Positions 1-26,820 of a DNA stretch of 26,820 bases are shown here, piece by piece (positions within the stretch are counted from its first letter, which is position 1; each line of letters opens with the position of its first letter). The translations under genes were made by a program, and so were the position numbers. Below the pieces are notes generated by a model that did no database searches, was not told the origin of the DNA, and saw nothing but the letters and a program-made list of their open reading frames with translations. Origin of the DNA: a virus; IMG/VR virus record IMGVR_UViG_3300021424_003081, positions 1 through 26,820 of that record. One strand, written 5' to 3'.

Positions 1-98
1 AAAAAGTTGGCGTTGGTTATTTTGATATAATTAGCGAAGCAGTAGGTGCAAAAAGCACAGCGGCAATGGCACATAGCACAGAAAAGGATCAGTTTTAA
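1..98 (+). CDS. 3' end of an unidentified upstream gene
   Basis: An open frame enters from the left edge (first full codon at base 3) and stops at TAA 96-98. The 31 visible residues begin [16 protein letters not shown] and end HSTEKDQF. The stop shares a base with the nrdB ATG (TAATG), so the two are translationally coupled. In many phages nrdA precedes nrdB, but the usual NrdA C-terminal cysteine pair is not seen here, so I do not call it NrdA. Too little is visible for a function. Confidence 0.7.
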
Positions 99-1225
99 TG
101 AGCGTATTTAATATTAATAATAAAAAACATCATACACAGGCATTAGCTTTTTTAGACGAGGAAGGTGGCACTCCAATACAAAGATTTGATTCTTTCAAAT
201 ATAATCAATTTGAAAAATTAACAACCAAGCAGCTTGGCTTCTTTTGGCAACCATCAGAAGTGGATGTCTTAAGAGATGCAAAAGATTTCAAAGAACTAAC
301 AGAACATGAACAACATATTTTTACAAGCAATCTTAAGCGACAGATCCTATTGGACAGTGTTCAAGGTCGTAGTCCCAACCTTGCTTTTCTTCCCGTCGCT
401 ACTATTCCTGAGCTGGAAACTTGGATACAAACTTGGGCCTTTAATGAAACGATTCATAGCCGTAGCTATACTCATATTATCAGGAACGTTTATAGTGACC
501 CTAGCATTATATTTGATGAGCTCACGGACATAAAAGAAATTGTAGACTGTGCCCGAGACATTAGCAAATATTATGATGATTTAATCAAATCGGTGCAATA
601 CTACAATCTATTAGGGGTAGGAGAACATACCGTTAACGGAGAAGCCGTCACGGTTGATATGTATGAACTCAAAAAGAAATTGTGGTTGTGTTTGAATAGT
701 GTCAATGCACTTGAAGGTATTAGATTTTATGTCAGCTTTGCTTGCTCATGGGCCTTTGCTGAACTGAAGAAAATGGAAGGCAATGCCAAGATTATCAAAT
801 TAATTGCGCGAGACGAAAATGTTCATTTAGGGTCAACGCAGACCCTTCTCAAATTGTTGCCACAGGATGATCCTTCTTATGCTTCTATAAAAGAAGAAAC
901 TCGTGCAGAATGCAATCAAATGTTTTTAGCCGCCGCAGCACAAGAAAAAGCCTGGGCACATTATTTGTTTCAAAACGGATCCATGATTGGGCTTAATCAA
1001 CAATTATTGTGTCACTATGTAGATTGGTTGACCTGCAAGCGCATGACAGCAGTAGGACTAGACTGTGGAATGAAACCAGGATCAAATCCCTTACCATGGA
1101 CAGCCAAATGGATTGCCGGCGCCGAAGTGCAAGTTGCTCCACAAGAAACAGAAATTTCAAGTTATGTAATTGGTGGCACGAAACAAGATGTTGATAATAA
1201 TACATTTCGAGGATTTAGTTTATAA
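98..1225 (+). CDS. nrdB: Class Ia ribonucleotide reductase, beta subunit (NrdB)
   Basis: Small subunit of aerobic ribonucleotide reductase. It carries the diferric-tyrosyl radical used by NrdA to make dNTPs for phage replication. At 375 residues it is full length and aligns with E. coli NrdB with a shift of about two residues. Iron ligands are D86, E117, H120, E206, E240 and H243, and the radical tyrosine is Y124 ([14 protein letters not shown] block). The C-terminal SSYVIG tyrosine on the radical-transfer path and a long tail for docking NrdA are present. The start overlaps the upstream stop. A glutaredoxin lies about 820 bases downstream, fitting electron supply to the reductase. Identification is by direct family recognition and is very secure. 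Confidence 0.97.
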
Positions 1226-1251
1226 ATGTCGGAAATTGCACAAGTAATACA

Positions 1252-1950
1252 ATGATTTTTTTAACTTCAGGTTGTAGTTTCACCGGACAACAAAATCTAA
1301 AAAACGGATGGCCTGTGTGGTTAAAAGACTTTGGTGCTGTTCGTAATCTTGGTATGCCTGGCGCAGGTAACCAATATATAAGTGACAGTATAATTTTAGA
1401 ACTAATTTATTCAAATTTTGATTATGATTGTGTAATAGTTATGTGGTCCGGACTACAAAGAATAGATTTAATAGTTGATGAACTAGTTGTTGACAACAAA
1501 AGACAAGCTTTAGATAACATATTTTTTGAGTTCAGTGGTGATGTACTAAGCCAAAATTCAATTTACCAAGAACTTATTAAAAAAGGAAACGAGTTAACTA
1601 GAGGCATTAGAAGTTTATTTGAAATGATTAAATTGCAAAATTTTTTAAAAAGTAAAGGCATAAAATATTATTTCATGACTTACGTAAATTATTGGAACCA
1701 CAAAGATTATGTAAAAAATAGAAATTTTGGAGTTTATAAATATCAAGAATTAAAAAATATATGCAAGGAAATTGATTTTGAAAACTTTATTTTTGCAGAA
1801 AATAATGATTGTATATATGAAACATCGCTAAATTGCAATGGTTTAGAATCAGATGACTTTCATCCTTCGACTGTTGGATATGATAATTGGATGAGGAGTT
1901 ATGTTTATCCAAGATTAATTAAAGATAAAATAATAAAATTTAACTCGTAA
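1252..1950 (+). CDS. SGNH/GDSL-type hydrolase-like protein
   Basis: A 232-residue protein with the block pattern of the SGNH hydrolase fold: an N-terminal strand then GCSFTG (nucleophile candidate S9), a GMPGAGNQ block around 35-41, and a late DDFHPS block giving the D201/H204 pair. In this family these residues cleave ester or acetyl groups on sugars or lipids. No signal peptide is seen, so it probably acts inside the cell or on a virion component. The gene is visibly more A+T-rich than its neighbours, suggesting separate acquisition. It sits between nrdB and glutaredoxin with no clear promoter. A truncated relative of its first residues follows at once. Substrate unknown. Confidence 0.7.
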   Translation: MIFLTSGCSFTGQQNLKNGWPVWLKDFGAVRNLGMPGAGNQYISDSIILELIYSNFDYDCVIVMWSGLQRIDLIVDELVVDNKRQALDNIFFEFSGDVLSQNSIYQELIKKGNELTRGIRSLFEMIKLQNFLKSKGIKYYFMTYVNYWNHKDYVKNRNFGVYKYQELKNICKEIDFENFIFAENNDCIYETSLNCNGLESDDFHPSTVGYDNWMRSYVYPRLIKDKIIKFNS

Positions 1951-1956
1951 AATATT

Positions 1957-2040
1957 ATGAATATACTAGTAGCAGGATGCAGTTTTTGTTTGGAATTAGG
2001 GCCATTACTAGCAAGATGTAAAGAAGATAAAATAATTTAG
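1957..2040 (+). pseudogene. Remnant of a second SGNH-like gene (27 codons)
   Basis: An ATG at 1957 opens a 27-codon frame, MNILVAGCSFCLELGPLL followed by nine more residues, ending at TAG 2038-2040. The strand-plus-AGCSF start is the nucleophile block seen at the start of the gene just upstream (FLTSGCSF). It stops before any other SGNH block. I read it as the decayed 5' end of a duplicated or sister SGNH hydrolase, though an expressed short peptide cannot be excluded. The SD region is poor. Confidence 0.5.
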
Positions 2041-2048
2041 GAAAAGAC

Positions 2049-2291
2049 ATGATTACTATCTATTCAAAAAATAATTGCCCATTTTGTGATAGAGCAAAAC
2101 AATTGTTAGAAAGCAAAGGCGTCAAATACAATGAAATTAACATAGAGTATGACCCAGAATCGCGGCAGATGCTAGTAGATAAAGGTCTACGAAGTGTGCC
2201 ACAGATATTTCATGGATATGAACTTATTCCAGGCGGCTTCGATGGACTTCAAAAACAACCAAATGAATTTTTTGAAAAGGTAAAAAATTAA
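2049..2291 (+). CDS. grx: Glutaredoxin
   Basis: An 80-residue thioredoxin-fold redox protein. The active site CPFC lies at residues 10-13 (NNCPFCDRAKQLL). The cis-proline SVPQIF loop is near residues 49-54, and the glutathione-binding GGFDGL motif near 62-67. It reduces disulfides using glutathione and very likely recharges the phage ribonucleotide reductase whose beta subunit lies upstream. Length is typical of the small phage and bacterial GrxC type. The stop TAA 2289-2291 shares a base with the next ATG, so the pair is translationally coupled. Very secure. Confidence 0.95.
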   Translation: MITIYSKNNCPFCDRAKQLLESKGVKYNEINIEYDPESRQMLVDKGLRSVPQIFHGYELIPGGFDGLQKQPNEFFEKVKN

Positions 2292-2602
2292 TGTTAGTTT
2301 CAAAGATTTATTCCACAGGGGATATTGTGAGTTTCAAATTGGTAACCGGGGACGAAATTGTTGCTCGAGTTGAATTGATATCGGACGATTACTTAGAAAT
2401 CTCTAAACCATGCACTGTGATGCCCAGCCCTCAAGGCATGGGACTTATTCAAAGCCTGTTCACAGCCGATGCTGATGTGAATGTTCGACTGCAAAAACAA
2501 CATATAGTTATGCATGCACCCAGTATTGACCAAATGAAAAAACATTATATCAAAACAACCACAGGTATTGAACCTGTTACCATAGGAAGTATTATTACCT
2601 AG
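2291..2602 (+). CDS. Small conserved phage protein, possibly Sm-like
   Basis: A 103-residue protein starting at the ATG that overlaps the glutaredoxin stop. The N-terminal half reads IVSFKLVTGDEIVARVE, then a beta-strand-rich stretch. The pattern 'hydrophobic strand, L-x-S/T-G-D/E-E-hydrophobic strand' resembles the first two strands of an LSm/Sm fold. The link is structural guesswork from one motif, not a firm family assignment. No membrane segment or signal is seen. Its position between glutaredoxin and PAAR gives no clear role. Confidence 0.65.
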   Translation: MLVSKIYSTGDIVSFKLVTGDEIVARVELISDDYLEISKPCTVMPSPQGMGLIQSLFTADADVNVRLQKQHIVMHAPSIDQMKKHYIKTTTGIEPVTIGSIIT

Positions 2603-2611
2603 GAAAATATC

Positions 2612-2872
2612 ATGCGTGGTGCAGCTCGTAAAGGTCAAGATGTAGCAGGCGGTCTAATCATTGCAGGTAGTCCTGATGTGATAGTAAATGGCACTCCCCA
2701 GGCTAGAATTGGCGACGCGGTCCAAGGGCATGGACCCGGAGTACATGCTGGACCAGTGATGGCTCAAGGTTCATCTGATGTAATTGTTAATGGGATTCCG
2801 GCCTGTAGACTAGGTGATCCAGCCACTTGCGGTCACACAACATCTGGCAGTCCTGATGTTTTTATTAATTAA
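2612..2872 (+). CDS. PAAR-domain protein (tail spike tip)
   Basis: An 86-residue PAAR protein: repeated SPDVIVNG / SSDVIVNG / SPDVFIN strands, two short arms with GDAVQGHG and GDPATCGH, and conserved His and Cys residues (GHGPGVHAG, CGH) that bind a metal at the cone tip. In T4-like phages and type VI secretion systems such proteins sharpen the central spike that pierces the host envelope (T4 gp5.4). Length is that of a minimal PAAR tip with no toxin extension, so this is a virion part rather than an effector. It is preceded by AGGAAAA at 2602-2608, a weak ribosome site. Confidence 0.93.
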   Translation: MRGAARKGQDVAGGLIIAGSPDVIVNGTPQARIGDAVQGHGPGVHAGPVMAQGSSDVIVNGIPACRLGDPATCGHTTSGSPDVFIN

Positions 2873-2908
2873 TGTAAAATAAAAATACACATTAACTGCC
2901 CATATTAC

Positions 2909-2937
2909 TTGTAAAAAATCAGAAAAAATGCTATAAT
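2909..2937 (+). promoter_or_regulatory. Sigma70-like early promoter upstream of the SleB gene
   Basis: TTGTAA at 2909-2914, a 17-base spacer, and an extended -10 TGC-TATAAT with the hexamer at 2932-2937. The start would fall near 2944, giving an 80-base leader before the SleB ATG. The leader contains an 11-codon frame from ATG 2953 without a visible ribosome site. Downstream bases CCGTAT match a motif seen after other early promoters here. Confidence 0.75.
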
Positions 2938-3023
2938 GTACCCGTATTATGGGGTTAAAGCAGTTGTTTTCTCAAAAAATATGAAGTTATATAAAACTAC
3001 AACCTTAAGAAGGAGGAAAAAAG

Positions 3024-3578
3024 ATGAGACAATATTTGCCCAACGTAGCAAAATTTGTATCAATCGTTTTTGGTATGTGGCTAGCCACATACACCTTGGT
3101 AGAGGTCACCAAAAACAAATTTGAATTACTCAAGGCCGAGAAGGCCGAAATGGCTGCTGTGCATCCTGTTACTGGAGAAGAAAGATCTCGCCAGCTACGA
3201 TGCCTGACGCAGAACATTTATTGGGAAGCCGCCAGCGAACCATTTGAAGGTAAAGTAGCTGTGGCTCAAGTAACAATCAATCGCACTAATAGTAGCCAGT
3301 TTCCCAATGACATCTGTGCAGTCGTGTATCAAAAAAATGTAATCTATTCTCGAGTGGTTTGCCAGTTTTCGTGGTACTGTGAAGGAACTCATAGAGTACG
3401 TCCTGTTTATCAACCCTTGTACAATGAAAGTGCAGAAGTTGCTAAAAAAGTATTGCTAGAAAACTTTAGATTACCCAGTCTCAAAAATGCCATGTATTAT
3501 CATGCAGACTATGTTCGACCAGGATGGGGTAAAAAGCCCATTGCCAAGATTGGCCGCCATATTTTCTATAATAGTTGA
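3024..3578 (+). CDS. SleB-type cell wall hydrolase, membrane anchored
   Basis: A 184-residue member of the Hydrolase_2 (SleB/CwlJ) family of peptidoglycan lytic enzymes. Residues 9-26 form a hydrophobic signal or anchor segment. The catalytic domain begins at about residue 57 with CLTQNIYWEAASEPFEGK; E68 is the expected catalytic glutamate. Then come the AVAQVTINR helix, CQFSWYCEG, and the terminal YYHADYVRPGW / KIGRHIFY blocks. An excellent AAGGAGG site precedes the ATG. It probably acts as an endolysin or a virion-entry lysin delivered to the periplasm by its own N-terminal segment (SAR-like). Its sigma70-like promoter is clear, which would allow expression before the late phase. Confidence 0.9.
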   Translation: MRQYLPNVAKFVSIVFGMWLATYTLVEVTKNKFELLKAEKAEMAAVHPVTGEERSRQLRCLTQNIYWEAASEPFEGKVAVAQVTINRTNSSQFPNDICAVVYQKNVIYSRVVCQFSWYCEGTHRVRPVYQPLYNESAEVAKKVLLENFRLPSLKNAMYYHADYVRPGWGKKPIAKIGRHIFYNS

Positions 3579-3593
3579 GCGTGATAATTAATA

Positions 3594-3971
3594 ATGCCAA
3601 TTTTGTATTCAACACCAAAATCTAAACTAATGGACACTTCAAACAAAACTGATTCAAGAAAAATTGATTTTGACCGCATCAAGTCAAGTGTGATTGATTT
3701 TTTTTCTTCGCACTTTAGCAAAATATCGGCAGAGACCATGGGATGGTTGGCAGCTATTGCACTTCATGCTGCCACCGTTCCCACTTTACTGGCTCTCTTG
3801 ACTGGATTGACAGATTCAACACCCAGCGTGGATGTTGTGCTGTTTATGTGGTTGGGACTCGTGCTGTTGTTTGGTCGTGCTGTTATCTTAAAGGACTTGC
3901 TTAATATTGTAACAATAGGCTTGGGCTTTGTGATTCAAGCTGTTCTCATGGCACTTATCCTATTCAAGTAA
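3594..3971 (+). CDS. Small membrane protein, three hydrophobic segments
   Basis: A 125-residue protein with a polar, charged first half (to about residue 47) then three hydrophobic segments at roughly 48-68, 79-98 and 102-123. No catalytic motif seen. The ATG at 3594 lacks a good ribosome site, and an in-frame ATG at 3630 (MDTSNKT) is an alternative giving 113 residues. It follows the SleB gene by 15 bases, so a holin-like role next to the lytic enzyme is conceivable, but only the context and membrane segments support that. Confidence 0.6.
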   Translation: MPILYSTPKSKLMDTSNKTDSRKIDFDRIKSSVIDFFSSHFSKISAETMGWLAAIALHAATVPTLLALLTGLTDSTPSVDVVLFMWLGLVLLFGRAVILKDLLNIVTIGLGFVIQAVLMALILFK

Positions 3972-3973
3972 GC

Positions 3974-3981
3974 TATAAATA
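3974..3981 (+). promoter_or_regulatory. T4-type late promoter (TATAAATA)
   Basis: An exact TATAAATA followed by C, just past the stop of the membrane-protein gene. With T4 spacing the transcript would begin near 3987, leaving a 14-base leader that holds the AGGAGG at 3990-3995 of the next gene. Confidence 0.75.
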
Positions 3982-4000
3982 CTAAAAATAGGAGGCAGCC

Positions 4001-4225
4001 GTGAGCAAACGCCTGGAATTAACAGTCGAAGATGCTGTTCAAGAATACGACGATGAAATTGGGGCTGAAGATTATGGTTTTATCTTTGACGCAGAGGGAA
4101 ATTTAAAGTACGCATTTATACCAGAATTTCCGCCTGATAAACCACCCAAAAATATACAAAAAATTATGAAGCTGTTGGGCGTTATTGATCTTTCCCAGTT
4201 CAACGAAGACTTAACAATTCATTAA
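4001..4225 (+). CDS. Small acidic phage protein, GTG start
   Basis: A 74-residue protein starting at GTG 4001, chosen because a perfect AGGAGG lies five bases upstream. It is acidic in its first half (EDAVQEYDDEIGAEDYGF), with a proline-rich middle (PEFPPDKPPKN) and a short helix at the end. The DAEGNLKYAFIPEFPPDKPP stretch is the kind of strand-turn-strand pattern seen in small T4-like phage proteins, but I do not recognise a function. A T4-type late promoter lies directly upstream, so it is probably made late. Confidence 0.75.
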   Translation: MSKRLELTVEDAVQEYDDEIGAEDYGFIFDAEGNLKYAFIPEFPPDKPPKNIQKIMKLLGVIDLSQFNEDLTIH

Positions 4226-4237
4226 TATTTTGTTAAC

Positions 4238-4266
4238 TTCAGCATAATGATCCTTTTTGCTATAAT
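4238..4266 (+). promoter_or_regulatory. Sigma70-like extended -10 promoter, start next to ATG
   Basis: Extended -10 TGCTATAAT (hexamer 4261-4266) with a weak -35 TTCAGC at 4238-4243 (17-base spacer). The next ATG is at 4273, only seven bases after the -10, so the predicted transcript is leaderless or nearly so. The bases between are ACCAGT, giving the CAGTAT motif. Confidence 0.7.
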
Positions 4267-4272
4267 ACCAGT

Positions 4273-4500
4273 ATGAAAAAGGACACGACATTTTATTTCA
4301 AGTGGCTTGCAACTTTTGTAACAATCGTTGGGGCTATTTGCACTTCTATTAACATTTATCCACTTGGACCAGGCCTACTAAATGTAGGGGCATTTTTGTG
4401 GCTGATTGTAGCCGTAAAGTGGCGCGAGTGGAGTCTTATTGTTATAAATGCAACACTGTTGCTGATCTATACAGCGGGACTTGTTATTAAATTGCTATGA
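4273..4500 (+). CDS. Small phage inner-membrane protein
   Basis: A 75-residue protein made almost wholly of three hydrophobic segments (about residues 8-26, 33-48 and 52-73) joined by short loops with a positively charged KWREW between the last two. The pattern 'KWLATFVTIVGAICTS...YPLGPGLLNVGAFLWLI' is of a kind common in small membrane proteins of aquatic T4-like phages, where the function is unknown. There is no ribosome site: the -10 box lies seven bases upstream, implying a leaderless message. It overlaps the next microprotein by ATGA. Confidence 0.75.
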   Translation: MKKDTTFYFKWLATFVTIVGAICTSINIYPLGPGLLNVGAFLWLIVAVKWREWSLIVINATLLLIYTAGLVIKLL

Positions 4501-4574
4501 TATGGTTTGTTATTGTTTTGTTAATTGCTGTATGGGCTTATTTGGCCCATAACAACGACAACGATCATTGCTAA
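4497..4574 (+). CDS. Single-span membrane microprotein (25 aa)
   Basis: ATG 4497 overlaps the stop of the preceding membrane protein (ATGA) and opens 25 codons, beginning MIWFVIVLLIAVWAYLAH and ending in a polar tail with DNDHC. One clear transmembrane span with a short charged end is typical of phage membrane microproteins. Coupled translation supports its being real. An inverted repeat TTGCTA-AAA-TAGCAA at 4568-4582 covers its stop codon. Function unknown. Confidence 0.6.
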   Translation: MIWFVIVLLIAVWAYLAHNNDNDHC

Positions 4575-4593
4575 AATAGCAACACAATTTTGG

Positions 4594-4622
4594 TAGACCA
4601 TAATGGCCCATTTTGCTATAAT
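4594..4622 (+). promoter_or_regulatory. Sigma70-like early promoter for the small-gene array
   Basis: TAGACC at 4594-4599 (4 of 6 match to TTGACA), 17-base spacer, extended -10 TGCTATAAT with hexamer 4617-4622, followed by CACTGTAT. It would start near 4629, giving a leader of about 24 bases with AAGGAG at 4641-4646 before ATG 4653. Confidence 0.75.
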
Positions 4623-4652
4623 CACTGTATAGTAATTAACAAGGAGCCCAAA

Positions 4653-4934
4653 ATGACTACAGCAACTTACCAAGCACTTACAGAACAACAAAAGCGTGAA
4701 GTCCGTATGTATGGCTGCACCGAAGCCCAGATGCGTGAAGCAGTCGAATCGAGCATTACAATGAAGTTTAGCGGCCCGGCCATGATTGTTGCCAGCATGA
4801 TGTCGGATGCACAAGAAATGGTCAATACTGAATACGGCGAAGTTGACTTTATGCGAGCCGAAGACGCACGCCAGCAGTTGAACCGTGCCAAGTGGGTTTT
4901 GTTTACTTACATTATGGATCGCGACGATAGTTAG
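4653..4934 (+). CDS. Conserved small phage protein, first of early array
   Basis: A 93-residue, mostly helical protein. Start at ATG 4653 is set by AAGGAG seven bases upstream; a longer in-frame ATG at 4590 lies before the promoter and is rejected. It opens MTTATYQALTEQQKREVRMYG, then an alanine and methionine-rich hydrophobic helix (GPAMIVASMMSDAQEMV) and a C-terminal helix (ARQQLNRAKWVLFTYIMDRDD). No catalytic motif. It heads a run of eight tiny genes, under its own early promoter, that ends at the terminator near 6.58 kb. Function unknown; host-takeover roles are typical of such arrays. Confidence 0.75.
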   Translation: MTTATYQALTEQQKREVRMYGCTEAQMREAVESSITMKFSGPAMIVASMMSDAQEMVNTEYGEVDFMRAEDARQQLNRAKWVLFTYIMDRDDS

Positions 4935-4958
4935 TCGCTGCTATGAAAGGGTAATATC

Positions 4959-5108
4959 ATGGGTGACCAGAAACTTATAGATGTGTTATACGAAGAATTG
5001 GTACACTTGGATGAGCAGGCAGGTTGCTTTGACGAGGACACTAATGCTGCCATTGATAAACAGCGTTGGGCACTTTACAAACAAATCCAAGAATTGGAGG
5101 CAGAATGA
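4959..5108 (+). CDS. Small acidic helical protein (49 aa)
   Basis: ATG 4959, with AAAGGG eight bases upstream, opens 49 codons: MGDQKLIDVLYEELVHLDEQ, then an acidic stretch and a helix RWALYKQIQELEAE. The stop TGA overlaps the next start (ATGA), and the ribosome site of the next gene lies inside its last codons. It is all-helical and acidic, reminiscent of small coiled-coil or adaptor peptides. No family recognised. Confidence 0.65.
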   Translation: MGDQKLIDVLYEELVHLDEQAGCFDEDTNAAIDKQRWALYKQIQELEAE

Positions 5109-5299
5109 ACGATAGAATCCAAGAACTTGCTGAACAAGCCCAAGACTGGGTAGACCAACAGAGGCCTTACGCCAGCGAAGAGCATGAATACTTTGTTGAA
5201 AAGTTCGCCGAATTGATTGTGCGGGAATGTGCCTATGCTGCTTGGATCAACGGTATGGACGAGTATAAAAAAATATTAAAACATTTTGGAGTAGAATAA
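5105..5299 (+). CDS. Small helical phage protein (64 aa)
   Basis: Start at ATG 5105, preceded by GGAGG at 5096-5100; a TTG further upstream in frame is rejected because it would overlap the previous gene and has no ribosome site. The 64 residues (MNDRIQELAEQAQDWVDQQR ... EKFAELIVRECAYAAWIN) form two or three helices. The pattern 'helix, EYFVEKFAELIVRECAYAAW' recurs in small proteins of T4-like and other tailed phages of unknown role. It overlaps both neighbours by single bases or ATGA. Confidence 0.75.
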   Translation: MNDRIQELAEQAQDWVDQQRPYASEEHEYFVEKFAELIVRECAYAAWINGMDEYKKILKHFGVE

Positions 5300-5691
5300 T
5301 GTTCGATCATTCTGTAAATTTTGTTACACGTACCGACGGTCGAGGCCATTGGAGTACTGAGGTCAAAACTGTACGGATCAATCGTGTGTGCCTGGCTTAC
5401 ATAGATCAAGACACCGGTGATTTTGGAGAGCTTAGAGCTTACTTTGATCGTTCAGAATGGGATGTTGACGACGATGGCTTGATCTATACCGACATGCTGT
5501 GGAAACATTCGTTTCTGACTTGTATGGAAAATCATTTTGGTTTAAGTCCGGACGCCGTTCTCGATGTCAGCTACAGTGAACAAGGCATGCAGGGCGATAA
5601 CTATGTGAGCATGGATGTGGGTCCACAGTTTATCATGGAGTGCAATGCCCTGTACCGTTTTATTGTACATAGAGAAGCAGTAAATATATAA
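5299..5691 (+). CDS. Hypothetical acidic phage protein (130 aa)
   Basis: Begins at the ATG overlapping the previous stop (TAATG). It is acidic and strand-rich: TRTDGRGHWSTEVKTVRINR, then CLAYIDQDTGDFGELRAYFD, WDVDDDGLIYTDMLW and a C-terminal MDVGPQFIMECNALYRFIVHRE. No signal, membrane span or catalytic motif is obvious. Codon use matches its neighbours. I do not recognise a family. Its coupling to the tiny genes around it suggests joint early expression. Confidence 0.75.
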   Translation: MFDHSVNFVTRTDGRGHWSTEVKTVRINRVCLAYIDQDTGDFGELRAYFDRSEWDVDDDGLIYTDMLWKHSFLTCMENHFGLSPDAVLDVSYSEQGMQGDNYVSMDVGPQFIMECNALYRFIVHREAVNI

Positions 5692-5693
5692 TC

Positions 5694-5840
5694 ATGAAAA
5701 AGATAGTGAAAGTACCGTACCAACAAACCCGAGCACATTGTGTGTTGTTTGAGGCTGGCTCGCCATTCCGAACTCGTACAGTGGAAAACAAACGGCAGTT
5801 CAAGCGACAGCTTAAACATCGTAAACAGGAGGATCTATGA
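5694..5840 (+). CDS. Small basic protein of a KVP-type family (48 aa)
   Basis: ATG 5694, two bases after the preceding stop, opens 48 codons: MKKIVKVPYQQTRAHCVLFE, then a basic tail (TRTVENKRQFKRQLKHRKQEDL in part). The stop overlaps the next start (ATGA), and the AGGAGG for that gene is inside its last codons. The gene at the right edge of the window starts MPSKVKVP, so the N-terminus appears to recur. The high Lys/Arg content would suit nucleic-acid or ribosome binding, but that is a guess. Confidence 0.65.
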   Translation: MKKIVKVPYQQTRAHCVLFEAGSPFRTRTVENKRQFKRQLKHRKQEDL

Positions 5841-6040
5841 CCAGCTGGATTCTTGTAGTAATGATTTACACCACCAGTGGACAGTTTGTAGAAAAAGTTG
5901 CAGTGGGACCATATGCTAGTAAACAGCAGTGCCAAGCAGCTAGGTTTGATGGACTCAAGCGTTTTCGACTGGAAACAGTTTGTGTAACACGAGCACACTA
6001 TGAAGGTCGAACTGTTGACCCAGGTGTAGCACCCGACTAA
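5837..6040 (+). CDS. Small protein with hydrophobic start and paired cysteines
   Basis: A 67-residue protein. AGGAGG at 5827-5832 and the ATGA overlap set the start. It has an N-terminal hydrophobic strand (SWILVVMIY), then FVEKVAVGPYASKQQCQAAR and ETVCVTRAH. The two cysteines, 'YAS-x2-QC' and a later '-VC-', recur in the 58-residue protein at 25819-25995 (YATYEEC ... FCLL), so the two look like paralogs. A short beta-alpha-beta fold with a possible disulfide is plausible. Function unknown. Confidence 0.75.
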   Translation: MTSWILVVMIYTTSGQFVEKVAVGPYASKQQCQAARFDGLKRFRLETVCVTRAHYEGRTVDPGVAPD

Positions 6041-6049
6041 GGAAAACAC

Positions 6050-6247
6050 ATGAATCCCAATTACAGCAACAGTTCATATGGCCCGATCAAGTACAGCCTT
6101 AACCGCAAGCGGCAAATCATCAACGCACATCTCGAAGAACTGCATGCCATGCACATGAGCATGATAGAAGCGGCTGTACAAATAAAAGAGCATGAAGGCT
6201 TTCCTGAAGCTGCCCAGGTTATCAACCATGTTCGAGGTCTGGCATGA
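6050..6247 (+). CDS. Small helical phage protein (65 aa)
   Basis: ATG 6050 with AAGGAAAA nine bases upstream. The first 15 residues are polar and Asn/Ser/Tyr-rich (MNPNYSNSSYGPIKYSLNRK), followed by two helices with many His and Met (HLEELHAMHMSMIEAAVQIKEH in part). The stop overlaps the next ATG (ATGA). No recognised domain. Confidence 0.7.
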   Translation: MNPNYSNSSYGPIKYSLNRKRQIINAHLEELHAMHMSMIEAAVQIKEHEGFPEAAQVINHVRGLA

Positions 6248-6528
6248 ATGTAGAAAATTTAGTAGATGATATTCTCGCTGATCGTGTGGCAATTAAAGAA
6301 CTGGACATGCAACAAATGGAAGCACTGGTAGACTACATGCGTGAAAGTATCAGCACAATAGACAACGATGAGTGTCGTGAGGCCTTACTAGTACTAGTAA
6401 ACGCAATTGAAATAGCAGCTGAGAACAGATTTGGCAATGAGGCAGCAGGTGATTGGGATGATACCATTGAGGCTAGTATTGCTCGTGGCAACACTTATTT
6501 TGAATTGGAAAATCCGGTAGTGCAGTAG
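6244..6528 (+). CDS. Small acidic helical protein, last of early array
   Basis: A 94-residue acidic protein (MNVENLVDDILADRVAIKEL ... CREALLVLVNAIEIAAENRFG) starting in the overlap with the previous gene. It is mostly helical with a loose acidic C-terminus. No catalytic motif. It closes the array: the strong terminator at 6565-6588 follows 36 bases after its stop. Function unknown. Confidence 0.7.
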   Translation: MNVENLVDDILADRVAIKELDMQQMEALVDYMRESISTIDNDECREALLVLVNAIEIAAENRFGNEAAGDWDDTIEASIARGNTYFELENPVVQ

Positions 6529-6564
6529 CGATGTAATATATCCATAAAAAAGGCAGTAATTTAG

Positions 6565-6588
6565 ACCCGCTTCGGCGGGTTTCTTTTT
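6565..6588 (+). terminator. Rho-independent terminator
   Basis: A perfect 6-bp stem ACCCGC / GCGGGT with a TTCG tetraloop, followed by TTCTTTTT. It ends the early small-gene array and insulates the late-type genes that follow. Confidence 0.93.
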
Positions 6589-6593
6589 GGGTT

Positions 6594-6601
6594 GATAAAT
6601 A
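6594..6601 (+). promoter_or_regulatory. Late promoter variant (GATAAATA), start on the ATG
   Basis: TGATAAATAATTATATG: one base from the T4 late box. By T4 spacing (box at -13 to -6) the first transcribed base is 6607, the A of the ATG. There is no ribosome site. Confidence 0.6.
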
Positions 6602-6606
6602 ATTAT

Positions 6607-6843
6607 ATGTCAGCCAATGGAATAGCACAATTAGCTCTAAAAAGAGACAGGCAAGATCAGAAATTAACCCTTGCAGGAACAGACAGGGCTGACCGTAATT
6701 TAGTTCAACCCGGTAGATACGCAGATACTTCAGCCGATGCTACACAATTGCCTACACGCTACAATGCGTCAAGTAACACCGGTTCATTGGTGGATAATCC
6801 GAACACCGGTGGCCTTAAAAAAGGCAGGCCCTGGGCGTCATAA
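6607..6843 (+). CDS. Small conserved phage protein, leaderless late gene
   Basis: The ATG at 6607 gives 78 residues, rich in Gln, Asp and Asn and low in hydrophobics: MSANGIAQLALKRDRQ, GTDRADRNLVQPGRY, then the end VDNPNTGGLKKGRPWAS. The 'YDT/ADA-TQLPTRY ... VDNPNTGGL-x-GRPW' ending is a pattern I know from conserved short proteins of aquatic T4-like phages, likely minor virion components, though I cannot name one. An in-frame TTG 15 bases earlier lies inside the promoter box and is rejected. The terminator just upstream isolates it from the early array. Confidence 0.75.
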   Translation: MSANGIAQLALKRDRQDQKLTLAGTDRADRNLVQPGRYADTSADATQLPTRYNASSNTGSLVDNPNTGGLKKGRPWAS

Positions 6844-6859
6844 ATGACATATTAATTAG

Positions 6860-6888
6860 TTGACGTCATTCCGTTAGTATAATATACT
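6860..6888 (+). promoter_or_regulatory. Sigma70-like promoter TTGACG-17-TATACT
   Basis: TTGACG at 6860-6865, a 17-base spacer, and TATACT at 6883-6888. It lies just upstream of a T4-type late box (6902-6909), forming an early/late tandem in front of the 543-residue membrane protein. A start near 6895 gives a leader of about 20 bases with no clear ribosome site. Confidence 0.6.
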
Positions 6889-6901
6889 AGCCATACAATT
6901 C

Positions 6902-6909
6902 TATAAATA
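6902..6909 (+). promoter_or_regulatory. T4-type late promoter TATAAATA, start next to ATG
   Basis: An exact TATAAATA followed by C. T4 spacing puts the first base at 6915, one base before the ATG at 6916, so the late message would be leaderless. Confidence 0.75.
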
Positions 6910-6915
6910 CACGCT

Positions 6916-8547
6916 ATGTTATTTGGATCACTAATCATGTTAGTGGCTGTGACCATTTCGGCAATCGCTGCATGGTATTCGGTCGAAGGTCTCACTGCTA
7001 TATTCAGTGCCGCAGTCATACCTGTTATCATTATGGGCGGCGCACTTGAAGCCGGCAAATTGGTTGCCACAGTTTGGTTACACAACAACTGGCAACGAGC
7101 CGGATGGGTATTCAAGGCCTATCTTGTTCCTGCTATCGTATTCCTAATGCTACTAACCAGTATGGGTATCTTTGGTTTCTTAAGCAAAGCACACAGTGAT
7201 CAAAGTTTGGTTTCCGGCGATGCTACCAGTAAGGTTGCTATATATGATGAAAAAATTAACACAGAAAGAGAAAACATAGCACAGGCCAAAAAGGCCATTG
7301 AGCAAATGAATGCCCAAGTAGATCAAATGCTAGGAAGAACAGATTCAGAACGAGGCACCGATAAAGCAGTTATTATTCGTAAGCAACAGGCCAAAGAACG
7401 AGCCGCATTACAATCAGAAATCACACGAAGTCAAAAAACAATTCAACAATTACAAGCCGAGCGAGCCCCATTGGCCGCAGAGGCTAGAAAGGTAGAGGCA
7501 GAAGTTGGACCTATCAAATATATTGCTGCTCTTATATACGGCGACAATCCCGATCAAAATATTCTTGAGCGGGCTGTACGTTGGGTTATTATACTTATTG
7601 TTATTGTATTTGATCCGCTAGCACTAACACTTATCCTCGCTGCCAACAAACAATTTGAATGGGCAAGACAGGGTCGTGGTGGTTGGATTCATGACGACGA
7701 TGCCGCCGCTATGGCTACCAATCCCAATCCGCCAGGCGTAGAACAACGACCTTGGACTGAGGCAGAGATTGCTGCGTTGAATCGGTTGGATGAAAAAATA
7801 AATCCCGATCGGGAGGCAGATGAATTTTTTGAACGAGCGCACCTAGCAGCACAAGCAGCAGATATGTTAGATGAGCAACATCGTGCTGAACAAGCAAATA
7901 CCGAGGCAGACCAAATTAAACAGGACGAAGATTTAAATATACCCGTTCTCGAAAATGAAGAAATGTGGGCACAACGAGTGATCGACGAACAGCCAAAATA
8001 TCCAGCCGACGATGGTGCTTTGACTGACAATCAAATTGCTCAGATTCGATCATTTATAGAGGAAGAACAAACGGTTCCAGCAGCTACCGCAACAGAGGAA
8101 CCCACGGAAGAGTTGCCACCACCTGTAGATGAATTTAATACGCCCGTCAGACGCGGTGCAGACTATGCTGTGCGTTACAAAGGCAAAGTGTACAACCTAG
8201 ATGCATTTAACAAACTGTATCCGGGCATGTCCATACAGGCCGACAATGACAAATTGCAAGCAGCCAGTCAGTGCGGTTTTGGAGAACGATTCCCAGATAC
8301 GCCCATGAAGGGTGATATGTTTATTAGAACAGATTATCTTCCTGACCGACTGTTTAAATGGAATGGTCAAAAATGGATCGAAGTAGATAAAAACTCCACT
8401 GACAGTTACACTTACAATCAGGCTTACATTCAGCATCTGATTGAAAAGCTTGAAGCCGGCGAATATGAAATTGAAGACCTCAGCGACGCCGAACAAGCTC
8501 AAGTTGAACAACAGATCGAAGAAATATTGAAAGGCAAGCGTGGATAG
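6916..8547 (+). CDS. Conserved phage membrane/coiled-coil protein (543 aa)
   Basis: Residues 5-24 and 29-50 are hydrophobic, as are 68-89 (VPAIVFLMLLTSMGIFGFLS), followed by a long coiled coil at about 107-200. A further span lies at about 222-243 (WVIILIVIVFDPLALTLILA). From about 260 the protein is acidic and low in complexity, ending in a compact domain (about 450-540) with GDMFIRTDYLPDRLFKWNG and EDLSDAEQAQVEQQIEEIL. The N-terminal 'VEGL-x-AIFSAAVIPVIIMGGALE' block and the C-terminal block are shared by proteins of aquatic T4-like phages whose role is unknown. A cytoplasmic tail anchored to the inner membrane could organise assembly or secretion; this is inference. Tandem early and late promoters precede it. 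Confidence 0.8.
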   Translation: MLFGSLIMLVAVTISAIAAWYSVEGLTAIFSAAVIPVIIMGGALEAGKLVATVWLHNNWQRAGWVFKAYLVPAIVFLMLLTSMGIFGFLSKAHSDQSLVSGDATSKVAIYDEKINTERENIAQAKKAIEQMNAQVDQMLGRTDSERGTDKAVIIRKQQAKERAALQSEITRSQKTIQQLQAERAPLAAEARKVEAEVGPIKYIAALIYGDNPDQNILERAVRWVIILIVIVFDPLALTLILAANKQFEWARQGRGGWIHDDDAAAMATNPNPPGVEQRPWTEAEIAALNRLDEKINPDREADEFFERAHLAAQAADMLDEQHRAEQANTEADQIKQDEDLNIPVLENEEMWAQRVIDEQPKYPADDGALTDNQIAQIRSFIEEEQTVPAATATEEPTEELPPPVDEFNTPVRRGADYAVRYKGKVYNLDAFNKLYPGMSIQADNDKLQAASQCGFGERFPDTPMKGDMFIRTDYLPDRLFKWNGQKWIEVDKNSTDSYTYNQAYIQHLIEKLEAGEYEIEDLSDAEQAQVEQQIEEILKGKRG

Positions 8548-8890
8548 TAATTTAGTTACCCCGCCCGACATTATACACAACGGGTTGTATTCAGTGTTAT
8601 TAGTTGACCTAGACCAAATTGATTTGGATGCAGTTATAAGATTTTGCCAATATTCTGCAGATGCTTATAACGTGTATGCGTATACTCCTAACATGAATAA
8701 CAATCATTGGTTACAACAAGCAGTGGAAGCATGCGATACTATTATTGTGAATTCTAGACTGGACCAGTTCAAATCATTGTGTCTACTTGATAAAACATAC
8801 TATTATGGCGATAAGTTTTACATAGAAAATCCTCGACGCATAACTGATCCTGTACACTTTTTTGCAGCACAAGCCCACGAAAATAAATAA
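8540..8890 (+). CDS. Conserved phage protein of unknown function, GTG start
   Basis: GTG 8540 overlaps the previous stop by eight bases and gives 116 residues. It begins polar, then NGLYSVLLVDLDQIDLDAVI, a helix, VYAYTPNMNNNHWLQQAVEACDTIIVNSR and a C-terminal YYYGDKFYIENPRRITDPVHFF. The alternating strand/helix order (LLVD, VYAYT, TIIVNS) is a small Rossmann-like alpha/beta layout. No nucleotide-binding glycine loop is present. An internal ATG is not suitably placed, so GTG is favoured. Function unknown. Confidence 0.7.
   Translation: MDSNLVTPPDIIHNGLYSVLLVDLDQIDLDAVIRFCQYSADAYNVYAYTPNMNNNHWLQQAVEACDTIIVNSRLDQFKSLCLLDKTYYYGDKFYIENPRRITDPVHFFAAQAHENK
8882..8889 (+). promoter_or_regulatory. 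Possible late promoter variant (AATAAATA) for bS21
   Basis: AATAAATAATCTTATG overlaps the preceding stop codon. By T4 spacing the first transcribed base is 8895, exactly the A of the bS21 ATG. It closely resembles the box at 6594-6601. The box also arises from the codons AAT AAA TAA, so chance is possible. Confidence 0.4.
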
Positions 8891-8894
8891 TCTT

Positions 8895-9131
8895 ATGTAT
8901 GAAAAATCAAACAAAGTAATAGGTAATTTGGTGGTAGTTACACACGACAATGTAGAAAAGGCTTTACGCAAATTCAAGAAAAAAGTGGCCGAAAGTGGCC
9001 TTTTGCAGAATTTACGTGAACGCGAAACCTATGAAAAACCAACTACTCGTCGCAAGAAAGCAAAAGCAGCAGCACGCCGACGTTGGCAAAAGAGATTGGC
9101 CGACGAGCAATTACCCAAAAAACTGTACTGA
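8895..9131 (+). CDS. rpsU: Ribosomal protein bS21, phage-encoded
   Basis: A 78-residue homolog of ribosomal protein bS21. The core NVEKALRKFKKK, ESGLLQNLRERETYEKPTTR and RKKAKAAARRRWQKRL matches the family signature (ALRRFKR, G-x-L, R-x-REFYEKPT, RKRAKA) and ends in LY like cellular bS21. In the 30S subunit bS21 sits by the anti-SD helix and mRNA exit, and affects start-site selection. An in-frame TTG at 8862 is rejected for ATG 8895, as the longer form runs into the previous gene. It overlaps the next gene by one base (TGATG). The lysine/arginine-rich C-terminus is intact, so a functional protein is likely. Phage bS21 has been reported from other aquatic phages. Confidence 0.93.
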   Translation: MYEKSNKVIGNLVVVTHDNVEKALRKFKKKVAESGLLQNLRERETYEKPTTRRKKAKAAARRRWQKRLADEQLPKKLY

Positions 9132-9376
9132 TGTACATAGAGTTTCGCTTGCCAATGGGTGCCGGCGGAGCAGCAGCAGGCGCGGCACTTGCTCAAATTA
9201 GAAAAGACCTAGATACATGGGCAACCAGGTACCAGATTGCTGCTTATAGAACCAAAATACACAAGTATACATATCGGTTAAGTTTTGACAACAACAAAGA
9301 TTACACACAATTTGCACTTACATGGAATCCTAGATATACAGTCAGTAATAATTTTGTTCTAATCAACCCAAAATAA
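9131..9376 (+). CDS. Small conserved phage protein coupled to bS21 (81 aa)
   Basis: ATG 9131 shares a base with the bS21 stop, so translation is coupled. The 81 residues begin MYIEFRLPMGAGGAAAGAAL, a glycine/alanine-rich helix, then TWATRYQIAAYRTKIHK and a strand-rich end with LSFDNNKDYTQFALTWNPRY. The 'YIEFRLPxGAGG' start and 'DYTQFALTW' end recur in small proteins of aquatic T4-like phages, without a known function. Longer start codons upstream lie inside bS21 and are rejected. Confidence 0.75.
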   Translation: MYIEFRLPMGAGGAAAGAALAQIRKDLDTWATRYQIAAYRTKIHKYTYRLSFDNNKDYTQFALTWNPRYTVSNNFVLINPK

Positions 9377-9405
9377 TTGTAGCACACTGTGAAATTTAGT
9401 ATAAT
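9377..9405 (+). promoter_or_regulatory. Sigma70-like promoter for dnaK
   Basis: TTGTAG at 9377-9382, 17-base spacer, TATAAT at 9400-9405. It immediately follows the preceding stop codon. A start near 9412 gives a leader of about 63 bases before the dnaK ATG. Together with the late box at 9411-9418 it makes an early/late tandem. Confidence 0.8.
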
Positions 9406-9410
9406 TGATG

Positions 9411-9418
9411 TATAAATA
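9411..9418 (+). promoter_or_regulatory. T4-type late promoter for dnaK
   Basis: An exact TATAAATA six bases after the -10 of the sigma70-like promoter. T4 spacing puts the start near 9424. The leader contains a small imperfect hairpin (TGTG..GG at 9421-9428 with CC-CACA at 9439-9444) and a strong AAGGAG. Confidence 0.75.
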
Positions 9419-9448
9419 ATTGTGTAGGGTGCTTCGGGCCCACAAAAT

Positions 9449-9468
9449 ACTTGCTTAATTAAGGAGAA
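9449..9468 (+). promoter_or_regulatory. Shared chaperone-gene leader element (dnaK copy)
   Basis: ACTTGCTTA (9449-9457), three bases, then AAGGAGAA (9461-9468) before ATG 9475. The same two blocks, four bases apart, precede hsp20 (11411-11431). The AAGGAGAA part is simply a strong ribosome site; the ACTTGCTTA part is unexplained. Confidence 0.45.
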
Positions 9469-9474
9469 AAATAA

Positions 9475-11361
9475 ATGAGTACTATCATTGGTATTGATCT
9501 TGGTACCACCAATAGCTGCGTAGCAGTTGTCGAAAACGGAATCCCTAAAATAATTGAAAATTCAGAAGGCGCACGTACTACGCCCAGCATTGTGGCCTAT
9601 ACCTCAGACGAAGTTCTGGTAGGCGCTGGCGCCAAACGTCAGGCTGTAACCAATCCCAAGAACACTATCTATGCTGCCAAGCGACTGATCGGACGCAAGT
9701 TCATGGAGCAGGCTGTACAAAAAGACATCAATCTCATGCCCTATGAAATCATGGAGAGCAAGAACGGTGATGCTTGGGTACAGGCCAACGGCCAAGAACT
9801 GGCGCCTCCGCAAATCTCAGCTGAAGTGCTACGCAAGATGAAAAAGACCGCTGAAGACTATCTTGGGCACGAAGTAACACGAGCAGTAATTACAGTCCCT
9901 GCATATTTCAATGATAGCCAGCGTCAGGCCACCAAAGATGCGGGTGCTATTGCTGGACTTGAGGTATTACGTATAATCAACGAGCCAACGGCAGCAGCCC
10001 TGGCATATGGAGCAGACAAGAGTGACAAAAAAGACCGTAAAATTGCTGTGTATGATCTTGGTGGCGGTACCTTTGATATATCTATTATCGACATCGCTGA
10101 TGTGGATGGTGATAAACAATTCGAAGTACTTAGCACCAATGGGGATACATTCCTAGGAGGCGAAGATTTTGATCAACGCATTATGGATTACCTTATTACT
10201 GAATTTAAGAAGGAATCTGGAGTTAATCTCGGCCGAGACGTAATGGCGCTACAGCGACTAAAAGAAGCTGCCGAGCGTACCAAGATTGAGTTGTCCAACA
10301 ACACACAAACAGATGTAAACTTACCTTACATCACTGCTGATGCCACTGGTCCAAAACATCTTAACATTAAAATTACTCGAGCCAAATTAGAAAGTCTAGT
10401 TGATGATCTAATTCAGCGTACCATCGAACCATGCCGTACAGCAATGCAAGATGCTGGAGTAACTGCCGGCGATATAGATGAGATTATTTTAGTTGGTGGC
10501 CAAACACGTATGCCCAAAGTGCAAGAAGCGGTTGAACAGTTATTCGGACGAGCACCACGTCGTGATGTTAATCCAGATGAAGCAGTAGCAGCCGGAGCAG
10601 CAGTACAAGGTGCTGTACTAGGTGGTGATCGTAAAGATGTGCTATTACTTGATGTTACCCCACTGAGCCTAGGTATTGAAACCATGGGCGGAGTGATGAC
10701 CAAACTAATACCAAAGAATACAACTATTCCTACCAAGCATAGTCAAGTGTTCAGCACAGCTGAAGACAATCAGCCTGCAGTTACTATCAAAGTCTATCAA
10801 GGTGAACGTGAACTAGTACAGCACAACAAACTGCTAGGCGAATTTAATTTAGAAGGTATCGATCCTGCACCTAGAGGTATGCCCCAAATTGAAGTTGTTC
10901 TAGATGTAGATGCAAATGGCATTCTTAAAGTAAGTGCTCGAGACAAAAAAACTGGCAAAGAAAATCGGATTACCATTAAATCTGATAGTGGTCTAAGTCA
11001 AGAACAGATTGAGGCGATGATTCGCGATGCTGAAACAAATGCCGCTGCGGATCGAAAGCAACTAGAGCTCATTGAAACTCGTAACCAAGCGGATTCAGTG
11101 ATCCACCAAGTAAGAACTGATCTGAAAGAAGTTGGGGGCAAACTCGCAGAAGATCAGACGAAGACAATAAACGATAAAATAAGTGAACTAGAACAAGCCA
11201 TTGCAGGCACAGACCGAGAAGCAATTACAACAAAATTGACTGAATTGTTTGTTGCCTCAAATGCAATCAACGAAGCAAAACAGCCGTCAACTACAGAGCA
11301 ATCTGTAAAGCCCACTGCAGATGACAATGTAGTAGATGCTGAGTTTACAGAAAAGCCGTAA
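9475..11361 (+). CDS. dnaK: Molecular chaperone DnaK (Hsp70), full length
   Basis: A complete Hsp70 of 628 residues (E. coli DnaK has 638). The ATPase domain (about 1-385) begins [19 protein letters not shown] and has the [44 protein letters not shown] and [14 protein letters not shown] blocks. Then come the linker [18 protein letters not shown], the beta-sandwich substrate domain ([27 protein letters not shown]) and a lid of five helices. It ends [10 protein letters not shown], like the cellular DnaK tail. All key motifs are intact, so it is expected to bind ATP and fold client proteins, needing host DnaJ and GrpE, which are not in the window. It has its own early and late promoters and an AAGGAG site. 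Wording is closest to proteobacterial DnaK, so recent host capture is likely. Confidence 0.98.
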
Positions 11362-11371
11362 AGAATATGCG

Positions 11372-11398
11372 GTGTAGATGCCCGGGTGGGGTCTACAC
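11372..11398 (+). other. Intergenic hairpin between dnaK and hsp20, no U-tract
   Basis: Perfect 7-bp stem GTGTAGA (11372-11378) with TCTACAC (11392-11398) around a C/G-rich loop that can pair further (CCC with GGG). No T-run follows, so it is not a standard terminator; an RNase processing or stability element is more likely. Confidence 0.6.
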
Positions 11399-11437
11399 TC
11401 ATATGTCATAACTTGCTTATAGAAAGGAGAACGTATT

Positions 11438-11875
11438 ATGACAACTTATACAATTAGCACTTTTGATTTACCAACACTTCATCGCCATGCTGTAGGCTTT
11501 GATAGATTGTTCAACGAACTAGGACGCACTTTTGCCAATAGTAAAGCCGACAACTATCCGCCTCACAACATTGTTCGAATTGACGAAAATCACTATGCCA
11601 TCCAACTAGCGGTTGCTGGCTTCAGTGAAGATGAACTTGATATTGAATACAAAGAAAATGTTCTAACGATTCGAGGCGAACAAAAGCAAAAAGATGAATA
11701 CGAATACTTGCACCGTGGCATCAGTGCAAGAACTTTCACTCGTCATTTTACTTTAGCTGACAATGTGGAAGTTAAAGGCGCTACAGTAATTAATGGTATT
11801 TTGGCAGTTAGTTTGGAGCATATTGTTCCCGAAGAACAAAAGCCCAAGAAGATTGCAATTACATTCGCTAAGTAG
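11438..11875 (+). CDS. hsp20: Small heat shock protein Hsp20 (IbpA-like)
   Basis: A 145-residue small heat shock protein. A short N-terminal arm (FDLPTLHRHAVGFDRLF) leads into the alpha-crystallin domain, about residues 40-138: NIVRIDENHYAIQLAVAGFS, LDIEYKENVLTIRGEQ, the RTFTRHFTLADNVEVKGATV strands and the signature NGILAVSLEH. It ends with a short IAITFAK tail. Such proteins hold unfolding proteins in a refoldable state for DnaK. Family members occur in many T4-like cyanophages. AAGGAG lies eight bases before ATG 11438. It sits between dnaK and clpS, flanked by two hairpins lacking U-tracts, so the three genes may form a processed transcript. Confidence 0.97.
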   Translation: MTTYTISTFDLPTLHRHAVGFDRLFNELGRTFANSKADNYPPHNIVRIDENHYAIQLAVAGFSEDELDIEYKENVLTIRGEQKQKDEYEYLHRGISARTFTRHFTLADNVEVKGATVINGILAVSLEHIVPEEQKPKKIAITFAK

Positions 11876-11884
11876 TATAATAAC

Positions 11885-11908
11885 AGTAGGGGGATACATC
11901 CCCCTACT
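11885..11908 (+). other. Strong intergenic hairpin between hsp20 and clpS
   Basis: An almost perfect inverted repeat, AGTAGGGGGAT / ATCCCCCTACT (11885-11895 with 11898-11908), with five G-C pairs in a row. No T-run follows on either strand. It could end transcription weakly, or act as a processing site or RNA stabiliser between the two genes. Confidence 0.75.
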
Positions 11909-11923
11909 TAAACCTACAAGACC

Positions 11924-12235
11924 ATGAGCAAAACAGATATTGTAGTCAAACCTAGGATTCAAATCAAAACAAACATCCAGCCACCCAGTTTGTTTAATGT
12001 AATATATCTAAACGATAATGTAACAACTATGGAATTTGTTGTAGAATCTCTCAAAACAATTTTCCATCATTCAGAGCAAACTGCACATGAAATAACTTTG
12101 AAAATTCATCAAGAAGGATCTAGCGTGGTTAGTACTTTACCTTATGAAATAGCTGAACAAAAAGGTGTAGAAGCAACTCTTCTTGCTCGTAACAACGGCT
12201 TTCCTCTCAACGTAAAATTAGAACCAGCTAATTGA
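11924..12235 (+). CDS. clpS: ClpS, N-end rule adaptor of ClpA/ClpP
   Basis: A 103-residue ClpS. The flexible N-terminal tail (1-19) that drives ClpA engagement precedes the core: FNVIYLNDNVTTMEFVVESL, HHSEQTAHEITLKIHQEGSS and EIAEQKGVEATLLARNNGFP, ending in the PLNVKLEP strand. N30, D31, M36 and H62 correspond to the substrate-pocket residues of E. coli ClpS (N34, D35, M40, H66), so recognition of N-terminal Leu/Phe/Tyr/Trp is probably kept. The phage protein would steer host ClpAP proteolysis. Ribosome site is weak (ACAAGACC). The next ATG follows the stop directly. Confidence 0.95.
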   Translation: MSKTDIVVKPRIQIKTNIQPPSLFNVIYLNDNVTTMEFVVESLKTIFHHSEQTAHEITLKIHQEGSSVVSTLPYEIAEQKGVEATLLARNNGFPLNVKLEPAN

Positions 12236-12712
12236 ATGATATTCAATAAAATACGAGAACTTAAGGATAAGGGACTTAAGATTGGGATTACTTTTTCGAC
12301 TTTTGATTTATGCCACGCCGGTCATATTGCAATGTTGGCAGAGGCTAAGAATCACTGCGATTATCTTATCGCCGGGCTGCAAACCGACCCCACAATTGAC
12401 CGTCCGGATATAAAAAATCCACCCGTACAGAGTGTCGTGGAGCGACAGATTCAATTGGCGGCATGTCGCTATGTGGATGAAGTGGTTGTATATCAGACTG
12501 AGCAAGATTTAGTTGACATTCTTTTGACCCTGCCTATTGATGTGCGTATACTGGGTATAGAATACGCAGAAAAAGATTTTACTGGTGCACAAGAATGTTA
12601 CAATCGTCGAATTGAATTGGTGTTTAACCAACGCGATCATTCGTTCAGTTCCAGTAGTCTGCGTAGACGTGTAGCAGCAGCCGAAGCTGATAGAGCCCTC
12701 AGGAGTCAATGA
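12236..12712 (+). CDS. Cytidylyltransferase-like nucleotidyltransferase
   Basis: A 158-residue protein of the HxGH nucleotidyltransferase superfamily. The signature is ITFSTFDLCHAGHIAMLAEAK with H27 and H30, followed by DYLIAGLQTD and VVERQIQLAACRYVDEVVVY. A late SFSSSSLRRR block stands where family members carry the second substrate-binding motif (S-T/S-T/S-x-L/I-x-x-R). It resembles TagD-type glycerol-3-phosphate cytidylyltransferase and RfaE C-terminal domains; the substrate is not fixed by the sequence. It would make a CDP- or ADP-activated headgroup or sugar. It follows clpS with no gap and overlaps the exonuclease gene by four bases. Such enzymes are common passengers in aquatic T4-like phages. 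Confidence 0.85.
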   Translation: MIFNKIRELKDKGLKIGITFSTFDLCHAGHIAMLAEAKNHCDYLIAGLQTDPTIDRPDIKNPPVQSVVERQIQLAACRYVDEVVVYQTEQDLVDILLTLPIDVRILGIEYAEKDFTGAQECYNRRIELVFNQRDHSFSSSSLRRRVAAAEADRALRSQ

Positions 12713-13245
12713 TGGATGTAATGCTGGATCTTGAAACGCTGAGCACAAGACCATGGTCAGTTATTTTAACTTTCGGCGCAGTCAAGTTTAGCCCCTGGGA
12801 GTCGGATGTTGATCAAGGTCAAGGCCTATACTTAAAACCAGATGTTGACGAACAACTATCTATGGACCGACACGTTCAAGACGAAACAGTTGCCTGGTGG
12901 GGAACACAAACTGAAGAAGTAAGAGAAGAAGCTATGGGCATGGATGGTCGCATAAGTGTAAATGATATGTTGGATCAGCTCAATCGCTTTTTGGTTGGTG
13001 CAGATAATATTTGGTGTCAAGGACCTGCTTTTGACATTGTTATACTAGAAGATCTATATAGACAAGTTGGTCGTCCGACTCCGTGGCAATTTTGGCAGAT
13101 AAGAGACAGCCGTACATTGTTTAGTGTTCATGGTGATCCAAGAGAAAAAAACAGACACGGTGCTCACAATGCATTGATTGATTGTTATTATCAGGCTAGA
13201 GCTGTACAGCATATATACAAAATAGTAGGAGTAAAAAAACGATAA
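12709..13245 (+). CDS. DEDDh-type 3'-5' exonuclease (DexA-like)
   Basis: A 178-residue exonuclease. Exo I is MLDLETLSTRPWSVILTFGA with D7 and E9; Exo II holds D109 (QGPAFDIVIL) and Exo III is HGAHNALIDCYYQAR with H153 and D158, giving the DEDDh catalytic set. It is close to the T4 DexA and Rv2179c-like groups, which trim DNA or RNA 3' ends. Start: ATG 12709 overlaps the previous stop, with AGGAG a few bases upstream; ATG 12712 is an alternative. Likely roles are host DNA degradation or RNA turnover. Confidence 0.9.
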   Translation: MMDVMLDLETLSTRPWSVILTFGAVKFSPWESDVDQGQGLYLKPDVDEQLSMDRHVQDETVAWWGTQTEEVREEAMGMDGRISVNDMLDQLNRFLVGADNIWCQGPAFDIVILEDLYRQVGRPTPWQFWQIRDSRTLFSVHGDPREKNRHGAHNALIDCYYQARAVQHIYKIVGVKKR

Positions 13246-13559
13246 TGGATATTATTTTTAATAGACAAATAGCAGAAGAATTAAGTGAAAGATACACTGT
13301 TCTTGAACTAGAACCACACGATGTAGAAGGACAAATATTAGAAACATTTTGTGTAGTGCCCGGAGATCAAATTCCGTTAGAAGAAGTTGTTAAACTGGAT
13401 CACTGGAAAAAGCTACACAATACATTTGTACAGGCCAACAAAGACAAAAACGCAAAACTGTGCTACGACTTACGTCCATATCTCAAAGGCAAGTGGGGCG
13501 GCGAACTAGACGAATTTTATGACATAGTTTGCGGCAGATTTGATCATCAAGAAACATAA
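13245..13559 (+). CDS. Conserved small phage protein (104 aa)
   Basis: Starts at the ATG that overlaps the exonuclease stop (TAATG). It has an N-terminal helix, then YTVLELEPHDVEGQILETFC, and a C-terminal half with KLHNTFVQANKDKNAKLCYD and LKGKWGGELDEFYDIVC. The 'RYTVLELEP' start and 'LRPYLKGKWGGELDEFYD' end recur in short proteins beside phage exonucleases. No catalytic motif seen. Coupled expression suggests a partner role with the exonuclease, but this is only context. Confidence 0.7.
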   Translation: MDIIFNRQIAEELSERYTVLELEPHDVEGQILETFCVVPGDQIPLEEVVKLDHWKKLHNTFVQANKDKNAKLCYDLRPYLKGKWGGELDEFYDIVCGRFDHQET

Positions 13560-13583
13560 TATTGGTATTTTATCATGCCACGG

Positions 13584-13592
13584 TGTTATGAT
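13584..13592 (+). promoter_or_regulatory. Extended -10 promoter candidate (TGTTATGAT)
   Basis: TGT-TATGAT with the hexamer at 13587-13592, followed by ATATACTGTATG. The -35 is poor (TTGGTA at 13562-13567, 19-base spacer). The following CTGTAT matches the motif after other early promoters. The predicted start is within a few bases of ATG 13602, again nearly leaderless. Confidence 0.45.
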
Positions 13593-13601
13593 ATATACTG
13601 T

Positions 13602-13961
13602 ATGAACAAAATTTTAGCAGTCATCTTACTGGTCACTCTAGCCACAGCAGCCACAGCAGCCACAGCAGCTACAGCAGAACCTAGGTTTAGAAAAATTCAA
13701 TTGATGTGTGGCAGCTTTGAAGATGTTGAAATTACCATGGAACGATATGGTGAAAAACTAATCATGGCTACTCAAGCACCCAATGAACAGACAGTAAATT
13801 TGGTATACGCTAATTTTGAAACGGAAACCACCAGCTGGTTTATTCATGATTTGAATACCAATGAATATTGCATGATGGGAGTTGGTAAACGAATACATAT
13901 ACCAGATACTAGTCCACTTAAACAAGGAACTGGATTAGGAACCAAAATTAATTACAAATAA
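13602..13961 (+). CDS. Small secreted protein with repeat-built signal peptide
   Basis: ATG 13602 gives 119 residues: MNKILAVILLVTLATAATAA and two more ATA units, then a mature part starting around EPRFRKIQLMCGSFEDVE. Lysine, a hydrophobic core and an A-T-A end form a Sec signal peptide with cleavage near residue 25. The mature 94 residues hold two cysteines (MCGS, EYCMMG) that could pair, and strand-rich text (ITMERYGEKLIMATQ). An upstream in-frame ATG at 13575 would bury the signal and lies before the promoter, so it is rejected. The stop overlaps the terminator stem. Product expected in the periplasm; function unknown. Confidence 0.8.
   Translation: MNKILAVILLVTLATAATAATAATAEPRFRKIQLMCGSFEDVEITMERYGEKLIMATQAPNEQTVNLVYANFETETTSWFIHDLNTNEYCMMGVGKRIHIPDTSPLKQGTGLGTKINYK
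13641..13676 (+). repeat. Four 9-base tandem repeats inside a signal peptide
   Basis: GCCACAGCA three times and GCTACAGCA once, in frame, encoding Ala-Thr-Ala four times at the end of the signal peptide. Copy changes would keep the frame but alter the length of the signal's C-region. Confidence 0.9.
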
Positions 13962-13985
13962 CCTGGAAAATTTCCAGGTTTTTTT
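13960..13985 (+). terminator. Rho-independent terminator overlapping a stop codon
   Basis: Inverted repeat AACCTGGAA / TTCCAGGTT (13960-13980) followed directly by a run of seven T. The first bases of the stem are the last bases of the upstream TAA. Confidence 0.93.
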
Positions 13986-14007
13986 GTGTCATAAAAAGGA
14001 GACAACT

Positions 14008-14082
14008 ATGAGTTGGTTTGCACATCGTCCTGTCAAAAATCCTCCACAACCTGCACCTGTCACTCCACCGCATAGAATGTAG
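14008..14082 (+). CDS. Proline-rich microprotein (24 aa)
   Basis: ATG 14008 with a textbook AAAAAGGAG site gives 24 residues: MSWFAHRPVKNPPQPAPVTP, then PHRM. It is basic and one third proline, with a MSWF start. Short MSWFxHRP-type peptides are a recurring small gene in aquatic T4-like phages as far as I recall. It lies between a terminator and the late-type promoter of the autotransporter gene and has no promoter of its own that I can see; read-through would be needed. Confidence 0.6.
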   Translation: MSWFAHRPVKNPPQPAPVTPPHRM

Positions 14083-14108
14083 TGCCACATAATCATTAGG
14101 TTTTTTGT

Positions 14109-14116
14109 TGTAAATA
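14109..14116 (+). promoter_or_regulatory. Late promoter variant (TGTAAATA) for the autotransporter
   Basis: TGTAAATAC differs by one base from TATAAATAC. The start would be near 14122, giving a 45-base leader with AAAGGAG at 14151-14157 before ATG 14167. Confidence 0.5.
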
Positions 14117-14166
14117 CTTGGTAGACACAAACAAAAACAACAAGTCTACTAAAGGAGCTAAAAAAA

Positions 14167-16176
14167 ATGAAATATTGGGGCAAGATCATTGCGATCATGG
14201 CCGCCATGTGTTTCAATTCAGTAAATGCTTTCGAGTCAGGCACAGATTACAATAGTGCAAACATGTCGTATATGGCAAACAGCACTATCAGTCAAATAGT
14301 AGTTTTCGATTCAACAATGCAAAATGGAGGAACTTTAACATTTACCGTTGAGGCGCATGCTGGCGGAGGAAGACCATTACAACACGATACTGGTCAACTT
14401 AAATTAGAGTTTTACAATTCTAGTAATACACTATTAGGATCAAGTCAAACAAGTTATGCCACAGGTAACTTGTTACAAATGAATGCATGGAGTTCGGTAC
14501 CGGGCGATAACAGTGAACCATGGACCACACTAAGTTTAACATCTACCAACTGTGGATCAGCAGGCAGTTGTAGTAGTGTTGCTTATGTAAAAGTAGTCAT
14601 GATTGGTACTGACACTAGTTGGTGGGCAGGTAACTATGGTCCACAATGGCGTGTACCGACTGTTACATTTACACCCACAGGTGGTACAGCAGGCAATAAT
14701 ATACTTTACAATCCAGAATTTGGTCTAGATCCCGGCGGCGTCTTTGCACAAGGTTGGACCAGTTCTACCAGCTGGGGTGCTTGCGGTACGACCAGCGGAA
14801 GTGTAATGTGTACAACCACAGCCACAGGTGTAACTGCCAACATGAGCGGCGGAGGCTATGATGCCAATGGTGGCACCACAGCAGCCACTCCAGGAGGTTA
14901 TAGCGGTACACTTACCACAGCCAACTTTAGTGGTAGTAGCGGAGGTGGCTCGCCCACTGTGGTATCAACAGCACCTGGTACACCTATAGTGTATACTAGT
15001 TCATCCACAGGCGCCACTACAACTACAGTTGTTGATACACCAGGTGCCACTACTGTAGTAGAAACTGTTACTGACACTAGAGGAGCCGGTACAGCAAAAT
15101 CTTTGACTGTGACAAGAAATATCACCATTGTGGCTACCACACCAGTTACACGGGTGACAACAGATACAACTCCAGTGACTACAACCACTGTGACAACTCC
15201 TACCACTGTAACCACATACAGCGATGGATCCACTGTCACAACAAATGGTACCCCGGTTACTACAACTAGTACCGTCAATCAAACAGTAACAACTACAACC
15301 ACATTTGATCAAGTGGTCACAACTGGCACTAGTCAAGATTATGCAACAAGAATTGATCAATACACAGTGCTAGCTGACACTAACTCTTATGTTAATTTGC
15401 TATCACGAAATGATGTATTGGCCAGACAAAGCATAGTTGATGGCGAAATCGCGTTCCGTGGCAATGTAGGCAAAGAAGGCACTGTAAGTTTTTACTCTAT
15501 GGGAGAACGAACCGGTGAGTACACCGTAGACGGATATACCATTAGCAGCAAGAAATTTGGTTTTGGTATTGATAAGTTATTATCTCCAAGAACCGTTATT
15601 GGTTTCAGTGTCAGTCGTTCAGAATCTGCCATGTCCGGCAACAATGCCACAGGTGGATTGAACAAAGATATTGTAAACTTGTATTCTATCTCAAATTTGA
15701 GAAATTGGTTGTTTGCCTCCGAGTTGGGATATGCCAATAACGAAATGACCACAACACACAGTTTGCCTGAATTGGGTTACAGCAACAGTTCAAGAACTGT
15801 CGGTAGTGATAGATGGTTGGGACTGAGACTTTATACTCCGGATTTAAAAGGGCTACGTCCATTTGTTGGATACCGAGTGGAACAAAATACGCGAGATGCT
15901 GTGACCGAACTGGGTAGTGCTTTGACTGCCATGTCATATGCAGCGGTAGACTCAACTGCAAAACGCAGCGAACTTGGTGTGCGTTTTGATAGATCATTTG
16001 GATCAGTTGCGGTGTTTGGTGAATATTCACAAACTGACGACGCAGTCAAAATTGCAAGGTTGGGTATTAGAAAAGACCTTACAAATAGACTTTCATTGGC
16101 AGTGGGGGCAGTTCAACTACAACACCGTGACATACAAAGTGTAGCCGGCAACTTTGTGTTAAGAATAGGGTTTTAA
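14167..16176 (+). CDS. Autotransporter-like outer-membrane protein
   Basis: A 669-residue protein with a Sec signal peptide (1-21, MKYWGKIIAIMAAMC..., cleavage near VNA|FE). A beta-rich, Ser/Gly/Asn-rich passenger (22-250) includes WWAGNYGPQWRVPTVTFTPT and has two cysteine pairs (CGSAGSC; ACGTTSGSVMC). A Thr/Val-rich stalk (about 255-385, TTVVDTPGATTVVETVT and the like) follows. The last 280 residues alternate polar and hydrophobic strands, with YSISNLRNWLFASELGYA, RPFVGYRVEQ and FGEYSQTDD, and end in FVLRIGF, the terminal-Phe signal of outer-membrane beta-barrels. The layout fits type V secretion, placing the passenger on the infected cell's surface. A role in adhesion or exclusion is inference. 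Ends at a strong terminator. Confidence 0.85.
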   Translation: MKYWGKIIAIMAAMCFNSVNAFESGTDYNSANMSYMANSTISQIVVFDSTMQNGGTLTFTVEAHAGGGRPLQHDTGQLKLEFYNSSNTLLGSSQTSYATGNLLQMNAWSSVPGDNSEPWTTLSLTSTNCGSAGSCSSVAYVKVVMIGTDTSWWAGNYGPQWRVPTVTFTPTGGTAGNNILYNPEFGLDPGGVFAQGWTSSTSWGACGTTSGSVMCTTTATGVTANMSGGGYDANGGTTAATPGGYSGTLTTANFSGSSGGGSPTVVSTAPGTPIVYTSSSTGATTTTVVDTPGATTVVETVTDTRGAGTAKSLTVTRNITIVATTPVTRVTTDTTPVTTTTVTTPTTVTTYSDGSTVTTNGTPVTTTSTVNQTVTTTTTFDQVVTTGTSQDYATRIDQYTVLADTNSYVNLLSRNDVLARQSIVDGEIAFRGNVGKEGTVSFYSMGERTGEYTVDGYTISSKKFGFGIDKLLSPRTVIGFSVSRSESAMSGNNATGGLNKDIVNLYSISNLRNWLFASELGYANNEMTTTHSLPELGYSNSSRTVGSDRWLGLRLYTPDLKGLRPFVGYRVEQNTRDAVTELGSALTAMSYAAVDSTAKRSELGVRFDRSFGSVAVFGEYSQTDDAVKIARLGIRKDLTNRLSLAVGAVQLQHRDIQSVAGNFVLRIGF

Positions 16177-16193
16177 GCGTACTTTAAGTTGAC

Positions 16194-16218
16194 AAAAAGC
16201 CCCGCAAGGGGCTTTTTT
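16194..16218 (+). terminator. Rho-independent terminator after the autotransporter gene
   Basis: AGCCCC (16198-16203), GCAA loop, GGGGCT (16208-16213) with flanking A and T runs that extend the stem and give a TTTTTT tail. Confidence 0.95.
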
Positions 16219-16290
16219 GTTTTGACCAAATAAGTATAACTAAGTTCGATAACTATTGGTCCGTCAAAAATTAATTATAAAGGATCAACT

Positions 16291-16356
16291 ATGTGTGACC
16301 CAATTTATAGGGTTATTTTAAGTTCAATTCAGGAGCGGAGGAAATGGATCCGCTAA
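16291..16356 (+). CDS. Leader microprotein overlapping the next gene (21 aa)
   Basis: ATG 16291 with AAAGGA before it opens 21 codons, MCDPIYRVILSSIQERRKWI then R and a stop at 16354-16356. It overlaps the next gene's start by 13 bases in another frame, and that gene's AGGAGCGGAGG lies within it. Ribosomes finishing here would be placed to restart at 16344, so it may be a translational leader. It may also be simply a short peptide; it is small and I have moderate doubt. Confidence 0.45.
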   Translation: MCDPIYRVILSSIQERRKWIR

Positions 16357-17117
16357 CCCTCTTTGCCCTTGCAAATGGTGCCGTACAGGCTGTAAAAAAA
16401 GGCTGCGAATTATACAAAGAAATAGCCAGTGCAGCCGGTGATGTCAAGGGAATACTGTCGGATTTAGATGCACAGTTTGGTGAGAAATTCAAACATCGAG
16501 CACCTACGGTTGCAGAAAAGAATCAATTTATCCAAGAAAAAAATCGGATAATTGAATTAAGCAAAAAACAGCCCAACGATGTGTATACTCAAATTGGCGA
16601 AGAACTGGGTGTGTATTTTGAAAACTATGCCAAGTGTTCGGCCATCTTCGAAGAAGAAGAAAGACATGACAATGAAGTGTACACAGGCGAAACCAGTTTA
16701 GGCAAGCGAGCACTTCAGCGAGTGCTCATGCAAAGTAGATTGGTTGCCATGGAGGCCGAACTGAGAGAACTCATGGTATACAATTGTCCAACCGAGCTGG
16801 GTGACTTGTACACCAGAGTGCAGGCCATGATGGAAAAGATGAAGCGGCAACAGGCAATCGCCTGGGCCAAGAAACGTGTGGATGATCGTCGAGCCGCAGA
16901 CACAAAACGTAAAAGAATTGAACATATCAAATGCAATGCCTGGAAGTATGGCATAGGCGCTGTCACATCGTTATATTTGATATGGTTGATCTGGGCCGTG
17001 GTACAGATTCGAATAGAAGTTGACCCCGAACTGGGTAGATGCCTGATTCCCAAAGGCAGTGTGGTATATGATTGGTACAACAATTTAAAGTGGATAGATT
17101 GTGAAATAAAGCAATGA
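16344..17117 (+). CDS. Conserved phage protein with one membrane span (257 aa)
   Basis: Starts at ATG 16344 with AGGAGCGGAGG just before. The N-terminus MDPLTLFALANGAVQAVKKG, then GCELYKEIASAAGDVKGILS, is a pattern I associate with a conserved protein of aquatic T4-like phages. The middle (60-200) is a charged coiled-coil-like helix series (MMEKMKRQQAIAWAKKRVDD). A single hydrophobic span lies at about 205-222 (IGAVTSLYLIWLIWAVVQI). The last 30 residues hold two cysteines (GRCLIPKG, IDCEIKQ) and would be on the far side of the membrane. Function unknown. The stop overlaps the next ATG. Confidence 0.75.
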   Translation: MDPLTLFALANGAVQAVKKGCELYKEIASAAGDVKGILSDLDAQFGEKFKHRAPTVAEKNQFIQEKNRIIELSKKQPNDVYTQIGEELGVYFENYAKCSAIFEEEERHDNEVYTGETSLGKRALQRVLMQSRLVAMEAELRELMVYNCPTELGDLYTRVQAMMEKMKRQQAIAWAKKRVDDRRAADTKRKRIEHIKCNAWKYGIGAVTSLYLIWLIWAVVQIRIEVDPELGRCLIPKGSVVYDWYNNLKWIDCEIKQ

Positions 17118-17290
17118 ATAAATATCAATTTATCGTCAAACCCAGAATTGATTTGATTGAACGCATGTATCAGGATCATGGTTACACGGTGGAAGAAATA
17201 TGTATGCGGCTAAGATACCCAGAACAAGCGGTAAAACTGATTATTGAAAGACACCAACTACAACATGGCACAAAATCCTGGCGTTATTAA
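17114..17290 (+). CDS. HTH-like microprotein 1 (58 aa)
   Basis: The ATGA overlap at 17114 opens 58 codons: MNKYQFIVKPRIDLIERMYQ, then DHGYTVEEICMRLRYPEQAV and IIERHQLQHG. The DxxGYTxEEIxxxLxxPExxVxxII segment has helix-turn-helix spacing of the sigma70 region 4 or HTH_23 kind, as a single short domain. The next gene carries a similar segment. A DNA-binding switch protein or anti-host regulator is possible; function not shown. Overlaps the next gene by 26 bases. Confidence 0.6.
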   Translation: MNKYQFIVKPRIDLIERMYQDHGYTVEEICMRLRYPEQAVKLIIERHQLQHGTKSWRY

Positions 17291-17396
17291 AGCTGTATTG
17301 GACCTGCATCGGCAAGGATACAGTCATGTGGCAATTGCAAAAACTTTAAACTTGCACATAGAAGAAGTAGTAAATATAATTAATGTATACCATTGA
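17265..17396 (+). CDS. HTH-like microprotein 2 (43 aa)
   Basis: ATG 17265, inside the end of the previous gene, gives 43 residues: MAQNPGVIKAVLDLHRQGYS, then HVAIAKTLNLHIEEVVNIIN and VYH. The pattern 'LxxxGYSxxxIAxxLNLxxxxVxxII' is a clean helix-turn-helix of the HTH_23 or resolvase C-terminal type and resembles its neighbour (GYTVEEICMRLRYPEQAVKLI). It overlaps the next start by 14 bases. The ribosome site is weak; translation may depend on coupling. Confidence 0.55.
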   Translation: MAQNPGVIKAVLDLHRQGYSHVAIAKTLNLHIEEVVNIINVYH

Positions 17397-17544
17397 CTTA
17401 GTAAAGTGGGGACTGAGATTGTTCTTTTGGGCAGCAATGACCATGGCTATCAGACAAGGCAGCTTGTTTGCTATGGCAATGTGTGCTACAATATTCCTAA
17501 TCATGGAATATTTCATTGAAGATCTAGAAAAGTACCCTACATAA
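17383..17544 (+). CDS. Small membrane protein (53 aa)
   Basis: ATG 17383 opens 53 codons, starting MYTIDLVKWGLRLFFWAAMT and ending FIEDLEKYPT. Two hydrophobic stretches (about 10-22 and 27-43), rich in Met and Ala, form a helical hairpin, and the tail is acidic. Stop shares a base with the next ATG (TAATG), so it is coupled to the cell-wall peptidase gene. A holin or peptidase partner is conceivable from context only. Confidence 0.6.
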   Translation: MYTIDLVKWGLRLFFWAAMTMAIRQGSLFAMAMCATIFLIMEYFIEDLEKYPT

Positions 17545-18308
17545 TGTTTAGATTTTTTCTTGCTTACGCGATCTTTATGATTGTGAGCTACCCTGTTTTT
17601 TCTACTAATATATCGGCTAAGTCTTGGCTTATAGCCGACGGTAATGGTACCGTATTAGAATCGGAAAATATTGAAATACAGCAGCCTATTGCAAGTATAA
17701 CCAAGTTAATGACAGCCATGGTAGTTCTTGATTCTAACGATAATTTACAACAACCTCTTGACAGGAGATTTCGCGGCCTAATTGTTAATAGAGAACAATT
17801 AATTAATTTGGCGGTTATACGTTCAGATAACTATGCGGCTAAAATGCTATGCGAAGTTTATCGTAGAGGATACAATAATTGTATATCTGATATGAATCAT
17901 AAAGCTCAAATACTAGGAATGACCGATACAAGATTCGCGGACAGCAGTGGCCTAGATAACAGAAATGTAAGTACACCTCGAGATTTGATTAAGTTGTTGA
18001 TGGCAGCTGAACGATATAAAGAAATTGTGTATGCAAGCAATCAAGCAGTAGGCGAACTTGTAAAGAAGAAAAAGAAAAAATTCATTAAATTTAAATATAA
18101 TAACACAAATCCTTTGGTTAACAAGTATAACGTAATTGTAAGTAAGACTGGATATGTAAGAGCCAGCGGCGGATGTTTAGTAATGAGTGTGTACATTCGC
18201 AACCAAAAACGCTTGTTTGTGGTATTAAATAGTAACACAACCAGAACACGTATACATGACATGGAACAATTAATTTTGAATACTATCAATGCAACCAGCG
18301 TACAATAA
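17544..18308 (+). CDS. S11-family penicillin-binding peptidase (PBP7/DacA-like)
   Basis: A 254-residue serine peptidase of the D-alanyl-D-alanine carboxypeptidase/endopeptidase family. A signal peptide (1-20, MFRFFLAYAIFMIVSYPVFS) sends it to the periplasm. All three catalytic motifs are present: SITK (S51, K54), SDN (94-96) and KTG (201-203). Conserved blocks include QPIASITKLMTAMVVLD, the LGMTDTRFADSSGLD region and STPRDLIKLLMAAER. It lacks the long C-terminal anchoring domain of PBP5 and is shorter than PBP7, so it is a soluble form. A run of six lysines (174-179) in a loop is odd. It would trim or cut peptidoglycan cross-links, aiding lysis or altering the wall. TAATG couples it to the small membrane gene. 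Confidence 0.93.
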   Translation: MFRFFLAYAIFMIVSYPVFSTNISAKSWLIADGNGTVLESENIEIQQPIASITKLMTAMVVLDSNDNLQQPLDRRFRGLIVNREQLINLAVIRSDNYAAKMLCEVYRRGYNNCISDMNHKAQILGMTDTRFADSSGLDNRNVSTPRDLIKLLMAAERYKEIVYASNQAVGELVKKKKKKFIKFKYNNTNPLVNKYNVIVSKTGYVRASGGCLVMSVYIRNQKRLFVVLNSNTTRTRIHDMEQLILNTINATSVQ

Positions 18309-18366
18309 ATAAAACAATACTCGTAAATTTGATTTTCTACACGTTAAAATTTCAAAAGGAAAACTA

Positions 18367-19593
18367 ATGCACATAGGCTTTATCGGTCTTGGTAAGTTGG
18401 GCATGCCTTGTGCTGAAACAATGGCACAAGTTCACGATGTAGTTGGTTATGATGTGTGTCCAAAAACCAGCAACAAAATTAAAATATCTGACTCTATACG
18501 AGGTGCAGTGGTAGGAAAAGATTTGGTATTTGTGGCAGTACAAACTCCGCATGATCCTGCCTATGATGGCAGCCAACCAATTACACATTTGCCTAATAAA
18601 GATTTTGATTATACTACAGTTAAACAAGTGCTTAACAATATCAATGCATGGGCCAGCCCAGATCAGTTAGTTGTGTTAATTAGCACAGTATTACCTGGTA
18701 CAGTTAGAAAAGAACTACGCTCATGTATTACCAATGCTCGCTTTGTTTATAATCCTTACTTGATTGCCATGGGCAGTGTTGAGTGGGACATGATAAATCC
18801 TGAAATGGTTATTATTGGAACCAAGGATGGAAGTGAAACAGGAGACGCCAAGACATTGATTGAATTTTATAAGTCTATCATGCAAAACAATCCTAGATAC
18901 ATAGTCGGTACCTGGGATGAAGCAGAATCAATCAAAATATTTTATAACACATTTATTAGTACCAAAATTGGATTAGTAAACATGATTCAAGATGTTGCTA
19001 TGGCAAATGGTAATATAAATGTTGATGTTGTTACTGAGGCATTGGCCAATAGCACCATACGTATAATGAGTCCAAAATACATGCGAGCAGGAATGGGCGA
19101 TGCAGGTCCATGCCACCCAAGAGACAATATTGCACTACGTTGGTTGGCAGAAAATTTAAATCTTGGTTATGATATTTTTAATACCATAATGCATGCAAGA
19201 GAAAAACAGGCACGCAACATTGCAAGATATCTTGCCAAAATACAAAGGCAATACAACTTGCCTATATTCATTATGGGCAAAGCATATAAACCAGACGTTG
19301 ATTTCGTTGATGGCAGTTATAGCTTATTGATAGGTCATTATTTGCAATCTATTCAAGCCAAATTTTATTATGTAGATCCTTTAACCGGCGACGATCCTCC
19401 ATTCAATGGTATGCCGGTAATAGCATTTTTAGCTCACAACAGAAATGTCACATACGGATATACAGGAGAACAACGAGAACAAGAACTATATGTTGACTTA
19501 GAACCTGGCAGTGTAATTGTTGATCCTTGGCGCAAATATAAAACCAGTAAAGATTACAAGGTAATTTATTATGGTAACACACGAACAGTTTAA
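18367..19593 (+). CDS. UDP-glucose/GDP-mannose-type sugar dehydrogenase
   Basis: A 408-residue NAD-dependent nucleotide-sugar dehydrogenase. The Rossmann motif is IGFIGLGKLGMP (3-14), with VAVQTPHDP, the STVLPGTVR strand, and the central helix ESIKIFYNTFISTKIGLVN holding K190 and N194. The catalytic cysteine is C249 in AGPCHPRDN, which corresponds to the family's G-x-C-x-P-K/R-D block. The C-terminal domain starts IMGKAYKPDVDFVDGS. The enzyme would oxidise a UDP- or GDP-hexose to the uronic acid; substrate is not fixed. AAAAGGAAAA precedes ATG 18367. The next gene begins 23 bases before its stop, so the cassette is closely coupled. Confidence 0.9.
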   Translation: MHIGFIGLGKLGMPCAETMAQVHDVVGYDVCPKTSNKIKISDSIRGAVVGKDLVFVAVQTPHDPAYDGSQPITHLPNKDFDYTTVKQVLNNINAWASPDQLVVLISTVLPGTVRKELRSCITNARFVYNPYLIAMGSVEWDMINPEMVIIGTKDGSETGDAKTLIEFYKSIMQNNPRYIVGTWDEAESIKIFYNTFISTKIGLVNMIQDVAMANGNINVDVVTEALANSTIRIMSPKYMRAGMGDAGPCHPRDNIALRWLAENLNLGYDIFNTIMHAREKQARNIARYLAKIQRQYNLPIFIMGKAYKPDVDFVDGSYSLLIGHYLQSIQAKFYYVDPLTGDDPPFNGMPVIAFLAHNRNVTYGYTGEQREQELYVDLEPGSVIVDPWRKYKTSKDYKVIYYGNTRTV

Positions 19594-20086
19594 CATTGCA
19601 AAATTTTGGGATGATGAATATACAAAATTAGATTACATAAAAGAAAAATTCAATGATCCTGCTACACAAATAGAGTGGGAAGATGCGGGATTCCGCGGTC
19701 CATTTGGTGGTTGGATGTGCGACATGCGTAGTGCTCAGCCCAGTTGGAATCAAAAATTTATTGACTTCTTTGAAACTTATGGCAAATGGAAGAACATAGG
19801 CACATGTTATTACAGAATGGATCCAGGTAGCAGTTTACCCAATCACATTGATACCTATCGTCGCTACATTGAATTATTCAATTTACAAGGTCAGGAATAC
19901 CGGATACGTCGAGCAGTGGTATTTTTACAAGATCGTAAACCCGGACATTTTGCAGAATGTGAAAGCACTGGGTATGCTGATTGGATTGCAGGATTTACTT
20001 TGATATGGCCATGGGATGCACCACACAGTGCATTTAACATGGGATTCCAACCTAGATATACATTACAAATAACCGGACACATATGA
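19571..20086 (+). CDS. 2OG-Fe(II) oxygenase-like protein (AspH-related)
   Basis: A 171-residue cupin-fold protein. Ferrous ligands fit H92 and D94 (SLPNHIDTYRR) and H152 (DAPHSAFN), with R162 (PRYTLQITGH) for the 2-oxoglutarate carboxylate. Blocks YRMDPGSSLPNHID and RRAVVFLQDRKPGHFAEC are of the aspartyl/asparaginyl hydroxylase and phage 2OG-oxygenase type. It could hydroxylate a sugar, a peptide or a tail-fibre residue. It begins inside the dehydrogenase gene (23-base overlap) and overlaps the amidinotransferase by ATGA. Substrate unknown. Confidence 0.8.
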   Translation: MVTHEQFNIAKFWDDEYTKLDYIKEKFNDPATQIEWEDAGFRGPFGGWMCDMRSAQPSWNQKFIDFFETYGKWKNIGTCYYRMDPGSSLPNHIDTYRRYIELFNLQGQEYRIRRAVVFLQDRKPGHFAECESTGYADWIAGFTLIWPWDAPHSAFNMGFQPRYTLQITGHI

Positions 20087-21003
20087 TACACTCATTCAAT
20101 GAATGGGATCCATTACGAGAAGTTGTTGTGGGCCGTGCTGATTTTTCTAATTGGCCTAGTGATGATCCTGTATTCGCGCAAGAAAGTGAAAAAACCACTT
20201 GGCGAGAAACACCAGTACCTAGCGGGCCTGTTCCGGATTGGATCATTGATGAAACCAATGAAGATCTTGATGTTCTAGTACAAACCCTAGAGCAATACGG
20301 TGCTGCCGTACACCGACCCAAAGCCATCAATTTTCAAGAGCGCGGCGGTATGTACAATTATTGTCCAAGAGATCGATTATTGATCCATGGAAGCACAATT
20401 GTTGATCCTGCCATGATGTATCCTTGTAGAGACATGGAAATAGAAGCACTAGACGACGTTGTGTATCGTTCCGATACTGTACATCGTATGCCACGCAACG
20501 GCCAATATGTTATGGATGCTGCAAACGTTTTACGATTAAATGACCAGATGCTGTTTCTTGAAAGCGTAAGTGGTAATTATCAAGCAGCACATTGGTTGAT
20601 GGGAAAATTTCCTTATGTCAAAATTGAAATATGTAAGTTTTACTCAGGAGCACATATTGACAGCACCATAGTTCCTTTGAGAGAAGGATTGGTGATGGTA
20701 AATGCCAGCAGGGTCAATATGGATAACTTACCCAATGTTTTTGACAATTGGGAAGTTATTTGGATAGATGATGTAGTAGAACAGGCATTTTATCAGTATC
20801 CGTATGCTAGTAAATGGATAGCTTTAAATATGCTGGTTTTGGATCCCAACACAGTTATTGTTGATAAACAGCAGAATAAATTAATAAAGATATTAGAAAT
20901 ACAAAATTTTACGGTAATCCCATTGGAACTAAGGCATTCGAGAACACTAGGCGGTGGTTTTCATTGTGTAACACTTGATTTAATTCGCCAACCCAATAAA
21001 TAA
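20083..21003 (+). CDS. Amidinotransferase (AGAT/StrB-like)
   Basis: A 306-residue protein of the guanidino-group transferase family, which moves an amidino group from arginine to an amine (glycine, inosamine and so on). It starts FNEWDPLREVVVGRAD, the family's opening block, followed by PRDRLLIHG. Catalytic residues fit D145 (MDAANVLR), H191 (GAHIDSTIVPLREGL) and C295 (LGGGFHCVTLD). Length is short compared with AGAT (about 400), but the beta/alpha propeller blocks are all visible. The substrate is not set by these motifs. It overlaps the oxygenase gene by ATGA and lies next to the tail-fibre and radical SAM genes. Confidence 0.9.
   Translation: MIHSFNEWDPLREVVVGRADFSNWPSDDPVFAQESEKTTWRETPVPSGPVPDWIIDETNEDLDVLVQTLEQYGAAVHRPKAINFQERGGMYNYCPRDRLLIHGSTIVDPAMMYPCRDMEIEALDDVVYRSDTVHRMPRNGQYVMDAANVLRLNDQMLFLESVSGNYQAAHWLMGKFPYVKIEICKFYSGAHIDSTIVPLREGLVMVNASRVNMDNLPNVFDNWEVIWIDDVVEQAFYQYPYASKWIALNMLVLDPNTVIVDKQQNKLIKILEIQNFTVIPLELRHSRTLGGGFHCVTLDLIRQPNK
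20995..21002 (+). promoter_or_regulatory. Possible late promoter variant (AATAAATA) before fibre genes
   Basis: CAATAAATAATAAAC overlaps the amidinotransferase stop. A start near 21008 would leave a leader of about 20 bases holding AAAGGG before ATG 21029. Because the box coincides with AAT AAA TAA codons, chance is possible. Confidence 0.35.
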
Positions 21004-21028
21004 TAAACTAATAATAACAAAGGGTATC

Positions 21029-21766
21029 ATGAGTTTTGGAAGTTACACTGATTGTCTTTTACGAGCGTACAAAGCACATACCAAACCAACTGAAATATTA
21101 AAACGCAAAAAAGAAATACTTGAGGTAATTGCTGAATTTCACAACTTCAATTCCACAAGAGTTTTGTATGTGGGTTTTAATCCTGCTATGCTAGTTGAAT
21201 CAGCTAAAAATATTTTTTTAACGCAGGCATCTAACGATGCTTGTGAGTTCTTTAAGCAAAATAATGTTTCGTTTGATTATATACCAGCTGACAAATTGGG
21301 ATCATATCACAAGCACTTTGATTGTGTTATGGTTTTGGATGAATATTTCACCTTTGCCAAAGACGATAATGAACAACGAGCACGAGTACAAGAAATTTGT
21401 AATCTTGCTCGAGAATATGTGATAACTACATGTAAGGATTACAAAAATCAAGAATTTAAAGACAGAGAATTCAGTATTCCGGCGTTGATAAGAAATGCTC
21501 AATCAACAGATATTTTTTTAGAGTTCCATGACCATGACAGTACCGATAGAAATAGCTGGAAAACTCATGTGTATCAGATTAGTAATCAATCGTTAATAGC
21601 ATCTATGCCATTTGCTAGACGAGCAATGTTTTTTAAACAGTTGGCAAAATTTAGTCATGATGCCGGCGCAGTAGGTTTTAATGTACATAAAAATTTAATG
21701 TACAAAAGTTTAATCAAGAAAAATTACGAACACGTAATTAGTATTCAATTTGATAATGGATCTTAA
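21029..21766 (+). CDS. Methyltransferase-like protein, unassigned (245 aa)
   Basis: A 245-residue alpha/beta protein. A possible Rossmann strand-loop, STRVLYVGFNPAMLVESAKN, with glycine in the SAM-binding position, is followed by FDYIPADKLG, FDCVMVLDEYFTFA and YVITTCKDYKN, which match the order of motifs I to V of class I methyltransferases. The classical GxGxG is not complete, so SAM binding is uncertain. The C-terminal part (RRAMFFKQLAKFSHDAG ... MYKSLIKKNYEHV) is helical. AAAGGG lies before ATG 21029. It overlaps the fibre gene by 11 bases. A role in modifying the fibre or the sugar made by the neighbouring enzymes is inference. Confidence 0.6.
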   Translation: MSFGSYTDCLLRAYKAHTKPTEILKRKKEILEVIAEFHNFNSTRVLYVGFNPAMLVESAKNIFLTQASNDACEFFKQNNVSFDYIPADKLGSYHKHFDCVMVLDEYFTFAKDDNEQRARVQEICNLAREYVITTCKDYKNQEFKDREFSIPALIRNAQSTDIFLEFHDHDSTDRNSWKTHVYQISNQSLIASMPFARRAMFFKQLAKFSHDAGAVGFNVHKNLMYKSLIKKNYEHVISIQFDNGS

Positions 21767-23015
21767 CACACATTTAGCAAAAATTGTTGAAGGACTTGTA
21801 GCAGATATAACCGCCAATGTATTGGTTAAGGTTGATTCTGCTATTGGCGCGGCCATAAACAACAGATTGGCAGCATACGACTACTCTTCACATATTCAAG
21901 AAGCAGCAAATAGCGCATTTGAGAGAAGAATAAGTGAATACACAGTAGATCCAAAGCGATTAGAAAATAGAATAGTCAGTAAAATAAATGAAACTATTGA
22001 TGCTGCACAAAATCAAACTAGAGAACTTGTAGAAACACAAGTGCAACAAAGATTGACCACTATTGACTTTCAACGTGCAATAACTGATAATGTGAGCACT
22101 TTAGTAGCTGACAGGATGACCGAATTTGTTTTTCCAGAATCTAGTATAGATCCTAAAGCTATCAAACTATCAAATTTAAAAATTACCGGCGATAATATCA
22201 ACGGTGGCATTATTGAAAATTTTAGTAGCACTGGTATCGATGATCGAGCCAGCCAAGTTGCATTAACAATACTAGATGACAGTACCGTAATAGAAAACAA
22301 TTTGTTGACCAAGGATCTCACAGTTCAAGGATCAATGACAATAAATGGTTCATTTATTGTAAATGGCGACGTGCCTGAAAACACTGAGTTTTTTAAACGT
22401 CTAGTGTCCAGTGTAAGTTCTAACACTTTGACCAATCTAGATTATACATTGTTTAATGGATACAGTAATTTAATTTTTGATAAAATCAAGCAGGATGGCC
22501 TTGATTTAGAAAAAATAACTTTAAATGGTACAGAAATAGCCAAAAATAATATGTTGGGATCCAGTATCGTTAATTCAAATTTACAAACATTAGGTGAATT
22601 ACTAGAACTCAAAGTAAGTGGAGAAAGCCTACTTGCACAAACATTTTATGTTACACCCAAGCGTGTTGGAATAAACACTATTGAACCTTCGGCAGCACTT
22701 AGCATTTGGGATGACGAAATTGAAATAGTTGCCAAGAAAAAATCTCGAGACACAGGGATTCTTGGTACAACAAGACAGCAAAAACTTGTACTGACTGCCA
22801 ATAGCAAAGATAATATAGTTTTATGTGAAGATGGATCGGTGCAAATTGACAATCTCAAAATAGGTCAAATGCAATTCACCACTTCAAATACTCCGCCAAA
22901 TTTTGTCAGTGAACGCTGTCATGTGGTCTGGAACACCAATCCCAATCCAGGTGGACCACTAGGCTGGATTTGTCTTGGCGGAGCCAACTGGGCTAATTTT
23001 GGCATAATTGATTGA
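21756..23015 (+). CDS. Tail-fibre-like structural protein
   Basis: Start at ATG 21756 (TTG 21750 in the same frame is rejected). The 419 residues begin with a helical, coiled-coil-rich part (1-115; NNRLAAYDYSSHIQEAANSA, ETQVQQRLTTIDFQRAI), then short Asn/Thr/Ile-rich strands typical of fibre shafts (ALTILDDSTVIENNLLTKDL, LTVQGSMTINGSFIVNGD). It ends in a C-terminal knob region: PPNFVSERCHVVWNTNPNPG and GPLGWICLGGANWANFG. The GWxCxGGA/W ending recurs at the ends of phage fibre and adhesin proteins. The stop overlaps the radical SAM start. Role in host binding is inferred. Confidence 0.8.
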   Translation: MDLNTHLAKIVEGLVADITANVLVKVDSAIGAAINNRLAAYDYSSHIQEAANSAFERRISEYTVDPKRLENRIVSKINETIDAAQNQTRELVETQVQQRLTTIDFQRAITDNVSTLVADRMTEFVFPESSIDPKAIKLSNLKITGDNINGGIIENFSSTGIDDRASQVALTILDDSTVIENNLLTKDLTVQGSMTINGSFIVNGDVPENTEFFKRLVSSVSSNTLTNLDYTLFNGYSNLIFDKIKQDGLDLEKITLNGTEIAKNNMLGSSIVNSNLQTLGELLELKVSGESLLAQTFYVTPKRVGINTIEPSAALSIWDDEIEIVAKKKSRDTGILGTTRQQKLVLTANSKDNIVLCEDGSVQIDNLKIGQMQFTTSNTPPNFVSERCHVVWNTNPNPGGPLGWICLGGANWANFGIID

Positions 23016-24304
23016 TGGCCAATCAAAAAATTTTTTGTGCAGTGCCATGGCATAACACTCATTTGTATTGGGACGGCACTTACGGTGTTTGTTGTTCAGA
23101 ATCCCAAAAAGCACAAGGCACAAAATACAATATTCAAAATACTAATCTTATCACATGGTATAACAGCAATACCATGCAAAACTTTAGAGAACGAATTCTA
23201 GGTAACGAACCATTACCTGAGTGTATTGGATGTTATCATGAAGAATTATACGGACATCAAAGTCGTAGAATAAAAGAAAATTATAAAGTAGCTATATTCA
23301 CAGAACATGCATTTGAAAAAAGTTTTGACCAGAGTCCATGGAAAAAAAATTTCAAATCTGACAGTGATAAGTTACCAATTGATTGGCATATTGATTTTGG
23401 TAATGAATGTAATCTAGCATGCAAAATGTGCGGTCCCGATGCAAGTAGCAAAATTGCTTCGCATTATACCAAATGGAAAATTCCGTTTCAGCACAAAGCA
23501 AATTGGACTAACGACAACCAGTGTTATCAACAATTCCTTGAAAACGTGCAATCAGTCTCTAAATTGCATAGAATACATGTAATGGGCGGCGAACCGACTA
23601 TTAATAAAAGATTTATAGAATTTATTGATTGGTTGGTTAAAAACAAACTGACTCATTTAAGCCTCAGTTTTGTAACCAATGCCACAGTTATAAATCACGA
23701 TTTGTTAGATAACTTACAAAAATTTAAAAGAGTTGACATAGAAGTCAGCGTGGAGTCGACAGAATCTAACAATCACTATATCAGACAAGGTAGTGACACA
23801 GAACAGGTCTGGAAGAATATAGAATATCTTAACAGTTTACAAAATGAAAACTTTTCACTAGTTTTAAGAAGTGTCCCGCAATTGTTAAGTATAAACACCT
23901 ATCATAAACTTATAAAACGTGCGTTTGATTTCAACATCAGTATTCAAAGCAATCCGTTACGGCAACCATCGTATCTAGCGATTGACGTGCTTCCATATGA
24001 AGTGCGTCAGAAATTCAGACAAAATTTTGTAACATTAAAAGAATTTATTCAACAAAACAGTTCTGTAGATTTTAACACGTTGAGTGTTGGTAGAGATACT
24101 TCAAGACTAAGCTTACAATTAATTAGGGAATGCGATACCATGATTAATTTCATTGACAATCAAGCTCAAACTGATACAAATAAATTAAGAGAATTAGTAG
24201 CATGGATGACGCGGTGGGATACAGTACATAATTTAAACGCCTTAGAAATTTATCCTGAGTATCAAGAACTTTTTTTACAACATGGATACACAATTCAATC
24301 TTGA
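23015..24304 (+). CDS. Radical SAM enzyme with N-terminal auxiliary-cluster cysteines
   Basis: A 429-residue radical SAM protein starting at ATG 23015 (overlap with the fibre stop). The CxxxCxxC cluster site is ECNLACKMCGPD (C132, C136, C139), followed by the glycine-rich MGGEPTINKRFIEFID motif and a TIM-barrel pattern (LSFVTNATVI, VDIEVSVESTE). Unusually, the cysteines of an extra cluster come first: FCAVPW (C8), GVCCSES (C26, C27) and ECIGC (C70, C73), a twitch/SPASM-like module placed N-terminally. Such proteins occur in aquatic T4-like phages. It overlaps both neighbours, tying it to the tail fibre. Possible substrate: a peptide or the fibre. Reaction unknown. Confidence 0.92.
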   Translation: MANQKIFCAVPWHNTHLYWDGTYGVCCSESQKAQGTKYNIQNTNLITWYNSNTMQNFRERILGNEPLPECIGCYHEELYGHQSRRIKENYKVAIFTEHAFEKSFDQSPWKKNFKSDSDKLPIDWHIDFGNECNLACKMCGPDASSKIASHYTKWKIPFQHKANWTNDNQCYQQFLENVQSVSKLHRIHVMGGEPTINKRFIEFIDWLVKNKLTHLSLSFVTNATVINHDLLDNLQKFKRVDIEVSVESTESNNHYIRQGSDTEQVWKNIEYLNSLQNENFSLVLRSVPQLLSINTYHKLIKRAFDFNISIQSNPLRQPSYLAIDVLPYEVRQKFRQNFVTLKEFIQQNSSVDFNTLSVGRDTSRLSLQLIRECDTMINFIDNQAQTDTNKLRELVAWMTRWDTVHNLNALEIYPEYQELFLQHGYTIQS

Positions 24305-24737
24305 CGTAGAAATAACTGTAGTTCCGCGTTGGTGGCGAACTAAACCTGTTATCACCTACGGAGTAGATTCACAAACAATTGACACAGTAGAACTGACGGA
24401 TATCTTAGTTATAAAAGTTAATCAAAATTTAAAAAACGGTTCACATGTTTTTTGGATAGAATTTGATAATAAAGATTATAATGATTGCGTTCTAGAAAAA
24501 AATCTAGATATGGCTATAGAAATTCATGAAGTAAAATTTGAAAATTTAAGTTTGGATAGATTCAAATGGACCGGAAATTACCGTCCAAAATATCCCAGAG
24601 ATTACCCAGACAAAAAGCCTGTTATAGAATCAGCAACATATCTGGGTTGGAACGGACGTTGGGAGTTGCCGTTTACTACGCCCATATTCACCTGGATACA
24701 CCGTTTGGAGAATTTGGGTTGGTTATACGAACCTTGA
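24282..24737 (+). CDS. Conserved phage protein after radical SAM gene (151 aa)
   Basis: Overlaps the radical SAM gene by 23 bases. The protein is rich in Trp, Tyr and Pro: NLDVEITVVPRWWRTKPVIT, a strand-rich domain with HVFWIEFDNKDYNDC, then YRPKYPRDYPDKKP and a closing FTTPIFTWIHRLENLGWLYE. The middle resembles compact beta domains found beside phage fibre genes, and the tail recurs in aquatic phages as far as I recall. No catalytic motif. It may be a partner or chaperone for the fibre or the radical SAM enzyme; context only. Confidence 0.7.
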   Translation: MDTQFNLDVEITVVPRWWRTKPVITYGVDSQTIDTVELTDILVIKVNQNLKNGSHVFWIEFDNKDYNDCVLEKNLDMAIEIHEVKFENLSLDRFKWTGNYRPKYPRDYPDKKPVIESATYLGWNGRWELPFTTPIFTWIHRLENLGWLYEP

Positions 24738-24763
24738 CACAAATCTAAATATGCTGTTATAAT
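24734..24763 (+). promoter_or_regulatory. Near-consensus sigma70 promoter, strongest in window
   Basis: Perfect TTGACA at 24734-24739, overlapping the previous stop, an 18-base spacer, and extended -10 TGT-TATAAT with the hexamer at 24758-24763. A start near 24770 gives a 220-base untranslated region before ATG 24991. A nine-codon frame (MTLVLSNSE) begins at the predicted start, echoing the other nearly leaderless promoters. Confidence 0.88.
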
Positions 24764-24769
24764 GCAGTA

Positions 24770-24990
24770 TGACTCTAGTACTATCCAATTCTGAATAGAA
24801 CAAAATACTTACTTAAATTCGTGTAGAACACAGACTGTCGGCTGGTATGCATTGGCGGTTAAGAGAAAATTACGGATTTCGTGCTCGTAAGTATTCTGGA
24901 TTTGACACCAGGATTAATAAATAGGTCAATGACACTAGGCTAGATTTTGATACCGAAGCATAGGCAAACATTTTTCAGAATGAAATTTCT
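24770..24990 (+). other. Long non-coding leader or small RNA region
   Basis: No gene of good quality lies in this 220-base stretch. It contains a perfect 9-bp pairing, AATACTTAC (24804-24812) with GTAAGTATT (24887-24895), closing a 74-base domain that holds a small GTGT-AGA-ACAC hairpin. A second hairpin follows directly, TTCTGG / CCAGGA with a G-U pair. A 25-codon frame starting MHWRLRENYG runs from 24847 to 24924 without a ribosome site. It may be a structured leader, a small RNA, or both. No T-run terminator was found before the next gene. Confidence 0.5.
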
Positions 24991-25329
24991 ATGACTACTA
25001 ATGCATATCTAGTTTATTGGTGTGAAGAAGGACTCGAGAGCGTGGTCCCTATTACCGAATACGAACAGTGGGATGTTGAGAACACCTTCAGGATTCTAAA
25101 CAACCAAGAACCTGCTCGCAATCCTGTAAATCAAATCATACAGAATATGTTGCTGAGAGCCAGATTCAATCAGCAACGACATTATGAACTGTATGCAGTT
25201 GATTGCGAAGCAGATATTACAAAAGAAGCTCTAGAATTGTTGTTTAAAAGTTGTCCGCAGAAAGCAGCAGAACTGGTTAGAGGTCGTGGTGTAACATTGT
25301 ACAGCGATAGAGCAAAAAAAATCGTGTAG
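24991..25329 (+). CDS. Conserved phage protein, first of second small-gene array
   Basis: A 112-residue protein: MTTNAYLVYWCEEGLESVVP, then WDVENTFRILNNQEPARNPV and helices (NQIIQNMLLRARFNQQRHYE, CEADITKEALELLFKSCP). Its N-terminal strand with WCEEGLE is followed by a helical core; no catalytic motif is seen. No good ribosome site is present: a 4-codon frame (ATG 24980) ends on the start, so coupling is possible. It is the first gene after the long leader of the strong promoter. Confidence 0.7.
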   Translation: MTTNAYLVYWCEEGLESVVPITEYEQWDVENTFRILNNQEPARNPVNQIIQNMLLRARFNQQRHYELYAVDCEADITKEALELLFKSCPQKAAELVRGRGVTLYSDRAKKIV

Positions 25330-25336
25330 TGATCAC

Positions 25337-25558
25337 ATGAAAATAGTATGGGAAAGAGATACCAAACACTCGTTGATAATATATGCTAGGCTATCGTACG
25401 ATCACGGACCAATCACTCAAACAGGTCTCAGAGAGTCGGATCTTGACCCCATACAAGAATGGTGTATGAATAACAGATGCGGTGCTCGTAGAAGTTTCGA
25501 TCAGTTTAGATTTAGAAATGAAGCAGAATTAACAATGTTTTTGTTGCGGTGGGGTTAA
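25337..25558 (+). CDS. FLLRW-tailed small protein, member 1 (73 aa)
   Basis: 73 residues from ATG 25337, with no clear ribosome site. N-terminal strand (MKIVWERDTKHSLIIYARLS), then WCMNNRCGARRSFDQFRFRN and a closing helix EAELTMFLLRWG. The ending 'helix-FLLRW' and the W/YC..C-type middle recur in the proteins ending at 26231 and 26795, so this is one of three paralogs. Fold may be a small alpha/beta unit. Function unknown. Confidence 0.7.
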   Translation: MKIVWERDTKHSLIIYARLSYDHGPITQTGLRESDLDPIQEWCMNNRCGARRSFDQFRFRNEAELTMFLLRWG

Positions 25559-25559
25559 T

Positions 25560-25817
25560 ATGAAATTTCGTTTTAGAGATGGACCCGTATGGTTCAGTGA
25601 TCATGTAATGGAAAATTATATTAACGAACTTCACAAAATACAGAAAAAGCAAAAAACACTTATCCCTGACTTTAATGAAATTAAATTTAAACAACTGGCA
25701 GTTGACTTTTTTTCCATGAAAGGTTTTACAGTTTGGCTAGATCAAGACAATCATTTATGGTTTGATGTTGATTTTACCGGTCCTGAATGGACTTTTGAAA
25801 TATTAAGGAGTGACTAA
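25560..25817 (+). CDS. Small hypothetical phage protein (85 aa)
   Basis: ATG 25560 is one base after the previous stop, GTGGGG serving as a weak site. The 85 residues begin MKFRFRDGPVWFSDHVMENY, have a basic helix (HKIQKKQKTLIPDFNEIKFK) and a strand-rich end GFTVWLDQDNHLWFDVDFTG. Aromatic- and Asp-rich. No family recognised. Confidence 0.65.
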   Translation: MKFRFRDGPVWFSDHVMENYINELHKIQKKQKTLIPDFNEIKFKQLAVDFFSMKGFTVWLDQDNHLWFDVDFTGPEWTFEILRSD

Positions 25818-25818
25818 A

Positions 25819-25995
25819 ATGGAAATTATTACGGTTTGGCTACTAAGCGTTCAGTTATGGCTTGAGCCTGAAGAAAAGATAAAATTTGTATACACCAAAG
25901 AATATGCCACTTATGAAGAATGTATGAAAAACCGTGAAATTTGGGCAGAGAAAAAATTCAAATCATTTTGTTTGTTAAAAATTAAAAAACCGTGA
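25819..25995 (+). CDS. Small protein with paired cysteines, paralog of 5837 gene
   Basis: ATG 25819 is set by AAGGAG at 25805-25810; a GTG at 25810 falls in that site and is rejected. 58 residues: MEIITVWLLSVQLWLEPEEK, then YTKEYATYEECMKNREIWAE and KFKSFCLLKIKKP. The 'hydrophobic strand, YA(S/T)-xx-(Q/E)C, helix, C-hydrophobic' order matches the 67-residue protein at 5837-6040. Function unknown. Confidence 0.7.
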   Translation: MEIITVWLLSVQLWLEPEEKIKFVYTKEYATYEECMKNREIWAEKKFKSFCLLKIKKP

Positions 25996-26231
25996 GCGTA
26001 GTTTTTCCTTCTGACAAAGGTAGATTTATTGCAACAGGGCCGTTTGATGATGACATGCCGCATCATTATATCATTATTGCAGATTACCGTTGGTGGACTG
26101 ATAACCAAAAAGAAATTTATGCCTGGATGGACGAATGTTTACCCAAGGGCAGAACGCATCAGCAAGGCATGGTGGTAGTCATTGACGACGTAGCAGACGC
26201 TAGTAATTTCTTGTTGAGATGGGACGCCTAA
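25992..26231 (+). CDS. FLLRW-tailed small protein, member 2 (79 aa)
   Basis: GTG 25992 overlaps the previous stop (GTGA). 79 residues: MSVVFPSDKGRFIATGPFDD, then HHYIIIADYRWWTDNQKEIY, AWMDECLPKGRTHQQGMVVV and the closing VADASNFLLRWDA. The last 30 residues share the 'Cys, basic loop, hydrophobic strand, acidic turn, FLLRW' layout of the family. The next ATG shares a base with its stop. Confidence 0.7.
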   Translation: MSVVFPSDKGRFIATGPFDDDMPHHYIIIADYRWWTDNQKEIYAWMDECLPKGRTHQQGMVVVIDDVADASNFLLRWDA

Positions 26232-26611
26232 TGGAGCACAATTTAGAACGCGACATGAAAGATGCGAGATGGTTCGTTGACAAAGTAAGAGCGTCGGAAT
26301 CTTATGCACAAAATGTCTATGCTGCACTATGTAACAATGCATTTAAAAAACTGGAACTCATGCCTGTCCTCAAAGATGAAACATGGTCCTGCTCCTGGCG
26401 TAGTGCCGGCGGATTAGTAGCGGACCTTCGTTGTGAAGGTAATTACATGGATTGGTACTGTTCGGGTATCAGAGGGCTTCCTGATGAGGAAAGTAAATTT
26501 AATGGATTCGTAAACGAAAGTTACATAACTGATGAAATTCATGAAGATTTTAAAAAGCTAGGATGGGTGGTAGTTGAAGGATACTATGATGAATTATCAT
26601 GCAACCTATAA
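26231..26611 (+). CDS. Conserved phage protein (126 aa)
   Basis: Start at ATG 26231, overlapping the previous stop (TAATG); an ATG at 26219 lies inside the previous gene and is less likely. The protein reads MEHNLERDMKDARWFVDKVR, SESYAQNVYAALCNNAFKKL and LKDETWSCSWRSAGGLVADL, then NYMDWYCSGIRG and DEIHEDFKKLGWVVVE. I recognise the 'ARWFVxKVR-SESYAQNxYAALCNN...WSCSWR-AGG-VAD...DWYCSGI' pattern as a widely conserved phage protein of unknown function. Its four cysteines are conserved in that pattern. A role at early infection is suggested by its array. Confidence 0.75.
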   Translation: MEHNLERDMKDARWFVDKVRASESYAQNVYAALCNNAFKKLELMPVLKDETWSCSWRSAGGLVADLRCEGNYMDWYCSGIRGLPDEESKFNGFVNESYITDEIHEDFKKLGWVVVEGYYDELSCNL

Positions 26612-26795
26612 CAAACGCCATTGGCCGCATCAATTCAGAATGTTGCCTGAACCGGATGCCTGGGAACAAGCCTGTCGTCTTGAAGCCTATTGTATTGACA
26701 ACTTTGAACGAGGTTCTTGGAGGAACAATGGACTATATTTTGTTTTTAAACGAGAACAAGATGCAACGCTGTTTTTGTTAAGGTGGGGCGGATAA
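26586..26795 (+). CDS. FLLRW-tailed small protein, member 3 (69 aa)
   Basis: ATG 26586 (or 26589) follows AAGG at 26577-26580 and gives 69 residues; a TTG at 26574 is less likely. MMNYHATYNKRHWPHQFRML, then DAWEQACRLEAYCIDNFERG, a strand NNGLYFVFKRE and the ending QDATLFLLRWGG. It is the third member of the family ending at 25558 and 26231. It overlaps the upstream gene by 26 bases, and its stop shares a base with the last ATG. Confidence 0.7.
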   Translation: MMNYHATYNKRHWPHQFRMLPEPDAWEQACRLEAYCIDNFERGSWRNNGLYFVFKREQDATLFLLRWGG

Positions 26796-26820
26796 TGCCA
26801 AGTAAAGTAAAAGTACCATA
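26795..26820 (+). CDS. 5' end of a KVP-type small protein (partial)
   Basis: ATG 26795 overlaps the previous stop and opens eight codons, MPSKVKVP, before the window ends. The start resembles MKKIVKVPY of the 48-residue protein at 5694-5840. Coupled translation and this similarity suggest a paralog; the rest is outside the window. Confidence 0.5.

What the first reader, a model, noticed from the sequence alone, without database searches (positions are those of the whole stretch)
18367..24304. Five-enzyme cassette wrapped around a tail-fibre-like gene
Nucleotide-sugar dehydrogenase, 2OG-Fe(II) oxygenase, amidinotransferase, methyltransferase-like protein and radical SAM enzyme are joined by overlapping starts and enclose the fibre-like gene. 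This mix resembles pathways making guanidino- or uronic-acid-modified sugars or modified peptides. I infer a possible fibre-modifying or capsule-mimicking pathway, not yet described for phages as far as I know.
Basis: inference. Interest (0 to 1): 0.75.

Follow-up and report, generated by a model that had tools for sequence, protein, structure and literature searches.

The report
Phage sugar-decorating gene cassette beside fibre
Uncultured phages, some of them very large, carry a conserved set of enzyme genes that probably builds an unusual sugar, perhaps one bearing an arginine-like guanidino group, and in this virus the set sits next to a fibre-like gene that it accompanies in only some of its relatives.

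Summary
The genes are real and at the stated coordinates, but the unit is misdrawn. The conserved core is three genes: nucleotide-sugar dehydrogenase (UGD), 2OG-Fe(II)-oxygenase-like protein (OG2) and StrB1-like amidinotransferase (AMT), in that order in 80 of 80 AMT-anchored viral loci. OG2 has AMT in 79 of 80 OG2-anchored loci, and a GT-B-like glycosyltransferase, C1, joins 72 of those 80. The "methyltransferase" (MTL) has the fold but lacks the SAM-binding glycines and travels with the fibre-like gene (FIB). The radical SAM gene is a loose passenger. Core and fibre are separable: 43 of 80 AMT loci have MTL or FIB next, 27 have UvdE next. Related phages carry MTL-FIB without the core, some with other sugar genes. 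Nine of nine large core-carrying contigs tested also encode sugar-aminotransferase-family genes. I read it as a virus-encoded pathway for a decorated, possibly guanidino, sugar placed on a surface glycan; host envelope or virion is undecided. Glycan-decorating clusters in jumbo phages are published (PMC7824862); eight searches showed no description of the UGD-OG2-AMT core. A new variant of a known kind.

The parts
18367..19593 (+). UGD: nucleotide-sugar (UDP-glucose 6-dehydrogenase-like) dehydrogenase, 408 aa
   Evidence: Pfam PF03721 2.5e-15 and PF00984 2.6e-15 over cut-off; C-terminal PF03720 below cut-off; phrog_9148 UDP-glucose dehydrogenase 6.6e-97; the 27 PDB profile hits are sugar dehydrogenases; active-site residues in 53 of 53; TIGR03026 143.7 bits, below its 189.8 cut-off
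19571..20086 (+). OG2: 2OG-Fe(II)-oxygenase-like protein, 171 aa, possibly related to the aspartyl/asparaginyl hydroxylase group
   Evidence: HxD...H plus R in 62 of 62; PF05118 rings in 10 of 30 homologues, best 2.7e-5, not in the window protein; no clear PDB match
20083..21003 (+). AMT: L-arginine:X amidinotransferase, StrB1-like, 306 aa
   Evidence: Profile vs PDB: StrB1 1bwd 3.5e-89 full length, HsvA 1.4e-50, AGAT 4.6e-49, SxtG 5.6e-47; Asp-His-Cys site kept; no Pfam-A family at 0.1
21029..21766 (+). MTL: class-I methyltransferase-fold protein with a degenerate SAM site, partner of the fibre-like gene, 245 aa
   Evidence: AlphaFold2 pLDDT 92.4; VIA Z 17.9 to TylM1, rmsd 3.3 over 222; 0 of 28 with the SAM motif; FIB present in 73 of 80 MTL loci; MTL-FIB identity correlation 0.87
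21756..23015 (+). FIB: fibre-like protein, about 419 aa (ORF from TTG 21750)
   Evidence: Sequence appearance only: N-terminal 125 aa with 2% Gly and one Pro; no annotated homologue found
23015..24304 (+). RSAM: 'twitch' radical SAM protein, 429 aa (ORF from TTG 23012)
   Evidence: NF033640 275 bits, cut-off 170; PF04055 7e-13; CX3CX2C and four further cysteines in 22 of 22
24282..24737 (+). Small ORF, 151 aa, overlapping RSAM; unknown
   Evidence: No Pfam, PHROG or NCBIfam match; tblastn match in 9 of 80 AMT loci, this virus included
17544..18308 (+). Flanking gene, not part of the pathway: peptidase S11 (D-Ala-D-Ala carboxypeptidase), 254 aa
   Evidence: PF00768 3e-37; the same family lies upstream of MTL at core-free sites L167 (directly) and L189, and by eye in others

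Best explanation
The window holds a viral glycan-decoration module (UGD-OG2-AMT, usually with the GT-B-like glycosyltransferase C1 on the opposite strand) that lies upstream of a separate MTL-FIB fibre-like unit. Proposed mechanism: UGD oxidises C6 of a nucleotide hexose (UDP-glucose or similar) to a uronate; OG2 hydroxylates the sugar or a substituent; AMT moves an amidino group from L-arginine to an amine on the sugar or its substituent, giving a guanidino group; C1-family transferases attach the product to a glycan. The amine probably comes from a DegT-family sugar aminotransferase coded elsewhere in the virus or by the host. Shown: gene identities, kept active sites, conserved linkage, glycan context. 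Inferred: substrates, order of steps, product, C1 activity. Target: I favour host envelope glycan (receptor masking or exclusion of other phages), about 50%; virion or fibre about 30%; other about 20%.
For: Linkage: UGD, OG2, AMT on one strand in this order in 80 of 80 AMT-anchored loci (70 distinct AMT sequences), with an inserted gene between OG2 and AMT in four (nearest 80 of 186 stretches). OG2-anchored: AMT 79, C1 72, UGD 69 of 80. AMT: StrB1 302 bits, far above glycine amidinotransferase at 170. C1: AlphaFold2 pLDDT 85.9; the 50 VIA rows listed are glycosyltransferases or related sugar-transfer synthases, best Z 11.6, rmsd 4.5 over 270, T4 beta-glucosyltransferase; a 788-aa viral match is named UDP-glucose/GDP-mannose dehydrogenase, suggesting a natural C1-UGD fusion. 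Context: UGD relatives lie with carbamoyltransferase, NadE-like and methyltransferase genes in phages Bellamy and HTVC008M, in Bellamy also with glycosyltransferases; L344 and L346 have UGD-OG2 followed by a DegT-family gene and no AMT; L098 has AMT beside a different 2OG oxygenase family (PF13640), with C1-like, DegT and carbamoyltransferase genes; phage S-SCSM2R has OG2-AMT amid glycosyltransferases; L099, filed as Bdellovibrionota, has OG2-AMT, a C1-like and a weakly aminotransferase-like gene (PF00155 below cut-off). DegT-family genes in 9 of 9 large core-carrying contigs tested, 8 full length, against 0 of 8 MTL-FIB records without the core beside it. In G003 a DegT lies beside an epimerase/dehydratase, with carbamoyltransferase and C1 genes within about 10 kb.
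Against: No chemistry was tested. The window has no aminotransferase that I recognised, and no C1 beside UGD; a C1 relative lies outside it on a longer contig of the same virus. UGD is absent near OG2-AMT in 11 of 80 loci, so a uronate is not always needed; anchored on UGD, only 42 of 80 loci have OG2 and 39 AMT. UGD is below the curated NCBIfam cut-offs it was measured against; the window OG2 rings in no library. Seven of the eight records without DegT are fragments of 12-168 kb, and two of them (L183, L185) were not searched whole for AMT. C1's structural match is moderate (Foldseek best E 5.8e-4, TM 0.37) and Pfam did not recognise it. An AMT homologue in Planktothrix (L085) lies beside a D-Ala-D-Ala-ligase-like ATP-grasp gene, so the family alone does not imply a sugar acceptor.
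Confidence: 0.6

Rival explanations
1. Fibre-modifying pathway: the cassette glycosylates or otherwise modifies the adjacent fibre-like protein, changing host range or masking the virion.
For: MTL or FIB directly follows AMT in 43 of 80 loci; FIB found in 59 of 80 OG2-anchored loci; overlapping ORFs in the window; identities of UGD and FIB correlate (0.84). Other sugar genes follow MTL-FIB where the core is missing: RmlC-, cytidylyltransferase- and dehydratase-family genes in L185, a dehydratase-family gene in L182, phosphomannomutase-family genes in L167 and L183. Virion glycosylation by phages is reported (Freeman et al. 2023, seen only as cited in PMC12619734).
Against: 27 of 80 AMT loci have UvdE next; 4 of 8 core-carrying records, two of them over 320 kb, show no FIB match and a fifth only marginal ones; of nine core-free MTL-FIB loci listed (of eleven), five (L166, L175, L187, L189, L199) show no sugar gene directly beside MTL-FIB by eye; FIB itself is not proven to be a fibre.
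Confidence: 0.2
2. Free small molecule or modified peptide: AMT, OG2 and RSAM make a guanidino amino acid, peptide or toxin-like metabolite that changes the infected cell.
For: AMT relatives occur in Streptomyces and related genera, known antibiotic producers (the last point recalled), and in Planktothrix beside an ATP-grasp gene; RSAM resembles peptide-maturase models but far below their cut-offs; PMC7824862 offers a secondary metabolite as an alternative for similar clusters (passages).
Against: Linkage with C1 and UGD; RSAM is not part of the core (29 of 80 OG2 loci; weak correlations 0.16-0.41). No precursor-peptide search was made.
Confidence: 0.1
3. Creatine or guanidinoacetate metabolism: AMT makes guanidinoacetate and MTL methylates it.
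For: A survey lists a viral gene as K00613 glycine amidinotransferase (PMC8226683, table passage) and another discusses viral creatine synthesis (PMC11360552, passages).
Against: AMT scores 302 bits to StrB1 and about 170 to glycine amidinotransferase; MTL lacks the SAM-site glycines in 28 of 28 and travels with FIB more than with AMT (73 against 64 of 80 MTL loci; correlation 0.87 against 0.59).
Confidence: 0.04
4. DNA hypermodification: C1 glycosylates viral DNA with the decorated sugar, as T4 beta-glucosyltransferase does.
For: Closest solved fold to C1 is T4 beta-glucosyltransferase.
Against: Fucosyl- and protein O-glucosyltransferases follow at Z 10.4 against 11.6; a thymidylate-synthase-family gene, the family that includes hydroxymethylases (recalled), is in only 4 of 9 core-carrying contigs and also in the one core-free large contig.
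Confidence: 0.06

Closest known systems
Jumbo-phage capsular polysaccharide modification clusters (PMC7824862, passages read)
   Same: Virus-encoded sugar-nucleotide enzymes, glycosyltransferases, 2OG oxygenases and carbamoyltransferases, varying between related phages
   Different: A word search of that paper gives no 'amidinotransferase' and no 'UDP-glucose'; the UGD-OG2-AMT core and its place beside MTL-FIB are not described in what I read
StrB1, inosamine-phosphate amidinotransferase of streptomycin synthesis (1bwd)
   Same: Full-length similarity and active-site residues
   Different: No streptomycin-type cyclitol pathway was recognised beside it; acceptor unknown
Campylobacter phage CP220/CPt10 exchangeable modules (PMC2853527, passages read)
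   Same: Amidinotransferase homologue (26% identity) in an exchangeable phage module with radical SAM and sugar-transferase-like genes
   Different: Tblastn of OG2 hit no Campylobacter phage and that of UGD lists none among the rows shown; read there as genes that may improve the fitness of the infected host
Synechococcus phage S-SCSM2R cluster (PQ898602)
   Same: Adjacent OG2-AMT homologues (25% and 35%) amid glycosyltransferases, radical SAM and a DegT-family gene
   Different: Its UGD homologue (27%) is about 35 kb away; no MTL or FIB match in the 17 kb fetched
Pelagimyophage host recognition cluster (PMC7029224, passages read)
   Same: Tail fibres together with glycosyltransferases in a variable island; UDP-glucose dehydrogenase among the phages' LPS-related genes
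   Different: HTVC008M has carbamoyltransferase and NadE-like partners and is not among the AMT hits

Membership tests
L-arginine:X amidinotransferase (pentein fold; StrB1/AGAT) | Asp-His-Cys catalytic residues | tested here: met
   D145 in 80 of 81, H191 and C295 in 81 of 81, aligned to StrB1 D179/H227/C332
L-arginine:X amidinotransferase (pentein fold; StrB1/AGAT) | Full-length sequence similarity to a characterised member | tested here: met
   StrB1 E 3.5e-89, profile 2-303 of 305; the window protein alone hits no Pfam-A model at 0.1
L-arginine:X amidinotransferase (pentein fold; StrB1/AGAT) | Amino-sugar or cyclitol acceptor | not testable with these tools
   Needs an enzyme assay
Nucleotide-sugar 6-dehydrogenase | NAD and central domains with catalytic Lys, Asn, Cys, Asp | tested here: met
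   PF03721 and PF00984 over cut-off; residues in 53 of 53 (their catalytic role is recalled)
Nucleotide-sugar 6-dehydrogenase | UDP-binding C-terminal domain | tested here: inconclusive
   PF03720 16 bits against 30; TIGR03026 143.7 against 189.8
2OG-Fe(II) oxygenase | HxD...H metal triad and distal Arg | tested here: met
   62 of 62 (the roles are recalled)
2OG-Fe(II) oxygenase | Match to a 2OG oxygenase family model | tested here: inconclusive
   PF05118 in 10 of 30 homologues, best 2.7e-5, not in the window protein
Class-I SAM methyltransferase | Rossmann-type methyltransferase fold | tested here: met
   Z 17.9, rmsd 3.3, 222 aligned to TylM1
Class-I SAM methyltransferase | Glycine-rich SAM-binding motif | tested here: not met
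   0 of 28 with D/E-x-G-x-G-x-[GATS] and no G-x-G in that loop; acid after strand 2 not conserved; of two control phage methyltransferases the pattern hit one
Radical SAM, twitch-domain subfamily | CX3CX2C and subfamily model over cut-off | tested here: met
   22 of 22; NF033640 275 against 170 bits
Phage tail fibre | Homology to a known fibre or virion protein | tested here: inconclusive
   No described family and no phage hit for three members
Phage tail fibre | Trimeric fibrous structure in the virion | not testable with these tools
   Needs virion proteomics or structure
GT-B glycosyltransferase (C1, not in window) | GT-B fold | tested here: met
   Model of one C1 (L059): best Z 11.6, rmsd 4.5, 270 aligned; Foldseek is weaker, best E 5.8e-4, TM about 0.3-0.4
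Jumbo-phage glycan-decoration cluster | Sugar-nucleotide enzymes with glycosyltransferases in a variable viral island | tested here: met
   C1 near OG2 in 72 of 80 loci, and sites without the core exist; in the window itself no C1 lies beside UGD

The most novel reading that the evidence does not exclude
These phages make a guanidino-sugar, assembling with UGD, OG2, a DegT-family aminotransferase and a StrB1-like amidinotransferase a positively charged hexuronate derivative, and put it with C1 on their own fibres or on the host surface: an antibiotic-type sugar chemistry reused by viruses for surface glycans. Viral amidinotransferases now labelled glycine/creatine metabolism genes in surveys would then be glycan enzymes.
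Probability: 0.3. Interest if true: 0.8.

Novelty: new variant of a known kind. Interest (0 to 1): 0.55.

Why it matters
If right, a widespread set of uncultured phages encodes a sugar chemistry known from antibiotic synthesis and uses it on surfaces, a direct handle on how large phages alter receptors or hide virions. It would also correct surveys that file viral amidinotransferases under glycine or creatine metabolism. The core with C1 is four genes, small enough to express in a laboratory strain.

Tried and rejected
Five-enzyme unit: rejected; the core is UGD-OG2-AMT. Active methyltransferase: rejected on the missing SAM motif, with the caution that the same pattern also missed one of two control phage methyltransferases. 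Creatine pathway: disfavoured. DNA modification through thymidylate-synthase-family genes: no association. Fibre homology: tblastn of three family members found nothing; sub-domain profiles of FIB hit no other kind of protein, only one extra short ORF that looks like a piece of FIB. MTL in phage records: none. C1 by sequence in PDB, NCBIfam and phage records: none; in Pfam only chance-level hits. PDB profile for OG2: only AtsK at E 0.64; for MTL none. UGD-anchored scan: OG2 in 42 and AMT in 39 of 80, so UGD also serves other clusters. Promoter scan: number found equals shuffles (36 against 38), so no transcription unit is claimed. Absence from print: eight literature searches; subscription papers and preprints are not held.

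Caveats on counts: each viral scan keeps the best 80 loci, and some are the same virus in different assemblies (70 distinct AMT sequences in the 80 AMT loci). ORFs in loci were called by a simple script, which missed some genes, so profile alignments hold fewer rows than loci. Neighbours marked 'by eye' were not tested; the labels UvdE, PAAR, ClpS, DnaK and peptidase S11, first given by eye, were confirmed on one or two examples each.
Full report
What the window is. It is a whole IMG/VR virus record of 26,820 bases. Of it, 26,299 bases are identical to part of a 49,354-base contig, and its genes match a 33,109-base contig at 100% in the 16.9 kb fetched. The window also holds ribonucleotide reductase, endolysin-like and Hsp20 genes, DnaK, ClpS and a PAAR protein. 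Relatives of the locus lie on contigs up to 374 kb.

Observation. The six ORFs are at the stated places. Four of the five junctions overlap; AMT and MTL are 25 nt apart; a seventh ORF (24282-24737) overlaps RSAM. Codon-level constraint is strong for UGD, OG2 and AMT and weaker for RSAM.

Identities. UGD has the sugar dehydrogenase domains and active site but a divergent C-terminal domain. OG2 keeps the HxD...H...R signature in 62 of 62 aligned homologues; 10 of 30 ring for PF05118. AMT is a StrB1-type amidinotransferase. MTL has the class-I methyltransferase fold, nearest to NDP-aminosugar N-methyltransferases such as TylM1 (Z 17.9, rmsd 3.3, 222 aligned), but not the SAM-binding glycines. RSAM is a twitch-domain radical SAM protein (NF033640). 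FIB has no described relative among those searched.

Who travels with whom. AMT-anchored scan: 186 stretches, best 80 kept; UGD, OG2 and AMT in order on one strand in 80 of 80, with an inserted gene between OG2 and AMT in four (L021, L034-L036). The next same-strand gene after AMT is MTL in 35, UvdE in 27, FIB in 8, an unknown 'c25' in 7, other in 2, contig end in 1 (UvdE family checked on one member). OG2-anchored, best 80 of at least 583: AMT 79, C1 72, UGD 69, FIB 59, MTL 47, RSAM 29. MTL-anchored, best 80 of 208: FIB 73, UGD 69, OG2 64, AMT 64, C1 57, RSAM 32; 11 have MTL-FIB without the core and 5 have UGD-MTL without OG2, AMT or FIB. UGD-anchored, best 80 of at least 519: C1 61, OG2 42, AMT 39, RSAM 38, MTL 29, FIB 29. 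Identities of MTL and FIB correlate at 0.87, RSAM with the others only at 0.16-0.41. The core is therefore UGD-OG2-AMT with C1; MTL-FIB is a second unit; RSAM is a passenger.

Separable units. Of eight core-carrying records, G006 (320 kb), G007 (364 kb), G008 and G009 show no FIB match; G005 shows only marginal matches inside very long frames; G010, G011 and G012 have it. Eight records with MTL but no AMT nearby show no AMT anywhere in the record; that answer has no in-call positive, though the same query rang in 9 of 9 core-carrying records. At core-free sites a peptidase S11 gene lies upstream of MTL (L167, L189; others by eye), and by eye UvdE lies downstream. There the gene after FIB can be another sugar gene: RmlC-, cytidylyltransferase- and dehydratase-family genes in L185, a dehydratase-family gene in L182, phosphomannomutase-family genes in L167 and L183. 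Five of nine listed show none by eye.

Glycan context. C1 (modelled from L059) folds as a GT-B glycosyltransferase (weaker by Foldseek). A 788-aa viral protein named UDP-glucose/GDP-mannose dehydrogenase matches C1 in structure, which suggests a fusion; I did not read its sequence. UGD relatives in phages Bellamy (58%) and HTVC008M (48%) sit with carbamoyltransferase, NadE-like and methyltransferase genes, in Bellamy also with glycosyltransferases. L344 and L346 have UGD-OG2 followed by a DegT-family gene, in L344 after an ATP-grasp gene, and no AMT. L098, filed under a Chloroflexi genome but looking viral, has a PF13640 oxygenase, AMT, a C1-like, a DegT-family and a carbamoyltransferase gene. 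L099, filed under Bdellovibrionota, has OG2, AMT, a C1-like and a weakly aminotransferase-like gene. Nine of nine large core-carrying contigs that I chose have DegT-family genes, eight full length and one (G012) only a short form; G014, core-free and 355 kb, has none, nor have seven further records of core-free loci, which are fragments. In G003 the DegT and an epimerase/dehydratase are neighbours, with carbamoyltransferase and C1 genes within about 10 kb.

Mechanism. Established knowledge of the families: UDP-glucose dehydrogenases make UDP-uronates, StrB1-type enzymes move the arginine amidino group to an amine, 2OG oxygenases hydroxylate, GT-B enzymes transfer sugars. From the context I infer a decorated, possibly guanidino, uronate or amino sugar transferred to a glycan. 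The target is not shown. The published proposal for similar clusters is decoration of capsular polysaccharide, or a secondary metabolite, in the setting of keeping out other phages (PMC7824862, passages).

Novelty. Clusters of this general kind are known; an amidinotransferase within an exchangeable phage module is known (PMC2853527, passages). The UGD-OG2-AMT core was not found in the eight searches listed. Two surveys report glycine amidinotransferase genes in viruses or prophages (PMC8226683, table passage; PMC10259446, passage), and one discusses viral creatine synthesis through GAMT (PMC11360552, passages); whether their genes belong to the AMT family here was not tested.

Noticed in passing
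window 24734-24763: A perfect 12-of-12 sigma-70-type promoter match with TG before the second hexamer (TTGACA-18-TATAAT) at the end of the cassette, before the next gene group; the overall number of promoter-like sites is no more than in shuffles.
   Followed up: no
window 14167-16176: 669-aa Thr-rich ORF with a signal-peptide-like start and a C-terminus ending in Phe that looks like an outer-membrane beta-barrel (by eye); no Pfam or PHROG match.
   Followed up: no
window 17544-18308: Phage-encoded peptidase S11 (D-Ala-D-Ala carboxypeptidase, PF00768 3e-37), also near this locus in relatives such as L167 and L189.
   Followed up: partly
window 1252-1950: Small protein beginning 'MIFLTSGCSFT' resembling, by eye, SGNH-like proteins beside UGD in loci L338 and L351; PF19547 only at 0.0071.
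   Followed up: partly
window 9475-12235: Hsp70/DnaK (PF00012 2.4e-257) and ClpS (PF02617 2.9e-26) with Hsp20 between them, all encoded by a phage; DnaK matches also in four related loci fetched (L020, L023, L052, L070).
   Followed up: partly
window 2612-2872: PAAR-motif protein (PF05488 6e-19), a possible tail-spike tip.
   Followed up: partly
L280 1130-2047, minus strand (outside the window, same virus): A PaaA_PaaC-family phenylacetate catabolism gene (PF05138 1.1e-95) on the phage contig; aldolase-, endonuclease III- and cytochrome-like ORFs near it by eye.
   Followed up: partly
L364 5702-6739; also G005, G006, G010: A second, more distant AMT homologue on several large contigs; in G007 beside two C1-family genes and near DegT and carbamoyltransferase genes.
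   Followed up: partly
L084 and L098: Virus-like contigs filed under a Bacteroidetes and a Chloroflexi genome, probably mis-binned.
   Followed up: partly
BFVD A0A6J5TB28: 788-aa phage protein named UDP-glucose/GDP-mannose dehydrogenase that matches the C1 glycosyltransferase model, a likely C1-UGD fusion.
   Followed up: no
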